Shown here: positions 1 through 64,000 of the stretch, piece by piece | Position numbering within the stretch: the first letter of the stretch is position 1 | Layout: each line of letters opens with the position of its first letter | Source of the DNA: an uncultured Kiritimatiellota bacterium | GTDB taxonomy: Bacteria > Verrucomicrobiota > Kiritimatiellia > RFP12 > DVOR01 | Direction of reading: 5' to 3' | Length of the DNA: 64,000 nt | NCBI GenBank assembly: GCA_944389585.1 | Contig: CALXMW010000008.1 | Location: 1-64,000 of the forward strand | The notes under the pieces: model-generated | The model's input: the letters and a program-made list of their open reading frames with translations, nothing else | Told to the model about the DNA's origin: nothing | Databases searched by the model: none | Position numbers and translations under genes: made by a program

Positions 1-2
1 TC

Positions 3-113
3 GACATCCCCAACCTCGACACCCTCAACATCGGCCACTCCATCGTCGCCCACGCCCTCTTCGTCGGCATGGAGCAGGCCGTCCGCGACATGCTCGCGGC
101 CATCGCCCGCTGA
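3..113 (+). CDS. pdxJ: Pyridoxine 5'-phosphate synthase PdxJ, C-terminal end (partial)
   Basis: Only the last 36 codons are in the window; the gene enters from the left edge in the frame starting at base 3 and stops at TGA 111-113. The reading NIGHSIVAHALFVGMEQAVR is the typical end of PdxJ, the TIM-barrel enzyme that condenses deoxyxylulose phosphate with 3-amino-2-oxopropyl phosphate to make pyridoxine phosphate. The match is to the well-conserved GHSIV(A/S) segment near the C-terminus. Start, length and upstream context cannot be judged. Confidence 0.85.
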   Translation, partial: DIPNLDTLNIGHSIVAHALFVGMEQAVRDMLAAIAR

Positions 114-116
114 CAG

Positions 117-207
117 AAGGAGGCTTGGAGGCTTGGCAGGTTGGCGACGCGCCGCCAAGCCACCAAACCTCCAAGCCTCTAAGCCTCCAAGCTTCTAAAC
201 CTCCACT
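117..207. repeat. Foldback of octamer repeats upstream of tgt
   Basis: Between pdxJ and tgt lies a low-complexity imperfect inverted repeat. The left arm is built from GAGGCTTG octamers (two copies plus a variant, 123-146). The right arm is five tandem AARCYTCY octamers (about 166-207), complementary to the left. The arms surround a short GC-rich centre near 147-157. It could fold as a long hairpin just before the tgt start codon. A second foldback of the same style, from a different short repeat, lies at 27724-27940. Confidence 0.6.
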
Positions 208-215
208 CCTCCCCC

Positions 216-1364
216 ATGCCCCCAAAGACAGGAACCTACGAGATCCTCCACGAAGACGCCAAGAGCGGCGCCCGCCTGGGGCGCCTCTGGACGCGCCACG
301 GGCCCGTCGAGACGCCCGTCTTCATGCCCGTGGGCACCCAGGCCACGGTGAAGACCCTCGGCGCGGAGGATTTGGAGCGCCTCGGCGCCCCCATCATCCT
401 GGGCAACACCTACCACCTCATGCTCCGGCCCGGGATGGAGGTCATGGAGCGCCTCGGCGGCCTCCACGCCTTCCAGGGCTGGCGCGGCCCCATCCTCACC
501 GACAGCGGCGGCTTCCAGGTCTTCTCCCTCTCCTCCCTGCGCAAGATCACCGAGGAGGGCGTCTCCTTCCAATCGCACATCGACGGCCGGCGCCTCTTTA
601 TGGGCCCCAAGGAAAGCATGGCCGTCCAGCGCGTCCTGGGCAGCGACATCGCGATGCTCTTCGACGAGTGCATCCCCTATCCCGCCACGGCGGACTACGC
701 CGCCAGGAGCGTCGAGCAGACCCTCCGCTGGGCCCGCGTCTGCCTGGGGCAGGAACGCGCCGAGGGCCAGCTCTACTTCGGCATCGTCCAGGGCTCCGAA
801 TACGCCGAGCTCCGCGCCCACTGCGCCCGCGAGCTCGCCGCCATGGCGCCCGACGGGCTCGACGGCTTCGCCGTGGGCGGCGTGAGCGTGGGCGAGCCCG
901 AGCCCTTCATCCTCAAGGGCATCGCCGACAGCGTCCCCCACATGCCCCGCCACCGCCCCCGCTACGTCATGGGCCTGGGAGACCTCTGGCAGATGACCGA
1001 GGCCGTCGGCATGGGCTGCGACATGTTCGACTGCGTCATCCCCACGCGCAATGCCCGCAACGGCTCGGCCTTCACCCTCGACGGCCCCTACCCCGTCAAG
1101 GCCGGCGCCTGGAAGGACAGCGCGCTGCCCATCGAGCCGGGCTGCGACTGCCCCGCCTGCGTGCGCCACACCCGCGGCTACGTCCGCCACCTCCTCAACA
1201 CCTCCGAGATGCTCGGCTACCGCCTCCTCACCCTCCACAACATCCACTGCTACCTCCGCTTCATGCGCCTCATGCGCCAGGCCATCGCCAACGACTGCTT
1301 CCTCGAGTTCCGCGCCGAGGCCCACGCCAGGCTCCGCGAGCGCCCCAAGCGCGGCGCCTACTGA
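216..1364 (+). CDS. tgt: Queuine/preQ1 tRNA-guanine transglycosylase
   Basis: Exchanges guanine-34 of GUN-anticodon tRNAs for the queuosine precursor. The 382-residue length is normal for bacterial Tgt. The nucleophile-region motif LTDSGGFQVFSL holds an Asp at about residue 96, and MFDCVIPTRNARNG holds the second catalytic Asp at about 272. The zinc site is complete: Cys310, Cys312 and Cys315 (CDCPAC), with His341 about 26 residues on. The ATG at 216 follows directly on the octamer-repeat foldback and has no good Shine-Dalgarno, so its translation signal is unclear. It reads in the same direction as pdxJ upstream and greA downstream. Confidence 0.95.
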   Translation: MPPKTGTYEILHEDAKSGARLGRLWTRHGPVETPVFMPVGTQATVKTLGAEDLERLGAPIILGNTYHLMLRPGMEVMERLGGLHAFQGWRGPILTDSGGFQVFSLSSLRKITEEGVSFQSHIDGRRLFMGPKESMAVQRVLGSDIAMLFDECIPYPATADYAARSVEQTLRWARVCLGQERAEGQLYFGIVQGSEYAELRAHCARELAAMAPDGLDGFAVGGVSVGEPEPFILKGIADSVPHMPRHRPRYVMGLGDLWQMTEAVGMGCDMFDCVIPTRNARNGSAFTLDGPYPVKAGAWKDSALPIEPGCDCPACVRHTRGYVRHLLNTSEMLGYRLLTLHNIHCYLRFMRLMRQAIANDCFLEFRAEAHARLRERPKRGAY

Positions 1365-1488
1365 CCCCGCCCCGGCGAGACCGCCGAGACCGCGGCCCGC
1401 AGCGGGGGCGCCGCTTCGTCTTGCCCCGCCCCAAGGGTGTCGGCCGGCCCCACGCCCCAAGCCGCCGCCGGGGCGAAAACGCCACCGG

Positions 1489-1518
1489 TTGCGGCGGCGG
1501 GGGGGATTTTGGTATTGT
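1489..1518 (+). promoter_or_regulatory. Putative sigma-70 promoter for greA with G7 tract in the spacer
   Basis: TTGCGG (1489-1494), an 18-base spacer and TATTGT (1513-1518, preceded by TGG). The spacer contains a run of seven G (1499-1505). The predicted leader to the greA ATG is about 75 nt and includes a Shine-Dalgarno. The tgt-greA gap (1365-1602) otherwise shows no gene. Confidence 0.45.
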
Positions 1519-1602
1519 ATGCGGGAGTGCCCTTGGTGGCGCGTCGGCGGGTGCGCCGGCGCGGCGCGGGGGGGCGTCGCTTTCATCGGAAAGGATTTGG
1601 AC

Positions 1603-3762
1603 ATGGACAAGAACGCTTTCAACATCCGCATCCAGGACGCGCTGGGCGGGGAGACGCCGGATTTCACGGCGGCGTTGGCGGCGATCGGGGAGCAGCTGGG
1701 CGACGACGCGAACGGGGCCTCGAAGTCGTTCGCGACGGCCACGGAAAAGGCGGTCGAGCACAAGGATCTGCGCGGGGCGCTGGCGTGCATGGCCTTCTTC
1801 GCGGCGCGCGGGGCGGAGCTGAAGCGGGTGGATCTGGCGCAGATGCGCGAGGTGGTGCGCCGGTGCGCGACGACGGCCGACGAAAAGCTGATGGTCGACT
1901 CGGTGGGGCTGGCCTCGGCGACGGCGGCGGCGATCGTGCGGCGCCTGACGGTGCTGCTGGCGCTGAAGCCCGGGGTGTACGTGAGCAGCCAGTCGTGGGG
2001 CTTCGGGCAGGTGCAGAGCATCGACACCTTCTACGGCAAGGCGATCATCGACTTCGAGGGGAAGAAGGGCCACGCGATGAGCCTGGCGGTGGCCGGGCAG
2101 AACCTGGAGATCGCCGACGACGCGCACCTGATGACGCGCCTGCTGAAAAACCGCGAGGAAATCGTCGAGCTGGCGCAGAAGCACCCCGCCGAGCTGGTGC
2201 GCCTGACCCTCGAGAGCTACGGCCCGCTCACCATCCAGCGCCTGCAGGAGCGCCTGATCTCCGCCGGGCTGGTGGCGCAGGACAAATGGAAGACCTTCTG
2301 GGACGCCGCGCGCCGCGGCCTGAAGGCCGACAAGGCCCGCCCCGTCGACATCCCCGCCAAGCGCACCGAGCCCATCCGCCTGCTGGAGGCCGAGGAAGAC
2401 TTCGGCGACGGCTGGCTGAAAAAGTTCGCCAAGCTGCGCGACATCAAGGCCATCTACGACGGCACCCTCTCCATGCTCGCCGAAAAGAAGAACGAGCTGC
2501 CCGACAGCTACCGCGACACGGTGGCCAACCGCCTGAACTTCGCCCTCAAAGGCGCCGACAAATCCGACTACCCGCGCTACGCCCAGGTGGCCGCCCTCCT
2601 GGCCCGCCTGGGGCTCTCCACCGAGGCCGAGCGCGCCAAGCAGGCCGAGACGCTCACCGAGAAGGACGAGCAGGACAACTTCCTGGCCGCGATGAAGGGC
2701 CTCTCCGCCCGCGACGTGGCCGCCACCGTGCGCTTCATCCTCGCGGTGGCGCCCGAGAAGAAGGCGCTCATCCTGGCCCACCTGCCCCAGCTCAACAGCG
2801 TGGCCCTGGGCGCGACCCTCGGCGCCCTGACCGGCGACGAGGAGGCCGGCGCGGAGGTGCGCAAGCTCCTGGCCCGCCAGGCCAGCCCCGTGCCCACCCT
2901 CGTGGTCTGGGCCCTGCGCAACCGCTCCGACGCCGAGGCCTGGGGCGCCCCCGCGCTCAACGAGCTCATCACCCAGGCCATCCACATCGTCGAGCAGCGC
3001 CTCGCGGGCGAAAGCCTCAAGATGCGCAACGCCCTCCAGGCCTTCTTCGACAGCGCCAAATGGCTTGAGGGCGTCTGCAAGGAACTCTCCGACTTCGACC
3101 GCCGCGTCGTCTTCGAGCGCATCCAGGCCTCCACCGCCAACGAGTGGGACGCGGCCAGCAAGCGCAACGTGCTCGTGCGCATGGCCCGCTTCGACCCCAC
3201 CCTCGCCAAACTCCGGCGCACCGAGCGCCAGCCCCAGGAGCGCGCCCACCTCACCTCGGCCCGCTCCCTGGCGGCCTACCGCCTGGCCTACGACCACCTC
3301 ACCAACGTCGAGATCCCCGCCAACGCCAAGGACATCGCCACCGCCCGCAGCTACGGCGACCTCCGCGAAAACGCCGAGTACCAGTTCGCCAAAGACCACC
3401 AGCGCGTCCTCCTCGGCCGCCAGGACGAGATGGACCGCACCCTCAAGCTCCTCAAGGCCACCGACTTCGCCGGCGTCTCCTGCGAGACCGCCGAGCCCGG
3501 CACCCGCGTCACCGTCGAGACGGCCAAAGGCCGCGCCACCTACACCATCCTCGGCGAGCTCGACCGCGACGAGGCGCTCAACATCATCTCCAGCCGCTCG
3601 CGCCTCGCCGCCGCCCTCCTCGGCCACAAGCCCGGCGACAAGGTGGAGCTCCCCGCCGAGCGCGGCACCGAGCCCGGCACCCTCGTGGCCGTCGAGCCGC
3701 TCGATGACGCCGTCAAGGCCTGGCTGGCGGCCATCCCCACCCAGCACGAGCCCAACGCTTGA
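1603..3762 (+). CDS. greA: Long-form transcription elongation factor GreA (N-terminal extension)
   Basis: The last about 150 residues are a Gre factor: a coiled coil with the DLRENAEY tip motif (about residues 583-595), then the C-terminal globular domain ending near residue 705. Gre factors bind the RNA polymerase secondary channel and stimulate transcript cleavage in backtracked complexes. The protein is 719 residues instead of the usual roughly 160; the first about 560 are a helical, TPR-like extension. The same layout is known for chlamydial GreA (about 715 residues), so this is a PVC-type trait. ATG 1603 was chosen because GGAAAGGA lies just upstream and the reading frame before it looks non-coding. 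Its TGA overlaps the next gene's ATG by one base. Confidence 0.85.
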   Translation: MDKNAFNIRIQDALGGETPDFTAALAAIGEQLGDDANGASKSFATATEKAVEHKDLRGALACMAFFAARGAELKRVDLAQMREVVRRCATTADEKLMVDSVGLASATAAAIVRRLTVLLALKPGVYVSSQSWGFGQVQSIDTFYGKAIIDFEGKKGHAMSLAVAGQNLEIADDAHLMTRLLKNREEIVELAQKHPAELVRLTLESYGPLTIQRLQERLISAGLVAQDKWKTFWDAARRGLKADKARPVDIPAKRTEPIRLLEAEEDFGDGWLKKFAKLRDIKAIYDGTLSMLAEKKNELPDSYRDTVANRLNFALKGADKSDYPRYAQVAALLARLGLSTEAERAKQAETLTEKDEQDNFLAAMKGLSARDVAATVRFILAVAPEKKALILAHLPQLNSVALGATLGALTGDEEAGAEVRKLLARQASPVPTLVVWALRNRSDAEAWGAPALNELITQAIHIVEQRLAGESLKMRNALQAFFDSAKWLEGVCKELSDFDRRVVFERIQASTANEWDAASKRNVLVRMARFDPTLAKLRRTERQPQERAHLTSARSLAAYRLAYDHLTNVEIPANAKDIATARSYGDLRENAEYQFAKDHQRVLLGRQDEMDRTLKLLKATDFAGVSCETAEPGTRVTVETAKGRATYTILGELDRDEALNIISSRSRLAAALLGHKPGDKVELPAERGTEPGTLVAVEPLDDAVKAWLAAIPTQHEPNA

Positions 3763-4796
3763 TGTCCCCCAACCTCACGAAGCACCGCCAGCGGGGCAGC
3801 ATCAAGGCCGTCATGGAGGCCCTGCGCCGCTTCCGGCGCGTCCTCCTCACCGCCCACATCCGCCCCGACGGCGACGCCGTCGGCTCCTGCGTGGCCATGG
3901 CCCGCCTCCTCAAGGCCAATGGCTGGGAGCCCACCGTCGCCCTCTCGCCCCTCGGCATGGGCCCGCCCAAGTTCCTGCTGGACTACGCCGACTGCGTCGC
4001 CCCCACCAACGTCAAGGCGCGCGACTACGACTGCGCGCTCATCCTCGACTGCGGCGGCCCCGAGCGCCTGCCCGAGCCCCTGCGCGACGCCGTCGCCAAG
4101 CTCCCGGCCCTCGTCATCGACCACCACGCCACCTCCAAGCCCTACGGCCTCGCCCGCTGGGTCGTCCCAGACGCCAGCAGCACCGGCGAGCTCGTCCACC
4201 GCTTCGCCGCGCGCCAACGCTGGGCCCTCGACCTGCCCGCCGCCGAGGCCCTCTGGGTGGCCCTCGTCACCGACACCGGGCGCTTCGCCTACTCCTGCAC
4301 CCACCCCTCCACCCTCAAGGCCGCCGCCGCGCTCCTCGCCCTCGGGGTCGACTCCTCGGCCATCAACGACCGCCTCTTCCTCTACGCCAGCGAGGGCGCC
4401 GTCCTCCTCAAGCGCAAGGCCTACGACTCGCTCACCACCTGGTTCCGCGGGCGCGTCGCCCTCATCTGCCTCACCGCTAGGGACTTCCGCCGCGCCGGCG
4501 TCGCCAAGAGCGAGATCGAGGACGCCATCGACATCCCCCGCTCCATCCCCACCGCCCAGGTCTGCCTCTTCTTCTACGAGACCAAGGACAAACCCGGCGT
4601 CACCCGCCTCAGCGTCCGCACCCGCAACGAGCCGGCCACCTTCAACGCCGCCACCATCGCCGAGCACTTCGGCGGCGGCGGCCACCTCCGCGCCGCCGGC
4701 TGCGACCTCCACTGCAAGCCCAAGGCCGCCGTCGAGGCCGTCAAGGCCTACCTCGCCACCCTCTTCGCCGACGACCCCGCGCCCGCGGCCCCCTGA
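3762..4796 (+). CDS. DHH/DHHA1 phosphoesterase, NrnA-like
   Basis: A 344-residue protein with the ordered DHH-family motifs: HIRPDGDAVGS near residue 32, LDCGG near 97, IDHHAT near 122, VTDTGRF near 168, and the DHHA1 end motif FGGGGHLRAAG near 309. Family members such as NrnA are Mn-dependent and degrade oligoribonucleotides (nanoRNA), pAp or cyclic dinucleotides; the exact substrate cannot be read here. Start ATG 3762 overlaps the greA stop (TGATG), so the two are translationally coupled. Pairing with a transcript-cleavage factor would fit nanoRNA clearance, but that is inference. Confidence 0.85.
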   Translation: MSPNLTKHRQRGSIKAVMEALRRFRRVLLTAHIRPDGDAVGSCVAMARLLKANGWEPTVALSPLGMGPPKFLLDYADCVAPTNVKARDYDCALILDCGGPERLPEPLRDAVAKLPALVIDHHATSKPYGLARWVVPDASSTGELVHRFAARQRWALDLPAAEALWVALVTDTGRFAYSCTHPSTLKAAAALLALGVDSSAINDRLFLYASEGAVLLKRKAYDSLTTWFRGRVALICLTARDFRRAGVAKSEIEDAIDIPRSIPTAQVCLFFYETKDKPGVTRLSVRTRNEPATFNAATIAEHFGGGGHLRAAGCDLHCKPKAAVEAVKAYLATLFADDPAPAAP

Positions 4797-4820
4797 GCGC
4801 CCCGCCCTTTGGCCATGCAA

Positions 4821-4852
4821 GAGGCCCCCGGCAAGCGCCGGGGGCCTTCTTT
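4821..4852. terminator. Bidirectional terminator between DHH gene and PEP-CTERM 1
   Basis: A perfect GC-rich stem, AGGCCCCCGGC / GCCGGGGGCCT, with loop AAGC and T-rich ends on both strands. It separates two convergent genes. Almost the same hairpin is used at 28621-28648 beside PEP-CTERM 2. Confidence 0.85.
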
Positions 4853-4871
4853 GCATGGCCGAGGGGGCCGT

Positions 4872-5522
4872 TCACGCCACGCGGCGGCGGAGCGCCGCGC
4901 CGGCCACGCCGAGGGCCAGCAGGGCAAGCGCCGTCGGCTCGGGCAGGGCGGCGATTTCGTCGCCGGTCGCCACGCCGGCCGCCACGGCCAGCTGGGCGTC
5001 GCCGCGCCAGAGGACGCTGCCGTACGGATCGGCGCCGACGAAGACATCCGTCCAATCGCCGGTCTTCCAGCTGTCCGGCGTCGTCATCGTGCCGAGCAGC
5101 GTGTCGTTGGCGTAGAACGAGATCGTCGTATCGCCGAAGACGATGGCCGCGACGAGGGAGTCGGTGCCGCTCCAGGAGAAGCTCGGCGCCGTGGTCACAG
5201 GCGTGTTCCCGCTCCAATCGGAGCCGATCTTGGTCTCGGTGTAGAACGTCCCGTCCGAGCCGACTTGCAGCCTCACCTGCTGGTTCGAGGTCGCGTTGTC
5301 CCTGAGCGTCAGCAGCGTTTGGTAGCTGTCCTCCGCAGGCAGGGAGCCGCCGGAGAGGACGACCGCGACGGTGAAGCCCGTGGAGGCGCTGTAGCCACCG
5401 CCGATCGACACCGGGGAATTGTTGCTCACGCTCGATTCCACCCAGTCGAAGGTCACCGCCTGGGCGGCGGAAAGGGCCACGGCGGCGAAGGCCAAGGCCG
5501 CGGCGAAGTATGCACGTTTCAT
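4872..5522 (-). CDS. PEP-CTERM sorted secreted protein 1
   Basis: A 216-residue exported protein. It has a signal peptide (MKR then an Ala-rich stretch to AQA, about residues 1-22). The body is a LamG/concanavalin-like beta sandwich, suggested by alternating Trp/Ser/Asp strands. The C-terminus is a classic PEP-CTERM anchor (LPEPTALALLALG, hydrophobic stretch, RRR). By family knowledge, PEP-CTERM proteins are processed by exosortase and end up at the cell surface or in the extracellular matrix; no exosortase is in this window. No Shine-Dalgarno precedes the ATG at 5522, unlike PEP-CTERM 2 and 3. It lies at the edge of the AT-rich island, and its missing leader may be the orphan one at 11224-11536. 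Confidence 0.8.
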   Translation of the reverse strand: MKRAYFAAALAFAAVALSAAQAVTFDWVESSVSNNSPVSIGGGYSASTGFTVAVVLSGGSLPAEDSYQTLLTLRDNATSNQQVRLQVGSDGTFYTETKIGSDWSGNTPVTTAPSFSWSGTDSLVAAIVFGDTTISFYANDTLLGTMTTPDSWKTGDWTDVFVGADPYGSVLWRGDAQLAVAAGVATGDEIAALPEPTALALLALGVAGAALRRRVA

Positions 5523-5550
5523 ACGGAAGTGATAAATTAGAACGGTTAAT

Positions 5551-5634
5551 ATGGGCGATACGGTAAGCGCCCATATAGGTAAGCAGGCGGCATAGATCAG
5601 CACCGGGGGACGGGCTGGCCTATGCCGCCTGCTT
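5551..5634. repeat. Two inverted repeats at the left island boundary
   Basis: The first is ATGGGCG/CGCCCAT (5551-5557 and 5568-5574). The second is a perfect 15-bp pair, AAGCAGGCGGCATAG (5581-5595) and its complement (5620-5634), around a 24-nt loop. They lie between PEP-CTERM 1 and the AT-rich island. They could be a terminator for the incoming island operon or a junction structure. The gap 5523-5974 holds these, the 36-bp repeats and a further hairpin, but no gene I can support. Confidence 0.6.
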
Positions 5635-5676
5635 GCGTTTCGGAGGGATAGGGATGCAGCTGCAATTTTGCGGGCT

Positions 5677-5778
5677 GTACCGGCTTCCTGACAAAACAGG
5701 GGGTTTCCAAAGTCATACGGCAGCCAATACATTGGCCGCAGGGTACCGGCTTCCTGACAAAACAGGGGGTTTCCAAAG
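5677..5778. repeat. Two 36-bp direct repeats separated by 30 bp
   Basis: An identical 36-base sequence beginning GTACCGGCTTCCTGAC occurs at 5677-5712 and again at 5743-5778, separated by exactly 30 bases (5713-5742). The geometry resembles one CRISPR repeat-spacer-repeat unit. There are only two copies, no AT-rich leader and no cas gene nearby. It sits in the gene-free zone at the left end of the defence island. Confidence 0.85.
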
Positions 5779-5845
5779 GGGGCCTCCCTTTGGCACACGG
5801 CTTTGCTCGCAAAATGTAATGTGTTATACCTGCTGTCACGGCTGG

Positions 5846-5891
5846 CGGGTAAAATGAGGGTTTCGCCGGATGGAAACGCTCACTTTGCCCG
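5846..5891. repeat. Imperfect hairpin downstream of the island operon
   Basis: CGGGTAAAATGAG-GTTTC pairs imperfectly with GAAAC-GCTCACTTTGCCCG across an 8-nt loop. It lies about 85 bases beyond the stop of the HEPN gene on the minus strand, so it may help end the island transcript. Base composition here is intermediate between island and host. Confidence 0.4.
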
Positions 5892-5974
5892 GCAGGAAAA
5901 CGGGCAGGTTTTTGCGGATGGGAATGAGCAAAAAGCTGGGCGGTTTCGAGAGTGGCAGCAGGTATATGTAACGC

Positions 5975-6511
5975 TTATCTTTTCAAGTACGATGGGTCTA
6001 AGACAGTTTCTATTAGCGAAATAAAATTACACGCTTGGCGATATTTCTTATAAATTTCTTCCACGGTAATATTTACATCAAATTCTGCAAAGTTTTCATG
6101 AACTAATAAATTTCTCTGGCGACCCAGGTCGATAAAGCATTGCTCTGCTGTTTTTAGCTTTTCATCGCCGTTTATCGTTTGCCTGACACTCTCTTTTGTT
6201 TCTTCACCGAAAAGCTTCCAAAAAGCGTTCGTATTATTCGCTTTCCAGTCGAACAGTGTATGATATTGGCGTTCAATAACTTTTGATTCAATGAGCTTCA
6301 CAATCCTTTTGTCCGATCCACTGGCTTTTGCCGCATATTTAGAAATCAATTCAGAAATCCTGCTTTCAAAATAGCTGGCTGCCGACAAAACAAGCACTTT
6401 TTTATAAACGTTATCTATGTATGTGGCAAAGGAAATTTCGCCCTTGCCAAGTAGATAGTTATATAATTCTTGGGAATCTTGATATTGTCTCTCTATTCGT
6501 TCGCTTTCCAT
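5975..6511 (-). CDS. HEPN-domain protein, MAE_28990/MAE_18760-like
   Basis: A 178-residue, mostly helical protein. Near residue 135 it carries RNLLVH, which fits the Rx4-6H active-site motif of HEPN ribonucleases. The MAE_28990/MAE_18760 HEPN group is known to sit next to DUF262 genes, and here the gene starts only 2 bases after the DUF262 stop. Inference: the pair forms a two-gene defence or toxin-like unit in which HEPN is the nuclease effector. A GAGGA Shine-Dalgarno precedes ATG 6511. It is the last gene of the minus-strand island operon, and its AT-rich codon use is unlike the host genes. Confidence 0.65.
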   Translation of the reverse strand: MESERIERQYQDSQELYNYLLGKGEISFATYIDNVYKKVLVLSAASYFESRISELISKYAAKASGSDKRIVKLIESKVIERQYHTLFDWKANNTNAFWKLFGEETKESVRQTINGDEKLKTAEQCFIDLGRQRNLLVHENFAEFDVNITVEEIYKKYRQACNFISLIETVLDPSYLKR

Positions 6512-6513
6512 TT

Positions 6514-7677
6514 TTAATCCTCAATGTTAGGTTCTTCAATTCCATATAAATATTTGCGTGCAAGCCGTAGTCTTGTCTTCACGCTTTCAACATGGGAGGT
6601 GCTATGAGTAATTGCATTTTTGAAGTTCTCATCCTTTTTTAGTGCGTCAAAAGCATCCTGTGTAATCGCAGCTTGTTCAATACCATCAGCCAATATTTTT
6701 TCAGATATAGTTACAAAAACTGCATCAAAAAGGGATACATTAAAGCTGCCTGTTTGAGCTAAAAAATCTTTCTTATCAATATCAGCACAAACACTTATAA
6801 AGTCAAAAAAGAGCTTTTTACTTTGCTCAATCTTTTCTCCATCAAATCCCTGTGCTTCCTTAGAAAAACGGTTTAAGAAACGGATCATTGAACCAGAATA
6901 CAATTCTCCGTCATATAACAGGGCGTATGAACGCAACAAAACCTCAACATCACGGAACTTGTCATCTTCTTCTTTCTTCCCGACAATATCGCGCCAACAA
7001 GGTTCAGAATTTAAGGAATAAATCATCTTATAGAAATCAGAACGATACAAACAACCTCTGATTTCTTGAGGCGATAGATTCAAACCACCGGTATTAAGAC
7101 GACTAAAAATCTCATAGATTGATCCATCATCTTCAGGTCTGTTTTGCCTTATTGACATACAGCGAATAGGCATAAGGTCAAATGAACTCTTTTGGGCAAC
7201 GTCCAGAGTATAATACTTTTTGTTGTTCAAGGGGTGCGGTGCGCCATTTTCTTGCTTGGCAAACTGCAATTTGAAATCTTGAAAGATTTCATTGTCAGAT
7301 AAAACATTATCAGGGATATTGCCGTTTTCATCAAAAACTTTCCGCAAAAAAGTCCGCTTTCCGCTTCTCGGGAATCTCTGGTTCACAAAGAAATATATTG
7401 TCAAAAGACGTTGTTGCCCATCAATGATGCTATATTTATTTCTTTCTACTTGATATAAAAAAATCTGTGGTATAGGAAGGCCCAAAATCAAAGATTCTAT
7501 GAATCTGGAAGCACGTTTCCTATCCCATACATAGTTGCGCTGGAAAGCAGGCATTGATATTACGCCAGACTCAATAAGGCTGTTAATTGTCATAACATTG
7601 AAGTCGTTCGGGATGACGCTAATATCATACGAAACGACAGAGGTTTCCTCATCTTGCATTTCATAATGCTCAGGCAT
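6514..7677 (-). CDS. DUF262 (ParB/Srx-fold) domain protein
   Basis: A 387-residue protein. The N-terminal DUF262 domain shows FQRNYVWD near residue 48 and the hallmark IIDGQQRLLT near residue 87. In GmrSD-type enzymes this domain hydrolyses NTP and is paired with an HNH DUF1524 domain; no HNH motif is visible in the C-terminal half here. The separate HEPN protein downstream may supply nuclease activity. ATG 7677 (MPEHYEMQ) was preferred over an upstream in-frame ATG because AGGAGG lies 8-9 bases before it. It overlaps the 3' end of the upstream methyltransferase by 8 bases, so the two are coupled. Confidence 0.75.
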   Translation of the reverse strand: MPEHYEMQDEETSVVSYDISVIPNDFNVMTINSLIESGVISMPAFQRNYVWDRKRASRFIESLILGLPIPQIFLYQVERNKYSIIDGQQRLLTIYFFVNQRFPRSGKRTFLRKVFDENGNIPDNVLSDNEIFQDFKLQFAKQENGAPHPLNNKKYYTLDVAQKSSFDLMPIRCMSIRQNRPEDDGSIYEIFSRLNTGGLNLSPQEIRGCLYRSDFYKMIYSLNSEPCWRDIVGKKEEDDKFRDVEVLLRSYALLYDGELYSGSMIRFLNRFSKEAQGFDGEKIEQSKKLFFDFISVCADIDKKDFLAQTGSFNVSLFDAVFVTISEKILADGIEQAAITQDAFDALKKDENFKNAITHSTSHVESVKTRLRLARKYLYGIEEPNIED

Positions 7678-8770
7678 TGTTTGTTCCTCCTTTTTCAATT
7701 TTCTGGATGACATCCATGACATCTGAAGCTATCCCCTGCGATAGTAGTACGGGCACACCATTACCTACCATTTTAAATTTTAATGATAAAGACAAGCCTG
7801 TGGGAAGTACAAATTCTGCCGGTACCGATTGTAATGCTAAGGCTTCTGCTACGCTAATCCTGCGCATTTTATACGGATGAAGATGCACTTCGTTGTTTCC
7901 GTATGCGGAAGTTGGAGCATATCTCCAGCGATGTAAACGCTTAAAAGACTTTCCAACTGTTGCTCCTTCGGGAATGCTTTTGTATTTATCATACGCCTTT
8001 ACACCGAATATATCATTTCCGTTTGGATGGGTTTCAACTTTATTCATATCAAACCAATACTGTGTGGTAAGATCCTTGGCAATCCCATGCGGGCAATCTA
8101 ATTTACCATCGACTACAAATGGAGAAAGTGTTGGCCACGGCATTTTAAGAATATCGTTCAAGTTGTATTTTTTATGCGCCCCAATAGTACACACTGTTTT
8201 CTTTCCAAATACTTTAGTAGAGAACCCAAGTAAAAACAATCTACTCCGATATTGCGGGACACCATACTCCAATGCATTTTCTATCGAATCAAATAGAGAA
8301 TATCCGGCTCGTCGAAAGCGTCTTTTTATCTCATCATAGAATTCACGATGTTTTTTTGTTTGATATAGTCCTTTGACATTTTCAAAAACAAAAAAATCCG
8401 GTTTTCTTTTGACAATCAGATCAGCATATATCGAAGTCAAGTGGCCGTTTGCTCCATCTTTTCCTGTATTTTTCCCGGCCACAGAAAAATCTGGGCAAGG
8501 CGGGCCGCCGATAAAACCAATTAGCTTTCCATTGCGTTTATCATAACTTGGGAACGAATATTTCCACACATCATCCAATAAGTATTCCCTAATATCTTTA
8601 TCGCTATACCCATAAATCGGAATGTGCTCCTTATTTCTTCTTGCGTATTGATATGCGTTGAGGAATCGCTTATCATATTCGTTTACAAAGACGATATTGA
8701 AGCCAGCATTCTCAAATCCCAAATCTAAGAGGCCCAATCCCGAGAAAAAAGAAAACACTTCAACATCCAT
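7670..8770 (-). CDS. DNA cytosine-5 methyltransferase (second m5C enzyme of the island)
   Basis: A 366-residue C5-methyltransferase with motifs in order: I (FSGLGLLDLGFENAGF, residues 8-23), IV with the catalytic Cys (GGPPCPDFS, about 88), VI (FENVKG, about 130), VIII (QYRSRLFLLG, about 172) and X (GNGVPVLLSQ, near the C-terminus). It uses AdoMet to methylate C5 of cytosine in a DNA target that cannot be read from sequence. It lies between the endonuclease and the DUF262 gene. It may methylate the second strand of an asymmetric site, or serve the DUF262-HEPN pair. A GGGAG Shine-Dalgarno precedes ATG 8770. Confidence 0.9.
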   Translation of the reverse strand: MDVEVFSFFSGLGLLDLGFENAGFNIVFVNEYDKRFLNAYQYARRNKEHIPIYGYSDKDIREYLLDDVWKYSFPSYDKRNGKLIGFIGGPPCPDFSVAGKNTGKDGANGHLTSIYADLIVKRKPDFFVFENVKGLYQTKKHREFYDEIKRRFRRAGYSLFDSIENALEYGVPQYRSRLFLLGFSTKVFGKKTVCTIGAHKKYNLNDILKMPWPTLSPFVVDGKLDCPHGIAKDLTTQYWFDMNKVETHPNGNDIFGVKAYDKYKSIPEGATVGKSFKRLHRWRYAPTSAYGNNEVHLHPYKMRRISVAEALALQSVPAEFVLPTGLSLSLKFKMVGNGVPVLLSQGIASDVMDVIQKIEKGGTNNA

Positions 8771-8795
8771 CTTCTTCTCTCCCTACAAGTTTATT

Positions 8796-9530
8796 TTAAT
8801 TTCCCGAATTGAACTCCACAAGTTTCTCCCAATCAATGCTGCCATCTTCAAAGCAGAATTCCTGGGTAAACTCGCGGACGAGCCGGTTAGCCGCTTTCTG
8901 ATAAGAGGCATTGAATTCCTCCACATACTTTTCCGGCAGCTTGTCCATGAAGCGGATCAGCTTTATGTAGAACTCTTCATCGCCGGTCAATTCTGTCCAG
9001 AAATCCTTACCCGCCAATTCCATGTAGAACTTGGGAAGTCCGCGGTTGGAGGACTTCTTCTTCCCATAGCCATAGCCGACAATCGGGACAAAGCGTTTCT
9101 TCGCCTGCTGTGCCAGCTTGCTTGCCGCCATGAAATTTTGCTCCTGCTTCTTGCGGCTGTCTGCATTGAAAACGCTGGTGCCGGATTTTACCGCGATGGC
9201 ATAGATGGTATTGTCCCGTTCCACCATGATGTCCACGCCCTCCGCCAATGCTTTCTGCCCTTGTGCGGCTGCGGTGGCAATCGGATCAAAGAACACATTC
9301 CCGAAAATCGTTTCCTCGGACGAGGACACAAAAGCGGCGAGGATTGCGTCAATAATCTGGGCCGCCCCGTTCATGGCTTTGGCCCGGAACAGGTACGGGT
9401 TCTTGCGCTTCATAACGGCCTTAACATTAAGGCTATCAACCTTTTTAATCAGGTTCGTATAGAAATTGTCCAGCGCGGTTGCAATCGCTTCTACGATGGC
9501 ATCTTCGTTGTAGCTGTTATTTATGGGCAT
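8796..9530 (-). CDS. Type II restriction endonuclease, PmeII-like PD-(D/E)XK
   Basis: A 244-residue protein. The block KRKNPYLFRAKA (about residues 41-52) followed by SSSEETIFGNVFFDPIA (about 70-86) is typical of PmeII/TdeIII-type endonucleases. GVDI near residue 98 and AVKSG near 112 fit the D...xVK core of a PD-(D/E)XK nuclease. It would cut unmodified DNA at the site protected by the adjacent methyltransferase(s). AGGAGG precedes ATG 9530, and the start overlaps the upstream methyltransferase stop by 14 bases, a tight coupling that makes the methylase come first. The exact family name is from memory of the motif pattern. Confidence 0.65.
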   Translation of the reverse strand: MPINNSYNEDAIVEAIATALDNFYTNLIKKVDSLNVKAVMKRKNPYLFRAKAMNGAAQIIDAILAAFVSSSEETIFGNVFFDPIATAAAQGQKALAEGVDIMVERDNTIYAIAVKSGTSVFNADSRKKQEQNFMAASKLAQQAKKRFVPIVGYGYGKKKSSNRGLPKFYMELAGKDFWTELTGDEEFYIKLIRFMDKLPEKYVEEFNASYQKAANRLVREFTQEFCFEDGSIDWEKLVEFNSGN

Positions 9531-10713
9531 AGCAGTTTCCTCCTATTTCAATGGCTTGTTTCAGTTTTTGATGGATGTCCGTCCCTCTAAACCGCTTTGT
9601 ACGGATTTCAGCGGATTGATCCGCAACGGAAATTACCGCTTTCCCCAGCGCCAATGCCAGCCCCACCGGGACGGCATTGCCGATCTGGCGGTATTTCGCT
9701 GCGCTTGTCCCCATGAACTTCCAATCATCGGGGAACTGCTGGATGCGGGCATATTCCCGGATGCTCAAGGGACGGTCTTGGGTCGGGTGGCACATCATGG
9801 TTGCCTTTTGCACCGGGGATGTAACCAATGTCGGGGATGGCTGGCTGTACGACAGCCGCCGATAGAAGCCGACTTTCCCGCCGCCGGAGCCATAAGCGCC
9901 GCCCATGGCCTCTTTCCGTATATCCTCTGGGAGGTCGCGCCAATTCCCGCCCTCCGGGACAAGGCGGAGGTATGCAAGGCGGTCTTTGCTGAATGCGGCA
10001 CACTCCCCACAGTCATATTCCAAATCCTTGATGGTGTCCTGCAAAGTGCGCCAGCGGTATTGCGGGTCTTGGTGCATCTGGAAGTGGGTCGGGAAAGGCA
10101 GGAAAATATCTTCATTATCCCGGCTCCCGATCAAGACGAACCGTTCCCGGAATTGAGGGACGCCATAATTGACAGCGTCCAATATTCCGTATACCGTTTT
10201 ATATCCCAACTTGTTAAACTCGGACAGGATTACATCCAAAACAGTCCCTAAACGCTGCTCTGGGTCATTTTTATCACGTTCTGCCAGCGGGATATGCTTG
10301 AGTGGGGCAGACATAATCCCTTTGACATTTTCCATGATAAAAAAGCGGGGGCGGATATAGTCAATCATACGGATAAAGTCCATGAATAGGCTGCCCCGGG
10401 GATCATTGATCCCCATCCGCTTGCCGGCGGTGGAAAATGGCTGGCAAGGAGGCCCGCCGCAAATGAGGAAAGGCTCCCCCTGTGCCAGCCCGGTCTGTTC
10501 CAGTAAATCCGCCTCATCTATCTCGCGGATATCCCCGCCCAGCACCTTATGTCCATTCGCACGCATGGTAGCAACGCAGGCGGGGTCAAAATCCTGCCCG
10601 ATTACAATATTTAAGCCAGCTCTTGCAAGACCGATATCCAGCCCCATCGCCCCGGAAAACAGGGAGATTACATCCCGGTTTGAAGCGTTATCCTTGAAAT
10701 GCAGTAAATCCAT
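9517..10713 (-). CDS. DNA cytosine-5 methyltransferase, Dcm-like
   Basis: A 398-residue C5-methyltransferase. Motif I is LFSGAMGLDIGL (residues 18-29), motif IV GGPPCQPFSTAGK (catalytic Cys about 89), motif VI MENVKG (about 129), motif VIII QFRERFVLIG (about 190) and motif X IGNAVPVGLALA (about 345). It differs clearly from the second methyltransferase downstream. It is followed, with overlap, by the PmeII-like endonuclease, its likely cognate partner, and preceded by a small XRE regulator. A GGAGGG Shine-Dalgarno precedes ATG 10713. Confidence 0.92.
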   Translation of the reverse strand: MDLLHFKDNASNRDVISLFSGAMGLDIGLARAGLNIVIGQDFDPACVATMRANGHKVLGGDIREIDEADLLEQTGLAQGEPFLICGGPPCQPFSTAGKRMGINDPRGSLFMDFIRMIDYIRPRFFIMENVKGIMSAPLKHIPLAERDKNDPEQRLGTVLDVILSEFNKLGYKTVYGILDAVNYGVPQFRERFVLIGSRDNEDIFLPFPTHFQMHQDPQYRWRTLQDTIKDLEYDCGECAAFSKDRLAYLRLVPEGGNWRDLPEDIRKEAMGGAYGSGGGKVGFYRRLSYSQPSPTLVTSPVQKATMMCHPTQDRPLSIREYARIQQFPDDWKFMGTSAAKYRQIGNAVPVGLALALGKAVISVADQSAEIRTKRFRGTDIHQKLKQAIEIGGNCYAHK

Positions 10714-10725
10714 AATGCCCTCCTA

Positions 10726-10935
10726 TCAAACCTTTTCGCCATCTGGAAGGACAAAATGGCGTTCAAAAGAACACCCCACCGTTTCCGCCAGATATTCTAA
10801 GTCGGAGATTGTGAAGCTTTCCCGCTTCAGTTTTGAGTTGAAATTTTGCGGCGTAGTCCCCATCCGCCTTGCAAGTTCTGCAACGCTGATATTGGAGCGC
10901 ACACACAGCACTTTGATCTGTTCTGATATTGTCAT
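10726..10935 (-). CDS. XRE-family helix-turn-helix regulator (controller-like)
   Basis: A 69-residue protein that is essentially one HTH domain: ISVAELARRMGTTPQNFNSK covers the helix-turn-helix. Its size and position, 12 bases upstream of the Dcm-like gene, resemble controller proteins of type II restriction systems, which time methylase and endonuclease expression. AAGGAGT precedes ATG 10935. The 15-bp perfect palindrome at 10968-11003 just upstream could be its operator, though it may instead be a terminator. Confidence 0.7.
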   Translation of the reverse strand: MTISEQIKVLCVRSNISVAELARRMGTTPQNFNSKLKRESFTISDLEYLAETVGCSFERHFVLPDGEKV

Positions 10936-10967
10936 AAGGGTACTCCTTGTAAATTATCAATTTATAA

Positions 10968-11003
10968 GTTGAAGATATAAAAATATTATTTTATATCTTC
11001 AAC
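10968..11003. promoter_or_regulatory. Perfect 15-bp AT-rich palindrome upstream of the XRE gene
   Basis: GTTGAAGATATAAAA (10968-10982) and its exact complement (10989-11003) surround a 6-nt loop. It overlaps the stop codon of the Vsr-like remnant and lies 33 bases upstream of the regulator's ATG. It may be an operator for the controller protein, or a hairpin that stops transcription entering the island from the orphan leader at 11224-11536. The sequence alone does not decide. Confidence 0.6.
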
Positions 11004-11201
11004 ACAGTCCCTCATGTCCTCTATCATACCATCAAACTGCATCATCTGCAACTCGAAAATCAAATCTTCGACAGCTTCCACACATTCCGCTGTCCGCTTT
11101 TGTATCTCCTTCCCCCAAAAGTGTATGGGTACCCAATCCATCGCAATTAGCTTGAAGTCATTCTCCCGATCACGGGCCATATTGCGCTCAACCTTTTTGA
11201 T
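10986..11201 (-). pseudogene. C-terminal remnant of a Vsr/DUF559-like endonuclease
   Basis: The reading ARDRENDFKL...DWVPIHFWGKEIQKRTAECVE resembles the C-terminal end of Vsr-type and DUF559-like PD-(D/E)XK endonucleases, where a line such as LGWxVLRFWGKEI is common. About 71 codons remain. The similarity-like reading runs upstream of the first ATG (11180) to an in-frame stop at 11202-11204, exactly where the base composition changes to GC-rich host DNA. The N-terminal catalytic half is therefore missing. Vsr enzymes repair T:G mismatches from deaminated m5C, which fits the linked m5C methyltransferases. It is probably non-functional. Confidence 0.55.
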
Positions 11202-11223
11202 CTAATTCGTCACGACGAAACAT

Positions 11224-11536
11224 GTGGTTGGGTTGCTCCTTCCGCCCCGAGGGTGGCCGAGGGGGACTGGGGCGGGAGGTGGGCCCTTCGGCTGTCGCGC
11301 CGCGGACACGCGCCCGCGTGCGCCGCCCGCCGTCGCCGCCGGGGCCGCCCCCAAAAGGGGCGCACCCCTCGCCGGTCTCCGTTCAGGCCCTGAGAAGCCT
11401 CTTTAGGAACACGAAAAGGATGCGCCAAATTTGGCGCACCTTGCCTTGTCTTGTTGCCTAAAGCGCGAATTTCTCAGTTTCGAACGGACAACTTGCGCAG
11501 CACTGTGCGGGTGTCGCCGTGGCTCTCCCACGGCGT
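11224..11536 (-). promoter_or_regulatory. Orphan copy of the structured PEP-CTERM 5' leader
   Basis: Aligns along its length, roughly 70% by eye, with the leader of PEP-CTERM 2 (29319-29634). Conserved pieces, read on the plus strand: CCGTGG-CTCTC-CCACGG hairpin (11518-11534); TTCTCAG...CTGAGAA long-range stem; TGCGCCA-TGGCGCA hairpin (11421-11438); CTTCGGCTGTCGCGCC block; and a GC hairpin just before AAGGAG. An ATG (11223-11221) follows the Shine-Dalgarno but opens only an 11-codon reading frame into island DNA. The gene it served is gone. This whole interval (11205-11594) contains no protein gene I can support. Confidence 0.75.
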
Positions 11537-11542
11537 GCCATC

Positions 11543-11571
11543 AGAATAACACAACCGCCCGGCCGGGGCAA
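11543..11571 (-). promoter_or_regulatory. Promoter of the orphan leader
   Basis: On the minus strand TTGCCC (11571-11566), a 17-base spacer and TATTCT (11548-11543), preceded by TGTGT. It occupies the same relative position as the promoter of the intact leader at 29641-29670. Its transcript would run through the orphan leader into the defence island. Confidence 0.6.
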
Positions 11572-11594
11572 ACGGCTTTTGGTATCATGGGGGC

Positions 11595-12266
11595 ATGAGG
11601 CGGATTTTGGTGATCGGGGCGACGTCCGGGATCGGGCGGGCGCTGGTGGAGGCGGCGCGGGCGCGCGGCTACGAGGCCGTCGCGGCGGGGCGGCGCACGG
11701 CCCTGCTCGCGGAAATCGGCGGCGAGACGCTGCCGTTGGACGCGACGGCGCCGGACGCGCTCGCCAAAATCGAGGCGGCGGGGGCCGACACGGTGGTCTT
11801 CAACGCCGGCTTCGGCGAGCGCTCGGCGCGGCCGGATTGGGCGCTCACCGAGCAAACCCTGCGCCTGAACGTGCTGGCCTTCGAGCGGGTGGCGCAGTGG
11901 GCGCTCACCCATTGCGAGACCTTCGCGGCGACGGCGAGCGTGGCCGGCCTGCGGGGGCTGGAGGGGACGAACGGCTACTCCGCCTCGAAGGCCTACATGA
12001 TCAACGCGCTGGAGGGCTACCGGCGCGCGGCGCGCCACGGGGGCTTCCCCTGCCGCTACGTGACGCTCCTGCCGGGCTTCGTGGACACGGCGATGGGGCA
12101 GGCCTCGGCCTTCTGGCGGTGCTCGACACGCGAGGCGGCTTTTTGTATACTAAAGGCGTTGGAGCGCGGGCGGTGCGTGGCGTATGTGACGCCCCGTTGG
12201 CGCTGGATAGGAGTGTTGATGCGGCTGATGCCGCGTGCGCTGTTCGAGCGCATCCCGCTAGCTTGA
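11595..12266 (+). CDS. Short-chain dehydrogenase/reductase (SDR)
   Basis: A 223-residue classical SDR. The NAD(P) motif GATSGIG is at residues 8-14, NAG near 72 and the YSASK catalytic pair (Tyr, Lys) near 127-131; LLPGFVDT follows at the usual spacing. Substrate cannot be told; the C-terminal hydrophobic WRWIGVLMRLMPR segment suggests a membrane-associated or lipid-related role. TATCAT (11583-11588) lies only 6 bases before the ATG and there is no Shine-Dalgarno, so the mRNA is probably leaderless. The symporter gene starts 14 bases downstream and may be co-transcribed. Confidence 0.88.
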   Translation: MRRILVIGATSGIGRALVEAARARGYEAVAAGRRTALLAEIGGETLPLDATAPDALAKIEAAGADTVVFNAGFGERSARPDWALTEQTLRLNVLAFERVAQWALTHCETFAATASVAGLRGLEGTNGYSASKAYMINALEGYRRAARHGGFPCRYVTLLPGFVDTAMGQASAFWRCSTREAAFCILKALERGRCVAYVTPRWRWIGVLMRLMPRALFERIPLA

Positions 12267-12280
12267 TTGGAGCCAGAGCC

Positions 12281-14917
12281 ATGCGTTTTCGTGGAACCCT
12301 GATGGCGCTCGCCGCGTTCGCGGCGGGCGTGGCGTGCGCCAACCCCATGGCCCTGAAGTGGGCCGAGGGCGTCCCCGAGGCGCCGGGCGCCGTGGCGCGG
12401 CCCTTCGCGGGGCTGCTCGGCGACAAGTTCGTCGTGGCGGGCGGCTCGACCTTCGAGAACGGCGTGAAGGGATACTCCGCGGCCATCTCGGTCTACGACG
12501 TCAAGGCCAAGACCTGGACGGTGCTGGGCAAGGCCCTGCCGCAGGGCACGGCCGAGGGCGGCGCGTGGGTCGTCAACGCCGGCACCGCGGTGGCCCCCAA
12601 GCCCGCGCTCCTCTGCGTGGGCGGCGAGACGGCGCGCGGCCCGACGGCGGACGCCTTTCTGCTGGACGCGGCGGGCACCGTCACCGACCTGCCCGACTTC
12701 CCCGCCGGCACCCTCTCCATGACCGCCGCCGCGGCCTGGAAGCCCGGCATGACCGCGAACGCCTGGGCCGACGGCGCGGTCTTCGTGGGCGGCCGGCTCT
12801 CCGGCGCGCCGACCAACCGCGCCTTCGCCCTGGGGCAAAAGGACGGCAAGTGGGAGTGGGCCGAGCTGCCCCCCCTCCCGGGGCCCGCCCGCGAGCAGGC
12901 CGTGGCCGCGACCCAGAACGGCGACCAGAAGAGCTTCGTCCTGGCGGTCTTCGGCGGCTCGGTGACGGGCCCGGACGGGAAACCGAAGGCGGCGACGGAC
13001 GGGTGGGGCTACACGAAGGACTTCGACGGGGCCTGGGGGTGGCGGCCGCTTGGGCCCGCGCCCGTCTGCGCCATCGGGGCGGGCTTCCTGCCGGTGGGCG
13101 ACCAGCACGTGCTCCTGGTGGGCGGGTACGACGGGGCGATGTGGGACGCGGCGAACCGGATGCTGCCGGCCGGGTGGGCCAGCAAGCTGAAGGAGCCGCC
13201 GGAGGCCTTCCATTGGAACCGCACGGTTTACGCCTGGCACGCGGTGACGGGCAAGTGGTCGGCGCTCGGCGAGCTGCCGGCGGGGATGGACGCGCGCTGC
13301 GGCGCGGCGGCGGCGATCTTGCCGGCGGGCGCGGGGCAGGGCGTGCGCCTGCTCGTGGCGGGGGGCGAGGTGAAGCCGCAGGCGCGGACGGCGGCGGTGG
13401 GGCTGGCCACCTTCGAGCGGCAGGGGTGGCGCTTCGGCTGGGAGAGCTGGATCGTCATTGGGCTTTTCTTCGCCTCGATGGCGGGGATGGGGATCTACTT
13501 CGCGCTGAAGCCCAAGACGGCGGACACCTACTTCCGCGGGGGCAAGAGCATCCCGTGGTACGTGGCGGGCGTCTCCATCTACGCGACGATGCTCAGCTCC
13601 ATCACCTTCATCTCCATCCCGACGATGACGTACATCTCGGACTGGCGGTATTTCACGATGGCGCTGTGCATCCTGGCGATGGCGCCGATCGCCATCTTCT
13701 TCTACCTGCCCTTCTTCTGCCGGCTGAACATCACCAGCGCGTATGAGTACCTGGAGCGGCGCTTCAACGTGGGCGTGCGGCTCTTCGGCGCGGCGGCCTT
13801 CAACGTCTTCATGGTCTGCCGCGTGGCGGTCGTCACGCTCCTGCCGGCCATCGCGCTGGGAGCGGTGACGGACATCCCGATTTGGCTGGCCATCCTCCTC
13901 TGCGGCGTCGCCACCATCGTCTACTGCTTCTTCGGCGGCGTGGACGCGGTGATCTGGTGCGACTTCGTGCAGGGGCTGATCCTCCTGGGCGGGGCCATCG
14001 TCGTGCTCGTGGCGCTGGTCATCGGCTCCGGCGGCGTGGGCGAGTTCGCCTCCGTGGCCTGGGGCGCGGAGAAGTTCCGCACGTGGGATTTCCGCTTCCT
14101 CTTCGGCGAGCCGGTCTTCTGGGTGGTCCTTGTCATGGGCTTGGTCTCGAACCTCAACAGCTACACCGCCGACCAATGCGTCGTCCAGCGCTACATCACG
14201 ACGCCCGACGAGAAGGCCGCCGCGCGCTCCATCTGGTTCAACGGCGTCCTCTCGGTCATCTCCTCGGTCATCTTCTACCTCATCGGCACGGCCCTCTACA
14301 CGCACTACGTCAAGCACCCGGAGCTGATGGACGTGACGATGCCCAAGAGCGACTCCATCTTCCCCACCTTCATGGCCATCGAGCTGCACCCCATCGTCGC
14401 CGGCCTCATCGTCGCCTCCATCTTCGCGGCCACCATCTCCACCCTCGCCACCAACCTCAACAGCTCGGCCACCTCGCTGGTCACCGACTTCATCGCCCGC
14501 TTCCGCAAGGACATGGACGGCGACGCGCAGGTGCGCTGGGGCCGCTGGCTGGTCATCGTCGTCGGCGTCCTGGGCGTGGCCGCGGCGCTCGTGCTCTCCG
14601 TCCTGCCCAGCCGCTCGCTCTTCGACGACTTCCAGAACTTCATCGGCACGCTCACCGGCGGCCTCTCGGCGCTCTTCCTCATCGGCATCTTCATGCCGCG
14701 CGTCAGCGGCGCCGCGGCGATGATCGCGCTCGTCGTCAACTACGTCATCAGCCTGGGCATCGGCCACGTCTTCCCCGGGCTGCACTTCTTCACCTACGGC
14801 GGCATCGGCCTGGCCGCCTGCGTCGTCGTCGCCTGGGTGCTCTCCTTCGTCTTCCCCAACCGCAAGGGCACCCAGGGCCTCACCCACTTCTCCCCCCCGC
14901 AGAAAGAAGACGCCTGA
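12281..14917 (+). CDS. Kelch/mutarotase-like domain fused to a sodium:solute symporter
   Basis: An 878-residue fusion. Residues 1-20 are a signal peptide. About 25-375 are a Kelch-type beta propeller resembling NanM/cyclically-permuted mutarotase (repeated VVAGGS, LCVGGE, LLVGGYD strands). From about 386 there is an SSS-family transporter with about 13 membrane helices, starting at SWIVIGLFFASMAGMG and including YFRGGKSIPWYVAG. Family knowledge: NanM epimerises N-acetylneuraminate and SSS members include sialic acid transporters. This suggests a protein that interconverts sugar anomers in the periplasm and imports the product. ATG 12281 is preceded by GGAG. It overlaps the next gene (TGATG). 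Confidence 0.85.
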   Translation: MRFRGTLMALAAFAAGVACANPMALKWAEGVPEAPGAVARPFAGLLGDKFVVAGGSTFENGVKGYSAAISVYDVKAKTWTVLGKALPQGTAEGGAWVVNAGTAVAPKPALLCVGGETARGPTADAFLLDAAGTVTDLPDFPAGTLSMTAAAAWKPGMTANAWADGAVFVGGRLSGAPTNRAFALGQKDGKWEWAELPPLPGPAREQAVAATQNGDQKSFVLAVFGGSVTGPDGKPKAATDGWGYTKDFDGAWGWRPLGPAPVCAIGAGFLPVGDQHVLLVGGYDGAMWDAANRMLPAGWASKLKEPPEAFHWNRTVYAWHAVTGKWSALGELPAGMDARCGAAAAILPAGAGQGVRLLVAGGEVKPQARTAAVGLATFERQGWRFGWESWIVIGLFFASMAGMGIYFALKPKTADTYFRGGKSIPWYVAGVSIYATMLSSITFISIPTMTYISDWRYFTMALCILAMAPIAIFFYLPFFCRLNITSAYEYLERRFNVGVRLFGAAAFNVFMVCRVAVVTLLPAIALGAVTDIPIWLAILLCGVATIVYCFFGGVDAVIWCDFVQGLILLGGAIVVLVALVIGSGGVGEFASVAWGAEKFRTWDFRFLFGEPVFWVVLVMGLVSNLNSYTADQCVVQRYITTPDEKAAARSIWFNGVLSVISSVIFYLIGTALYTHYVKHPELMDVTMPKSDSIFPTFMAIELHPIVAGLIVASIFAATISTLATNLNSSATSLVTDFIARFRKDMDGDAQVRWGRWLVIVVGVLGVAAALVLSVLPSRSLFDDFQNFIGTLTGGLSALFLIGIFMPRVSGAAAMIALVVNYVISLGIGHVFPGLHFFTYGGIGLAACVVVAWVLSFVFPNRKGTQGLTHFSPPQKEDA

Positions 14918-15822
14918 TGCGCACCCCACGCCTCCTCCTCGCCCTCCTCGCGCTCCTCCCTGCCGCCCTCTGCGCCCAGCGCGCGGACGCCCCCAAGCGC
15001 CTCGCCCCCGTCTCCGTCGGCCTGGCCATCGAGGCCGGCAGCTACGTCCTGGGCGAGACCATCCCCGTCCGCGTCCTCGTGCGCAACAACACCCCCGCGC
15101 CCCTCACCCTCGGCAAGGGCGACCACCCCGCCGGCGCCTTCGAGGTCGTCCGCCACGGCGACCCCCAGCGCCGCAACCTCGCCCGCGAGCCCAACGGCTG
15201 CCTCCCCAAGCCCCTCACCCTCAAGCCCAACGAGGAGCGCGTCTTCGACCTGGATCTCTCCGTCTGCGCCGACCTCTCGCGCCAGGGCAAATACCTCGTC
15301 ACCTTCGGCGCCATCGTCCACGGCGTCCGCCACGACACCCAGCCCAAAGCCCTCGACCTCGTCCCCGGCGGCATCGTCCTCGAAGGCACCCAGCTCTTCG
15401 CCAACGACCCCACCCGCCAACGTCACTTCACCCTCGTGCGCTGGCCCCGCGGCCACATCGACCGCCTCTTCCTGCGCGTCCAAGACACCCCCGACGGCCG
15501 CACCTTCCCCACCGTCATGCTCGGCGCCTACCTCCCCCTCGTCACCCCGCGCCTCAACATCTCCCCCTCCGGCGAGGTCGTCCTCCTCCACCGCGCCACC
15601 CCGGAGTTCTACGTCCGAAACGTCTTCTGGTCCCTCCCCAACGAATTCGTCCGCCGCTCCACCCAATCCCTCCTCGACCCCGCCACCGCGGACACCGCCC
15701 GCCTCAACGGAATGCGCGCCGACCTCGATTCCATCATCCAGAAAAACGAGGCCCAGCGCAAAAAAGACCACGACAAAATCGAGCGCATCAAGGCCAACGA
15801 CCCCCGCAGACCCCTCAACTGA
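14917..15822 (+). CDS. Secreted protein of unknown function
   Basis: A 301-residue protein with a clear signal peptide (MRTPRLLLALLALLPAALCAQ). Residues about 35-130 look like an Ig-like or BsuPI-like beta domain: SYVLGETIPVRVLVRNNTPAPLTL is the typical start of such domains. The last about 40 residues are charged and helical. Its ATG overlaps the symporter stop (TGATG) and a glycosyltransferase follows after 9 bases, so it is in an operon with both. I do not recognise a specific family. Confidence 0.75.
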   Translation: MRTPRLLLALLALLPAALCAQRADAPKRLAPVSVGLAIEAGSYVLGETIPVRVLVRNNTPAPLTLGKGDHPAGAFEVVRHGDPQRRNLAREPNGCLPKPLTLKPNEERVFDLDLSVCADLSRQGKYLVTFGAIVHGVRHDTQPKALDLVPGGIVLEGTQLFANDPTRQRHFTLVRWPRGHIDRLFLRVQDTPDGRTFPTVMLGAYLPLVTPRLNISPSGEVVLLHRATPEFYVRNVFWSLPNEFVRRSTQSLLDPATADTARLNGMRADLDSIIQKNEAQRKKDHDKIERIKANDPRRPLN

Positions 15823-15831
15823 CCCCGCCCC

Positions 15832-16870
15832 ATGACCCTCGCCGACTGCTACGCGCGCTTCCGCGCCACCGCCTATCCCTACAAGCGCACCGTCACCAAC
15901 CAAATCGACCCCGCCGCCATCGCCTACGAGGAGTTCTCCGACCTCGAGCATAGGCCCCCCCGTAGTCTCCGTGGTCGTCCGCGCCTACAAGGCCGCCAAG
16001 ACCATCGGCAAGACGCTTGAGGCCATCCTCGCCCAGGAAACCGACTTCCCCTTCGAGGTCATCGTCGCCGACGACGCCTCGCCAGACGACACCCTCGCCG
16101 TCTGCCAGGCCTACCAACGCCAGGCCCCCGACAAGCTCCGCATCCTCCGCGCCAAGCAAAACGGCGACCTCTGCGTCAACGACGTCCTCGTCCACGCCCA
16201 CGCCCGCGGCGAGTGGATCGCCGACTGCGACGCCGACGACCTCTGGCTCGACCCCCGCAAACTCCAAAAGCAGCTCGACCTTTGCCGCGCCCATGGCGCC
16301 GTCTTCTGCGGCACCGCCTTCTATTTCGACAATGTGAAGACCCGCCGCCGCTGGGTGCCTCTCTTCCCCGACCGCACCATCATCCCGCCCAAGGACATCC
16401 CCAAATATTACTTCCAGACGAGCACACTCTTCTACCGCCAAGACGTCTACTGGCGCATGGTCAAGGAATGCGACGTCCCCTTCGAGGGCGACTGCTTCAA
16501 GTTGCACTGCTTTGCCCGATACGGCAAAATCCTCTACCTCAACGACCTCTGCTCCGTCTACACCGTCGGCGGCGGATACTACTCTTCCAGCTCCGTGCTC
16601 ACCCAGACGTGGATCCCAGGCAACGACTTCGCCATGATGATGCGCTACGGCCACCCCTCCCGCCACTGGGATTACGGCCTGCGCTCGCTCGCGCAGTTCC
16701 ACCGCTGCCTGCACCCGCGCCTGGGCCTCACCCGCGCCGAATACGAGGCGCGCAAAGAGCTCCTCTGGTCGATGGTCTGGAACGTCGCCCTCCGCCTCCT
16801 CCCCCACCCCAAGGCCATCGTCTACCTCTGCAAAATCTACCACCGCAGCCGGCACCTGCGCGCGGCGTGA
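15832..16870 (+). CDS. GT2-family glycosyltransferase interrupted by a frameshift at a C7 tract
   Basis: An N-terminal piece (from MTLADCYARFRATAYPYKRT) runs in one frame to LEHRPP, and the GT2 domain (VVSVVVRAYKAAKTIG, DDASPDD, then DCDADDLWLD as the metal-binding DxD region) continues in another. The shift falls exactly in a run of seven C (15955-15961): removing one C would join the halves as RPPVVSVVVRAYK with no lost residue. Full length would be about 345 residues. GT2 enzymes transfer sugars from nucleotide-sugars. Explanations are a sequencing error, an inactivating mutation, or slippage-based phase variation. Confidence 0.8.
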
Positions 16871-16885
16871 GCGCGCGGCGCACGA

Positions 16886-16922
16886 AAAGGCGGGGCATGG
16901 AACGCCATGCCCCGCCTTTGTT
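16886..16922. terminator. Bidirectional terminator between glycosyltransferase and DksA-like gene
   Basis: A perfect 15-bp stem, AAAGGCGGGGCATGG / CCATGCCCCGCCTTT, with loop AACG. It has A-rich and T-rich flanks, so it can serve both convergent genes. Confidence 0.9.
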
Positions 16923-16939
16923 TTGCCCCAAACGCGCCG

Positions 16940-17905
16940 TTACTGGTTCTGGGCGCGGCGCTCCTTGGCGAGGGTCTGCTCCCACTGCTCCTTGCAGGCC
17001 ACGCACCGGATGGCGAAGGGGGCGGCCTTGAGGCGCTCGGTGGGGATGAGCTTGCCGCACATCGAGCACACGCCATAGGTCTTGTTCTTGATGGCGCGCA
17101 GGGCGTCGTCGATGGCGCGCAGGCGCATATGCTGGCCGTCGGCGCGGGTCAGGTCGGCCGTGCGGTTGAAGGCGTTGGTGCCGTCCTCCTCCACGTTCTC
17201 CTCGTCGGTCTGACGCAAGGCGTTGGTGCGCGCGGAATTGAGCTGGGCCAAAATCTCCTCGCGGTCGGCGATGAGCCGCTTGCGGAAGCTCTCGAGCGTG
17301 GCGTCGCTGAAACGCTGCTTGGCCGGGGCGGCCTTCGCGGCGGCCTTCGCGGGCTTGGCCCCGGAGGGGCGGACGATGGTGTAATTGGCCTTGATCGCCG
17401 GCGCCTTGGCCGGCTTCGCCGCGGGCGCGGGCTTCACGACGGCCTTGGCCGCCGGCTTCTTGGCCGGGGCCTTGGCCGTGGTCTTCTTCACCGCTTGATT
17501 AGCGGCGTTTTTTTTTGCGGGGGCCTTCGCCGCAGGCTTGGCCGCTGGCTTCTTCGCCGCGGGCTTCTTGGCCGGGGCCTTCACCGCAGGCTTCTTGGCA
17601 GGAGGCGCCTTCTTCGCCGCGGGCTTGGCCGCCGGCTTCTTGGCCGGGGCCTTCGCCGCAGGCTTCTTGGCCACGGGTTTGGCGGCGGCCTTGGCCGCAG
17701 GCTTCTTGGCCGCGGGTTTGGCGGCGGCCTTGGCCGCAGGTTTCTTCGCCGGCGCCTTCGCGGGAACCTTTTTGGCCACAGGCTTGGCCGCGGGTTTCTT
17801 CGCGGGGGCCTTGGCCGCAGGCTTCTTGGCGGGGGTGGCCTTCTTCGCCGCGGGTTTGGCGGCGGGCTTCTTGGCCGGCTTGGAGGCTTTTGCTTTCGTA
17901 GCCAT
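16940..17905 (-). CDS. DksA/TraR zinc-finger protein with histone H1-like Lys/Ala/Pro-rich tail
   Basis: A 321-residue protein. Residues 1 to about 190 are tandem [10 protein letters not shown]-type repeats, as in bacterial H1-like DNA-binding proteins. The last about 110 residues are a DksA-type module: a coiled coil ([16 protein letters not shown]) and a C4 zinc finger, CSMCGK near 278 and CVACK near 299. DksA acts on RNA polymerase; the basic tail would bind DNA or RNA. The DksA coil-tip DxxDxA motif is not obvious, so direct DksA function is uncertain. A9 within the coding strand (17508-17516) is a slippage-prone run. AAGGAGT precedes ATG 17905. Confidence 0.8.
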
Positions 17906-17978
17906 GGGTGTCACTCCTTGTTGGGGCTCCACAAGGCATGGGGCGGCGCTGGGCCATACCCTCATGCGGAACGACAGA

Positions 17979-18007
17979 AGATTAGCAAAAAGCCCACGCG
18001 CGCGCAA
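17979..18007 (-). promoter_or_regulatory. Promoter for the H1-DksA gene
   Basis: On the minus strand TTGCGC (18007-18002), a 17-base spacer and TAATCT (17984-17979) preceded by TTTTGC. The leader to ATG 17905 is about 70 nt. It diverges from the pseudopilin promoter about 40 bases away. Confidence 0.5.
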
Positions 18008-18048
18008 CACTTTTGTGGCGGGGCGCGCGCCGCGCCCCAAAATAATGT

Positions 18049-18078
18049 TTGACCGCCCGGGCAGGCCTGTGCTAGGAT
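18049..18078 (+). promoter_or_regulatory. Promoter for the pseudopilin gene
   Basis: TTGACC (18049-18054), an 18-base spacer and TAGGAT (18073-18078) with an upstream TGTGC extended element. The leader is about 50 nt and contains an AAGGAG Shine-Dalgarno before ATG 18133. Confidence 0.65.
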
Positions 18079-18132
18079 ACATGATGTGCGAGGGCGGTCA
18101 GAGCCCGAACCAGACTTGAAAGGAGTACGGAA

Positions 18133-18882
18133 ATGAAAGCATCCCGCAAGCAAGGCTTCACGTTGATCGAGCTGCTCGTGGTCATCGTGATCATCGGCAT
18201 TCTGGCAGGCGCCCTCTTCGGCCCCATCACCGGCGCGTTGGCCTCGGCCCGCCGTTCGGGCATGATGAACGTGGGCCGCCACATCGTCCAAGCCATCATC
18301 ACGGCGGACGCGACGGGCCGTTACCGCGGCTATGCGTGGCCGGCGGACAGCAACGGCGAGTACGACGGCGACAAGCCCACCGGCCCGGATCTCTACCAGG
18401 CCTTCAGCTCCACCGCCGACTACTTCACCCAGGCCCTCTACATGTCCGAGACGGACACGAACCGCCGCAACCGCCTGAAGGTGCTCCAGGAGATCGAGCC
18501 CTCCGACCTCGTGGCCGACGGCTACACCGAGGCCACCGGCACCACCATCACCGACCGCAACTGCGCCTGGACCATCGCCTCCAACGCCGGGCGCGCCGCC
18601 GGCACCACCCCCGTGCTCATCTCCCGCAACATCAACGGCTCCACCTTCGCCGGCACCGCCGGCAACGACACCGGCGCCGACTATGACACGCTGCTGACCG
18701 ACAACCAGCCCTTCGGCAAGGACGGCTGCGTGCTCATCTACCGCGACGGCTCGGGCAAGGACTTCGACGCCGCCGGCGTGCTGATGCGCGACATGGTCTC
18801 GGGCCTCGGCAACGGCAAGCTCACCGACATCGAGCAGGACGGCAACGCCTTCAAGTTCCTCGAGTCCGGCTCGGGCAACTGA
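18133..18882 (+). CDS. Type II secretion/type IV pseudopilin-like protein
   Basis: A 249-residue protein with a class III (prepilin) signal: KASRKQG then FTLIELLVVIVIIGILAG, cleaved after the Gly at residue 8 and N-methylated on the Phe by prepilin peptidase. The hydrophobic helix is followed by a globular domain with no cysteine pair and many Thr/Asp/Gly turns. Such orphan pseudopilins are abundant in Verrucomicrobiota/Lentisphaerota-type genomes. No secretion ATPase or peptidase is nearby, so the machinery must be elsewhere. It is a single-gene unit with its own promoter and terminator. Confidence 0.85.
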   Translation: MKASRKQGFTLIELLVVIVIIGILAGALFGPITGALASARRSGMMNVGRHIVQAIITADATGRYRGYAWPADSNGEYDGDKPTGPDLYQAFSSTADYFTQALYMSETDTNRRNRLKVLQEIEPSDLVADGYTEATGTTITDRNCAWTIASNAGRAAGTTPVLISRNINGSTFAGTAGNDTGADYDTLLTDNQPFGKDGCVLIYRDGSGKDFDAAGVLMRDMVSGLGNGKLTDIEQDGNAFKFLESGSGN

Positions 18883-18904
18883 GGCGCGCGCGTCCTCGCA
18901 CCCC

Positions 18905-18940
18905 GCGGTGCCCGCCCCCCGGCGGGCGCCGCCGCTTTTT
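18905..18940 (+). terminator. Terminator of the pseudopilin gene
   Basis: A GC-rich hairpin, GCGGTGCCCGCC pairing with GGCGGGCGCCGC, with loop CCCC and a TTTTT tail (18936-18940). Confidence 0.8.
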
Positions 18941-18959
18941 CCCCCACCCCAAAAAAGTG

Positions 18960-18989
18960 TTGTTTGACAAGGGCGTTCCGTTGTATAAT
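18960..18989 (+). promoter_or_regulatory. Promoter for the CsoR-like gene
   Basis: A consensus TATAAT at 18984-18989. The best -35 by distance is TTGTTT (18960-18965, 18-base spacer); a perfect TTGACA at 18964-18969 is only 14 bases from the -10. A squeezed or misaligned spacer is typical of promoters under metal or redox repressors, but here it is only an observation. Confidence 0.5.
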
Positions 18990-19063
18990 AAGGGCAATTG
19001 GTTGGGCACCGGTTTCGCCGGTGAAACCATATAGAAACAACAAGCAAACGAAGGCAACACACC

Positions 19064-19351
19064 ATGAAGGAAGAACCCACGGATTTGGACATCGAGGCAA
19101 TCCACCGCCGCCTCCACAAAATCATCGGCCAGTGCAACGGCATCAGCCGCATGATCGACCGCAAGGCCGCCTGCGCGGACATCATCCTGCAGGTCAGCGC
19201 CGCCAAGAGCGCCCTCCACCGCGTCGGCCAGTTGCTCCTGGTCAACCACCTCAAGGAATGCGCCCGCGACGGCGTCGAGAAAGGCGACGCGGAGGAAATC
19301 ATCCGCCGCGAGGCCAAGGCCGTCGACTACTTCTGCCGCCTGGAGGACTGA
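19064..19351 (+). CDS. CsoR/FrmR/RcnR-family transcriptional repressor
   Basis: A 95-residue all-helical protein of the DUF156 family. It has the start IHRRLHKIIGQCNGISRMI (first helix), a Cys near residue 37 (ACADIILQVSA) and an HxxxC pair (NHLKEC) near residues 61-65. This Cys-His-Cys set is the copper-sensing arrangement of CsoR, while FrmR and RcnR use variants, so the ligand (Cu(I), other metal, aldehyde or sulfide) stays open. No metal exporter or chaperone gene is adjacent, which is unusual. It has its own promoter and terminator. Confidence 0.85.
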   Translation: MKEEPTDLDIEAIHRRLHKIIGQCNGISRMIDRKAACADIILQVSAAKSALHRVGQLLLVNHLKECARDGVEKGDAEEIIRREAKAVDYFCRLED

Positions 19352-19374
19352 GCCCCCGCCGACGGCAAGGCAAA

Positions 19375-19406
19375 GCGGGCCGCCCCGGGGCGGCCCGCGT
19401 TTCGTT
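19375..19406 (+). terminator. Terminator of the CsoR-like gene
   Basis: A perfect 10-bp stem GCGGGCCGCC/GGCGGCCCGC, loop CCGG, then GTTTCGTTT. Confidence 0.8.
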
Positions 19407-19434
19407 TGCGCCCCTCCCCAAGCGAGCGCCCTGC

Positions 19435-19490
19435 ATAGGGCTCCCCCAGAGCCCTAGATAGGGTTCCCCCAGAGCCCTACCTAGGGCTCC
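19435..19490. repeat. Tandem palindromic 23-mers (AGGGCTC-CCCC-AGAGCCCT)
   Basis: Two successive units, TAGGGCTCCCCCAGAGCCCT and TAGGGTTCCCCCAGAGCCCT, are followed by a half unit CTAGGGCTCC. Each unit is itself a short hairpin with a CCCC loop. They lie in the intergenic gap 19407-19586, which also holds the promoter of the next gene (TATAAT 19545-19550) and nothing else I can see. Confidence 0.7.
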
Positions 19491-19586
19491 GGCAGGGGGC
19501 CTGGCCGCCGGCGCTTTTCCCAAACCCCGGGGCCGGAAAGATGGTATAATGCCCACCGTTCGCAACCCAACTGTGGAGACACGAAG

Positions 19587-20057
19587 ATGACGCTGAGCAA
19601 GCTGGCGCTGGCCGTGACCGAGGACGACATCAACCGGGGCCTCGAAGGCGCCCTAGCCAAGATGGCCGAAGGGCCGCAGGGCGAAGGCCTCAAGAAAATC
19701 AAGAACCCGCGCGTGGAGCTCAAGGACGGGCTCGTCGTCTTCAAGTGCAAGGCCTCCATGGGCCCGCTGCCCGTGCCGGTGGAGGCGCAGATCCGCCTGG
19801 CCCCGGCGCAGGACGGCGCAGCGCTCGACGTCACCCTCGAAAAGGTCTCCCTGGCCATGATGGGCGGCGGGGCCATCGCCACGCAGCTGATGGGCCAGCT
19901 GGCCGCGGCCGTCGCCGGCAAGCCCGGGCTCTCGGTGGCCGGCAACACGCTCACCGTGGCCATCCGCGCGCTGGCGCAGCTGCGCGGCATCGCCCTGGAG
20001 GGGACGCTCCGGGAGCTGGCGGTGGAAGGGCGCGCGCTGCGCCTGGACTTCGCGTGA
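19587..20057 (+). CDS. Conserved-looking hypothetical protein, 156 residues
   Basis: I do not recognise the family. The protein has a short N-terminal helix, a beta-rich middle (VELKDGLVVFKCKASMGPLP, IRLAPAQDGAALDVTLEKV) and a Gly/Ala helix (MMGGGAIATQLMGQLAAAVAG). This layout resembles lipid-binding SMP/LmeA-like domains, but that is weak. There is no signal peptide, so it is probably cytoplasmic or peripheral. GGAG precedes ATG 19587, and TATAAT at 19545-19550 supplies a promoter. The asd promoter begins a few bases after its stop. Confidence 0.7.
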   Translation: MTLSKLALAVTEDDINRGLEGALAKMAEGPQGEGLKKIKNPRVELKDGLVVFKCKASMGPLPVPVEAQIRLAPAQDGAALDVTLEKVSLAMMGGGAIATQLMGQLAAAVAGKPGLSVAGNTLTVAIRALAQLRGIALEGTLRELAVEGRALRLDFA

Positions 20058-20058
20058 T

Positions 20059-20069
20059 TGTGCTATCAT
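20059..20069 (+). promoter_or_regulatory. Extended -10 promoter for asd
   Basis: TTGTGCTATCAT, an example of the TGTGCTATAMT pattern seen before many genes here. The leader to ATG 20103 is about 27 nt with a GGAG Shine-Dalgarno. No good -35 is visible. Confidence 0.6.
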
Positions 20070-20102
20070 AAACAACGTCTTTCGACAGATCGGAGTGTAT
20101 CC

Positions 20103-21131
20103 ATGAAGCAATACAAAGTCGGTTTAGTCGGCATCGGCGCCGTCGGCACCGAGATGGTCAAAGTCCTGCGCCAGCGCAACTTCCCCGCCGCCGAGATCCG
20201 CGTCCTGGCGACGCGCGAGCGCGACGAGGAGATCGCCGGGGAGACCTTCCACGTGCGGGCGACCACCCCCGAGGCCTTCACGGGGCTCGACGTGGTGCTC
20301 TTCGCCGGCACCGAGGGCGCCAAGGGCGCCAGCAAGATGTGGGGCAAGGCCGCCACCGACGCCGGCGCCATCGTCATCGACAACGGCGATGACTTCCGGA
20401 TGCACGACGACGTGCCCCTGGTGATCCCCGAGATCAACGCCGACGACATGGAGCGCATGGTGCGCGGCGGCGCGCGCTTCATCGCCAACCCCAACTGCTC
20501 CACCATCATCACCCTCATGGGCGTGGCCGCGCTCCACCGCGCCAACCCCCTGCGCCACATGACCGCCGTCACCTTCCAGAGCGTCTCCGGCGCCGGGCGC
20601 GCGGCCATCGACGAGCTGGGGCTGCAGATGCGCCAGCTGGCCGCCGGCGAGCCCACCCACCCCAAGGCCTTCGCCCACCAGATCGCCGCCAACGTGCTGC
20701 CCCAGATCGGCGGCGCCAAGCCCGAGATGCCCGGCTTCACCACCGAGGAGGCCAAGCTCACCTTCGAGAGCCGCAAGATCCTCGGCGCGCCGGGCCTGCG
20801 CATCGCCTGCACCTGCGTCCGCGTCCCCGTCTTCTACGCCCACAGCATCGCCGTCCACGCCGAGTTCGAGCGCCCCTTCAGCGTCGAGGAGGCCCGCGCC
20901 GTCCTCGCCAAGGCCCCCGGCGTGCGCCTCGTCGACGACCTGCCCAACGCCGTCTACCCCATGCCCAAGGACTTCGGCGGGCAGGACGACGTCGGCGTCG
21001 GGCGCCTCCGCGTCGACCCTTCCGTCGAGAACGGCCTGGCGCTCTGGTGCTGCGGCGACAACATCCGCAAGGGCGCCGCCCTCAACGCCGTCCAAATCGC
21101 CGAGGAGCTCATCCGCCGCGGCCTCATCTAA
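20103..21131 (+). CDS. asd: Aspartate-semialdehyde dehydrogenase
   Basis: Reduces aspartyl phosphate to aspartate semialdehyde, the branch-point step to lysine/diaminopimelate, threonine and methionine. It is 342 residues, normal length. Visible motifs: nucleotide-binding [10 protein letters not shown] at the N-terminus, the active-site Cys in NPNCSTI (about residue 132), [11 protein letters not shown] with the substrate-binding His (about 242-252), and the C-terminal signature [16 protein letters not shown]. An upstream in-frame ATG (20058) lies inside the promoter; the [10 protein letters not shown] start fits the Shine-Dalgarno and the family. It is followed after 10 bases by the YchJ-like gene. 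Confidence 0.95.
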
Positions 21132-21141
21132 GGAACGAGCC

Positions 21142-21666
21142 ATGACCCAGCCCGAAGCCTCCGCCCCCTGCCCCTGCCACTCCGGCAAAGCCTACGGCGA
21201 CTGCTGCGGCCCCATCCTCGGCGGCACGCAGGCGGCCCTCACCGCCGAGGCCCTCATGCGCGCCCGCTACACCGCCTACGCGCTCGACAACGTGGACTTC
21301 CTCTACGCCTCGAGCGGCGACGCCGTGCGCGCGGAGTTCGACCCCGAGGGTTCGCACAAGTGGGCCCGCAACTCCGTCTGGACGGGCATGGAGGTGCTCG
21401 ACGTCCAAGGCGGCGGCGTGGACGACGACGAGGGCACGGTGGAGTTCGTGGCCCACTACACCGTCAAGCAGCGCCCCTTCTCGCACCACGAGCGCTCCGT
21501 CTTCCGGCGCGTCGGCGGCGAATGGCGCTTCATCGACGGCGAGCTCATCACCCCCGAGGCCGGGCAGAAGGGCGTCCCCTTCGTGCGCGAGGCCCCCAAG
21601 GTGGGCCGCAACGACCCCTGCCCCTGCGGCTCCGGCAAGAAATACAAGCACTGCTGCGGCCGCTGA
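21142..21666 (+). CDS. YchJ-like protein with two SEC-C zinc motifs
   Basis: 174 residues. It has an N-terminal [14 protein letters not shown] and a C-terminal [14 protein letters not shown], both CxC...CC zinc-binding SEC-C motifs, around an NTF2-like central domain ([20 protein letters not shown]). This is the YchJ/UPF0225 layout. The SEC-C motif binds SecB in SecA, but the role of YchJ itself is not established. It probably shares a transcript with asd. The paired SEC-C motifs are intact. Confidence 0.9.
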
Positions 21667-21720
21667 GCCCCGCCGGAGGCCGCCCCGCCCAGGCGGCCTC
21701 TTCCATCGAAAGGAGCCGCC

Positions 21721-22173
21721 ATGCCCTACGAGAACGCCAACATCGAGACCATCGCCCGCGGCGTCTGCCTGCGAGACGGCCACCTCCTGGTCTGCAAGCC
21801 CGCCAAGGGCGGCCGCTGCTACCTGCCCGGCGGCCACGTCGAGTTCGGCGAGACCGCCCGCCAGGCCCTTGTGCGCGAGATCCGCGAGGAGCTCGGCCAG
21901 GCCGCCGAGGCCGGCGCCTTCCTGGCCGTCACCGAAAACGCCTTCGAGCAGGCGGGCGAGCCGCACTGCGAGGTCAACCTCCTCTTCCGCCTCGACGTCC
22001 CCGGCCTGCCGCCCCCGCCCGCCGCGCCCCGGGCCGCCGAGCCCTGGATCGCCTTCGCGTGGGTGCCCTTCGAGACGCGCGCGCTGGCCGCCGCCAACCT
22101 GCTCCCCGCCCATCTCGCCGCCGACCTCCCGGCCTACCTGGCCGCCCCCGGCCGCCACACCGAGGCCCACTGA
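21721..22173 (+). CDS. Nudix hydrolase
   Basis: 150 residues. The Nudix box (G-x5-E-x7-REVxEE-x-G) is complete: GGHVEFGETARQALVREIRE, followed by ELG, at about residues 39-61. Nudix enzymes cleave nucleoside diphosphates linked to another group; the substrate cannot be inferred. AAAGGAG precedes the ATG. The gene is 2 bases upstream of the GH123-like gene, so they are co-transcribed. Confidence 0.9.
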   Translation: MPYENANIETIARGVCLRDGHLLVCKPAKGGRCYLPGGHVEFGETARQALVREIREELGQAAEAGAFLAVTENAFEQAGEPHCEVNLLFRLDVPGLPPPPAAPRAAEPWIAFAWVPFETRALAAANLLPAHLAADLPAYLAAPGRHTEAH

Positions 22174-22175
22174 CC

Positions 22176-23891
22176 ATGAAGCTCGCCCCGCTCGCCTGCC
22201 TCCTCGCCGCCTCCGCCCTGGCCGAGCCGGCCCGCCACCCCGCCTACGAGCCCGACGGCAAAGACCCGCAGGGCCGCCCCGCCGCGGCGCTCCGGGCCGG
22301 GGCCAAGCCTTGGTTGACGCCCGTCTCCATGCGCCAGCGCTTCGGGCGCGACGTGCCGAGCGCGGTCCCCGCGCCCAAGCGCCCCGGGCTGGCGATGCGC
22401 GGCTGGCGCGGCGAGCGCGTCTGCGCGCAGGTGCTCATCGAGAGCCCCGCCGGCTTCGGCGAGCTCCGCCTGGAGCCGTGCGCGCTGCGCGCCGAGGATG
22501 GCCGCGAAATCCCCGTGCGGCTGGATCTGGTGCGCTACACGACCGGCGGGGGCGTCCTCTTCGCCGACATCCTCGACGGCACGGCGCAGACGACCTTCGC
22601 GGGCGTGACACGGCCCCTCGTGCTGACCGTGGATATCCCCGCCGACGCCGCGCCGGGCCGGGCCACGGGCACGCTCGCCCTCCGCGTCAACGGCACGCCC
22701 CTCTCCGCCCCCGTCACGCTGACGATCGACCCCGAGACCCTCCCGCCGCCGCGCGAGTGGGCCTGCCACCTGGACATCTGGCAGCACCCCGACGCCGTCG
22801 CCCGCTGGCACGACGTGCCGATGTGGTCGCCCGCGCACTTCGCCCTCCTGCGCCCGGCCATGCGCCGCCTGGCCGACGCGGGCCAGAAGACCATCACCGC
22901 CACCCTCATCGACGAGGCGTGGGACCGCCAGACCTACGACGCCTTCGGCGCGATGGTGCGCGTCACCCGGCGCAGGGACGGCTCGTGGGCGCACGACTTC
23001 GCCGTCTTCGACCGCTGGGTCGCCTTCATGAGCGAGGAGGCCGGCCTGGCGGGGGCCACGGTGAACTGTTACGGCCTCCTGCCCTGGTCGCTCACCTTCG
23101 CCTACCACGACGAGGCGCAGGGGCGCACGGTGGCGCCCCGGCTCACCCCCGGCACGCCCGAGTACGAGGCCTTCTGGGGGCCCTTCCTCGAGGCCCTCGT
23201 GGCCCACGTCCGCGCCAAAGGCTGGGAAGGCCGCGTGCGCCTGGCGATGGACGAGCGCCCCGACGCGCTCTTCCGCCCCGCGCTCGAGGTGGTGCGCCGC
23301 CACGCGCCCACGCTGGAGATCGTCGCGGCGTGCGACGCCCCCAGCGCCGTCACCGCCGACTTCGCGGATTGCTCCTACGGCCTGGACATCAGCGAGCGCC
23401 TCGCGCCCCTGGCCAAGGAGCGCCGCGCGCAGGGCAAGCGCACCACCTTCTACGTCTGCTGCGCCCAGCCGCGCCCCAACACCTTCGCCCACTCCGCCCT
23501 GGCCGAGGCCGAATGGCTCCTGCCCGCCGCCGCGCACTATGGCCTCGACGGCTTCCTCCGCTGGGCCTACCACTCCTGGCCCGAGAACCCCTTCGCCAGC
23601 CAAGATTACCGCCCCGCCAACTGGCCCGCCGCCGACACCTCGCTCGTCTACCCCGGCGACCGCCCGAGCCTGCGCTGGGAGGCCCTGCGCAACGGCGTCG
23701 AGACCTTCGAGAAGATCCGCATCCTCCGCGAAAAGGCCGCCGCGCTCGGCCGCCCCGGGGCCCTCGCCCCCCTCGAGGAGGCCCTCGCGCGCTTCACCGT
23801 CGCCCGCGGCATGGGGCCGGGCTGCCCCTACGAGGCCGACCTCCAAGCGCTCGACGAGGCCCTCCTCCGCGCCGCCGAGGCCCTGCGCTGA
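22176..23891 (+). CDS. Secreted GH123-like glycoside hydrolase (DUF4091 type)
   Basis: 571 residues with a short signal peptide (MKLAPLACLLAASALA). An N-terminal beta domain (about 60-200) resembles the Ig-like module of GH123 enzymes, and a TIM-barrel region follows. RLAMDERPD at about residues 356-363 contains the Asp-Glu pair expected for GH123, which acts on beta-linked N-acetylgalactosamine by substrate-assisted catalysis. The C-terminal part (WAYHSWPENPF, RPSLRWEALRNGVE) is typical of DUF4091. Together with the GH110-like protein it suggests use of mucin or glycolipid glycans. It starts 2 bases after the Nudix gene. Confidence 0.75.
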   Translation: MKLAPLACLLAASALAEPARHPAYEPDGKDPQGRPAAALRAGAKPWLTPVSMRQRFGRDVPSAVPAPKRPGLAMRGWRGERVCAQVLIESPAGFGELRLEPCALRAEDGREIPVRLDLVRYTTGGGVLFADILDGTAQTTFAGVTRPLVLTVDIPADAAPGRATGTLALRVNGTPLSAPVTLTIDPETLPPPREWACHLDIWQHPDAVARWHDVPMWSPAHFALLRPAMRRLADAGQKTITATLIDEAWDRQTYDAFGAMVRVTRRRDGSWAHDFAVFDRWVAFMSEEAGLAGATVNCYGLLPWSLTFAYHDEAQGRTVAPRLTPGTPEYEAFWGPFLEALVAHVRAKGWEGRVRLAMDERPDALFRPALEVVRRHAPTLEIVAACDAPSAVTADFADCSYGLDISERLAPLAKERRAQGKRTTFYVCCAQPRPNTFAHSALAEAEWLLPAAAHYGLDGFLRWAYHSWPENPFASQDYRPANWPAADTSLVYPGDRPSLRWEALRNGVETFEKIRILREKAAALGRPGALAPLEEALARFTVARGMGPGCPYEADLQALDEALLRAAEALR

Positions 23892-23894
23892 GGC

Positions 23895-23905
23895 TGTGCT
23901 ATAAT
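23895..23905 (+). promoter_or_regulatory. Extended -10 promoter, leaderless type
   Basis: TGTGCTATAAT, with the last T 8 bases before ATG 23914. Transcription would start at or next to the start codon. It overlaps the end of the GH123-like gene region. Confidence 0.65.
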
Positions 23906-23913
23906 CTGCGGCC

Positions 23914-25509
23914 ATGAGACGGGCAATCCTCTTCGACATCGACGGCACGCTCCTCCACGCCAAAGGCGTCGGCCGCCCCGCCTTCGCCGAGGCCTTCCGC
24001 GCGGCCTACGGCGCGGAGGCCGACGTGGCGGGCGTCTCCTTCGTCGGCGCCACCGACACCGGCGTCGTCCGCGGCCTGGCCCAAGCCTGCGGCCTCATCT
24101 CCACCCCGGCGCGCGAGGAACGCTTCTACATCGAGCTGGCCAAGCGCCTCGAGCCGCGCCTGGCCCAGACGCCCCCCCACGTCTACCCCGGCGCGCGCGC
24201 CTTCCTCGAGGCCCTGCGCGGGCGCGGCTTCCTGCTGGGCGTCGTCACCGGGAACATCCGCGCCACCGCGTGGGCCAAGCTCATCCACGCGGGCCTGGCC
24301 GACCTCTTCGACTTCGGCGCCTACGCCGGCGACGGCGCCGACCGCGACGCCCTCGCCCGCCTGGCCTGCCGGCGCGCCCGGGCCCTCGGCGCGGAGCCCT
24401 GCCTCCTCGTCGGCGACACGCCCAAGGACATCCAGGCCGCCCACGCCGCGGGCCTGCCCTGCCTGGCCGTCTCCGTCGCCGGCTGGGAGGCGCCCGGGGC
24501 CCTCGCCGCCGCCGAGGGCCTCCTCCCCGGCTACGAAGACCTGCCCGCGGCCCTGCGCGCCGTCGAGGCCCTCGCCCCCGCGCCCCTGCCCATCCGCGTG
24601 CTGGCGTGGGAGCTCACGCGCCGCTGCCCGATGGCCTGCCGCCATTGCCGCGGGGCCGCGCGCGACGCCGCCTGCGCCGGCGAGCTCTCCGGCGAGGAGT
24701 GCGGCCGCGTGCTCGAGACCCTCGCGGCGGCGTGCCCGGGGGGCGCCAAGCCCCTGCTCATCCTCACCGGCGGCGAGCCGATGTACCGCGACGACCTCGA
24801 GGCGCTCGTCCGCCGCGCCACGGCCCTGGGCTTCCCCTGCGTGCTCGCCCCCTGCGGCCGCTTCGCCACGGCCGAACGCCTGCGCGCCCTCAAGGATGCC
24901 GGCGTGCGCGCCCTCTCCATCAGCCTCGACGGGCCCGACGCGGCGGCGCACGACGCCTTCCGCGGCGTGCCGGGGGCCTTCGACATGGCCCTGCGGGCGA
25001 TGGCCGCCGCGCGGGAGGCGGGGGTGCCCTTCCAGCTGAACCACACCGTCACCCGCGCCACGCGCGGCGACCTCCGGGCGATGCGGGATCTGGCGCTGAC
25101 CCAGGGCGCCACGCGCGTCGACTATTTCTTCCTGGTGCCCGTGGGGCGCGGGGCGGCCATCGCCGGGCAGTGCCTGGACGACGCGCAGACCGATGCCGCG
25201 CTCGACGAGATCCTCGACCTCGACGCCGAGGGCGCGCTGCCCGTCCACGTCACCTGCGAGCCGCGCGTGCTGGCCCGCGCCAAGGCCCGGGGGCTGACGC
25301 CGCGCAGCCGCCTCAACGGGTGCCTGGCCGGCGCGGGCTTCTGCTTCCTGGCGCACGACGGGCGCCTGCAGCCCTGCGGCTTTTACGAGGCCGATGGCGG
25401 GAACGTGCGGGACTTCGGGTGCGACCTGCCGGCGGCCTACCGCGCCAGCGCGCTCTTCGCGCGGCTGCGCGGGGGCGGGCGGTGCCTGGCGCGCGCGGCG
25501 GCGCGCTGA
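23914..25509 (+). CDS. HAD phosphatase fused to a radical SAM/SPASM-like enzyme
   Basis: 531 residues. Residues 1 to about 215 are a HAD hydrolase of the phosphoglycolate phosphatase type: FDIDGT (7-12), VTGN near 110, LVGDTPKDI near 166. From about 230 a radical SAM domain follows: LTRRCPMACRHC with CxxxCxxC (about 239-246), then GGEPMYRDDL, SISLDGPD and PVGRG, resembling PqqE/AhbD-type enzymes. The C-terminal GCLAGAGFCF...LQPCG is SPASM-like but short, and the usual last cysteines (CxxCxxxxxC) are missing, so an auxiliary cluster may be incomplete. The fusion is not one I know. Substrate unknown. No Shine-Dalgarno; probably leaderless. Confidence 0.8.
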   Translation: MRRAILFDIDGTLLHAKGVGRPAFAEAFRAAYGAEADVAGVSFVGATDTGVVRGLAQACGLISTPAREERFYIELAKRLEPRLAQTPPHVYPGARAFLEALRGRGFLLGVVTGNIRATAWAKLIHAGLADLFDFGAYAGDGADRDALARLACRRARALGAEPCLLVGDTPKDIQAAHAAGLPCLAVSVAGWEAPGALAAAEGLLPGYEDLPAALRAVEALAPAPLPIRVLAWELTRRCPMACRHCRGAARDAACAGELSGEECGRVLETLAAACPGGAKPLLILTGGEPMYRDDLEALVRRATALGFPCVLAPCGRFATAERLRALKDAGVRALSISLDGPDAAAHDAFRGVPGAFDMALRAMAAAREAGVPFQLNHTVTRATRGDLRAMRDLALTQGATRVDYFFLVPVGRGAAIAGQCLDDAQTDAALDEILDLDAEGALPVHVTCEPRVLARAKARGLTPRSRLNGCLAGAGFCFLAHDGRLQPCGFYEADGGNVRDFGCDLPAAYRASALFARLRGGGRCLARAAAR

Positions 25510-25536
25510 AGGCTTTCCTTTTTCGGCGGGATGTGG

Positions 25537-25542
25537 TATCTT
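25537..25542 (+). promoter_or_regulatory. -10 element for tig
   Basis: GTGGTATCTT contains TATCTT at 25537-25542, 38 bases before the tig ATG; no clear -35. The leader carries CAAAGGA as Shine-Dalgarno. Confidence 0.4.
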
Positions 25543-25580
25543 GGTCGGCCTATCGATTTGAACCCAAAGGACCCCAACCG

Positions 25581-26873
25581 ATGAAGAGCGAGATTGTCAA
25601 AGAGGAAGGCCCCTGCCGCGTGATTGTCAGCGTCGAGGCGGGCGCCGAGGAGATCGTCCCCATCCGCAAGCGCGTCCGCGGCGAATATGCCAAGCGCGTG
25701 CGCCTGCCCGGCTTCCGCCCCGGCAAGGTGCCCCCGGCGCGCATCCAGGCGCTCTACGGCAAGGAGATCGAGCAATCCTCGAACCAGGAAATCGTCAACC
25801 TCTTCGTCGACGCCGCCGCCAAGGCCGCCAAGGACAAGGGGCGCGACCTGGCCCGCGTGGTGGACCTGAAGGACTTCAAGGCCGAGGAGGCCGCCGCCAC
25901 GGGCACCGTCGTCTGCGACCTGGAGCCCGCCGTCGCGCTCCCCGACGAGGCCAAGTGGCACGTCCGCAAGGTCGACGCCGAGGTCACCGACGAGATGCTC
26001 GAGGCGCGCCTGGCCGACGTGCGCAAGATGGCCGCCTCCTTCCGCAACGCCGAGGGCGAGGACGCCGCCGCCGAGGACGACCTGGCCGAGGTCTCCTTCA
26101 CCTCCGACCTGCCCAAGGAGGGCCTCTCCGACGCCGCCGCGCGCTACGCCGAGGACGCGGGCTATTGGATGCAGCTGCGCACCGATGCCTTCATCCCCGG
26201 CCTGGCCGAGGCCCTCCGCGGCAAGAAGCCCGGCGAGGCCTTCGCGTTCGAGGCCGCCTTCCCGGCGGATTTCCGCGTGGCCGACCTGGCCGGCAAGACC
26301 GTCCGCTACGACCTCACCCTCAAGACCCTGCGCAAGTACGTCCCCGCCGACGACGCGGCCGTCGTCTCCCGCTTCAACGCCAAGAGCATGGACGAGGTGC
26401 GCCAGAACGTCAAGGAAAGCCTCGCCCTCACCCGCCAGTACGAGGAAGGCCAGCGCGCCCTCAACGACCTCATCGCCGCCATCGACGCCTCCGTCTCCTT
26501 CGACCTGCCCCAGACGGTGCTCGACCGGTGGACCTACGACGAGCTGGCCAGCGACCAATCCAACCCCCTCGAGCGCTTCAAGGACGACCCCGAGGGCCTG
26601 CGCAAGGATCCCGCCTACGCCGAGGCCCAGAAGCGCGCCGCCACGCGCCTGCGCCGCCACTACACCCTCCTGGCCGCCGCCAAGGCCCGCGACCTCAAGC
26701 TCTCCGCCCAGGAGGCCGACGGCGCCATCGCCACCCTCGCCGAGCGCCTCCGGATGCCCGCCAAGGAGGTCGTCCGCCGCCTGCGCAACAACGGCCGCCT
26801 GGAGCAGGTGCTCGAGGACGCCCTCTGCCAGAAGGTGCTCAACGCCCTGGTGCCCGCCTGCGCGGTGCTCTGA
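25581..26873 (+). CDS. tig: Trigger factor (ribosome-associated chaperone/peptidyl-prolyl isomerase)
   Basis: 430 residues, near the family norm. The ribosome-binding signature is recognisable as [20 protein letters not shown] (about residues 43-62). The middle PPIase (FKBP-like) part includes [16 protein letters not shown], and the long helical C-terminal arm ends near [13 protein letters not shown]. Trigger factor shields nascent chains at the exit tunnel. Sequence outside the GFRPGK motif is divergent. It is usually followed by clpP; here thi4 follows after a terminator. Confidence 0.88.
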
Positions 26874-26893
26874 GGCCCCCCGCTTCCCCAAAC

Positions 26894-26921
26894 GCCCCGC
26901 TTGCGGGGCTTTTCTTTTTCC
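26894..26921 (+). terminator. Terminator of tig
   Basis: GCCCCGC-TT-GCGGGGC followed by TTTTCTTTTT. The loop is short, but the stem and U-run are clear. Confidence 0.8.
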
Positions 26922-26937
26922 CCGAAAGGAGTTGGCC

Positions 26938-27720
26938 ATGGCCGACGTGATGGAAGAGACCATTTCCGGCGCGATTGTGCGCGCCTTCTTCGAGAAGTTC
27001 GAGCGCCACCTGGCGGTGGACGTGGGCATCGTCGGTGCGGGGCCCTCCGGGCTCGTCGCCGCGCGCTACCTGGCCCAAGCCGGGCTCAAGGTGGCCGTCT
27101 TCGAGAGCAAGCTCGCCCCCGGCGGCGGCACCTGGGGCGGCGGGATGCTCTTCAACGAGGTCGTCGTCCAGGACGACGCCGCGCCCATCCTCCACGACTT
27201 CGCCATCTCCACCCGCGACCTCGGCAACGGCTACCACACGCTCGACTCCGTCGAGATGGCCTCGGGCCTCATCTTCGGCGCGCGCAAGGCCGGCGCCGTC
27301 ATCTTCAACACCATGTGCGTCGAGGACATCTGCGTCCGCGAAGGCAAGGTCTGCGGCCTGGTCGTCAACTGGAACCCCGTCCGCCGCCTGGAGATGCACG
27401 TCGACCCCGTCGTCGTCACCGCCCGCGCCGTCCTCGACGGCACCGGCCACCCCTCCGAGATCGTCCATAAGGCCGTCGACAAGGCCGGCATCAAGGTCGA
27501 CTCCCCCACCGGCGGCATCATGGGCGAAAAGCCCATGTGGATGGAAGACGGCGAGCGTACCACCGTCCTCAACACCAAGCGCCTCTACCCCGGGCTCTAC
27601 GCCTCGGGCATGGCCGCCAACAACGTCCAGGGCGGCTTCCGCATGGGCCCCATCTTCGGCGGCATGCTCAAATCCGGCAAAAAGGTCGCCGAGCTCATCC
27701 TCCAGGACCTCCGGGCCTGA
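26938..27720 (+). CDS. thi4: Thi4-type thiazole synthase (sulfide-dependent form)
   Basis: 260 residues. Makes the thiamine thiazole moiety from NAD and glycine. The NAD/FAD-binding motif [14 protein letters not shown] is at about residues 30-43, followed by GGGTWGGGM and the C-terminal [20 protein letters not shown]. At the place where the yeast enzyme has the sacrificial Cys205, this protein reads [10 protein letters not shown], with His. That matches archaeal and anaerobe Thi4 enzymes that use free sulfide catalytically rather than committing suicide. AAAGGAG precedes ATG 26938. thiE follows after a repeat-filled gap of 257 bases; no TPP riboswitch core is visible. Confidence 0.9.
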
Positions 27721-27723
27721 AGG

Positions 27724-27940
27724 ATGGGAGAACAAAGAACAGAGAACAGAGAACGGAGAACAGAACGCCCCTGCGGGGCGACGGAGTGGCGGATGGGCGA
27801 CTGTGGGATGTTTGCCCTGCAGGGCTTTCACGAAGACCACACAGGATCACGAAGGGGTCTTGGTGTCTCACTCAGGTTGGCCCGTCGCGCTTGCGCGCGT
27901 TCTGTTTTCTGTTCTCTGTTCTCCGTTCTCTGTTCTCCCC
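27724..27940. repeat. Foldback element with heptamer-repeat arms between thi4 and thiE
   Basis: The left arm (27724-27767) is tandem AGAGAAC-type heptamers. The right arm (27895-27938) is their complement (GTTCTCT units). Over about 43 bases the arms are inverted repeats with roughly five mismatches. The 127-bp centre is GC-rich and non-coding. The whole looks like a miniature foldback element. It fills nearly the entire thi4-thiE gap and could form a very long hairpin in the transcript. Confidence 0.75.
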
Positions 27941-27977
27941 ATTCCCTTCCCCCAGTTCACCTCATCACGGAGCTCCC

Positions 27978-28595
27978 ATGACACTCACCGGACTCTGCCT
28001 CGTCGTCACCGACCCCGTCACCAGCTATGAGGCCGTCGCCGAGGCCGCCGTCAAGGCCTCCGTCGGCTACCTCCAGCTGCGCATGAAGCGCGCCCCCCGC
28101 GCCGACATCCTCGCCACCGCCCGGCGCCTCCGCGCCCTCACCCGCGGCACCGCCACCTGCTTCATCGTCAACGACGACCCCGCCCTCGCCGCCGAGGCCG
28201 AGGCCGACGGCGTCCACCTCGGCCAAGACGACATGCCCCTGCCCCAGGCCCGCGCCGCCTTCCCCACGCTCCGCCTCTTCGGCCTCTCCACCCACTCCTA
28301 CGCCCAGATGGAGGCCGCCAAAGCCCTCGCCCCCGACTACACCGGCGTCGGCCCCCTCTACGCCACCCCCACCAAGGCCATCCCCGACCCCACCCTCGGC
28401 CCCGACGAGGCCGGGCGCATCATCCGCGCCGCCCCCTGGCCCACCATCGCCATCGGCGGCATCGACGAAACCCGCCTCCCCGCCGTCGCCGCCGCCGGCG
28501 CCACCGCCTTCGCCGTCGTCCGCGCCGTCTGCCAAGCCCCCGCCCCTTACGACGCCATCCGCCGCCTCCAAGACCGCTGGGCCGCCCTCCACTGA
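27978..28595 (+). CDS. thiE: Thiamine-phosphate synthase
   Basis: 205 residues. Joins hydroxymethylpyrimidine diphosphate and thiazole phosphate to give thiamine phosphate. TIM-barrel motifs: LQLRMKR (diphosphate-binding region, about residue 33), IVNDDPALAAEAEADGVHLG with QDD next (about 63-84), GVGPLYATPTK (about 119) and AIGGI (about 157). The length is typical. GGAG precedes ATG 27978. It works with thi4 upstream; thiC, thiD and other thiamine genes are not in the window. Confidence 0.92.
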   Translation: MTLTGLCLVVTDPVTSYEAVAEAAVKASVGYLQLRMKRAPRADILATARRLRALTRGTATCFIVNDDPALAAEAEADGVHLGQDDMPLPQARAAFPTLRLFGLSTHSYAQMEAAKALAPDYTGVGPLYATPTKAIPDPTLGPDEAGRIIRAAPWPTIAIGGIDETRLPAVAAAGATAFAVVRAVCQAPAPYDAIRRLQDRWAALH

Positions 28596-28618
28596 CCGCC
28601 CCGCGCCAAAACACAAAA

Positions 28619-28652
28619 AAAAGGCCCCCGGCCTGCGCCGGGGGCCTTTTTG
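28619..28652. terminator. Bidirectional terminator between thiE and PEP-CTERM 2
   Basis: AAGGCCCCCGGC / GCCGGGGGCCTT with loop CTGC, an A-run before and TTTTT after. It is nearly identical to the hairpin at 4821-4848 beside PEP-CTERM 1, differing mainly in the loop. Confidence 0.9.
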
Positions 28653-28667
28653 TCGGTCACTGCCCGC

Positions 28668-29318
28668 TTACGCCACGCGGCGGCGGAGCGCCACACCGGC
28701 CACGCCCAGCGCCAGCAACGCCAACGCCGTCGGCTCCGGCACGGTCTGCACGGAGACGCTGTTGACTGTCCAAGGCGCGTCGTTCGTGACGGTGATGGTC
28801 GTCTCGAGGTCGCCCGTGCCGAACCCAAGGCTTCCATAGTCGGCAGAGGGGGCTTGGCCCCAACCCATGGAAGCATCAGAGACAACGCCGAGGGTCACGC
28901 CATCGATGCTCAGTTCGATGTCCCAGCCACCGTTGGCAGCCGTGAACGTAAGCGCATAGGTATGCGTGTTCTGGGCGGCGTCGCCATCAGGATTGTAGGC
29001 AGGGACGTCCGCCGTCGTCCAAGCGTTGTTGAAGTGGGCACCAATGCCATTGGAGCCGTTGTACCACGCCAACCCATTGTACTGGTTGTCAGCGTCAATC
29101 AGTTTTCCGAACCCAATGACGGGAGCGTTGTTGGTGAACCCTTCCGGCGTTTTGCCCGTGAGCGTGATGTTCGCCGTGAGGACAAAGCTCTCGTTGAGGG
29201 AGCCGAGGGTCAGCGTGCCGTTGCTTTGGCCAGCCGTACCGCTCCACGAGAGGCTCACCGCCTGGGCGGCGGAGAGGGCCAGGGCGGCGACGGCCGCCGT
29301 GAGGAGTGTCTTTTTCAT
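28668..29318 (-). CDS. PEP-CTERM sorted secreted protein 2
   Basis: 216 residues, the same length as PEP-CTERM 1. Signal peptide MKKTLLTAAVAALALSAAQA; a beta-rich body with many Thr/Asn and Trp (LSWSGTAGQSNGTLTL, YALTFTAANGGWDIELSIDG), probably a LamG-like sandwich. It has the anchor VPEPTALALLALG...RRR. GGAAAGGAG precedes ATG 29318. It has a long structured leader (29319-29634) with its own promoter. By family knowledge, exosortase would process it for surface or matrix display. Function unknown. Confidence 0.85.
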   Translation of the reverse strand: MKKTLLTAAVAALALSAAQAVSLSWSGTAGQSNGTLTLGSLNESFVLTANITLTGKTPEGFTNNAPVIGFGKLIDADNQYNGLAWYNGSNGIGAHFNNAWTTADVPAYNPDGDAAQNTHTYALTFTAANGGWDIELSIDGVTLGVVSDASMGWGQAPSADYGSLGFGTGDLETTITVTNDAPWTVNSVSVQTVPEPTALALLALGVAGVALRRRVA

Positions 29319-29634
29319 GGTTGTGGTGTTTCTCCTTTCCCGCCCCACCGGAGGCCGGAGGGAACCGGGGCGGGAAAGACGGGGCCCCTTCGGCTGTCGC
29401 GCCACAGACACGCGCCCGTGTGCGCACGCTTCCCGCCAGAGAGAGGGGCCAATGGAAAGGCGCACCTCCCACACGTCTCATCTCAGGCCCTGAGAAGCCC
29501 CTTTGGGAACGCGAGGAAGGGTGCGCCAAGAATGGCGCACCTTGCCTGCCACGTTGCCCAAATACGAATTTCTCAGGTTCGAGATGACAACATTCTGCAC
29601 GCAAAGCGCAATTGCCGTGGCTCTCCCACAGCGT
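29319..29634 (-). promoter_or_regulatory. Structured 5' leader of PEP-CTERM 2
   Basis: About 315 nt between the predicted start (near 29634) and ATG 29318. Elements shared with the orphan copy at 11224-11536, given on the plus strand: CCGTGG/CCACAG hairpin (29615-29631); CCTGAGAA and TTCTCAGG long-range stem (about 29488 and 29570); TGCGCCA-AGAA-TGGCGCA hairpin (29522-29539); a CCTTCGGCTGTCGCGCC block near 29388-29403; and an 11-bp stem TTTCCCGCCCC/GGGGCGGGAAA that ends at the Shine-Dalgarno. Stems are kept while loops vary, suggesting conserved RNA structure. No known riboswitch core is recognised. Confidence 0.7.
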
Positions 29635-29640
29635 GCCCTT

Positions 29641-29670
29641 AGCATACACCCTTCCCGACGGCCTTTGCAA
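29641..29670 (-). promoter_or_regulatory. Promoter of the PEP-CTERM 2 leader
   Basis: On the minus strand TTGCAA (29670-29665), an 18-base spacer and TATGCT (29646-29641) with a preceding GTG. It diverges from the bioG promoter about 60 bases away. Confidence 0.65.
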
Positions 29671-29713
29671 GCCTTTTCGGCGGGGGCGGCGCGATTTGTG
29701 GTAGACTGTGGGC

Positions 29714-30346
29714 ATGGAAACGGCGTTCTATCCGGGCCAGCGGCACGACGAAACCACGGTCTTCTACTTGGGCTGGGGGATGGATCCCACGCCCTTCGAG
29801 GGGATGGCGCGGGCGCGGGACACGCTGTTCGTGTGGGATTACACGGATCTCTCGAACCCGCCGCCCCTGCCGGAGGGGCCCGCGCACCTCATCGCCTGGA
29901 GCCTGGGGGTGTGGGCGGCGGCGCAGACCCTGCCGCGCGGGCGCCTGGCCTCGGCCACGGCGGTGAACGGCACGCCCTGGCCCATCGACGCGGCGCGGGG
30001 CATCCCCCCGGCCCTCTTCGACGCGACGCTCGCGGGCCTCTCCGAGGCCGGGCTGGCGCGCTTCCGCCGGCGGATGTGCGGCGGCGCGGCCGCGCTGGAA
30101 GGCTTCCTGGCGCACGCGCCCAAACGCGGGGTGGAATCGCTCCGGGCGGAGTTGGCCGCCTTGGGCGCGGCCATCCGCTCGCGCCCGGGGGCGGACCTCG
30201 CGTGGGGCGGCGCGGTGGCGTGCCGGGGCGACCGGATCTTCCCCTTCGCGGCGCAGCTGGCGGCCTTCCCGGGCGCGACGGCGCGCGAGGGTGCGCACTG
30301 GGCGCCGGAGGTCTTCGCGGCGCTCTTGGGGGGGCGCGGGGCGTGA
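29714..30346 (+). CDS. bioG: Pimeloyl-ACP methyl ester esterase BioG (DUF452)
   Basis: 210 residues. The start FYLGWGMDPTPFEGM and the nucleophile elbow AWSLGVWAA (Ser near residue 63) are typical of the DUF452/BioG alpha/beta-hydrolase family. It removes the methyl group from pimeloyl-ACP methyl ester at the end of biotin pimelate synthesis. The bioC gene follows with a GTGA overlap, which strongly supports the call. TAGACT (29702-29707) lies 6 bases before the ATG, so the message looks leaderless. Confidence 0.88.
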   Translation: METAFYPGQRHDETTVFYLGWGMDPTPFEGMARARDTLFVWDYTDLSNPPPLPEGPAHLIAWSLGVWAAAQTLPRGRLASATAVNGTPWPIDAARGIPPALFDATLAGLSEAGLARFRRRMCGGAAALEGFLAHAPKRGVESLRAELAALGAAIRSRPGADLAWGGAVACRGDRIFPFAAQLAAFPGATAREGAHWAPEVFAALLGGRGA

Positions 30347-31098
30347 CGGGGCGCGAGGCGCTCGTGGTCAGCCGCTTCGCGCGGGCCATCGCCACCTATG
30401 AGGGGCAGGCGACGGTTCAGCGCGAGGCCGCCGAACGCCTGGCCGCGCTGATGGGGGAGCATTTCCACGTGCTGGGGCCGAGGATTTTGGAGCTGGGGTG
30501 CGGCACGGGGCTGCTGACGCGGCGGCTCCTGGCGCGCTTCGCGCCGGCGGAGCTGGTGGCGAATGACCTTTGCCCGGGGATGGCGGCATGCTTTGCCAAC
30601 GCGCCGCGGGTGCGCTTCCTGGCGGGGGACGCGCGGCGCGTGGCCTGGCCGGGCATCTTCGACGCCGTCGCCACGGCCTCGGCGGCGCAATGGTTCGGGG
30701 ATCTGGGGGCCTTCGCGGCGCGTTGCGCCGAGGCCCTGCCGCCCGGCGGGGTGCTGGCGCTCTCGGCCTTCGGCCCGGCGACCCTGCGCGAGGTGGCGGC
30801 GCTCACGGGGCGCGGCCTGGCGTATCCCGGCTTCGAGGCCTTCGTCGCCGCGCTGGGCGGGCGCTTCGCGCCGTTGGCGACGGAGCGGGCCGTTCGGACG
30901 CTGGCCTTCGCGGACGCGCGGGCGGCGTTGCGCCATCTGCGCGAGACGGGCGTCACCGCCACCGCGGAGCCTTCCGAGCCGTGGACGAAGGCGCGCCTGG
31001 AGGCGCTCGACGCGGCCTGGCGCGCGCGTTTCCCCCACGAGGCGGGCGGCCTGGCGCTGACGTATGAGCCCTTTTGGTTCGTGGGGGCCCGGCGATGA
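30343..31098 (+). CDS. bioC: Malonyl-ACP O-methyltransferase BioC
   Basis: 251 residues. AdoMet-dependent methyltransferase with motif I ILELGCGTGLLTRRLL (about residues 47-62) and AQWFGDL near 116, as in BioC. It methylates malonyl-ACP so that fatty acid synthesis can build pimeloyl-ACP methyl ester; BioG then demethylates it. The start is GTG 30343, overlapping the bioG stop (GTGA). Other bio genes are not in the window. Its stop overlaps the next gene by four bases (ATGA). Confidence 0.88.
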   Translation: MTGREALVVSRFARAIATYEGQATVQREAAERLAALMGEHFHVLGPRILELGCGTGLLTRRLLARFAPAELVANDLCPGMAACFANAPRVRFLAGDARRVAWPGIFDAVATASAAQWFGDLGAFAARCAEALPPGGVLALSAFGPATLREVAALTGRGLAYPGFEAFVAALGGRFAPLATERAVRTLAFADARAALRHLRETGVTATAEPSEPWTKARLEALDAAWRARFPHEAGGLALTYEPFWFVGARR

Positions 31099-32138
31099 GA
31101 GGGCGTTGGCTGGCCTGCCTGGCCCTCGCGGCCGCGCCCTTGGCGGCGCAGACGCTGCACGTGGAGCCTTACCGCGCGAACGGCTGGGCCGAGGGGCTGG
31201 GCCTGCCGGCGCGCGTGGAGCTGCCGTTGCGGCCCGAGGCGCTCCGGGGGGTGTGCGACCTCTTCCTGCGGGTGGACGCGCTGCGCGTGCGCGCCGACAT
31301 CCGGGCGCGGGCGCATGCCTTCTGGCTGGGGCTGGCCGAGGAGGAGGAGAGCGCGCCCTCCGACGCGGCCCTGCGCTTCGAGCTGGTGTGGCAGGGGCGG
31401 CGCTACCCCTTCGACCGTTGGGGGCGCCTGGCCCTCGACCGCCGCTTCATCCGCCCCGAGGACGGCGAGCTGCTCTCGCGCTTCGAGGCCTTCTTCCGCG
31501 CGCAGATCGCGGCCTCGGAGCCCTTCCGCGAGCGGAATCTCGAGCCCCAGCGGCGGCCCGAGGCGACCGCCGAGGCGCTGCCCGTCTTCGCCGGCTTCGA
31601 GGACGACCGCTACCAGGCGCACGACGCGCTGATCCTGCGCCTGACGGCGGACTTCAACGCCGACCCCGGCAAGTGGGTCGGCGCGGCGGAGGGGACGCGC
31701 CCGGACATCCCGGCCCTCGAGCCCGCCCTCGTCAAGGCCCTCATGATCGAGGAGAGCGGCGGCGGCGGCGAGCGCTCGCTGGCCGCGTGGGATGTCGACC
31801 CCCTGCAGGTGAACGTGCCCGGGGATTGGGGCCCCGAAAAGGCCGAGCTGGGGCTGAAGGAACCCAAGAGCCGCAACGAGGGGACGCTGGAGCAGAACCT
31901 CCGCGCGGGCATCCAGTTCCTGGCGCGCAAGGGCTTCGGCGTCTCGGGCCGCGCCATCGCCCGCCGGCCCGACGCCTATTTCGACTCGTGGCGCGTGGCC
32001 CTCATGCGCTACAACGGCCGCACCGACACCCTCCGCGACGGGCGCGCCTACCGCTCGGCCTACGCCGACCGCGTGCTGCGGCGCGCGCGGAACCCGGAGC
32101 TCTTCGTGCCCATCGCCATCGACCACCGCCGCAAGTGA
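31095..32138 (+). CDS. Secreted lytic transglycosylase-like protein
   Basis: 347 residues with a signal peptide (MRGRWLACLALAAAPLAAQ). The last about 130 residues show a lysozyme-like SLT pattern: LVKALMIEESGGGG with the likely catalytic Glu near residue 219, DPLQVNVPGDW, LRAGIQFLARKGF and LMRYNG. The N-terminal about 200 residues are not recognised. It would cleave peptidoglycan glycan strands in the periplasm. Its ATG overlaps bioC, so it is carried on the bio transcript despite no clear functional link. Confidence 0.7.
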   Translation: MRGRWLACLALAAAPLAAQTLHVEPYRANGWAEGLGLPARVELPLRPEALRGVCDLFLRVDALRVRADIRARAHAFWLGLAEEEESAPSDAALRFELVWQGRRYPFDRWGRLALDRRFIRPEDGELLSRFEAFFRAQIAASEPFRERNLEPQRRPEATAEALPVFAGFEDDRYQAHDALILRLTADFNADPGKWVGAAEGTRPDIPALEPALVKALMIEESGGGGERSLAAWDVDPLQVNVPGDWGPEKAELGLKEPKSRNEGTLEQNLRAGIQFLARKGFGVSGRAIARRPDAYFDSWRVALMRYNGRTDTLRDGRAYRSAYADRVLRRARNPELFVPIAIDHRRK

Positions 32139-32151
32139 GCGCCGCGCCCCG

Positions 32152-33387
32152 ATGAACGTCGCCTTCCTGGTCTACGGGTGCCGCCTCAACCAAGCCGAGG
32201 CCGAGGGCTGGCGCACGGCCCTCGCCGCCCGCGGCGCCCGGATCGTGCCGGCCGACGCGCCGCACGCCGACGCGCTCTGCCTCCACTCCTGCGCCGTCAC
32301 CGCCCCCGCCGCCCGCGAGGCCCTCCGCGCCCTGCGGGCCTTCCGCGCCCGCCACCCCCGCGCCACGCTCGTGGTGAGCGGCTGCGCGGCCGCGCTGATG
32401 CCCCCGGGCCTGGCCGACCTCACGCTCCCCCACGCCCGCAAGGGCGACTGGGTGGAGGCCGTCTGCGCCAGGCTGGGGCTGGACGGCTCGGCCCCCGCCG
32501 CGCCCCCGCCGCCCCGGCGCACCCGCGCCGCCCTCATCGCGCAGGACGGCTGCGACGCCTTCTGCGCCTACTGCATCGTGCCGCACCAGCGTGGCGCGCC
32601 CGTCTCCGTGCCGATGGCCGACCTGCTCGGGCGCGCCGACGCGCTCCTGGCCGAGGGCTGCCCCGAAATCGTCCTGACGGGCTGCAACCTGGCGCTTTAC
32701 CGCGACCCCGAGACCGGCGCGCGCCTGCCCGAGCTGCTCGCGCGCCTGGCCGACCTGCCGCGCCCGGGGCGCTTCCGCCTCGGCTCGCTCGAGCCCTGCG
32801 TGGCCGACGACGCGGCGCTGATCCGCCTCCTCGCCGAGCGCCGCGGCCGCCTCTGCGCCTTTCTCCACCTGCCCCTGCAGAGCGGCTCGGACGCGGTGCT
32901 CCGCCGGATGGGCCGGCCTTACGGCGTGCGCCAGATCCGCGCGTTGCTCGACCGGGTCTGCGAGGCGCTCCCCTGCTGCGGGCTGGGGGCGGATTGGATC
33001 GCGGGGCTGCCGGGGGAGACGGAGGCCGACGCGGCGGCGTCGGAGGCGCTCCTGCGGGCCTATCCCTTCACGGGGGCGCACGTCTTCCCCTACTCGCGGC
33101 GCCCGGGGACGCCGGCGGCGGCTTTCCCCGGCCAGGTGCCGCCGGGGGCGATCGCGGCGCGGGCGGCGGCGTTGCGGCGGGCGGCGGAGGAGGTGCGCGC
33201 GGCGAGCCTGGCGCGGTTCGTGGGGCGGGCGCTCAGCGTCGTGCCGGAGCGTCTGGCGGGGGGCGTGTGGCGGGGGCTGTGCGCGGAGGGCGTGGCGTGC
33301 GCGGTGCCGCCGCCGGCGCGGCGGGGCGTGCCCGTGGCCTTCACGCCGGCGGGCACGGACGGCGGGCGGCTCACGGCAGGGCGTTGA
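32152..33387 (+). CDS. mtaB: tRNA methylthiotransferase, MtaB/MiaB family
   Basis: 411 residues. The N-terminal MTTase domain has cysteines at VYGCRLNQAE (about residue 10), LHSCAVT (about 46) and VSGCAA (about 82), which bind the auxiliary cluster. The radical SAM motif is CDAFCAYCIVPHQRG (about 135-149), followed by LTGCNLALY and LHLPLQSGSD. This pattern fits MtaB, which adds a methylthio group to t6A37 of tRNA; MiaB itself is slightly different (no YGCRxNQ). A C-terminal TRAM domain is present but short. Its 3' end overlaps the convergent CBM9 gene by 17 bases. Confidence 0.85.
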   Translation: MNVAFLVYGCRLNQAEAEGWRTALAARGARIVPADAPHADALCLHSCAVTAPAAREALRALRAFRARHPRATLVVSGCAAALMPPGLADLTLPHARKGDWVEAVCARLGLDGSAPAAPPPPRRTRAALIAQDGCDAFCAYCIVPHQRGAPVSVPMADLLGRADALLAEGCPEIVLTGCNLALYRDPETGARLPELLARLADLPRPGRFRLGSLEPCVADDAALIRLLAERRGRLCAFLHLPLQSGSDAVLRRMGRPYGVRQIRALLDRVCEALPCCGLGADWIAGLPGETEADAAASEALLRAYPFTGAHVFPYSRRPGTPAAAFPGQVPPGAIAARAAALRRAAEEVRAASLARFVGRALSVVPERLAGGVWRGLCAEGVACAVPPPARRGVPVAFTPAGTDGGRLTAGR

Positions 33388-35068
33388 GGAACTCCGGGCG
33401 GAGTTCCGCGTCGGAGAAGAGGCAGAAGCCTTCGGGGTTTTCCTTGAGGAGGTCTTGGATGAGGGCGCGGAGGGCCTCGGGGCGGCCGTAGAAGTCGGGC
33501 AGGTGGAGGCCGGGGAGGATGGGGAAGGCGCCGCCCACGGCTTGGCGGGCCTCGCGGGCGCGGTCGATCACCCAGGCGTCGCCCTCGGCGTAGAAGGAGG
33601 CGTAGTCCATGGGGAGGGCGAAGTCGAGGCGGAAGCGGGCCCAGTCTTGGTAGACCATCTTGGCGGCGAGGCGGGGGGTGGGGAAGACGGCGGCGCCGCA
33701 GGGCTTGCCGGCGGCGCGCGCGGCGTCGGCCATGGCGTTGGCGACGGCGGCGACCTGGGCGAGGCGGAAGTCGGCCCACGCGGGGTCGGCGGGGTCGGGT
33801 TCCTTGCCGAAGGCGGCCTTGCAGCGGGGGCAGTAGCAGAAGTCGTAGGGCGGCAGGAGGGTGGACATGTCGAGGCCGTAGGTGGGCCAGAGGGCCTTGG
33901 GGAGGACGACGTCGGGCAGGCGGATGTAGTCGAGCTGGATGGCGTCGACCTGCGGGAGCGCGGCGAGGGCGCGGGCTTTGGCGGCGAGGTGGGCGCGGAC
34001 TTCGGGGTGGGTGGGGCAGAGGAATTGGTAGTAGGGCACGAAGGGGCGCTCCTCGGGGCGGAAGGTGGATTTGCCTTCGAGGCTGACGGCGTGCCAGTCG
34101 GGGTGGGCGAGGGCGGCGGGGTCGTCGGGGCGGTTGAGGGCCCAGAGCCAGGCGACGGCGCGCAGGCCGGCGTCCTTGGCCCATTGGGCGACCTTGGCGA
34201 GGTTGGCGTCGGTGCCGCCGATGATGAGGGTGGTGACGCCGGCCGCCTTCCAGTCGCGGAGGGTCTGGGGGGTGAGGGCGGGGTTGTCGCCGTGGACCCA
34301 GAGGCCGACGGTGGGGGGGAAGGGCTCGGGGGTGCCGACGGGGTTGGCGGAGAGGCGGACGCGGCCCCAGTGCTCAGGGGCGTGGATGGTGGCTTGGCGG
34401 GTGGGGGCCCAGACGGTGTTGCGCTCGTCGCCGGGGGCGGGGTGGTCGACGCGCGAGAAGTTCATGCGCATCTCGTGGCCGGGGGCGGGGGGCTTGCCGG
34501 CGCGGGGGTGGTTGGAGTGGCCGGTGATGGAGGCCCAGGGCCAGGCGATCTCGACGCACCAGCCTTGGTCGTCGCCCGCGCCGTCGTTGAGGGTGCCTTG
34601 GAGGGTGACGGCGGTGCGCAGGCCCTTGATGTCCCAGTCGTGGAGGGCGAGGCACGCGGGGTCGCGGTAGGGGGCGGTGAGGAAGAGGTCCCAGACGGTG
34701 CCGAGCTGGTTGATTTCCAGCTCGAGGTAGTCGCGGCCGCGGGCGAAGGGGTCGATGAAGACCTCGAAGTCGTCGTCGCGGTAGATGACGCTGTCGCGCT
34801 GGGTTTGGGTGGCGCGGAGGGTTTCGGCGGGGAGGCGTGCGGCGACGTAGAGGCAGTCGTCGTCGTAGGCCAGGCGGATGTCGGCGGCGTAGGGCGTGGG
34901 GCCGCCGGAGAGGTCGCGCAGGGGGGAGAGGGGGGCGGCCTTGGCCCAGGTGGGCTCGTCGAGGCGGCCGTCGACGGCGATGGGGCCGGCGGCGCGTTGG
35001 AGGACGTAGGTGGGGGCGGCCCAGGCGGGCGCGGCGAGGGCGAGGGCGGCGAGGGCGAGGGCGCGCAT
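33371..35068 (-). CDS. Secreted CBM9-like plus glycosidase-like (GHL10/DUF4015-type) protein
   Basis: 565 residues with a signal peptide (MRALALAALALAAPAWA). Residues about 25-235 are a CBM9/DOMON-like domain (IAVDGRLDEPTWAKAAPL, YLELEINQLGTVWDLF, WCVEIAWPW). Residues about 250-560 look like a TIM barrel: VGLWVHGDNPALTP, VDAIQLDYIRLPD near residue 383, FALPMDYASFY. The LDYIR motif is typical of putative glycosyl hydrolases of this group. A CPRC pair near 417 is an unusual insertion. It follows the EboE-like gene by one base. Probable polysaccharide-active enzyme; substrate unknown. Confidence 0.72.
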   Translation of the reverse strand: MRALALAALALAAPAWAAPTYVLQRAAGPIAVDGRLDEPTWAKAAPLSPLRDLSGGPTPYAADIRLAYDDDCLYVAARLPAETLRATQTQRDSVIYRDDDFEVFIDPFARGRDYLELEINQLGTVWDLFLTAPYRDPACLALHDWDIKGLRTAVTLQGTLNDGAGDDQGWCVEIAWPWASITGHSNHPRAGKPPAPGHEMRMNFSRVDHPAPGDERNTVWAPTRQATIHAPEHWGRVRLSANPVGTPEPFPPTVGLWVHGDNPALTPQTLRDWKAAGVTTLIIGGTDANLAKVAQWAKDAGLRAVAWLWALNRPDDPAALAHPDWHAVSLEGKSTFRPEERPFVPYYQFLCPTHPEVRAHLAAKARALAALPQVDAIQLDYIRLPDVVLPKALWPTYGLDMSTLLPPYDFCYCPRCKAAFGKEPDPADPAWADFRLAQVAAVANAMADAARAAGKPCGAAVFPTPRLAAKMVYQDWARFRLDFALPMDYASFYAEGDAWVIDRAREARQAVGGAFPILPGLHLPDFYGRPEALRALIQDLLKENPEGFCLFSDAELRPEFLNALP

Positions 35069-35069
35069 G

Positions 35070-36194
35070 TCAGACGTTCCGGAGTTGGTCGCGCACCCAG
35101 TTGAGGTCCGCGAGGAGGGATTCGGAGAGGGTTCGGGTGCGGAGGTAGTCGGGGTAGACGAAGTAGGCGTAGGCCTCGACCTCGACGGGCCAGCCGCCGG
35201 CGCGGACGTAGCGCCAGAAGGCGGGGGTGAGGGCGTGGCGCGTGGTGCCGAGCGCGCCGGTGCCGCCCCAGCTGAGGGGGACGTGGAAGTGGATGCGGCC
35301 GCGGCGGCCGATGAGCTCGGGGAGGATCTCTGGGGTGAGGTCGGGGAAGCAGGTGAGCGTGGCGTCTTCCTCGCGGCGGGCGGTTTGGTGGAGGTAGACC
35401 GCGTCGAGGAAGGGGGCGAAGTCGGCCTCGGTGGCGTATTGGCTGAACTCGAGGGCGGCGGAGGCCTGGATGCGGGCCACGGGGATATTGGCCGAGACGA
35501 TGGCGCGCAGGGCGTTGAGGGGGTCTTCGTAGGCCAGGGCGAAGTGGCAGGTGTCGAAGCAGAGGCCGATGAGGTCGCGGTAGGCGGGGTTCCAGGAGGG
35601 GCTCTGCCAGAGGCGCTCGAAGAAGTCGATGGTCGTGCGCGTGTCTTGCAGGAGGCAGTCGGGCTCGGGCTCCAGCGCCAGGCACATGCGCAGGCCGGTG
35701 AAGCCCTCGAGCTTGCGCAGGAAGAGGGCCATCGCGCAGAGGTTCTCGAGCATGGCCTCGGTCACGCCCTGGCCGCGGTCGTAGGCCAGCGGCACCGTCG
35801 TCACGCTCAGGCGGTGGTCGTTGCCCAGGTCGGCGCCCGGCAGGCGGGTGAGCGCGTAGAAGAGGTCGCGCGTGTACGAGACGCGGTTGGGCGTGGCCCA
35901 ATCGGGATCGTAGGCCGCGGTCTTCACCGGCTCGCCGTGGAACGGGCCGTAGGGGAAGCCGTTGATGCCGATGGCCGCCAGGTGGCTTCTGTGCATGAAG
36001 GCCGAGAGGGCGCGCAGGTTCTCGGGCACGCGCAGCTCCTTCGCCGCGCGGCTCCCGAAGCGCAGGCCCACGGGGAAGGCGCCCTCCCCGCCCAGCGCGT
36101 CGCGCAGCGGCCGCGTCACGTCCTCCAACGCCTTGCGCACGTCCGCCAGGTCCTCGCCCGGGTGGACGTTCATGCAATAAGTGATCGGGTTCAT
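35070..36194 (-). CDS. EboE-like TIM-barrel protein
   Basis: 374 residues. The start ITYCMNVHPGEDLADVRKAL and the run VPLAYDRGQGVTEAM resemble EboE, a xylose isomerase-like TIM-barrel protein of the ebo cluster, annotated as a metabolite traffic protein. Metal-binding residues are suggested by ALEPEPD (about residue 160), GLCFDTCHFA (about 204) and HFHVPL (about 300). The other ebo genes are absent here. TACAAT on the minus strand (36206-36201) is 6 bases from the ATG at 36194; leaderless. An upstream in-frame ATG (36212) lies within the promoter and was rejected. Confidence 0.65.
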   Translation of the reverse strand: MNPITYCMNVHPGEDLADVRKALEDVTRPLRDALGGEGAFPVGLRFGSRAAKELRVPENLRALSAFMHRSHLAAIGINGFPYGPFHGEPVKTAAYDPDWATPNRVSYTRDLFYALTRLPGADLGNDHRLSVTTVPLAYDRGQGVTEAMLENLCAMALFLRKLEGFTGLRMCLALEPEPDCLLQDTRTTIDFFERLWQSPSWNPAYRDLIGLCFDTCHFALAYEDPLNALRAIVSANIPVARIQASAALEFSQYATEADFAPFLDAVYLHQTARREEDATLTCFPDLTPEILPELIGRRGRIHFHVPLSWGGTGALGTTRHALTPAFWRYVRAGGWPVEVEAYAYFVYPDYLRTRTLSESLLADLNWVRDQLRNV

Positions 36195-36246
36195 GGCCGC
36201 ATTGTACCACATCCCCCCGCCGGGCGGTGGGGCGGGCGGCTTCCGT

Positions 36247-36269
36247 TCCCCGGGCGCTTGTGCTATACT
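36247..36269 (+). promoter_or_regulatory. Extended -10 promoter for pta
   Basis: TTGTGCTATACT, with TATACT at 36264-36269; a poor -35 (TTCCGT, 36241-36246) sits 17 bases upstream. The leader is about 30 nt and has GAAAGGA before ATG 36307. Confidence 0.6.
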
Positions 36270-36306
36270 CGCTTTGTTGGCTTTTCATTGAGAAAGGAAT
36301 GCCGAG

Positions 36307-37317
36307 ATGGAATTGTTGAAGCAGATTTGCGCGAAGGCCAAAGGCTCGGGGCGCACCGTGGTGCTGCCCGAGGGCCAAGACCCGCGCGTCATCAAGGCCG
36401 CGAACCTGGCGCTCCAGGAGAACGTCGCGAACATCATCGTGCTGGGCACGCCCGAGGAGATCGCCTTCTCGGAGAACGCCGCCGGCATGCGCCTGATGCC
36501 CACGGCGCAGGTGATCGACTACACGAAGGACGCCCTCCTCGACGAGCTCGCCGCCGCCTTCTACGAGAAACGCAAGGCCAAAGGCATGACCCCCGAGGCC
36601 GCCCGCCAGGCCCTCCTGGACAAACGCATCTACTTCGGCGCCATGATGCTCGCCACCGGCAAGGCCGACGGCTTGGTGGCCGGCTCCATCGCCTCCACCG
36701 GCGACATGCTCCGCGCTGCCTTCCAATGCGTCGGCACCGCCCCGGGCATCAAGCTGGCCTCCTCCACCTTCCTCATGGGCCTGCGCGAGCCCACCGCCGC
36801 CGGCGACGACGTGCTCTGCTTCGCCGACTGCGCCGTCAACCCCTGCCCCACCGCCGAGCAGATGGTCGACATCGCCCTGGCCACGGCGCGCACCTTCCGC
36901 TCCCTCGTCGGCAAACAGCCCAAGGTCGCCTTCCTCTCCTTCTCCTCCAAAGGCTCGGCCAAGCACGAGCTCGTCGACAAGGTCGCCGAGGCCGCCCGCC
37001 TCACCAAGGCCCGCTTCGAGGAGCTCAAGCTCGACGCCGTCGTCGACGGCGAGATCCAGGCCGACGCGGCCATCGTCCCGGCCGTCGCCCTCCAGAAGAA
37101 CCCCGGCGGCGCCATCAAGGGCGACGCGAACGTCCTCATCTTCCCCGACCTCCAGGCCGGCAACATCTGCTACAAGCTGGTGCAGCGCCTCGGCGGCGCC
37201 ACCGCCCTCGGCCCCGTCGTCCAAGGCGTCGCCAAGCCCATCAACGACCTCTCGCGCGGGTGCTCGGCCGAGGACATCTTCGGCAACATCTGCATCACCG
37301 TCGGCCAGACGCTGTGA
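36307..37317 (+). CDS. pta: Phosphate acetyltransferase
   Basis: 336 residues, the short single-domain form. Interconverts acetyl-CoA and acetyl phosphate. Motifs: VVLPEGQDPRVIKAA at the N-terminus, ADGLVAGSIASTGDMLRAAF (about residues 118-137), FADCAVNPCPTAEQ (about 176), FLSFSSKGSA and DGEIQADAAIVP, then GDANVLIFPDLQAGN at the C-terminal end. No ackA is adjacent. Its presence points to acetate formation in a fermenting metabolism. The dprA start overlaps its stop (GTGA). Confidence 0.95.
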   Translation: MELLKQICAKAKGSGRTVVLPEGQDPRVIKAANLALQENVANIIVLGTPEEIAFSENAAGMRLMPTAQVIDYTKDALLDELAAAFYEKRKAKGMTPEAARQALLDKRIYFGAMMLATGKADGLVAGSIASTGDMLRAAFQCVGTAPGIKLASSTFLMGLREPTAAGDDVLCFADCAVNPCPTAEQMVDIALATARTFRSLVGKQPKVAFLSFSSKGSAKHELVDKVAEAARLTKARFEELKLDAVVDGEIQADAAIVPAVALQKNPGGAIKGDANVLIFPDLQAGNICYKLVQRLGGATALGPVVQGVAKPINDLSRGCSAEDIFGNICITVGQTL

Positions 37318-38450
37318 ACGCCGGCGCCGACGCCACCCTGGAGCGCCGCGCCCTCATCGCCCTCAACCGCGTGCCGCGCGTGGGGGCCGCCAAGGCCCGC
37401 GCCCTGCAACGCGCCTTCGGCACCCTCGCCGAGGCCGCCAAGGCCCCGCCCGGGCGCGTCGCCGAGCTGTGCCAAGAGCTGGGCCCCACCCTCGCCGAGG
37501 AGGTGGCCCAAGCCCTGCGCTCGGACTTCGCCGCGCGCGAGGAGGCGCGCGCCGAGGCCGCCAACGTCCGCATCCTCACCTGGCTCGACGACCTCTACCC
37601 CGACAGCCTCCGCGCCCTGGCCGCCGCCCCCCTCTGCCTCTACTGCGCCGGCGACCCCAGGCTCCTGGCCCAAACGCAGGTGGCCCTGGTGGGCACCCGC
37701 GCGGCCTCCGTCTACGGCGCCGAGCAGGCCCGCCGCTTCGCCCGCCGCCTGGCCGAGGCCGGGCTCCACGTCACCAGCGGCCTGGCCGAGGGCGTGGACA
37801 GCGCGGCCCACGAGGGCGCCCTCCTCGCCGGCGGGCCCGGGCGCACCCTCGCCGTGGTGGGGACGGCGCTGGACTGCCTCTACCCCGCCGGCCGCAAGCC
37901 CCTGGCGCGGGACATCGCGCGCCAAGGCGGCCTGGTGGTGAGCGAATACCCCTTCGGCCGCCACGGCGACGCGAAGACCTTCCCCCAGCGCAACCGCCTC
38001 ATCGCCGCCCTCTCCAAAGCCATCCTGGTCGTCGAGACGGGCGCGCGCGGCGGCACCCTCATCACCGTCTCCTTCGCGCAGACCTTCGGCCGCGCCCTCT
38101 ACGCCCTGCCCGGCCGCGCCGACTGGCCCGGCTTCGCGGGCAACCACCGCCTGATCCGGGACGGCGACGCCCGCCTGGTGACGAGCCCCGAGCACATCCT
38201 CGAGGACTTCGGCGAGCTGGACCTGCGCCCCGGCCGCGCCGGGGAGGAGCCCGCGGGGGACGCCGCGCCCCCGGGCCTGGCCGACGACGAGCGGCGGATC
38301 TGGGAGGCCCTCGGCCCCGACGAGCTCACCCTCGAGGAACTCGCCGTGCGCACCGGACTGCCCCTGCCGGCCGTCTCGGCCAACGTCATCGCCCTGCAGA
38401 TGCACCGCCGGGTGCGTCCCCTGCCAGGCGGGCTGGTGCGGCGCGCCTGA
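37314..38450 (+). CDS. dprA: DNA processing protein DprA
   Basis: 378 residues. Loads RecA on incoming single-stranded DNA during natural transformation. The Rossmann core is visible: VALVGTRAASVYG (about residues 122-134), TSGLAEGVDSAAHEGAL (about 155), VVGTALDCLYP (about 181), SEYPFG, QRNRLIAALS and VVETGARGGTLIT (about 240). An N-terminal HhH/SAM-like region and a C-terminal winged-helix region (ELTLEELAVRTGL) flank it. GTG 37314 overlaps the pta stop by four bases. Cells of this lineage may therefore take up DNA, though dprA is also common in non-transforming bacteria. Confidence 0.93.
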   Translation: MNAGADATLERRALIALNRVPRVGAAKARALQRAFGTLAEAAKAPPGRVAELCQELGPTLAEEVAQALRSDFAAREEARAEAANVRILTWLDDLYPDSLRALAAAPLCLYCAGDPRLLAQTQVALVGTRAASVYGAEQARRFARRLAEAGLHVTSGLAEGVDSAAHEGALLAGGPGRTLAVVGTALDCLYPAGRKPLARDIARQGGLVVSEYPFGRHGDAKTFPQRNRLIAALSKAILVVETGARGGTLITVSFAQTFGRALYALPGRADWPGFAGNHRLIRDGDARLVTSPEHILEDFGELDLRPGRAGEEPAGDAAPPGLADDERRIWEALGPDELTLEELAVRTGLPLPAVSANVIALQMHRRVRPLPGGLVRRA

Positions 38451-38475
38451 GGGCCGTGGCGTGCCGGGGCGGGAA

Positions 38476-38485
38476 TGTGTTATAG
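38476..38485 (+). promoter_or_regulatory. Extended -10 promoter for the DUF3857 gene
   Basis: TGTGTTATAGT, with TATAGT at 38480-38485. The leader of about 25 nt carries GAAAGG before ATG 38517. Confidence 0.5.
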
Positions 38486-38516
38486 TGTGGGGAAAGTCAA
38501 CGAAAGGCACGCGAAG

Positions 38517-41500
38517 ATGAAGACCCTTGTGAGACGGATGGCCCTCCTGGCCGCGGCGCTGTGCGCCGGCCTGGCCTGCGCGGCCCTGCCGCAGATGCCC
38601 GAGCGCCTGAGCCGCGAGACGGCGCTGGCCAAGGCCGCCGAGACGACGCGCCGGGACGCGCCCGACGCCAACACCCTGACCATCGCCGAATCGCAGTGGG
38701 TGGAATACGCCGCCGACGGCACGGACATCACGTGGGTCGACTTCTGGGTCAAGGCCCTCACCGACAAAGGCGCCCAGGAGCTGCGCGCCATGCCCCTCTG
38801 GTTCAAGGAAGGCTACACCGAGGCCGAGTTCCAGTTGGCCGAGATGGTCCGCGCCGACGGCACCCTCGAGCCGATCGACCTCGCCGCCAACGTCGCCGTC
38901 TCCACCAGCAACGACAGCACCGACGCGAACATCTACGACCCCAGCGCCAAGCGCCTGGTGCTGACCGTGCCAAAAGCCGCGGCGGGCGACACGCTGCACG
39001 TCGTCGCCGCCTTCCGCACCATCCGCCCGCGCATCCCCGACACCTACCACACCCGCGCCCTCCTCGAGAGCTTCGACGGGCCCGTGCCCTACTCCGCCCT
39101 CACCGTCGTGGCGCCCAAAGACCTCCCCCTGCGCAGCCAGGCCATCCTCGACGAGGTGCCCGGCACCGTCACCGCCAGCCGCGAGACCCTCGCCGACGGC
39201 CGCACCCTCCACCGCTGGGTGGCGCGCGACGTGCCGCAGGCCTTCGCCGAGGAGAAGATGCCCTCGGCCGAGGTCTCGCTCCAGCGCGTCGCCGTCTCCA
39301 CCTTCGCCACCTGGGAGGAGATCTCCGAGTGGTACTGGGCGCTCTGCGCCAAACACATGCGCACCACCCCGGCCATCGACGCCAAGGTGCGCGAGCTCAC
39401 CGAAGGCAAAGACCGCGAGGCGCAGGTCGAGGCCCTCTTCGCCTTCGTCGCCCAGCAGGTCCGCTACATGGGCATCATCGCCGAGGAAGAGGCCCCCGGC
39501 TTCGAGCCGCACGACGTCGCGCTCACCTTCGACAACCGCTACGGCGTCTGCCGCGACAAGGGCGTGCTCCTGGTGGCCATGCTCCGCAAGGCCGGCTTCG
39601 ACGCCTACCCCGTCATCATCCACGCCGGCAGCCCCCGCGACAAGGAGGTGCCGATGCCCTACTTCAACCACGCCGTCGTGGCCATCGACGAGGGCGCGCG
39701 CGCCTACCGCCTCCTCGACCCCACCGACGACACCGCCCGCGCCGAGCTGCCGGCCTACCTCAGCGCCTGCTCCTACCTCGTGGCGCGCCCCGACGGCGAG
39801 ACCCTCCTCGAGACGCCCGTCCCCAGCCCCGAGGGCAACCTGGCCGAAATCGAGACCCTCGGCGAGCTCGACGCCGCCGGCACCCTCGCGCTCACCTCCA
39901 CCCTGCGCCTGGGCGGCGTCAACGACAACGTCTACCGCCCCCTCTTCGTCCGCGCCCAGCCCGACCGCGTGCGCGACGTCTTCGACGGCTTCCTCAAGCG
40001 CCTGGCCCCCGGCGCCGAGCTCACCGACGTCTCCGTCTCGCCCGAGGACCCCGCCGACATCTCCCAGCCCCTCGTCGTCACCCTCCGCGGCCGCGTCCCC
40101 CACTTCGGCGTGCCCGACGCCAAGGGCCACACCCTCATCGCCCTCCCCTTCATGAGCCGCGCCGTCGGCCTCGTCAACTTCCTCTTCGACGGCCTCGCCC
40201 AGCCCACCCGCGCCTACGACTGGGTCATCGACGCGCCCTGCGGCGTGCGCGAGCGCCTCACCCTCCGCGGCCTGGGCGCCCTCGGCGAGCCCGCCCTCCT
40301 GCCCGACGACCCCATCCTCAAGGCCAACGGCGCCTCCTTCGACATCGTCTGCACCCGCGCCGAGAACGGCGACCTCACCCTCACCCGCGAGCTCGTCCTC
40401 TCCCACAAGACCTACACGCCCGAGGACTACCGCTCGCTCCGCCGCTTCGCCGAGCGCATGGCCCGCGTCGAATCCGTCCGCCCCCTCTTCTCCAAACCCC
40501 CGGAGCAGGACGTCGACGCCGAGATCCTCCTGCGCGACGAGGCCCTCACCTTGAACCCAGACGGCACCCTCGCCCGCCGCTCCGTCGCCGACACCCACAT
40601 CCTCACCTTCCAAGGCAAACGCGCCCTCGGCGAGGTCAAGTTCGTCAACAACCCCGACACCGAGACCCTCACCCTCAACGCCGTCGAGGTCACCACCGCC
40701 AAAGGCGACCGCGTCCCCCTCACCGAAAAGGAGATCTCCCGCCTCGACGTCGACGGCGCGGCACTCTCCCCGCGCTACCCCGCCTTCCGCCAGACCGTCC
40801 TCTCCCTGCCCGCCGTCGACGTCGGCGCCACCACGCACGTGGACGTCACCACCGCCAGCGCCGCCGGGGCGCCCTTCTGCGGCCTGACCGTCTTCGGCGC
40901 CTCGCCCTACCCCACGCGCGAGGAGCGCTTCACCCTCACCGTCCCGCTCGAGCGCGACCCCGAGCTCCGCCTCGCCGAGCGCAACTTCGCGGGCTTCGAC
41001 GTCTCGCGAACCGTCGTCACCAACGGCGCCCAGGTCGTCCGCACCTGGGTCGTGCGCGACCTCCCGGCCATCCGCCCCGAGCCCGCCACCCCCGCCGCCC
41101 AACTCCTGCGCCCCACCCTCGCCTTCGCCATGCGCGACGCCGCGGCCCACCGCGCCCTCCCCGCCCTCATCGCCCGCGCCGACGCCCTCGCCGACGACCC
41201 CGGCGACGCCGTCGAGGCCCTGGCCGAACGCCTCTGCGAAGGCCTCGACGACGAGGATCTCGAGGGCCGCCTCCGCGCCGCGCAGGACTACCTGGCCAAA
41301 CGCATCCGCACCCTCGGCCCCGCCTGGGGCGCCCTCCGCTGGGGCGCCCTCCGCTGGGGCGCCCTCACCCCGCCGGCGACGACCCTTGCCGACGGCTACG
41401 GCAATCGCCTGGACCGCCTCGTCCTCCACCTGGCGCTCCTGCGCGCCATGGGCCTCGAGGCCGAGCTGGCCTTCGCCGCCGCCAACGCCCTCCCCGACGA

Positions 41501-42347
41501 GCTGCTCTTCGGCGAGCGCCTGGCCCTGCGCGAGGCCCCGCGTTGGAGCGACTGGCCCCTGCCCTACCTCCTCCTGCCCGACGGCCGCGCCATCGGCGAC
41601 GAAGGCGAGTTCGACGAGCCCGGCGCCTGCGCCCTCTCCTCGCGCGCCTTCATGACGGCCCGCGGCCGCGTCCTCTACACCCGCCCCGAAAACCTCCGCC
41701 CCCGCACCGAGAGCGTCACCCGCGTCATCGTCGAGGCGGACGGCGACGCGACGCTCTCGCGCGACATCTACGCCTGGGGCCTCACGGCCGGCGGCGTCCG
41801 CCGCGCCGAGCGCGACCTGACGCCCGAGCTCCGCCGCCGCGCCATCGCCGCCCTCGCCGAGAGCCTCGCGCCCGGCGCCACGCCCGTGAGCGAGTACATC
41901 GTCGACAAGCGCGCCTACCCCACGCGCCAGCGCCTCTCCGTCGAGGCCAAGGCCTACGCCCAGCGCCGCGGCGAGCTCCTCAGCGTCCCCGTCGAGAGCC
42001 TCGTCGCCCCGGTCTACGGCCTGCGCGGCGTCAAGCGCGAGAACCCCATCTGGCAGAGCGCCGCCGAGGGGATGCGCGCCACGCTCGAGTTCTGGCTCCC
42101 CCCCGGCAGCGAGATCGTCTCCAAGCCCGAGCCCTTCGACTACGCCCTCCCCGGCGGCGGGCGCTACACCCTCACCTGCCAGGTGCGGCCCACCCCGCAC
42201 ACCGGCTACCTGCGCGTGACGTACCGGGCCGAGTGCGTCAGCCCGCCGGCGCTCCTCGACGCCTGGCGCTTCCCCGCGCTCGTCGAGCTGGACCGCCTTC
42301 TCACCGCGCCCACCATGCGCACGCTCGTCGTGCGCCTGCCCGAATAA
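38517..42347 (+). CDS. Large secreted protein with two DUF3857/transglutaminase-like modules
   Basis: 1276 residues with a signal peptide (about 1-22). The first module has DUF3857 (about 30-250) then a transglutaminase-like core with Cys345 (RYGVCRDKG), His385 (YFNHAVV) and Asp about 402 (LLDPTDD), a full catalytic triad. A DUF3858-like beta part follows. A second DUF3857-like unit begins near residue 660, and its transglutaminase region (DGYGNRLDRLVLHLALL) has no Cys at the catalytic place, so it is probably inactive. Three near-perfect 15-bp repeats encode WGALR units near residues 937-950. Role unknown; likely outer membrane or periplasmic. tsaD follows after one base. Confidence 0.8.
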   Translation: MKTLVRRMALLAAALCAGLACAALPQMPERLSRETALAKAAETTRRDAPDANTLTIAESQWVEYAADGTDITWVDFWVKALTDKGAQELRAMPLWFKEGYTEAEFQLAEMVRADGTLEPIDLAANVAVSTSNDSTDANIYDPSAKRLVLTVPKAAAGDTLHVVAAFRTIRPRIPDTYHTRALLESFDGPVPYSALTVVAPKDLPLRSQAILDEVPGTVTASRETLADGRTLHRWVARDVPQAFAEEKMPSAEVSLQRVAVSTFATWEEISEWYWALCAKHMRTTPAIDAKVRELTEGKDREAQVEALFAFVAQQVRYMGIIAEEEAPGFEPHDVALTFDNRYGVCRDKGVLLVAMLRKAGFDAYPVIIHAGSPRDKEVPMPYFNHAVVAIDEGARAYRLLDPTDDTARAELPAYLSACSYLVARPDGETLLETPVPSPEGNLAEIETLGELDAAGTLALTSTLRLGGVNDNVYRPLFVRAQPDRVRDVFDGFLKRLAPGAELTDVSVSPEDPADISQPLVVTLRGRVPHFGVPDAKGHTLIALPFMSRAVGLVNFLFDGLAQPTRAYDWVIDAPCGVRERLTLRGLGALGEPALLPDDPILKANGASFDIVCTRAENGDLTLTRELVLSHKTYTPEDYRSLRRFAERMARVESVRPLFSKPPEQDVDAEILLRDEALTLNPDGTLARRSVADTHILTFQGKRALGEVKFVNNPDTETLTLNAVEVTTAKGDRVPLTEKEISRLDVDGAALSPRYPAFRQTVLSLPAVDVGATTHVDVTTASAAGAPFCGLTVFGASPYPTREERFTLTVPLERDPELRLAERNFAGFDVSRTVVTNGAQVVRTWVVRDLPAIRPEPATPAAQLLRPTLAFAMRDAAAHRALPALIARADALADDPGDAVEALAERLCEGLDDEDLEGRLRAAQDYLAKRIRTLGPAWGALRWGALRWGALTPPATTLADGYGNRLDRLVLHLALLRAMGLEAELAFAAANALPDELLFGERLALREAPRWSDWPLPYLLLPDGRAIGDEGEFDEPGACALSSRAFMTARGRVLYTRPENLRPRTESVTRVIVEADGDATLSRDIYAWGLTAGGVRRAERDLTPELRRRAIAALAESLAPGATPVSEYIVDKRAYPTRQRLSVEAKAYAQRRGELLSVPVESLVAPVYGLRGVKRENPIWQSAAEGMRATLEFWLPPGSEIVSKPEPFDYALPGGGRYTLTCQVRPTPHTGYLRVTYRAECVSPPALLDAWRFPALVELDRLLTAPTMRTLVVRLPE
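41325..41366 (+). repeat. 15-bp tandem repeat inside the DUF3857 gene
   Basis: TGGGGCGCCCTCCGC occurs at 41325-41339 and 41340-41354, with a third unit diverging at the end (41355-41366). It encodes WGALR-WGALR-WGAL. The frame is kept when copies change, so it can vary protein length without truncation. Confidence 0.9.
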
Positions 42348-42348
42348 G

Positions 42349-43407
42349 ATGACCGTCCTCGGGATCGAAAGCTCGTGCGACGAGACGGCCGTCGCCGTCG
42401 TCCGCGACGGCGACGAGGTGCTCGCCTCGGTCGTCTACTCCCAGGTGCCGCTGCACCGCCCCTACGGCGGCGTGGTGCCGGAGGTCGCCAGCCGCGCCCA
42501 CGTCGAGAAGATCCGCGGCGTGGCCGAGGAGGCCCTGGCACAGGCCTTCCCCGGCGAGCCCGACCCGTGGGCCAAGGTCGAGGCCATCGCCGCCACGCGC
42601 GGCCCCGGGCTGGCGGCCGCGCTCTTGGTGGGGTGGAGCTTCGCCAAGGGGCTGGCGCTGGCGCTGGGCAAGCCGCTCCTCGCGGTGAACCACATGCACG
42701 CGCACCTCTGGTCCGTCCGCCTGGGGCGCCCGGGGCTGCGCGGCGCGGCGCTGTGGCCCCAGCTGGGGCTGGCGGTGAGCGGGGGGCACACGGCCTTTGT
42801 GGACTGCCCCGCGCCGGGGCGCTTCCGCCTGTTGGGCCAGACGATCGACGACGCGGCGGGCGAGGCCTTCGACAAGGCCGCCAAGCTGCTGGGGCTGGGC
42901 TATCCCGGCGGGCCGGCGGTGGACCGCCTGGCGCGCTCGGCGCCGCCGGAGGCGCGGCGGGCGATCCGCTTCCCGGAGGGGCGGGTCTCGGCGGGGCATC
43001 CGTTGCCGGAGGGGTGGCGGCCCGAGCTGTGCGTCTCGTTCAGCGGGCTGAAGACGGCCCTGCTGACGCACGTGCGGCGGCACCCGCCGCAGGGCGAGGC
43101 CGAGGTGGCGACGATTTGCGCGAGCTACCAGACGGCGATTGTGGGGGCGCTCACGCGCCGCCTGGAGGCGGCGTTGGCGGGCGGGGGCTACCGGTCGCTG
43201 GCCGTGGGCGGGGGCGTCTCGCTCAACGGGCAGCTGCGCGAGGCGTTGGGGGCGCTGGCCGAGCGGCACGGCGTGGCGTTGCTGCTGGCCGAGCCGAGGT
43301 ATTGCGGCGACAACGCGGCCATGATCGCGGGCATCGCCTCGGCGGGCCTAGCGGGGGCGGGGGAAGGGGCGTTGGCGTTGGACGTCGACCCCTCGTTGCC
43401 GATCTGA
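42349..43407 (+). CDS. tsaD: tRNA threonylcarbamoyladenosine synthase subunit TsaD
   Basis: 352 residues. Transfers the threonylcarbamoyl group to A37 of ANN-decoding tRNAs with TsaB and TsaE. Motifs: GIESSCDETAVAVV (residues 5-18), GGVVPEVASRAH (about 40-51), TRGPGLAAALLVG, the metal-binding VNHMHAHLWS (about 111-120), SGGHTAF and GEAFDKAAKLLGLGYPGGP. It starts one base after the DUF3857 gene. MtaB, encoded at 32152-33387, acts on the t6A product, so two steps of the same modification are in this window. Confidence 0.96.
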   Translation: MTVLGIESSCDETAVAVVRDGDEVLASVVYSQVPLHRPYGGVVPEVASRAHVEKIRGVAEEALAQAFPGEPDPWAKVEAIAATRGPGLAAALLVGWSFAKGLALALGKPLLAVNHMHAHLWSVRLGRPGLRGAALWPQLGLAVSGGHTAFVDCPAPGRFRLLGQTIDDAAGEAFDKAAKLLGLGYPGGPAVDRLARSAPPEARRAIRFPEGRVSAGHPLPEGWRPELCVSFSGLKTALLTHVRRHPPQGEAEVATICASYQTAIVGALTRRLEAALAGGGYRSLAVGGGVSLNGQLREALGALAERHGVALLLAEPRYCGDNAAMIAGIASAGLAGAGEGALALDVDPSLPI

Positions 43408-43416
43408 GGGCGGGGC

Positions 43417-44112
43417 TCAATCCTTGATCAGCGCGAAGAAGCGGTCTTGGTAAAGGTCGAAGAGGCCCTTGTCCTTGAGCAGGCGGCCGAGGGGCTTGAT
43501 GAGGGCGGCGTCCTGCGCGGCGGCGGCGAAGGCGCGCTCGATCTCGTCGCGCTCGTCGCGGGGCAGGCGGCCGCGGAAGCCTTCCTTCTCGTGCTCGGCC
43601 AGGGCGTGGAGCGTCTTGGGGAGGGAGGCCTGCACCAGGCGCATGAAGAGGTGCAGGAGGCAGACGTCCCACGGCTCGTCCACGCCCACGACGAGGGCGG
43701 CGTAAGGGTCGCCCTTGCGCGCGAGGGCCCGCTCGGCGCGCTCGCGCACGGCCTCGAGGGGCTCGGAGAGGAGGGTCTCGGAGTAGGTCTCGCGGCGCAG
43801 GCGGTAGGAATAGCGCAGGATGCGGAAGCGGTCGCCGTGGCGCTTCAGGAAGTCGAGGTAGCCCTGGGCTTGGGGGCCGAAGCCCTCCAGCTCCTGCGTC
43901 GAGAGGTCGCCGGGCAGGAGCAGGCGCGGGGGGAAGGTCTGCAGCTTGCCTTCGCGGACGCGCGTCTTGGTGGGGTCGTCCATCGGCTGGGCCAGGAGCG
44001 TGTAGTTCACGAGCGTCTGGTCGAAGGGGTCAAGCAGGCGCTCCGGCGCGCGGACGATGTGCGTGTGCCGGACGGCGTAGACGAAGTCGAACCTGTTTGG
44101 CTCCCGTTTCAT
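43417..44112 (-). CDS. Uncharacterised 231-residue protein
   Basis: I do not recognise the family. The N-terminal third reads RFDFVYAVRHTHIVRAPE and TLVNYTLLAQPMDDP; the rest is helical and charged, with no signal peptide or membrane segment. It is therefore likely cytoplasmic. It converges on tsaD with a 9-base gap. TATAAT on the minus strand (44126-44121) lies 8 bases from ATG 44112 with no Shine-Dalgarno, so it is another leaderless candidate. Codon use is like that of the neighbours, which argues for a real gene. Confidence 0.75.
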   Translation of the reverse strand: MKREPNRFDFVYAVRHTHIVRAPERLLDPFDQTLVNYTLLAQPMDDPTKTRVREGKLQTFPPRLLLPGDLSTQELEGFGPQAQGYLDFLKRHGDRFRILRYSYRLRRETYSETLLSEPLEAVRERAERALARKGDPYAALVVGVDEPWDVCLLHLFMRLVQASLPKTLHALAEHEKEGFRGRLPRDERDEIERAFAAAAQDAALIKPLGRLLKDKGLFDLYQDRFFALIKD

Positions 44113-44170
44113 TGGCGCGCATTATACCAAAAACGCGCGCGCCGCCGTTTCCCCCGCAGGCGCTTTTTGC

Positions 44171-44200
44171 TTGCGCGGGGGGCTCCCGAACGGTTATAAT
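44171..44200 (+). promoter_or_regulatory. Promoter of the cupin-dhaKL-lsrF cluster
   Basis: TTGCGC (44171-44176), an 18-base spacer and TATAAT (44195-44200). The leader is about 45 nt with AAGGAAAGGA before ATG 44252. Confidence 0.65.
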
Positions 44201-44251
44201 AGGCCATGAAACGTCAAGATGGGCCTCGGCCCGCAAGGAAAGGACAAGGAC

Positions 44252-44965
44252 ATGGACACGATGAAGGCAGTGCGCTATGGCGCGATGGCCGTGATGGCCG
44301 CCTCCACGATTGGGTTTTCCGTTGGTTGCGCGGGCACCGCGCAGCCGCAACAACAGGAGATCGTACAAATGGACAACGCTGATTTCTACACCGACGGCAA
44401 GCTCGACACGGCCAAGTGCAAGGAGGCCTACTTCGAGATGATGAAAAAGGTGGGCGCCCCCGTCTACCCGCGCTACAAGGAGGAGCCCGGCTTCCTGTGG
44501 ACGGTCGACTTCGGGCAGGGCGACTTCGCGCGCTTCGGCATGGGCGGGGTCTTCTGGGTGAACAACCGCGACAAGCAGTACTTCGGGCACGAGATCTTCC
44601 TGCTGCCCGGCCAGGCCATCGCCGAGCACCGCCACCTGCCCACCACCGACGCCAAGGGCCCCCTCCAGGCCAAGCATGAAAGCTGGCTCGTGCGCCACGG
44701 CTCCGTCTACGGCTTCAGCGAGGTGGGCGAGCCCAACCTCGACGAGTTCCCGGAGATCAAGGCCCTCCTGGCCGATTGCCAGAAGCCCGTGATGAACTGC
44801 GTCCACGTCGAGAAATGGGAGGCCGACGGCCAGCTCCACGTCCTGCCCAAGGACGAGACCTGGCACTTCATGATGGGCGGCCCCGACGGCGCCGTCGTCA
44901 CCGAGTTCGGCACCTTCCACGACAACAACGGCCTGCGCTTCACCGTCCCCGGCGCCAGCCTCTGA
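44252..44965 (+). CDS. Lipoprotein with a D-lyxose isomerase-like cupin domain
   Basis: 237 residues. The N-terminal MKAVRYGAMAVMAASTIGFSVGC ends in a plausible lipobox (FSVG then Cys near residue 27), so it would be lipid-anchored after export. The body is a cupin: HEIFLLPGQAIAEHRHLPT near residue 113 carries two metal-binding His, with HESWLV and a late HFMMGG as further ligands. This resembles D-lyxose isomerase-like cupins, which are normally cytoplasmic; the lipobox is therefore odd. ATG 44252 is best placed after the Shine-Dalgarno; MK at 44261 is an alternative. Confidence 0.65.
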   Translation: MDTMKAVRYGAMAVMAASTIGFSVGCAGTAQPQQQEIVQMDNADFYTDGKLDTAKCKEAYFEMMKKVGAPVYPRYKEEPGFLWTVDFGQGDFARFGMGGVFWVNNRDKQYFGHEIFLLPGQAIAEHRHLPTTDAKGPLQAKHESWLVRHGSVYGFSEVGEPNLDEFPEIKALLADCQKPVMNCVHVEKWEADGQLHVLPKDETWHFMMGGPDGAVVTEFGTFHDNNGLRFTVPGASL

Positions 44966-45025
44966 GCACCCCCCGCGGCGGGGCCCGCCCCCGCCGCGCC
45001 GCCACCCGCACGAAAGGATCTTGAG

Positions 45026-45337
45026 ATGAAATACCTGCACACCGGCATGATCGTGGGCGAGAAGCTCCCCGACATGGTCTACATGGAACCCCTGAAAGTC
45101 TGGGTCACCGACGCCTCCAAGGACAAGTACGCCATCGAGTTCCTCTACTTCGAGGTCGACTCCCCCATGGCCGCGGCCATCCAGGAACAGCCCCACGTGG
45201 CCTACGAGGTCGAGGACATCGACGCCGCGCTCGAGGGCAAATCCATCCTCTGGCCCAAGATGGACGTGGGCGGCGCCTACATCGCCTTCGTCTACGACAA
45301 CGACACCGTCGTCGAGTTCTACCAGCCCAAGAAGTGA
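45026..45337 (+). CDS. VOC (glyoxalase/dioxygenase-fold) protein
   Basis: 103 residues. The start KYLHTGMIVGE and the pattern HVAYEVEDIDAALEGK...AYIAFVYDNDTVVEFYQPK match a single VOC module, with a His and a C-terminal Glu as possible metal ligands. The substrate is unknown, but its position between the cupin and dhaK suggests isomerisation or epimerisation of a sugar intermediate. GAAAGGA precedes the ATG, and dhaK follows 9 bases after its stop. Confidence 0.75.
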   Translation: MKYLHTGMIVGEKLPDMVYMEPLKVWVTDASKDKYAIEFLYFEVDSPMAAAIQEQPHVAYEVEDIDAALEGKSILWPKMDVGGAYIAFVYDNDTVVEFYQPKK

Positions 45338-45346
45338 GGTGACGCC

Positions 45347-46351
45347 ATGCCCATGAAGAAGTTCCTCAACGACCCCGCCAACCTCACCGCCGAGATGCTC
45401 GAGGGCCTCGCCCTGGCCTACTCCGACAAGGTGAAGCTCGTCAACGAGCGCATCGTCGTGCGCGCCCAGCCCAAGGCCCAGGACAAGGTGGCCCTCGTCT
45501 GCTTCGGCGGCACCGGCCACGAGCCGGCCATGCACGGCTTCGTGGGCGAAGGCATGGCCGACGCCGCCGTCGCCGGCGACGTCTTCGCCGCCCCCGGCGG
45601 CCCCAAGGTCTTCGAGGCCCTCGAGATGCTCAACCGCCCCGCCGGCGTCATCCTGCTGACCCTCAACCACAACGGCGACCGCATGTCCGCCCGCAAGGCC
45701 CTGCGCCTGGCCGAGAAGGCCGGGCTCAACGTCAAGGAAATCGTCGTCCAGGAAGACATCGCCCCCGGCGTCGACGCCGACCCCGAGGACCGCCGCGGCC
45801 TGGGCGGCTGCATCCCCCTGATGAAGGTCATGGGCGCCGCCTGCGAGGAAGGCAAGACCATCGACGAGGTGCTCGCGATCGGCAAAGCCTTCCACAGCCA
45901 CCTGGCCACCCTCTCCGTCGCCCTCAAGGTCGCCACCCACCCCCAGAACGGCGGCGAGATCGGCGCCCTGGCCGACGACGAGATGGAAATCGGCATGGGC
46001 CAGCACGGCGAAGGCGGCGGCGGCATCATGAAGGTGCAGACCGCCGACGAGACCGCCCGCATCATGGTCGACAAACTCGTCCAAGCCACCGGCCTGCAAA
46101 GCGGCGACCGCGCCCTGCTCATCATCAACGGCTCCGGCGCCACCACCACCATGGAAATGCTCATCTGCTACCGTGCGGCCGCCAACTGCCTCGCCCAGAA
46201 AGGCATCACCCTCATGGACGGCATCGCCGACGAGCTCCTCACCGTCCAGGAAATGGCCGGCTTCCAGATGATCCTGGCCAAGGTCTGCCCCACCTGCGAG
46301 GCCCTCCTCAAGGCCAAGGCCAACACCCCCTACTGGACCTGCAACGGCTGA
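45347..46351 (+). CDS. dhaK: Dihydroxyacetone kinase subunit DhaK-like
   Basis: 334 residues. It holds GGTGHEPAMHGFVGEGM (about residues 51-67), which includes the His region contacting substrate, and the catalytic hemiaminal-forming His near residue 220 in IGMGQHGEGG. LLIINGSGATTTMEMLICY is typical of the DhaK C-terminal half. DhaK binds the C3 or C4 keto-sugar covalently and DhaL supplies the phosphoryl group. The protein may use dihydroxyacetone, erythrulose or another short ketose. Start ATG 45347 follows GAGGTGA; Met at 45353 is a second option. Confidence 0.88.
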   Translation: MPMKKFLNDPANLTAEMLEGLALAYSDKVKLVNERIVVRAQPKAQDKVALVCFGGTGHEPAMHGFVGEGMADAAVAGDVFAAPGGPKVFEALEMLNRPAGVILLTLNHNGDRMSARKALRLAEKAGLNVKEIVVQEDIAPGVDADPEDRRGLGGCIPLMKVMGAACEEGKTIDEVLAIGKAFHSHLATLSVALKVATHPQNGGEIGALADDEMEIGMGQHGEGGGGIMKVQTADETARIMVDKLVQATGLQSGDRALLIINGSGATTTMEMLICYRAAANCLAQKGITLMDGIADELLTVQEMAGFQMILAKVCPTCEALLKAKANTPYWTCNG

Positions 46352-46419
46352 GCCCGGGCGGCTTGGCGGCGCCCGCCGCCGCCAAGCCCCCACCCCACCC
46401 CAACCCTCCGGACTCCCCC

Positions 46420-47022
46420 ATGACAATCGAACAATTCAAGGCCGTCTGGCAAAAGGCCCAGGCCGCCATCGAGGCCAACGAGAAACACTTCTCCGAGCTC
46501 GACGCCGCCACCGGCGGCGACGGCGACCACGGCACCGCCATCGTCGCGGCCATCCACGCCATCAACCACGCCGAAGGCGACGACTTCCCCACCCTCCTGG
46601 CCGACATGGCCGAGAAACTCGAGGAAGAGGCCTCCGGCTCCACCTCCTCGCTTTACGGCGCCTGGCTCGAAGGCATGGCCGACGCCGCCCCCAAAGGCGC
46701 CACCGCCCTCGACGCCGACCAGCTGGCCGACCTCTTCCAGGGCGGCTTCGAGGAAATCTGCGCCGTCACCCGCGCCCGCCAAGGCGACAAGACGATGATG
46801 GACGCCCTCCAGCCCGCCACCGAGGCCCTCGTCGCCGCCAAAGGCCAAGGCGAGGCCGCCATGTTCGCCGCCGCCGCCAAGGCCGCCCGCGCCGGCTCCG
46901 ACGCCACCGCGCGACTCCAGGCCAAGTTCGGCCGCGCCAAAAACCTCGGCGAGCGCTCCATCGGCGCCATCGACGCCGGCTCGGCCTCCATGGCCACCGT
47001 CTTCGAGGCCTTCGTCGACTGA
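46420..47022 (+). CDS. dhaL: Dihydroxyacetone kinase subunit DhaL-like
   Basis: 200 residues, all helical. The nucleotide/Mg site is seen as ELDAATGGDGDHGTAI (about residues 26-41), and STSSLYGAWLEGM (about 73) and GDKTMMDALQPA (about 121) are the other conserved DhaL blocks. ATG 46420 (MTIEQF) was chosen as the family-like start. No DhaM (PTS-linked phosphodonor) is present in the cluster, so ATP-driven turnover or a distant donor must be assumed. The lsrF-like gene follows after 46 bases. Confidence 0.88.
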   Translation: MTIEQFKAVWQKAQAAIEANEKHFSELDAATGGDGDHGTAIVAAIHAINHAEGDDFPTLLADMAEKLEEEASGSTSSLYGAWLEGMADAAPKGATALDADQLADLFQGGFEEICAVTRARQGDKTMMDALQPATEALVAAKGQGEAAMFAAAAKAARAGSDATARLQAKFGRAKNLGERSIGAIDAGSASMATVFEAFVD

Positions 47023-47068
47023 CCCCGCCAACCCGCAACCAGCCAATCCGCCAGAAAGGACTTTCCCC

Positions 47069-47947
47069 ATGCCCGACATGGACAACTTCAAGGAGGCCGA
47101 GGCCTTCGGCATCGACACCCCCCAAAAGACCATCGGCTTCCCCCTCAAGGGCTGCTCCAACCTCGACTGGGGCATGAAGAACCGCCTCGCGCGCATCTTC
47201 AACCCCAAGGACGGCCGCTCCCTCATGCTCGCCTGCGACCACGGCTTCATCATGGGCCCCACCGGCGGCGTCGAGCGCATCGACCTCTCCATCGTGCCCC
47301 TCCTCAAGTACGCCGACTGCCTGATGTGTACCCGCGGCGTCCTGCGCGCCGTCATCCCGCCCACGCAGGACATCCCCGTCTGCCTCCGCTCCGACGCCGG
47401 CACCTCCGTCGTCACCGAGCTCAACGACAACGTCGTCATCGACGTCCAGGACGCGCTCCGCCTCAACGCCGCGGCCATGGCCGTCATGGTCTCCGTCGGC
47501 GACGCCGCCACCGAGGCCAAGACCGTCGCCAACCTCTACCACGCCGTCGACGTCGGCCAACGCTACGGCGTCCCCGTCATGGGCGTCACCGCCGTCGGCA
47601 AGCAGATGACCCGCGACGCGCGCTACTTCCGCCTCGCCACGCGCATCTGCGCCGAGAACGGCGCCAACATCGTCAAGACCTACTACACCGAAGGCTTCGA
47701 GACCGTCGTCGCCGCCTGCCCCGTGCCGATCGTCATCGCCGGCGGCAAGAAGGTGCCCGAGCGCGACGCCCTCGAGCTGGCCTACCGCGCCATCAGCGAA
47801 GGCGCCGCCGGCGTGGACATGGGGCGCAACGTCTTCCAGTCCACCAACCCCGCCGCCATGATCCGCGCCGTCGGCGCCGTCATCCACCGCGGCTACAAGC
47901 CCGACGAGGCCTACCAGATGTTCCAAGACCTCTCCGCCTCCAAGTAA
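47069..47947 (+). CDS. LsrF-like class I aldolase/thiolase
   Basis: 292 residues and strongly LsrF-like along its length: PLKGCSNLDWGMKNRLARIF, LACDHGFIMGP (His near 58), ADCLMCTRGVLR, and the Schiff-base Lys203 in IVKTYYTEGFE, then PIVIAGGKKVPERDALE and GVDMGRNVFQS. In E. coli LsrF is a thiolase that ends autoinducer-2 degradation. Relatives are aldolases for sugar phosphates. No other lsr genes are here, and dhaK-dhaL partnership suggests a sugar pathway instead, so I give no symbol. AGAAAGGA precedes ATG 47069. Confidence 0.82.
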   Translation: MPDMDNFKEAEAFGIDTPQKTIGFPLKGCSNLDWGMKNRLARIFNPKDGRSLMLACDHGFIMGPTGGVERIDLSIVPLLKYADCLMCTRGVLRAVIPPTQDIPVCLRSDAGTSVVTELNDNVVIDVQDALRLNAAAMAVMVSVGDAATEAKTVANLYHAVDVGQRYGVPVMGVTAVGKQMTRDARYFRLATRICAENGANIVKTYYTEGFETVVAACPVPIVIAGGKKVPERDALELAYRAISEGAAGVDMGRNVFQSTNPAAMIRAVGAVIHRGYKPDEAYQMFQDLSASK

Positions 47948-47966
47948 GGCCGGGAGCCGGACGCGA

Positions 47967-47999
47967 CAGGGGCCGCCCGCGGGCGGCCCCTGCCTTTTT
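47967..47999 (+). terminator. Terminator of the dhaKL-lsrF cluster
   Basis: A long perfect palindrome, CAGGGGCCGCCCGC followed directly by its complement, then CCTTTTTC. Confidence 0.85.
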
Positions 48000-48041
48000 C
48001 CCGCCCCGGCGCCCCGCCGCAAAGCCCGCAAAAAGAAACGC

Positions 48042-48071
48042 TTGACTTCCCTTCGCCGGTTGTGCTACCTT
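48042..48071 (+). promoter_or_regulatory. Promoter of the candidate small RNA
   Basis: TTGACT (48042-48047), an 18-base spacer and TACCTT (48066-48071) with a TGTGC extension. Predicted start near 48078-48079. Confidence 0.65.
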
Positions 48072-48077
48072 TATTGC

Positions 48078-48244
48078 GTCAAGGCGAGAGTGGACTTCCC
48101 CTAGGCGTGCCACACCCCACCCCACCCCGCGCACGCCGCAATTGTCCTGCGCCTTGGCCCGCCAGGGGCTGGGATGGAACGAGCGTGGTCGTTTGTGCGC
48201 ACATCTGACCGATTAGCCGCCATCCCTCGACCCCTGGCTTTTTT
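48078..48244 (+). ncRNA. Candidate structured small RNA upstream of smc
   Basis: About 165 nt with its own promoter and a terminal hairpin plus T6. Helices: CAAGGCG (48080-48086) with CGCCTTG (48150-48156); GGAC (48092-48095) with GTCC (48144-48147); GGCGTGC (48104-48110) with GCACGCC (48131-48137) around a C-rich loop; then a 3' hairpin GCCAGGGG (48161-48168) with CCCCTGGC (48231-48238) and GGGATGG (48171-48177) with CCATCCC (48220-48226), enclosing a 42-nt loop with a small inner stem. No open reading frame of note. It does not show the long bubble hairpin of 6S RNA or the GGAA-type loop of SRP RNA. Identity unknown. Confidence 0.6.
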
Positions 48245-48280
48245 GTGCCCCCGGGGGCGCGTTTTGGTACAATGTCCGGG

Positions 48281-51200
48281 ATGTACCTGAAGGCGCTAGA
48301 GATTCAAGGCTTCAAGAGCTTCGCGGAGAAGACGCGGCTGACGTTCGAGCCGGGGATGATCGCCATCGTCGGGCCGAACGGCTGCGGCAAAAGCAACGTC
48401 TCCGACGCCATCCGCTGGGTGCTGGGCGAGCAACGGCCCAGCGCGCTGCGCTGCGCCAAGATGCAGGATCTCATCTTCAACGGCACCGACGCGCGCAAAC
48501 CACTGGGCATGGCCGAGGTGACGCTCGTCTTCGCCGACTGCGAGGGCGCCCTCGGCACCGAGTTCGGCGAGGTCTCCATCTCCCGCCGCGCCTACCGCGA
48601 CGGCGCGAACGCCTACTTCCTCAACAAAACCCCCTGCCGCCTGAAAGACATCCAACGCCTCTTCATGGGCACCGGCGTGGGCACCACCAGCTATTCCGTC
48701 CTGGCGCAGGGCCAAATCGACGCCATCCTCTCCTCGCGCCCCGAAGACCGCCGCGCCGTCTTCGAGGAGGCCGCCGGCGTCACCAAGTTCCGCGCCGACC
48801 GCCGCGAGGCCCTCCGCAAAATCGAGCAGACAGAGGAAAACCTCACCCGCCTCACCGACATCCTCCGCGAACTCCGCCGCCAGGCCAACCAACTCCAGCG
48901 CCAGGCCGAAAAGGCCGAAAAGGCCCGCGCCCTGCGCGCCGAGCTCCGCGGCGTCGACCTCTTCCTCGCCAAACGCCAAGCCGCCGCGCTCGAGGAAGCC
49001 ATCGCCGCCCACGGCCTCGCGGTGGCACAGGCCCTCAACCGCATCGCCGCCATCCAGGCCGAGGCCGAGGCCGGCGAAAAGGCCATCGCCTCGGCCAACG
49101 CCCGCATCCAGGCCGGCGAGGACGCCATCGCCTCCCTCTCCGAGCAGGCCGCCCAGGCCGCCGCCCGACACTCCCGCGCACAGGAAATCATCCAGACCAA
49201 CCTCGCGCGCATCGCCGAATACCGCGCCTGGGCCGAAGGCCTGGCACGCGAGCTCGAGGCCGCGCGCGAACGCCTCGAGGCCGGCGCGCGCGAACAAGGC
49301 CAAGACCCCGACCCCGACGCCTTCGAGGACGAGCGCGAGACCCTCCAAACCCTCCTCGACGACGCGCAGGACGCCTTCGACGCCCGCAAAGCCGCCCTCG
49401 ACGCCGCCCGCGCCGAGCTCCAATCCGCCCGCGACGCCCTCGCCGACTGCGACCGCAAACAGCTCCTCTGGCAACAGGCCCTCGCCAAGGCCGACGCCGG
49501 GCGCGAGGAACGCCTCCTCCGCCGCGAGCGCCTCGCCGCCGAGGCCGCCGAGGCCCAACGCCTGCGTGACGAGCGCACCGCCGCCCGAGACGCCGCCCAG
49601 GCCGAGGCCGACGCCAACCGCCAGACCGCCGACGACGCCCGCGAGGCCCTCATCGCCCTCGACGAAGACCGCTCCTTCGCCGCCGACGACATCGCCCAGG
49701 CCCAAGCCCGCCAGGCCGCCAAACGCCAGGCCCGCGCCGCACTCGAGGCCCAACGCGACCTCCTTTCCCGCCCCGCCCCCGGCGAACGCCCCGACGCCGG
49801 CGCGCGCCTCCTCGACCCCGCCAACCCCTTCGGCCTGGCGGAAGGCGACCTCCTCGGCCCCCTCGCCGAGGCCATCGACCCGCCGCCCGGGCTGCGCCGC
49901 GCCGCCGAGGCCGTGCTCGCTCCCTGGGCCCGCGCCTGGGTCGTCCGCACGCCGGAGGCCGCCCGCCGCGCCCTCGAGACCGCCGCCGAACGATGGCCCG
50001 AGGAGACCCTCCAGGTGCTCGTGGCGCAGGATTGCCCCGCGCCCGAGGGCTCGCTCGCCGCGCAAATCCCCGCCAAACCCGGCTTCGAGGGCCTCCTCGC
50101 GCGCCTCCTGGGCGGCTGGACGCTCGCCGACGCGCCGCTCGAAGGCCGCGCGGCCGTCTCCCCCGAAGGCACGCTCTTCTACGCCCAGGGCGGCGGCCTG
50201 CGCGCCCCCGGCGAAGGCTCCGACCCCCTCGCGCGCCGCCTGGCCTGCGAGGAACTCGACGCGAAGGCCGAGGCTCTCCTGCGCGAGGAGCGCGCCGAGG
50301 ACGCCGCCATCGCCGAGGCCCAAGCCCGCCTGGACGCGCTCGGCTCGAAACAGCGCGAGACGCAACGGACGCTCGAGAAGGCCCAGCGCGCCGCCAACCA
50401 GGCCGAAGGCGCCCTCACCGCCGCCGCGCGAGACGCCGCCCAGGCCGAGGCCCGCCGCGCCGACCTGGCCGCGAAGCTCGCCGAGGCCGAGGCCGACATC
50501 GGCCGCGAGGACGAGGGCCGCGAGGAGGCCCGAAAAGGCTTGGAAGGCCTGGCCGCCGAGCGCGAGCGCCTGACCGCGGCCGCGGGCGAGGCCACCGCCA
50601 AACTGCCCGCCCTAGAGGGCGAGGTCGACGCCGCCGGCACGCGCCTGAGCGAGGCCCGCTTCCGCATGGCCGGCTTCCTCCAACGCCGCGAGCACGCCCT
50701 GGCCCAACGCCGCGAGCGCGAGGCGCGCCAACAGGAACTGCGCGAGACCATCGCCCAGCGCGAGGCCTCCGGCGCCTCCTGCCAGGCCAACATCGAGAAG
50801 CTCGAGGACGACAACGCGCGCATCGTCGCCTCCCTCGGCGGCATGGAGCAGGAGACCCTGGCCCTGCAGGCGAAAATCGAGCAGGCCCGCGCCGACCGCC
50901 TGGAGCTGAACGCCCTGCGCGAGCGCCTCGAGGCCGTCAGCGCCGGGGCGCGCAGGACGCTGCAGGAGGCGCAGGAGGCCAAAGCCCGCGCCGAGGTGGC
51001 CATGGCCGAGGCCCGCGCCAAGCGCCAGGCCCTCCTGGAGCGCCTGGCGCGCGACTACGGCGTCCAGCCCGAGGGCCTCCAGGATGAACCCTGCGCCGCC
51101 TGGCCCGAGGGCGAGACCCCGCCCGACGAGGCGCTCGAGGCGCGCCTGGCCGAACTGCGCGAGGGGCTCGAGCGCATCGGCCCGGTGAACCTGCTGGCCA

Positions 51201-51790
51201 TCGACGAGTACAAGCAGCTGGAGGAGCGCCACGCCTTCTATCAGGCGCAGGCCGACGACCTCGCGCGGTCGCGCGACGAGCTGCTGGGGCTCATCAAGAC
51301 CATCAACGAGACCTCCGGCAAGCTCTTCCGCGAGACCTTCGCGCGGGCCGACGCGAACTTCCGCGCCATGTTCACGCGCCTCTTCAACGGCGGCGAGGCC
51401 CGCCTGGCCCTGCTCGAGAACGACGCCGACCCGCTGGAGTGCGGCATCGACATCATCGCCCGCCCCCCCGGCAAGAAGCCGCAGACCATCAGCCTGCTCT
51501 CCGGCGGCGAGCGCACCATGACGGCCGTGGCCCTGCTCTTCGCCATCTTCCTCATCAAGCCCGCGCCCTTCTGCCTGCTCGACGAGCTCGACGCCGCCCT
51601 CGACGACTCCAACATCGGCCGCTTCGTCGAGGCCCTCAAGGACTTCCTCGTCCACTCCCAATTCCTCATCATCACGCACAACCAGCACACCATCGCCGGC
51701 TCCGACATCGTCTACGGCGTGACCATGCCCGAAAAGGGCGTCTCGCGCACCCTCTCGATGCGCTTCGACCGGCGCGCGCAGGAGGAGTAG
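48281..51790 (+). CDS. smc: Chromosome segregation protein SMC
   Basis: 1169 residues, full length. Walker A is GPNGCGKSN (about residues 31-39), followed by the ABC head, long Glu/Ala/Arg-rich coiled coils, a hinge region around 510-640, then the second head with signature LLSGGERTM (about 1071) and Walker B FCLLDELDAAL (about 1097-1107). SMC forms condensin with ScpA and ScpB and compacts the chromosome. The MYLKALEIQGFKSF start is canonical. TACAAT (48268-48273) lies 7 bases before the ATG without a Shine-Dalgarno: leaderless. Coil composition is extremely Ala/Arg/Glu rich, as expected at this GC content. Confidence 0.96.
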   Translation: MYLKALEIQGFKSFAEKTRLTFEPGMIAIVGPNGCGKSNVSDAIRWVLGEQRPSALRCAKMQDLIFNGTDARKPLGMAEVTLVFADCEGALGTEFGEVSISRRAYRDGANAYFLNKTPCRLKDIQRLFMGTGVGTTSYSVLAQGQIDAILSSRPEDRRAVFEEAAGVTKFRADRREALRKIEQTEENLTRLTDILRELRRQANQLQRQAEKAEKARALRAELRGVDLFLAKRQAAALEEAIAAHGLAVAQALNRIAAIQAEAEAGEKAIASANARIQAGEDAIASLSEQAAQAAARHSRAQEIIQTNLARIAEYRAWAEGLARELEAARERLEAGAREQGQDPDPDAFEDERETLQTLLDDAQDAFDARKAALDAARAELQSARDALADCDRKQLLWQQALAKADAGREERLLRRERLAAEAAEAQRLRDERTAARDAAQAEADANRQTADDAREALIALDEDRSFAADDIAQAQARQAAKRQARAALEAQRDLLSRPAPGERPDAGARLLDPANPFGLAEGDLLGPLAEAIDPPPGLRRAAEAVLAPWARAWVVRTPEAARRALETAAERWPEETLQVLVAQDCPAPEGSLAAQIPAKPGFEGLLARLLGGWTLADAPLEGRAAVSPEGTLFYAQGGGLRAPGEGSDPLARRLACEELDAKAEALLREERAEDAAIAEAQARLDALGSKQRETQRTLEKAQRAANQAEGALTAAARDAAQAEARRADLAAKLAEAEADIGREDEGREEARKGLEGLAAERERLTAAAGEATAKLPALEGEVDAAGTRLSEARFRMAGFLQRREHALAQRREREARQQELRETIAQREASGASCQANIEKLEDDNARIVASLGGMEQETLALQAKIEQARADRLELNALRERLEAVSAGARRTLQEAQEAKARAEVAMAEARAKRQALLERLARDYGVQPEGLQDEPCAAWPEGETPPDEALEARLAELREGLERIGPVNLLAIDEYKQLEERHAFYQAQADDLARSRDELLGLIKTINETSGKLFRETFARADANFRAMFTRLFNGGEARLALLENDADPLECGIDIIARPPGKKPQTISLLSGGERTMTAVALLFAIFLIKPAPFCLLDELDAALDDSNIGRFVEALKDFLVHSQFLIITHNQHTIAGSDIVYGVTMPEKGVSRTLSMRFDRRAQEE

Positions 51791-51796
51791 CCCGCC

Positions 51797-52438
51797 ATGC
51801 CCGCGCTCATCATCGAGTTCGACCCCCTCTTCCTCGGCGGCTTCGCCCTCCCCGCGGAGGTCCTCTCCGAGCGCCTCGTCAAATACGGCATCGCCGACGA
51901 CGACCCCTTCCGCTTCGTCCGCCGCGTCTACGGCCGCCCCGTCGGCGAGGCCCTCGCCGCGCTCCTCCCCCCCGCCGTCGACGCCGCGCACGTCGAGCGC
52001 CGCCTCGCGGCCACCTACGCCGCGCTCCTCCAGCAAAACGCCCAGCAATCCATCCGCGGCGTGCGCGCCTTCCTGCGCCCCTTCGCCAAGCAAGGCGCGC
52101 GCATCGCCCTGGTCACCCGCCTGCGCCAGGCGGTGGTGGACGAGCTCGTCGAGGGCGTCCCCGGCGGCGCCCTGGCGGTGCTCGACCCGCAACCCCTGGC
52201 CGTCGGCCTCGCGCCCGACACCCTCCAGGCCGCGATCGTCTCCCTGGGGCTGCCCGTGCGCCACTGCTTCGGGCTCATGGCCTGCGGCGCCAGCGTCCGC
52301 GCCGCCGTCCGCGTGGGGCTCCGCGCCGCGGCGGTGCCAGACCCGATGGTCGCCTTCGAGGGGTGCGCGGGGGCGGACTTCGTGTGCGACACCTTCAGCC
52401 GCGCGCTCGTCTCCAAGCTCCGCGCCCGCCTGGCCTGA
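51797..52438 (+). CDS. HAD-like protein lacking the catalytic DxD motif
   Basis: 213 residues. Fold clues are HAD-like: a helical cap (RLAATYAALLQQNAQQSIRG), RIALVTRLRQ like motif II, and a C-terminal MVAFEGCAGADFVCD like motif IV. At the N-terminus, where HAD enzymes have DxDGT, it reads IEFDPLFLGG, so the nucleophile pair is absent or altered. It may be a pseudo-enzyme or a different fold. The ATG lies 6 bases after the smc stop, so the two are co-transcribed. Confidence 0.55.
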   Translation: MPALIIEFDPLFLGGFALPAEVLSERLVKYGIADDDPFRFVRRVYGRPVGEALAALLPPAVDAAHVERRLAATYAALLQQNAQQSIRGVRAFLRPFAKQGARIALVTRLRQAVVDELVEGVPGGALAVLDPQPLAVGLAPDTLQAAIVSLGLPVRHCFGLMACGASVRAAVRVGLRAAAVPDPMVAFEGCAGADFVCDTFSRALVSKLRARLA

Positions 52439-52542
52439 GCCGCCCGCCTACTGCGGGACGCGGGCGCGCAAAAAGGGGTGGCGCCGGCGCGCGGGCTTTG
52501 GCATAATGGGAGGGTAGACAGCCGAAGCGAAAGGAGCGAGCG

Positions 52543-53436
52543 ATGAAGGGTTTTCTGAGTGTGGCGGCGGCCGCCTTGGCCGCCTGTGCGCTGTTCGGGC
52601 AAAGCGGCGAGCAGCAGGCCGCGCGCCAGGCGCGGAGCGTCCACCTCGGATACCTCGGCGTGCCCCCGTCCGCGAAGGTCTTCTACGTGGAGGCGACGGC
52701 CGACCGCTTCCACCCCGGCTCCTACCTCTGCCTGCTGGGATTCGACGGCGGCTACGCCGGCGTCCAGGAGCTCGTCGACGGCCGGCACGTGGCCATCTTC
52801 TCGGTCTGGGAGCCCAGCAACCCCTTCGACTTCAAGGCCCACCCCGACGCCGTCCACGAGGACAAGCGCACCAAGGTGCTCTACGGCGGCGAGGGCGTCC
52901 AGGTCAGCCGCTTCGGCGGCGAGGGCACGGGCGGCAAATCGATGATGCCCTGGGCCTGGCAGCTGGGCCGCCCCGTCTGCATGGCCGTCTCCTGCGCGCC
53001 GGACGGCGCCTTCCGCACCGCCTACACCTGCTGGGTCTGGGACGAGGCCAAGGCCGACTGGTTCCGCATGGCCACCTTCTCCACCCTCGTCGGCGGCGAG
53101 CAGGCCACCCTGCGCGCCCCCTACTCCTTCCTGGAGGACTTCTGGCGCAACGTCGCCAGCAAGGGCCAGGTCCGCGCCGCCCGCTTCTCCCGCCTCTGGG
53201 CGTGGGACGGCCGGGCCTGGGGCGCCAGCCCCTCCGCCCGCTTCACCGCCGACGCCAACCCCCTCACCACCATCGACGCCGGCCCCGCCGCCGACGGCTT
53301 CTGGCTGGCCACCGGCGGCGACACCGCCAACGTCACCACCCCCCTCTGGGCCGAAGTCCGCCCCGGCGGCGCGCCGGACGCCTCCGCCGATCGCCGCGCC
53401 AAGCTCCTCCGCGCCATCGGCGCAACGGCCTCCTGA
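52543..53436 (+). CDS. Secreted DUF3472-like protein
   Basis: 297 residues with a signal peptide (MKGFLSVAAAALAACALFGQ). The stretches SYLCLLGFDGGYAGVQELVDG, AIFSVWEPSNP and KVLYGGEGVQVSRFGGEGTGG are the pattern of DUF3472, a beta-sandwich domain common in secreted proteins of gut Bacteroidota and PVC bacteria. Function is unknown, probably carbohydrate-related. A CATAAT -10 (52502-52507) and AAAGGAG before ATG 52543 give it an independent start. The phosphoesterase gene follows after 12 bases. Confidence 0.75.
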   Translation: MKGFLSVAAAALAACALFGQSGEQQAARQARSVHLGYLGVPPSAKVFYVEATADRFHPGSYLCLLGFDGGYAGVQELVDGRHVAIFSVWEPSNPFDFKAHPDAVHEDKRTKVLYGGEGVQVSRFGGEGTGGKSMMPWAWQLGRPVCMAVSCAPDGAFRTAYTCWVWDEAKADWFRMATFSTLVGGEQATLRAPYSFLEDFWRNVASKGQVRAARFSRLWAWDGRAWGASPSARFTADANPLTTIDAGPAADGFWLATGGDTANVTTPLWAEVRPGGAPDASADRRAKLLRAIGATAS

Positions 53437-53448
53437 GCCCAAGCGCCC

Positions 53449-54792
53449 ATGCGCGTCGCCTTCTTCGCAGACATCCATGCCAACCTCCCCGCGCTGGAGG
53501 CCGCGCTGGAGGACGCCCGCGCGCGCGGCGCCACCCACCTCATCAACCTCGGCGACCTCGTCGGCTACGGCCCCGAGCCCGCCGAGTGCCTCGCCCGCGT
53601 CCGGGAGGTCGCCTCCGCCTCCGTCCTGGGCAACCACGACGCCGCCGTCTGCGGCCTCCTCGACCCCAGGCTCTTCAACGCCTTCGCCCGCGAGACCGCC
53701 GAGCGCGCCGCCCTCGCCCTCGGCGCGGAGGAGCGCGCCTGGCTCGCCGCCCTGCCCTACGTGCTGGAGGGCGACGGCTTCGCCTGCGCCCACGGCAGCT
53801 TTGCCGACCCGCCGCGCTTCAACTACCTTGAGACGAAGGAGGACGCCGCGCTCAGCCTGGCCGCCCAGCCCGGCTTCCCCCTCCTCGTCGTCGGCCACAC
53901 CCACATCCCCCGCCTGTTCGCCCAGGAGGGCGGCGTCCTGCGCCAGCTCCCCCCCGAGGATCTCGCCCTCCGCCCCGGCGCGCGCTACGTGGTCAACCCC
54001 GGCTCCGTCGGCTTTCCCCGCGGCGAGCGCCTCACCGCCGACTATCTGCTTTACGACACCGTCACCGGCCGCATCGCCTTCCGCGCCGTGCCCTACGACC
54101 TGGCCCCCTACCGCCTGGCCCTGGTGCGCAACGGCTACAACCCGCTCAACTACTGGTTCCTCAGCCCCTCCGCGCGCCGGCGCCGCGCCGAGCAGGCCTT
54201 CCTCACTCCCCCGCGCAGCGCCCCCGCCCCCGGCGGCCCCTTCCGCCCCCGGCGCGACAGGGCCCTGCCCAAAGGCTTCTGGCTGGCCGCCGCCCTCCTT
54301 GGGCTCCTGCTCCTGGGGGCGGCCGCCGCGGCCTGGGCGCTCCGCCCCCCCGCCGACGCGCCCGCCGCCCAGGCCGCCGAACAGCCGCTCCTGCCGCCGC
54401 TTTCGTGCTGGGAAATCGGCGGCGCCGGGCTCAGCGTCCGGGCCGACGAGGCCGCCAATGCCCTCACCCTGGCGCCCGCCGCGCCGGGGCGCCCGTGCCA
54501 GGCCACCCTGCTCTCCCCCCTCGCCGCGCTCCCGGGGCACGTGGGCAAGCTCCGCCTCTCCTTCCGCACAGACGCCCGCGAGCATCCCGGGCTGCGCTAC
54601 ACCGCCCAAGTCATCTTCCACCGGCCGGACGGCTCCCAGCGCAAGGACGACCTCCACCCCTACAAGACCCCGCGCGACTGCGCCTATACCGTCACCGTCC
54701 CCAACGACGCAGCCGCCTTCCGCGTCCGCTTCACCTTTTCCCTCCCCGGCGCGCTCACCCTCACGGCCCCCACCCTGCGCGTGGTGGAGTGA
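53449..54792 (+). CDS. Metallophosphoesterase with a membrane anchor and extracytoplasmic domain
   Basis: 447 residues. Residues 1 to about 220 are a calcineurin-like phosphoesterase of the YfcE/MJ0936 type: FADIHANLPAL (7-17), LGDLVGYGP (about 34), LGNHDAAV (about 62), HGSF (about 112) and VGHTHIP (about 147), all metal-binding motifs intact. A basic linker leads to one membrane helix (GFWLAAALLGLLLLGAAAAA, about 281-300) and a C-terminal beta domain of about 140 residues. By the positive-inside rule the enzyme is cytoplasmic and the tail outside. No signal peptide. The layout is unusual for this family. Confidence 0.82.
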   Translation: MRVAFFADIHANLPALEAALEDARARGATHLINLGDLVGYGPEPAECLARVREVASASVLGNHDAAVCGLLDPRLFNAFARETAERAALALGAEERAWLAALPYVLEGDGFACAHGSFADPPRFNYLETKEDAALSLAAQPGFPLLVVGHTHIPRLFAQEGGVLRQLPPEDLALRPGARYVVNPGSVGFPRGERLTADYLLYDTVTGRIAFRAVPYDLAPYRLALVRNGYNPLNYWFLSPSARRRRAEQAFLTPPRSAPAPGGPFRPRRDRALPKGFWLAAALLGLLLLGAAAAAWALRPPADAPAAQAAEQPLLPPLSCWEIGGAGLSVRADEAANALTLAPAAPGRPCQATLLSPLAALPGHVGKLRLSFRTDAREHPGLRYTAQVIFHRPDGSQRKDDLHPYKTPRDCAYTVTVPNDAAAFRVRFTFSLPGALTLTAPTLRVVE

Positions 54793-54802
54793 GCCCATGA
54801 AA

Positions 54803-54832
54803 AAGCCCCGGCCTTCCCGGCCGGGGCTTTTT
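54803..54832. terminator. Bidirectional terminator before PEP-CTERM 3
   Basis: AGCCCCGGCC/GGCCGGGGCT with A-run and T-run on either side. It lies between the convergent phosphoesterase and PEP-CTERM 3 genes. Confidence 0.9.
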
Positions 54833-54848
54833 CGTGCCGTGGCGGCGC

Positions 54849-55508
54849 TTACGACGCGCGGCGGCGGAGGGCCAGGCCGGCCGCGCCCAGCGCGAGCAGC
54901 GCCAGCGCCGTGGGCTCGGGCACGCCGTCCGTGCTCTGCGTCTCCACCAGGTGCGCCACCTCCTCGGCCGTCAGCGGGCCGTCCCAGCCGGAGAAGCCCT
55001 CGAGCTTGAAGGAGGCGGTCGAGGCGTTGTTGCTGTTCAGGAAGACCTGGGGAAGCGTGGGGTAGGTGTTCGAGGCCGTGAAGATCACCTCGTTGTTGAC
55101 GTAGCAGGTGACGGTATTGGTATTCCCTTCGCGGCCATAGGCCAGGGTGAGGATGTACGTTTCGCCGGCCTTCAGCTCAACCTGCGTGGAGCCTTCGACC
55201 CAGGCGGTCTGGTTCGTGTTCAGGTGGATGCCCAGGTAAGTGCCGTCCGTCCTCGGGTCGTCTTTGCCGGCGATGCGGAAGGTGAGGCCGCCGAAGCCGT
55301 CCGCGTTCGTGTTGAAGATGTAGGCCTGCGTGTCGCTGAGCGTGTCGCTGACGGTGATTTTGGCAACGATGGAGAGGTTGTTGTTGAAGTCGACCTTCGC
55401 GTTCTTTCCGGCGAAGTCCCCGGTCGGGCGCGTCCACGAGCAGGTGACGGCCTGTGCGGCGGGGAGGGTGAGTGCGGCGAGGGCCGCGGCGAGGAAGAGG
55501 CGTTTCAT
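54849..55508 (-). CDS. PEP-CTERM sorted secreted protein 3
   Basis: 219 residues. Signal peptide MKRLFLAAALAALTLPAAQA; a LamG/concanavalin-like body (YIFNTNADGFGGLTFRI, ETYILTLAYGREGNTNTVTC, FKLEGFSGWDG), and a C-terminal anchor VPEPTALALLALG...RRR. It is a paralogue in design, not sequence, of PEP-CTERM 1 and 2. A GGGCGA/TCGCCC hairpin lies just before the AGGAG Shine-Dalgarno. The promoter contains a G10 tract in its spacer, so expression may vary between cells (inference). Confidence 0.85.
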   Translation of the reverse strand: MKRLFLAAALAALTLPAAQAVTCSWTRPTGDFAGKNAKVDFNNNLSIVAKITVSDTLSDTQAYIFNTNADGFGGLTFRIAGKDDPRTDGTYLGIHLNTNQTAWVEGSTQVELKAGETYILTLAYGREGNTNTVTCYVNNEVIFTASNTYPTLPQVFLNSNNASTASFKLEGFSGWDGPLTAEEVAHLVETQSTDGVPEPTALALLALGAAGLALRRRAS

Positions 55509-55556
55509 GCTGTCTGTTTCTCCTGTCTGGGCGACAATCGCCCGCAACGGGGAGAA

Positions 55557-55585
55557 AAGATAGCATAAGATAGGGGGGGGGGCAA
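55557..55585 (-). promoter_or_regulatory. PEP-CTERM 3 promoter with homopolymeric G10/C10 spacer tract
   Basis: On the minus strand TTGCCC (55585-55580), a 17-base spacer and TATCTT (55562-55557, preceded by TGC). Ten consecutive G on the plus strand (55573-55582) span the -35 end and the spacer. A change of one or two bases in the run would move the -35 relative to the -10. Confidence 0.6.
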
Positions 55586-55627
55586 GACTTATTTTTCGCG
55601 CGCCGCGCGGCGGGGCTCGGCTGGGGC

Positions 55628-55657
55628 AAAAAAACGCCCGTGGCGGGGCCACGGGCG
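55628..55657 (-). terminator. Terminator of tRNA-Tyr
   Basis: On the minus strand CGCCCGTGGC - CCC - GCCACGGGCG followed by TTTTTTT, just past the CCA end of the tRNA. Confidence 0.9.
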
Positions 55658-55662
55658 GAAGA

Positions 55663-55747
55663 TGGTGGTGGGTCTACGATTCGAACGTAGGAAGGCAAAG
55701 CCAGCGGATTTACAGTCCGCCCCAGTTGGCCACTTTGGTAACCCACC
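55663..55747 (-). tRNA. tRNA-Tyr (GTA)
   Basis: Minus strand, 85 nt including an encoded CCA. The acceptor GGTGGGT pairs with ACCCACC, the anticodon loop CTGTAAATC gives anticodon GTA, the T arm has GTTCGAATC, and there is a long class II variable arm as expected for bacterial tRNA-Tyr. Promoter TTGCGC (55790-55785), 17 bases, TATACT (55767-55762). Confidence 0.95.
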
Positions 55748-55793
55748 GGAAAACGCCGCATAGTATAGCAAAAGGGGCGCGGCGGCGCAAGCG

Positions 55794-56855
55794 TTATTTT
55801 GCGTTTGGGTTTGGGCGGAGGCGGGCGAGGAGGCGGGCGAGGAGGCCGCGGGGGCTGTCTTCGGGCAGGGGGCAGGGATGGGCGTTGAGGCTGGCGTAGC
55901 GGGCGCGGAGGGCGTCTTGGGAGGAGAGGGGGCGGGGGCCTTGGGGGGGAAGGGCGTAGGTGCCGTCGGGTTTCATGCGGCGGGCCTTGGCGTCGTCGGC
56001 GCGGAGGATGGCGATGAGCTGGAGGAGGTCTTGGCGGCAGTCGGGGTCGACGATGGGGGTGTAGACCTCGACGCGGCGGTTGAGGTTGCGGTTGAGGAAG
56101 TCGCCCGAGCCGATGAAGAGGCGTTCGTGGCCGGGCGCGCCGAAGCAGAGGAGGCGCGTGTGCTCGAGGCTGTCGCCGACGACGGAGCGGATGTCGAGGT
56201 TGTCGGTCTTGCCAGGGATGCCGGGGCGGACGCAGCAGATGCCGCGGACGTGGAGGTCGAGGCGGACGCCGGCGCGGGAGGCCTCGATGAGCTTCCGGAT
56301 GAGCGGCATGTTGTTGAGGGAGTTGACCTTGAGGAAGGCGTAGGCGGGGCGGCCGGCGCGGGCCTCGGCGATCTCTTGGTCGAGCTGGGCCAGGAGGCGG
56401 GGGAGGAAGGACTTGGGGGCGACCCAGAGGGCGTCGCTCTCGACCTCGGGGTCGCCGAGGCAGAGGGCGCGGAAGAGGCGGATGGCGTCGCGGCCGATGG
56501 TGGGGTCAGCGGTGAGGTAGGAGAGGTCGGTGTACTGGGCGGCGGTCTTTTCGTTGTAGTTGCCGGTGCCGATCTGGGTGAGGGTGCGGGGCTCGTCGCC
56601 GCCGTCGTTGTAGAGGATGAGGCAGACTTTGGCGTGGACTTTGTAGCCGGGGAGGCCGTAGATGACGGTGCAGCCGGCCTCCTGGAGCATCTCGGAGTAG
56701 TTGATGTTGTTCTCCTCGTCGAAGCGGGCGCGGAGCTCGAGGACGCAGAGGACGTCCTTGCCGTTCTCGGCGGCGCGGGCGAGGCCCCGGGCGAATCGCC
56801 TCGGGGCCTCAGTATGGAGGGATAGGAGAAACGAAGATGAGCGGCTTGCACTCAT
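55794..56855 (-). pseudogene. Truncated second copy of polyphosphate kinase (C-terminal half)
   Basis: An open frame of 353 codons. From residue about 24 on it is identical in protein to the C-terminal half of Ppk encoded at 58918-61032, including YKVHAKVCLILYN and VRGICCVRPGIPG. The N-terminal half of Ppk (with part of the active-site tunnel) is missing and replaced by MSASRSSSFLLSLHTEAPRRF; the last about 10 residues also differ (LARLRPNPNAK). On DNA level the shared block is 956 bp. A TATCTT -10 lies 12 bases before ATG 56855, so it might be expressed, but kinase activity is unlikely. Confidence 0.85.
55829..56784. repeat. 956-bp direct repeat, copy 1 (ppk 3' part)
   Basis: Matches 58938-59893 base for base by eye, offset 3109, same orientation. 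The right junction falls at a 9-bp inverted repeat (GAGGCCCCG...CGGGGCCTC, 56781-56810). Confidence 0.9.
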
Positions 56856-57091
56856 GCTTACGTCCCTAAGATAGCACAGAGTTTGGCGTGGAGGACGGCG
56901 CGCCTGGGGGATTTTGGCGTTGCATACGGCCGTAAGCAGTGCGACCGCACGCCCGCGGCCACATCCCACACACCAACCAGCCCCACATGCCAACCCAGGC
57001 CCGCACGCCCCGCACCGTGCGCCCGCCTGACCACAACCTCGCGCACCCGCACCAGGCCCGCACGCCCGTACCTAAGCCAAGATTGGCGGCA

Positions 57092-58867
57092 TCAGGGTTC
57101 TGTGGGAGGGGTGGTGCGGACGTTGGTGCAGGCGCGGAGGGTGAGCCAGGCGGTGTTTGGGTGGAAGGGGGGATAGGAGTGGGTCCGCAGGAGGCGGTTG
57201 TCGCGGATGGTGAGGGCGTCGACGCTTTTGGCGAAAACGAGGGGGGCGTCGAAGGTGACGAAGGTGTTGCCTTCGATGCAGATGTTTCGGTGGAAGGGGC
57301 GTTTTTGGGCGGGGAGGTCGGGGATTTCGGGGCAGATGCTGATGGCGGCCTCGGTGAATTGGTAGATGGAGGTGAGGGGGTTGATGAAGCAGTTGCCTTG
57401 GATGAGGACGTCGGCGCAGGCGCCGCTTTCGTACCAGCCGTTGCAGTCGCCGCAGAGGAGGATGGCGGCGCCGCTGGTGTGGTCGAAGAGGTTGTTGAGG
57501 CAGCGGACAGGCTTGGGGGTGGAGAAGAGGGCGCCGCGGGCGCGGTTGTTGGCCACGCGGTTGCCGATGAAGGTTACGCTTGGGGTGCGGGTGAGGTTTT
57601 CGGCGCCGAGGGGGCCGCGGGCGGGGTCGACCTCTGGGGGGAGGGGGTCGCGGAAGGTGAGGCGGAGGCGTTTGGCGCCGGCGCGGACGGTGGGGGCGTC
57701 GAGGGGGTCGACGCGTGCGAGGGTGGCGTTGACGGCGAGGGGCTCCATGGTGTGCGCGCGGATGAAGGCGACGGTCTCGCCCGGGGCGCCCCAGGACATG
57801 CCGTAGGCTTGGGGGTGGCGGTAGGCGCAGTCGAGGGTGTGGTCGTCCACGCGGCGTTGCACGAGAAGGTAGGTGCCGTGGACGTTGATGGCGTCGTCCA
57901 TCATGCCTTCGAAGGTGCAGGCCTGGCAGAGGATGTGTCCGGAGCAGCCGGAGAAGTGGGTGGCGTCGGCCTGGGTGGAGAAGCGGCGGCCTTTGGCGGC
58001 GTTGGGGATGACGCGGAGGCGTTCGAGGGTGATGGAGTCGGTGTTTTGCCCGAGGAGGCCCATGCCGTCGGCGTAGTGGATGGTGAGGTCGCGGAGGGAG
58101 AGGTTTCGGGAGTCGGAGAGGACGATGGCGGGGGCGGGGCGTTCCCAGAGGCGGAGGGCCAGGTGTTGGCCGGGGCGAAAGGCGCGGTGGGCGCAGTCGG
58201 CGGCGGTGTAGGAACCGTCGGCATTGCGGGTTACCCGGCGGAGGTTGAAAGCAAGGTCGGCGGTGCGGTAGGCGATGCGGCCGTCGGGCTCGAAGAGGAT
58301 GCCGCCGCCGGGGGCGGCGTGGAAGTCGGGGCCGGAGAAGCGGAGGGTGGAGCCTCCGAGGGAGGGGTTGACCTCCGGCAAGAGCGTGAAGGTTACGGTC
58401 CGGGCGGCGGGATCGACGGCGGTGAAGGTGGCTTGGGCGATGGTCGGGGTCTCGTAGTCCACGGTGAAGCCTTGGAGGCGGATGTCCGCGCTGTCCCAGA
58501 CGCCGACGGCGATGATACGGCCACGCAGGTTGAAGCAGGCGCCGGGGGCCTCCAACGTGAGGTCTGTCAGGCCTTCCAGCGGCAGGAAGACGCGCTTGGG
58601 GTTTTGCTGGTCGTGGTTGGAGATGAACCAGGTGCGTAGCTGGCACTGGTCGGGGCCGATGTCGTAGACGCCGGGCGCGAAGCGGAGGGTGGCGGGGGGC
58701 GGGGCCTGCCGCACGGCCTGCAGGAGGCGGGCGACGTCCTCGGCGGTGAAGGGTTTACCGGGGGCGACGCCGTAATCCGCGGCTTGGATGGGGGTCGCGC
58801 GAACGGCGGGGGCCGCGGCCGCCAGGGCCAGGGTCGTCAGGATCGCACGTGTTTGGTTCGCCCGCAT
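57092..58867 (-). CDS. Secreted GH110-like alpha-1,3-galactosidase (parallel beta-helix)
   Basis: 591 residues with a signal peptide (about 1-24). Right-handed beta-helix turns run through the body, and the block GHILCQACTFEGMMDDAINV followed by HGTYLLV (about residues 310-337) is characteristic of GH110, which removes alpha-1,3-linked galactose from blood-group B and related glycans. FIGNRVANNRARGALF and ITIRDNR-type turns follow. TATACT on the minus strand (58879-58874) is 6 bases from the ATG; leaderless. An upstream ATG (58885) lies inside the promoter and was rejected. The gene lies between the two 956-bp direct repeats. Confidence 0.8.
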   Translation of the reverse strand: MRANQTRAILTTLALAAAAPAVRATPIQAADYGVAPGKPFTAEDVARLLQAVRQAPPPATLRFAPGVYDIGPDQCQLRTWFISNHDQQNPKRVFLPLEGLTDLTLEAPGACFNLRGRIIAVGVWDSADIRLQGFTVDYETPTIAQATFTAVDPAARTVTFTLLPEVNPSLGGSTLRFSGPDFHAAPGGGILFEPDGRIAYRTADLAFNLRRVTRNADGSYTAADCAHRAFRPGQHLALRLWERPAPAIVLSDSRNLSLRDLTIHYADGMGLLGQNTDSITLERLRVIPNAAKGRRFSTQADATHFSGCSGHILCQACTFEGMMDDAINVHGTYLLVQRRVDDHTLDCAYRHPQAYGMSWGAPGETVAFIRAHTMEPLAVNATLARVDPLDAPTVRAGAKRLRLTFRDPLPPEVDPARGPLGAENLTRTPSVTFIGNRVANNRARGALFSTPKPVRCLNNLFDHTSGAAILLCGDCNGWYESGACADVLIQGNCFINPLTSIYQFTEAAISICPEIPDLPAQKRPFHRNICIEGNTFVTFDAPLVFAKSVDALTIRDNRLLRTHSYPPFHPNTAWLTLRACTNVRTTPPTEP

Positions 58868-58917
58868 GGGGGCAGTATAGCACACCGGCGAGGAAAGGGT
58901 GCGTACCGGGCCCCGAA

Positions 58918-61032
58918 TCAGTGGCGGAGGAGGCGGCGGAGGCGGGCGAGGAGGCCGCGGGGGCTGTCTTCGGGCAGGGGGCAGGGATGGGCGTTGAGGC
59001 TGGCGTAGCGGGCGCGGAGGGCGTCTTGGGAGGAGAGGGGGCGGGGGCCTTGGGGGGGAAGGGCGTAGGTGCCGTCGGGTTTCATGCGGCGGGCCTTGGC
59101 GTCGTCGGCGCGGAGGATGGCGATGAGCTGGAGGAGGTCTTGGCGGCAGTCGGGGTCGACGATGGGGGTGTAGACCTCGACGCGGCGGTTGAGGTTGCGG
59201 TTGAGGAAGTCGCCCGAGCCGATGAAGAGGCGTTCGTGGCCGGGCGCGCCGAAGCAGAGGAGGCGCGTGTGCTCGAGGCTGTCGCCGACGACGGAGCGGA
59301 TGTCGAGGTTGTCGGTCTTGCCAGGGATGCCGGGGCGGACGCAGCAGATGCCGCGGACGTGGAGGTCGAGGCGGACGCCGGCGCGGGAGGCCTCGATGAG
59401 CTTCCGGATGAGCGGCATGTTGTTGAGGGAGTTGACCTTGAGGAAGGCGTAGGCGGGGCGGCCGGCGCGGGCCTCGGCGATCTCTTGGTCGAGCTGGGCC
59501 AGGAGGCGGGGGAGGAAGGACTTGGGGGCGACCCAGAGGGCGTCGCTCTCGACCTCGGGGTCGCCGAGGCAGAGGGCGCGGAAGAGGCGGATGGCGTCGC
59601 GGCCGATGGTGGGGTCAGCGGTGAGGTAGGAGAGGTCGGTGTACTGGGCGGCGGTCTTTTCGTTGTAGTTGCCGGTGCCGATCTGGGTGAGGGTGCGGGG
59701 CTCGTCGCCGCCGTCGTTGTAGAGGATGAGGCAGACTTTGGCGTGGACTTTGTAGCCGGGGAGGCCGTAGATGACGGTGCAGCCGGCCTCCTGGAGCATC
59801 TCGGAGTAGTTGATGTTGTTCTCCTCGTCGAAGCGGGCGCGGAGCTCGAGGACGCAGAGGACGTCCTTGCCGTTCTCGGCGGCGCGGGCGAGGGCCTGGG
59901 CGATGCGGCTGTTGGCGGCGAGGCGGTAGAGGGTGATGCGGATGGCGGAGACCTTGGGGTCCTCGGCGGCCTGCTCGAGGAGCCTGACAAAGGGGGAGAT
60001 GCTCTCGAAGGGGAAGTGGAGGAGGCGGTCGCGCTCGCGGACGCGCCGGGCGATGTCGCCCTGGGCCCAGTTGACGTGGCAGGGCTTCCTGGGGGCGGCG
60101 CAGAGGCGTTGGGCGACCTCCGGGGGGAGGGCCTTGCCGAGGGCGAAGGCGAAGTCCGGCGCGAGGGGAAGGCTTTGGGCGCGGGGCTCGACGCCGGGGG
60201 GGAGGGCGAGGCGCTCGGCGAGGAGGGACTGGAGCTCGGGGCCGACGGGACGGTCGAACTGGAGGCGGACGGGCGCGAGGCGCTTGCGGCGGCGGACGAA
60301 GTCGCGCATCGCGCCGCGGAAGTCGCCCTCGCCCTCGCGCTCCTCGACGGTGAGGTCGGCGTTGCGGGTGACGCGGCAGACGACGGTCTCGGCGAGGTCC
60401 CGGCGGCCGTAGAGCTTGGGGGCGAAGAAACGGACGACGGCGGAGGGGTGCAGGGCCCAGTGGCCGGCCTCGTCGGAGAAGAGCTTGAGGCGGGGGAGGC
60501 GGCCTAGGGGGATGACGCCGAGGGTGCGTTTGCCGAGGCGCGAGACGACGGCCTCCTCGCGGTCGCGGATGAAGGGGAAGGGGTGGTGGGCGTCGATGGC
60601 CAGGGGGGAGAGCAGCGGCTTGAGCTCGTCCTTGTAATAGCGGGCCATGGCGGCGGCGCGCGGGCCTTCGAGCGCCTCGGGGCGCAGGCAGGAGACGCCC
60701 CCGGCCTGGAGCGCGGCGCGGATGCCCTGGGCGACGCGCCCGGCCTCGTCGGTCAGGCGCTCGGCCTCGCGGCGGGCGGCGTCGAACTGCTGGGCGGGGG
60801 TCCAGCCGGTCTTGTCGTCGATCGGCGGGGGCTCCAGGGCCATCTGGTCAAGGAGGGTGCCGAGGCGGACGCGGTAGAACTCGTCGAGGTTGCTCTGGAA
60901 GATGCCCAGGAAGGTGAGGCGATCCAGGGGCGGGCGCGCCTCAAGGGCGGCCTCCTCGAGCACGCGGCGGTTGAAGGCGAGCCAGCTCAGCTCGCGGTTG
61001 AGGGTGCAGCCGTAGGCAACAGTCTCGTCCAT
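58918..61032 (-). CDS. ppk: Polyphosphate kinase
   Basis: 704 residues, full length. Makes inorganic polyphosphate from ATP and acts in reverse. Domains in order: N domain (LNRELSWLAFNRRVLEEAAL, residues 11-30), head, C1 with YKVHAKVCLIL holding the autophosphorylated His (near residue 420), and C2 with VRGICCVRPGIPG and DFLNRNLNRRVEVY. The 3' part is duplicated at 55829-56784. Its start overlaps the end of ppx by 46 bases, so the pair is an operon for making and removing polyphosphate. Confidence 0.96.
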   Translation of the reverse strand: MDETVAYGCTLNRELSWLAFNRRVLEEAALEARPPLDRLTFLGIFQSNLDEFYRVRLGTLLDQMALEPPPIDDKTGWTPAQQFDAARREAERLTDEAGRVAQGIRAALQAGGVSCLRPEALEGPRAAAMARYYKDELKPLLSPLAIDAHHPFPFIRDREEAVVSRLGKRTLGVIPLGRLPRLKLFSDEAGHWALHPSAVVRFFAPKLYGRRDLAETVVCRVTRNADLTVEEREGEGDFRGAMRDFVRRRKRLAPVRLQFDRPVGPELQSLLAERLALPPGVEPRAQSLPLAPDFAFALGKALPPEVAQRLCAAPRKPCHVNWAQGDIARRVRERDRLLHFPFESISPFVRLLEQAAEDPKVSAIRITLYRLAANSRIAQALARAAENGKDVLCVLELRARFDEENNINYSEMLQEAGCTVIYGLPGYKVHAKVCLILYNDGGDEPRTLTQIGTGNYNEKTAAQYTDLSYLTADPTIGRDAIRLFRALCLGDPEVESDALWVAPKSFLPRLLAQLDQEIAEARAGRPAYAFLKVNSLNNMPLIRKLIEASRAGVRLDLHVRGICCVRPGIPGKTDNLDIRSVVGDSLEHTRLLCFGAPGHERLFIGSGDFLNRNLNRRVEVYTPIVDPDCRQDLLQLIAILRADDAKARRMKPDGTYALPPQGPRPLSSQDALRARYASLNAHPCPLPEDSPRGLLARLRRLLRH
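58938..59893. repeat. 956-bp direct repeat, copy 2 (inside intact ppk)
   Basis: Same block as 55829-56784. The repeats flank about 2.15 kb holding the GH110-like gene. Recombination between them would delete or duplicate that gene. Confidence 0.9.
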
Positions 61033-61931
61033 AGAAAGCCTTCCCTGACGCCGGTGGGCGTCACTTCGATGGTTTCGCAGCCCAGATGGCGGGCGATGGC
61101 CTCCATCGCCAGCACGCCGGGCAGAAGGGTGGACATCCGCCCGGGGATGACGCGGCGGAGGGTGGCCACCAGGCGGCCTTCGCGCTTGCGGGCCTCGCGC
61201 AGGAGGGCGCGGAGGGCCTCGCGCGGCACGCAGAGGCTCTCGCCGTCCTCGTCGGCGGCCTGGCCGGCGGCGCGCAGGAGCTTGGCCACGGCGCGGGCGG
61301 TGCCGCCCATGGCGTGGAGCACGGCGGGCTCGGCGCCGGCGAAGCCGGGGAGGTATTCGTCGAGCGTGCCGCGGACGTAGCGGCGCATGGCGCGGGCCTC
61401 CTCGCGGTCGGGGAAGAGCCCGCGGCGCACGAAGTGCTCGCCCAGCGTCAGGCAGCCGAAGGGAAGCGAGGCGCCCTCGCCCAGGCCCGCCTCGTCGAAG
61501 CGGAAGACCTGGCAGCTGCCGCCGCCCAGGTCAAAGGCGAAGCCGGCCTTCAGGCCCGCGTGGCGCAGGGCCGCGCAGTCGCACGCCATCTCCTCCTCGG
61601 CCGAGAGGGGGAGGATCTCGATGCCCGTGAGCCTGCGCACGGCCTCCACGGCCTCCACGCGGTTGGTCACGCCGCGCAGCGAGGCGGTGGAGAAGGCCGT
61701 CACGCCCTCGCAGCGGCAGAGGGCGCAGAAGCGCTTCAGGTGGGCCATGGTGGCGCAGAGGCGCGAGAGGCCCTCCTCCGTCAGGCGGCCGTTGGAGACG
61801 TAGGCGATGAGCCCGGTGTACTCGCGCTCGCTGTAGAGCTTGCGCACGCGGTTGCCGCGGCGGCCGTAGACCACGGCGCGGATGGTGTTCGAGCCCACGT
61901 CGATCAGGGCCAGCTTCTCGGTCGTTTCCAT
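60987..61931 (-). CDS. ppx: Ppx/GppA family exopolyphosphatase
   Basis: 314 residues, the short two-domain form. ASKHA-fold motifs are visible: ALIDVGSNTIRAVVY (residues 8-22), FSTASLRGVTNR (about 91), PLSAEEEMACD (about 121), FDLGGGSCQVF (about 142) and AMGGTARAVAK (about 213). It removes terminal phosphates from polyphosphate or (p)ppGpp. TATCAT on the minus strand (61944-61939) is 7 bases from ATG 61931 and there is no Shine-Dalgarno: leaderless. It overlaps ppk downstream. Confidence 0.93.
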   Translation of the reverse strand: METTEKLALIDVGSNTIRAVVYGRRGNRVRKLYSEREYTGLIAYVSNGRLTEEGLSRLCATMAHLKRFCALCRCEGVTAFSTASLRGVTNRVEAVEAVRRLTGIEILPLSAEEEMACDCAALRHAGLKAGFAFDLGGGSCQVFRFDEAGLGEGASLPFGCLTLGEHFVRRGLFPDREEARAMRRYVRGTLDEYLPGFAGAEPAVLHAMGGTARAVAKLLRAAGQAADEDGESLCVPREALRALLREARKREGRLVATLRRVIPGRMSTLLPGVLAMEAIARHLGCETIEVTPTGVREGFLWTRLLPTAAPSTAS

Positions 61932-62015
61932 GCGCCCTATGATAGCGCACGGGGCGACCGCGCGGGTGTTAGTTCTTCGTGAGTTCGCGCGCCGGGAATG
62001 TGCTACACTGTTGCC

Positions 62016-63011
62016 ATGATCACGCAGGCGAAGTTGGATCAGGCGGCGATGGAGCTGCGGTTGCTGGGCCGGGGGCCGCGGCGGCGCACCCTCTTCGGCC
62101 TGACGCCCGGGCTGGGCGCGCTCCTCGCGCCCCTGCCCTTCTTCCTCGACACGCGCGAGCCCCACGGCCTGGGGGATTTGGCCCTCTCGGCCCTCCTGCG
62201 CGCCTCCGGGGCCCCCGCCGAGCCCCCGCCCCGGCGCGTCACGGCCCTCCGCCGCGAGGGCGCCCTCCTCTGCCTCGAGACGGCCCGCACGCGCCTCTGG
62301 CTGGCCCTGGGCGCCGTGCCCGAGGGCGCCGAGGCCCCGCCCGACCCCCGCAAGCGCCACAACCTGGCCCTCGCGCTGGGCGCCGACGAGGCCCCCGCGG
62401 GCTTCGTGGCCGAGCCGTGGGCGGCCTTCGTGGGGCAGGCGCGGCGCTTCATGCCGGCTTACCTGCGCGGCGCGGACCCCTTCTGGTGGGCCGCCTTCGC
62501 CGATTGGATGACGGAACTCGAACGGGCGACAGGAGCCGAAACGATGAAAGACCTGACAGACGCGCTGCGCTTCTATGACCGCAACCGCGAGAAGATTGAG
62601 GGCCTCCTGGCCTTCCGCCGCGAGCTGGCCGAGGAATCGGAGGGCTTCGCCCGCCGCCTGGAGGCCAAGCTCCGCGCCGCCGGCCTGGCCGAGGGCCTCG
62701 CCGCCGAGCCCGGCGGGCGCCTCGTCCTCACGCGCACCCTGCGCCTGGGCGGCAAGCCCTACGACTGCGCCTGGGTGGCCGAGATCCGCCTCGAGGAGCT
62801 GGCCCTGCGCGCCGACTGCCACGTGCTGCGCGATGCCCAGACCCGCCGCCGCCCGGCGCCCGAGGAGGCCCAGCGCCTGGCCCAGGAGCACGGCCTCGCG
62901 GCCCTCGCCGCCGAGCGCCGCATCGCCGTGGAAAACCCCGAGGCCGCCGCCTACCAGGCACTCAAATCCCTCCTCCAGGCCGCGCACGAGGCCTTCGCCG
63001 CGCGCGCCTGA
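62016..63011 (+). CDS. Uncharacterised 331-residue protein
   Basis: I do not recognise the family. The N-terminal half is Arg/Leu/Pro rich (RGPRRRTLFGLTPGLGALLAP), the second half helical (ALRFYDRNREKIEGLLAFRR, AAAYQALKSLLQAAHEAFAA). There is no signal peptide. TACACT (62004-62009, with TGTGC) is 6 bases from ATG 62016; leaderless. It is divergent from ppx, sharing an 84-base intergenic region. Codon use like neighbours supports a real gene. Confidence 0.7.
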   Translation: MITQAKLDQAAMELRLLGRGPRRRTLFGLTPGLGALLAPLPFFLDTREPHGLGDLALSALLRASGAPAEPPPRRVTALRREGALLCLETARTRLWLALGAVPEGAEAPPDPRKRHNLALALGADEAPAGFVAEPWAAFVGQARRFMPAYLRGADPFWWAAFADWMTELERATGAETMKDLTDALRFYDRNREKIEGLLAFRRELAEESEGFARRLEAKLRAAGLAEGLAAEPGGRLVLTRTLRLGGKPYDCAWVAEIRLEELALRADCHVLRDAQTRRRPAPEEAQRLAQEHGLAALAAERRIAVENPEAAAYQALKSLLQAAHEAFAARA

Positions 63012-63053
63012 GGGCCGCGGGGAAACCTTTAGGCTCGGCAAAGGGGCCGGGGA

Positions 63054-63064
63054 TGTGCTACAGT
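63054..63064 (+). promoter_or_regulatory. Extended -10 promoter for the ferredoxin gene
   Basis: TGTGCTACAGT, with TACAGT at 63059-63064. The leader of about 50 nt carries GAGGAG before ATG 63121. Confidence 0.55.
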
Positions 63065-63120
63065 CTTGGCAGTCGAAGCGGGCAAGGTGCCCGGCGGAGA
63101 CGCGAATGAGGAGCAATACC

Positions 63121-63291
63121 ATGGCTTACAAAATCACCGAGAAGTGCGTTGCTTGCGGCACGTGCGCGGGCGAGTGCCCCGTCGGCGCCATCTCCGCGGG
63201 CGACCCCACCTACGTCATCGACGCCGAGAAGTGCGTCAGCTGCGGCACCTGCGCCGGCGCCTGCCCGATGGAGGCGATCGTCGCGGAGTAA
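63121..63291 (+). CDS. 2[4Fe-4S] ferredoxin
   Basis: 56 residues. Two CxxCxxCxxxCP motifs, CVACGTCAGECP and CVSCGTCAGACP, give the clostridial-type dicluster fold. Such small ferredoxins carry electrons at low potential in anaerobic metabolism, for example for radical SAM enzymes or hydrogenases. GAGGAG precedes ATG 63121. It is a single-gene unit with its own promoter and terminator. Confidence 0.95.
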   Translation: MAYKITEKCVACGTCAGECPVGAISAGDPTYVIDAEKCVSCGTCAGACPMEAIVAE

Positions 63292-63310
63292 GCGCGATGC
63301 GCAAACGCGA

Positions 63311-63353
63311 AAAGGCCTGTGGCCCGGCACGCCGGGGCGCGGGCCCTTTTCTT
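63311..63353 (+). terminator. Terminator of the ferredoxin gene
   Basis: AAAGGCC... CCCGG-CACG-CCGGG ...GGCCCTTTTCTTT, a bulged GC-rich hairpin with a T-rich tail. Confidence 0.7.
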
Positions 63354-63377
63354 TGCCCGTAGCCCCGGGAGGCGCGC

Positions 63378-64000
63378 GTGGAGCCCCAGACCGTCTTTTA
63401 CCTGACCGACGCGGCGGAGGCGACGCCCGCCTTCCTGCAGGAGCTGGAATACGGCCTTTCGGACGTCTTCCAGGCCTTCTGCCGCGAGCATTTCACCTTT
63501 GAGGACCCGCTCGACTACCCCGCCCTGCGCCTGGTGGCCGTGCGCACCCCGCAGGCGTTGGAAGAGGCGCTCTTCGCCGCGGGCGGGGGCCGCCGCGCCC
63601 TCACCGAGGCCGGGCGCGGCTGCTGCCTCTTCCTGCTGGACGACGAGCTGGGCGGGCGGCCGCTCTTCGCGCACACCGTCGCGGGGCTGCCCCTCCCCGA
63701 CTGGTTCCTCGCCTACTTCCCGGCCATCCCCAAGGTGCTCGTCACCCGCCCCGGCCACGCCAAGCTGCGCCTCCCCAACCGCCGCTGGGCGCAGAAGCCC
63801 TTCGCCGTCCTGGCCAACCCGGCGCGCCACCGCGAGCGCCTGGGGCACCTCTTCGCCTCCTTCTGGCTGCCGCGCTTCTGGGACGCCCTGCGCCAGTACG
63901 TCCGCCGCCGCGCCGGCACCGCCTGGCACACCCCCGGGCACAACAACGGCAACGCCTTCGAGCGCTCCCCCTTCCTCCACGGCTTCCACGCGGCCTTCTC
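63378..64000 (+). CDS. Orn/Lys/Arg decarboxylase, N-terminal part (partial)
   Basis: The frame from GTG 63378 (GGGAGG just upstream) stays open to the window edge, about 207 codons. The first about 180 residues are a wing-like N-terminal domain (VFYLTDAAEATPAFLQEL, FLAYFPAIPKVLVTRP). Then RAGTAWHTPGHNNGNAFERS begins the PLP-dependent fold-type I domain, as in Orn/Lys/Arg decarboxylases (xHTPGHxxGxAF). These make polyamine precursors or resist acid. The PLP lysine lies beyond the window, so the exact substrate is unknown. Confidence 0.8.
   Translation, partial: MEPQTVFYLTDAAEATPAFLQELEYGLSDVFQAFCREHFTFEDPLDYPALRLVAVRTPQALEEALFAAGGGRRALTEAGRGCCLFLLDDELGGRPLFAHTVAGLPLPDWFLAYFPAIPKVLVTRPGHAKLRLPNRRWAQKPFAVLANPARHRERLGHLFASFWLPRFWDALRQYVRRRAGTAWHTPGHNNGNAFERSPFLHGFHAAF

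Follow-up and report, generated by a model that had tools for sequence, protein, structure and literature searches.

Attenuators and riboswitches control expression through mutually exclusive stems, such that either a structured core or a terminator or Shine-Dalgarno (SD)-hiding stem can form, and this arrangement constitutes their expression platform. Two known elements, EAR and JUMPstart/ops, sit in the leaders of operons for polysaccharides and related surface functions. EAR is a processive antiterminator and, as far as we know, lacks a terminator of its own that overlaps its core, and JUMPstart acts together with RfaH. We also know of no description of restriction systems being controlled at the RNA level by a conserved leader. 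The EAR/epsC motif (RF01735) and JUMPstart/ops (RF01707) are both listed in PMC2864571, and the Bacteroidota motifs Flavo-1 (RF01705) and Bacteroidales-1 (RF01693) were found computationally in the same work by Weinberg et al. 2010 (PMC2864571). FopS of Bacteroides is an sRNA that acts in trans and has a single-stranded seed at its 5′ end and a single terminator hairpin (PMC11697453).

How does the leader RNA found in a 64,000-nt stretch of an uncultured Kiritimatiellota genome (the window) compare with these systems? It resembles riboswitches with terminator or SD platforms in its conserved, pseudoknotted 5′-leader core, in joining letters that are conserved between stems of freely varying sequence, and in a strand that is common to the core and to a terminator or SD-hiding stem. 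Unlike riboswitches as a kind, it reaches up to 30 copies per genome, lies in front of genes beyond one metabolic pathway and matches no Rfam class. Like EAR and JUMPstart, it precedes polysaccharide and surface genes, and like the c-di-GMP riboswitches it is a multi-copy leader RNA in front of surface and biofilm-type genes. Identity with the latter was rejected because no tested copy has a significant Rfam match and no GGDEF protein was found in the genome. FopS and the present RNA are both multi-copy structured RNAs in Bacteroidota, but the latter sits in leaders and has a core of several helices. Copies tested from the window, from Kiritimatiellota and from Bacteroidota returned only unrelated weak matches in Rfam 15 at gathering and E-value thresholds, and the models of RF01735 (EAR), Flavo-1, Bacteroidales-1 and other Bacteroidota motifs gave no match to the scanned copies. 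A search of mainly open-access articles, which may have passed over an unnamed earlier listing, returned no description of this leader RNA or of any conserved leader RNA of restriction systems. The proposal of an undescribed cis-regulatory RNA, made in a preliminary description of this locus, is strongly supported by 30 copies in the genome, very strong covariation, a 5′ leader location and the lack of an Rfam match. We consider it probable (approximately 0.72) that the leader belongs to an undescribed family of cis-acting, structured 5′ RNAs and acts as a riboswitch-like attenuator.

Architecture of the leader and its two copies in the window

The leader lies on the minus strand in front of a PEP-CTERM gene of 216 aa (28668–29318; Pfam PEP-CTERM, E 8.7e-07), with a predicted promoter at ~29670, the RNA core at 29474–29634 and the ATG at 29318. 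The sigma-70-type promoter (29641–29670) is read from the sequence as TTGCAA (29670–29665), a spacer of 18 nt and TATGCT (29646–29641), and its transcript would begin near 29637. Equivalent boxes (TTGCa-N17/18-TATnnT) sit just 5′ of other leader copies. At the putative 5′ end of the transcript stands hairpin P1 (29614–29632, GCTGTGG-GAGAG-CCACGGC), in which each of the 7 pairs has changed on both sides among 59 copies and 96% of cells are paired, followed by hairpin P2 (29597–29611, TTGCGC-TTT-GCGTGC; all 6 pairs changed on both sides, 92% paired). The GGA-like P1 loops suggested a CsrA site, a candidate that was set aside since GGA is missing from several loops and P1 is not conserved beyond Kiritimatiellota.

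The center of the fold (29479–29586) comprises P3, P4 and P5 with their joining regions, and all 20 of its 20 helical pairs co-vary, with 97–99% paired. P3 (29586–29581/29484–29479) is separated by J3/4 (GAA, 29580–29578) and J4/3 (GCCT, 29488–29485) from P4 (CCTGAGAA/TTCTCAGG, 29577–29570/29496–29489), which is in turn separated by J4/5 (ATTCG, 29569–29565) and J5/4 (GGGC, 29500–29497) from P5 (29564–29559/29506–29501). Covariation counts place a pseudoknot between TTG (PKa, 29588–29590), 5′ of P3, and CAA (PKb, 29554–29556), which precedes P6. The P6/P8 arm (29510–29553) contains P6 (29553–29550/29513–29510; 4 of 4 pairs co-vary) and P8 (AAGGTGCGCC/GGCGCACCCT, 29543–29534/29527–29518; 10 of 10), and its 3′ strand is referred to as X. 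A segment complementary to X, termed Y, follows at 29456–29476 together with a weak U-run (ACGTGTGGGAGGTGCGCC-TTT) and offers a terminator-like alternative. The leader ends in an SD-proximal hairpin (CTTTCCCGCCCC...GGGGCGGGAAAG, 29334–29380), of a kind found only in PEP-CTERM copies, and a predicted SD sequence AAGGAG (29332–29337). A corresponding hairpin folds in the leaders of other PEP-CTERM copies, where its two arms vary in concert (TTTCCCGCCCC/GGGGCGGGAAA, TTCGTCCCC/GGGGCGAA and TTCGTTCCGG/CCGGGACGAA).

The elements named in the preliminary description, namely the promoter, the GCTGTGG/CCACGGC hairpin, AAGGAG and ATG, all lie where it had placed them, and its CCTGAGAA/TTCTCAGG stem around GGTGCGCC/GGCGCACC, its CTTCGGCTGTCGCGCC block and its GC hairpin abutting the SD are confirmed in the sequence. 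It had overlooked the pseudoknot, the conservation of the joining regions and the mutually exclusive X–Y terminator or SD structure.

The arrangement of the 29670–29319 leader recurs on the minus strand at 11571–11221. This second copy has its RNA core at 11374–11536 (121.6 bits, E 1.4e-21 with covariance model R1, see below), runs on to an ATG at 11223, and scored 73% identity (E 1.8e-42) when the whole genome was searched at the nucleotide level. A MAFFT alignment of the two window leaders displays an invariant CTGAGAAATTCG...GGCTTCTCAGGGCCTGA core, and, relative to shuffles, their central folds reach z = −2.8 and z = −2.6. The first copy directly precedes its PEP-CTERM gene. The second is parted from its gene by a 5.7-kb island: the ATG after the leader opens a frame of 11 codons, beyond which a low-GC restriction-modification/defence island, delimited by its junction sequences, occupies 5523–11220 (minus strand) and encodes an HTH protein, two C5 methylases, an EcoO109I-type endonuclease, a GmrSD_N protein and a 178-aa protein. 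On its far side lies a PEP-CTERM gene (4872–5522, minus strand; recognized by sequence and a C-terminal PEP-CTERM repeat), which was evidently once served by the second leader. The island ends form an imperfect inverted repeat (12 of 18 positions by eye), and no integrase was seen within 5523–11220.

Distribution of the RNA and covariation of its core

Covariance model R1 (167 positions, 47 pairs) was built from 14 copies of this genome. The nucleotide search of the whole genome returned ~16 full or partial leader copies, and an R1 search of the 1.95-Mb genome returned 30 (E 3.5e-30 to 1.3e-7), with far weaker reverse-strand matches (best E 0.004 in the genome). Both copies first noticed are real, and a count of two was far too low. 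The search of related genomes that had been proposed as a check found the RNA in 44 of 59 relatives, representing 13 of 20 genera, and R1 places it in 82 of 240 genomes of the class. A two-anchor pattern matched more than 112 stretches in GTDB genomes, from uncultured Kiritimatiellota and from many Bacteroidota (Prevotella, Niabella, Pedobacter, Sphingobacterium, Larkinella, Chitinophaga and Muribaculaceae), and R1 scores for the Bacteroidota stretches reach 57 bits. One of the stretches (L091) agrees in score and coordinates with a match in a same-genus genome, which suggests that the window comes from a genus known from uncultured gut Kiritimatiellota MAGs. A second model, R2, was built from Bacteroidota sequences only, and it recovers copies in the window's own genome at E ~1e-12, so the homology is reciprocal. 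Inside the window's phylum, R2 matches are confined to the window's class. R2 detects the RNA in at least 27 of 296 Bacteroidota genomes. Niabella defluvii carries ~11 copies and N. hibiscisoli 7, and three copies stand in tandem inside 740 nt of a Rikenellaceae contig (L154:714–1449). One exact pattern scan of viral contigs gave no match.

The covariation check that had also been proposed, performed here by pair counts, argues strongly for the structure. Among 59 copies aligned to R1, in an alignment that is fitted to the structure except for the pseudoknot, 51 of 51 tested base pairs show double-sided changes, and double-changed cells number 764 compared with 206 ± 16 in shuffles. Paired cells amount to 94.8% versus 70.6% in shuffles, and the covariation score is 0.68 versus 0.22 shuffled and at most 0.15 with partners slid. 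The pseudoknot is absent from the model, and all four of its pairs co-vary (89% paired). A wide-window test of this pairing is weakly discriminating in Kiritimatiellota (own 14.4–14.7, cross 13.0–13.2) and clearer in Bacteroidota (own 15.3, cross 12.6). The unpaired letters are strongly constrained, with J3/4 AAA conserved at 85/95/100%, J4/3 GCCU at 92/98/98/85%, J4/5 UUUC at 85/98/85/81% and J5/4 GGGC at 57/100/95/78%. The 5′ strand of P4 takes 17 different sequences, although the joining letters that flank it (AAA/GCCU and UUUC/GGGC) are conserved, and copies from different phyla have these letters in common but not their stem sequences.

One hypothesis is that the element is a dispersed DNA repeat or a hot spot of cassette insertion, that is, a recombination site that only appears structured through the common ancestry of its repeats. 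The many copies per genome, the very different genes behind the same leader and the insertion of the restriction-modification island exactly at the leader/ATG junction would all fit. However, every helix carries compensatory changes, which is unlike random drift, the copies are restricted to promoter-leader positions on the coding strand, and different phyla keep the same joining letters with other stem sequences. Compensatory changes and a fixed relation to genes set the element apart from the plain dispersed repeat that the preliminary description had named as a refuting result, and we regard a DNA repeat as very unlikely.

Predicted alternative pairing of strands X and Y

Riboswitch leaders are recognized by a structured receptor and by a strand that this receptor has in common with a terminator or SD stem. 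The first is present as a receptor conserved in the 5′ leader and backed by covariation, and the second is predicted from the sequence, given that X can pair instead with Y, which lies 10–40 nt after the core. The predicted energy of the X–Y duplex for own pairs versus swapped pairs is −42.9 versus −33.5 kcal mol−1 in this genome (30 copies), −36.6 versus −27.7 kcal mol−1 in other Kiritimatiellota and −31.6 versus −24.8 kcal mol−1 in Bacteroidota, and own energies lie beyond those with shuffled Y in all three groups. This co-variation could arise partly from X and Y each matching one P8 arm. The X–Y hairpin is almost unbroken over ~22 bp in one leader (L031), and another (L014, equal to L046) has 16 consecutive matching bases by eye. 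A U-run follows Y in 26 of 30 copies of this genome, 47 of 51 copies from other Kiritimatiellota and 71 of 85 Bacteroidota copies. In the window copy at 29456–29476, the X-to-Y stretch folds at −41 kcal mol−1 versus −58 for the core, and since Y is followed by only UUU, its terminator would be weak.

The copies differ in what lies beyond Y. In many non-PEP-CTERM copies Y resembles AAAGGGAGCGTGCTTTTTATGG, such that the SD falls within Y and the ATG just past the U-run, whereas PEP-CTERM copies carry an extra ~70 or 150 nt after Y that close in the SD-proximal hairpin. The start codon on the same strand stands 19–23 nt away in copies with the SD in Y, 70 or 150 nt away in those of PEP-CTERM genes and often 45–100 nt away in Bacteroidota. 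The block from Y to the ATG is open in some PEP-CTERM copies, but single-base indels shift the frame between copies, and a leader peptide or N-terminal extension was rejected.

Read from sequence, transcription, switching, effector and direction of control would be related as follows. The nascent RNA would fold into P3-P4-P5, the pseudoknot and the conserved joining regions AAA/GCCU and UUUC/GGGC around P4. If this core is held, X would stay paired inside the P6/P8 arm and expression would proceed. If it is not, X would pair with Y and form, in most copies, an intrinsic terminator of stem and U-run, and in copies with the SD in Y (AAAGGGAG...TTTTTATG) the same pairing would also hide the ribosome site. 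An effector recognized by the conserved joining regions would choose between the two states, and most likely it would turn the genes on.

Could the leader act without switching, or without its downstream gene? A passive 5′ UTR would stabilize the mRNA by its 5′ hairpin and structured leader, and P1 at the presumed 5′ end and the SD-proximal hairpin could indeed protect the mRNA and keep the ribosome site open. This account leaves the pseudoknot, the conserved unpaired letters and the alternative X–Y pairing with its U-run unexplained, and we consider it unlikely. We consider improbable the further alternative that promoter, core and terminator delimit a free, trans-acting sRNA of ~190 nt whose downstream gene is incidental. 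The promoter 5′ and the U-run 3′ would bound a discrete transcript of this type, but the copies stand consistently close upstream of a start codon on the same strand, several hold the SD inside Y and no conserved single-stranded seed is found.

Genes behind the leader and its putative effector

PEP-CTERM genes lie behind slightly more than half of the 30 copies found in this genome. The remainder lie in front of glycosyltransferases, acyltransferases, an FrhB-like protein, an oxidoreductase, an Mrr-helicase restriction protein and DNA methyltransferases, so that the designation of the RNA as one for PEP-CTERM surface proteins fits only the larger part and leaves out polysaccharide, restriction-modification and other genes. 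Among 78 downstream genes of the Bacteroidota sample, which was selected through a single P4 sequence and the order of contigs and may thus be biased in its gene classes, DNA methyltransferase and restriction genes predominate, in addition to others. One PADLOC type II methyltransferase family accounts for 13 of the 78, type IIG for ~5 and EcoRI-type methylases for 4, and D12, C5, HsdM-type and Mod-type methylases, a Tsp45I endonuclease and DrmD-type helicases occur as well. Those methyltransferase families are absent among the commonest matches of 70 control ORFs of the same loci, which do include restriction helicases and some IIG matches; the controls are not independent because restriction operons extend through the same 8-kb loci. 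In a crude second comparison, 18% of the downstream genes and 6% of the other ORFs of these loci contain methyltransferase motif IV (p 0.0016). The regulon is wider than restriction, since the Niabella copies mostly precede a short uncharacterized family and receiver-domain-like proteins. The former, of ~150–170 aa (FNEAQWLQVLFLLADT...AHILERHY), has no Pfam match and follows the leader at Niabella loci L204, L205, L213, L214, L220 and L225, and the small receiver-domain-like proteins follow Bacteroidota copies L230 and L219.

This varied set of genes points to no obvious ligand. An alternative hypothesis is that a dedicated regulatory protein, and no small molecule, binds the core and brings about protein-dependent attenuation or antitermination. 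The gene set (surface, polysaccharide, restriction) is like that of operons under RfaH/JUMPstart or EAR antitermination, and the evidence for the RNA fold is compatible with either type of effector. On the other hand, the same joining-region letters are kept across two phyla, no candidate protein was identified, and the genome (94% complete) yielded a single NusG homologue and hence no paralogue of the RfaH, LoaP or UpxY type. The single homologue disfavors RfaH/JUMPstart or UpxY/LoaP antitermination in particular, and a protein effector in general is a possibility to which we give limited weight.

Returning to the riboswitch-like attenuator, we tentatively hypothesize that a new riboswitch-class RNA of the Kiritimatiellota-type class and Bacteroidota may respond to one shared signal, such as a nucleotide-like cue of infection or stress, and switch a regulon of surface-protein, surface-polysaccharide and restriction-modification genes. 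If so, the switched genes would be the layers that decide the entry of phage or foreign DNA, and co-regulation of restriction, surface sugars and surface proteins by one RNA would render the coordination of outer and inner barriers to foreign DNA testable. The leader belongs to an apparently undescribed, multi-phylum family whose comparative support is of the type normally expected for candidate riboswitches, and its occurrence in cultivable Bacteroidota (Niabella) makes it testable.

Three further repeats were observed in the window. A 300-nt repeat of 99% identity occupies 55814–56113 and 58923–59222, 3.1 kb apart, and represents either a recent duplication or an assembly effect. A tandem low-complexity coding repeat of Ala/Lys/Pro type (histone H1-like) lies at 17403–17878, and an inverted repeat of GAACAGAGAAC units, with 91% identity over 43 nt, lies between two genes at 27726–27955.
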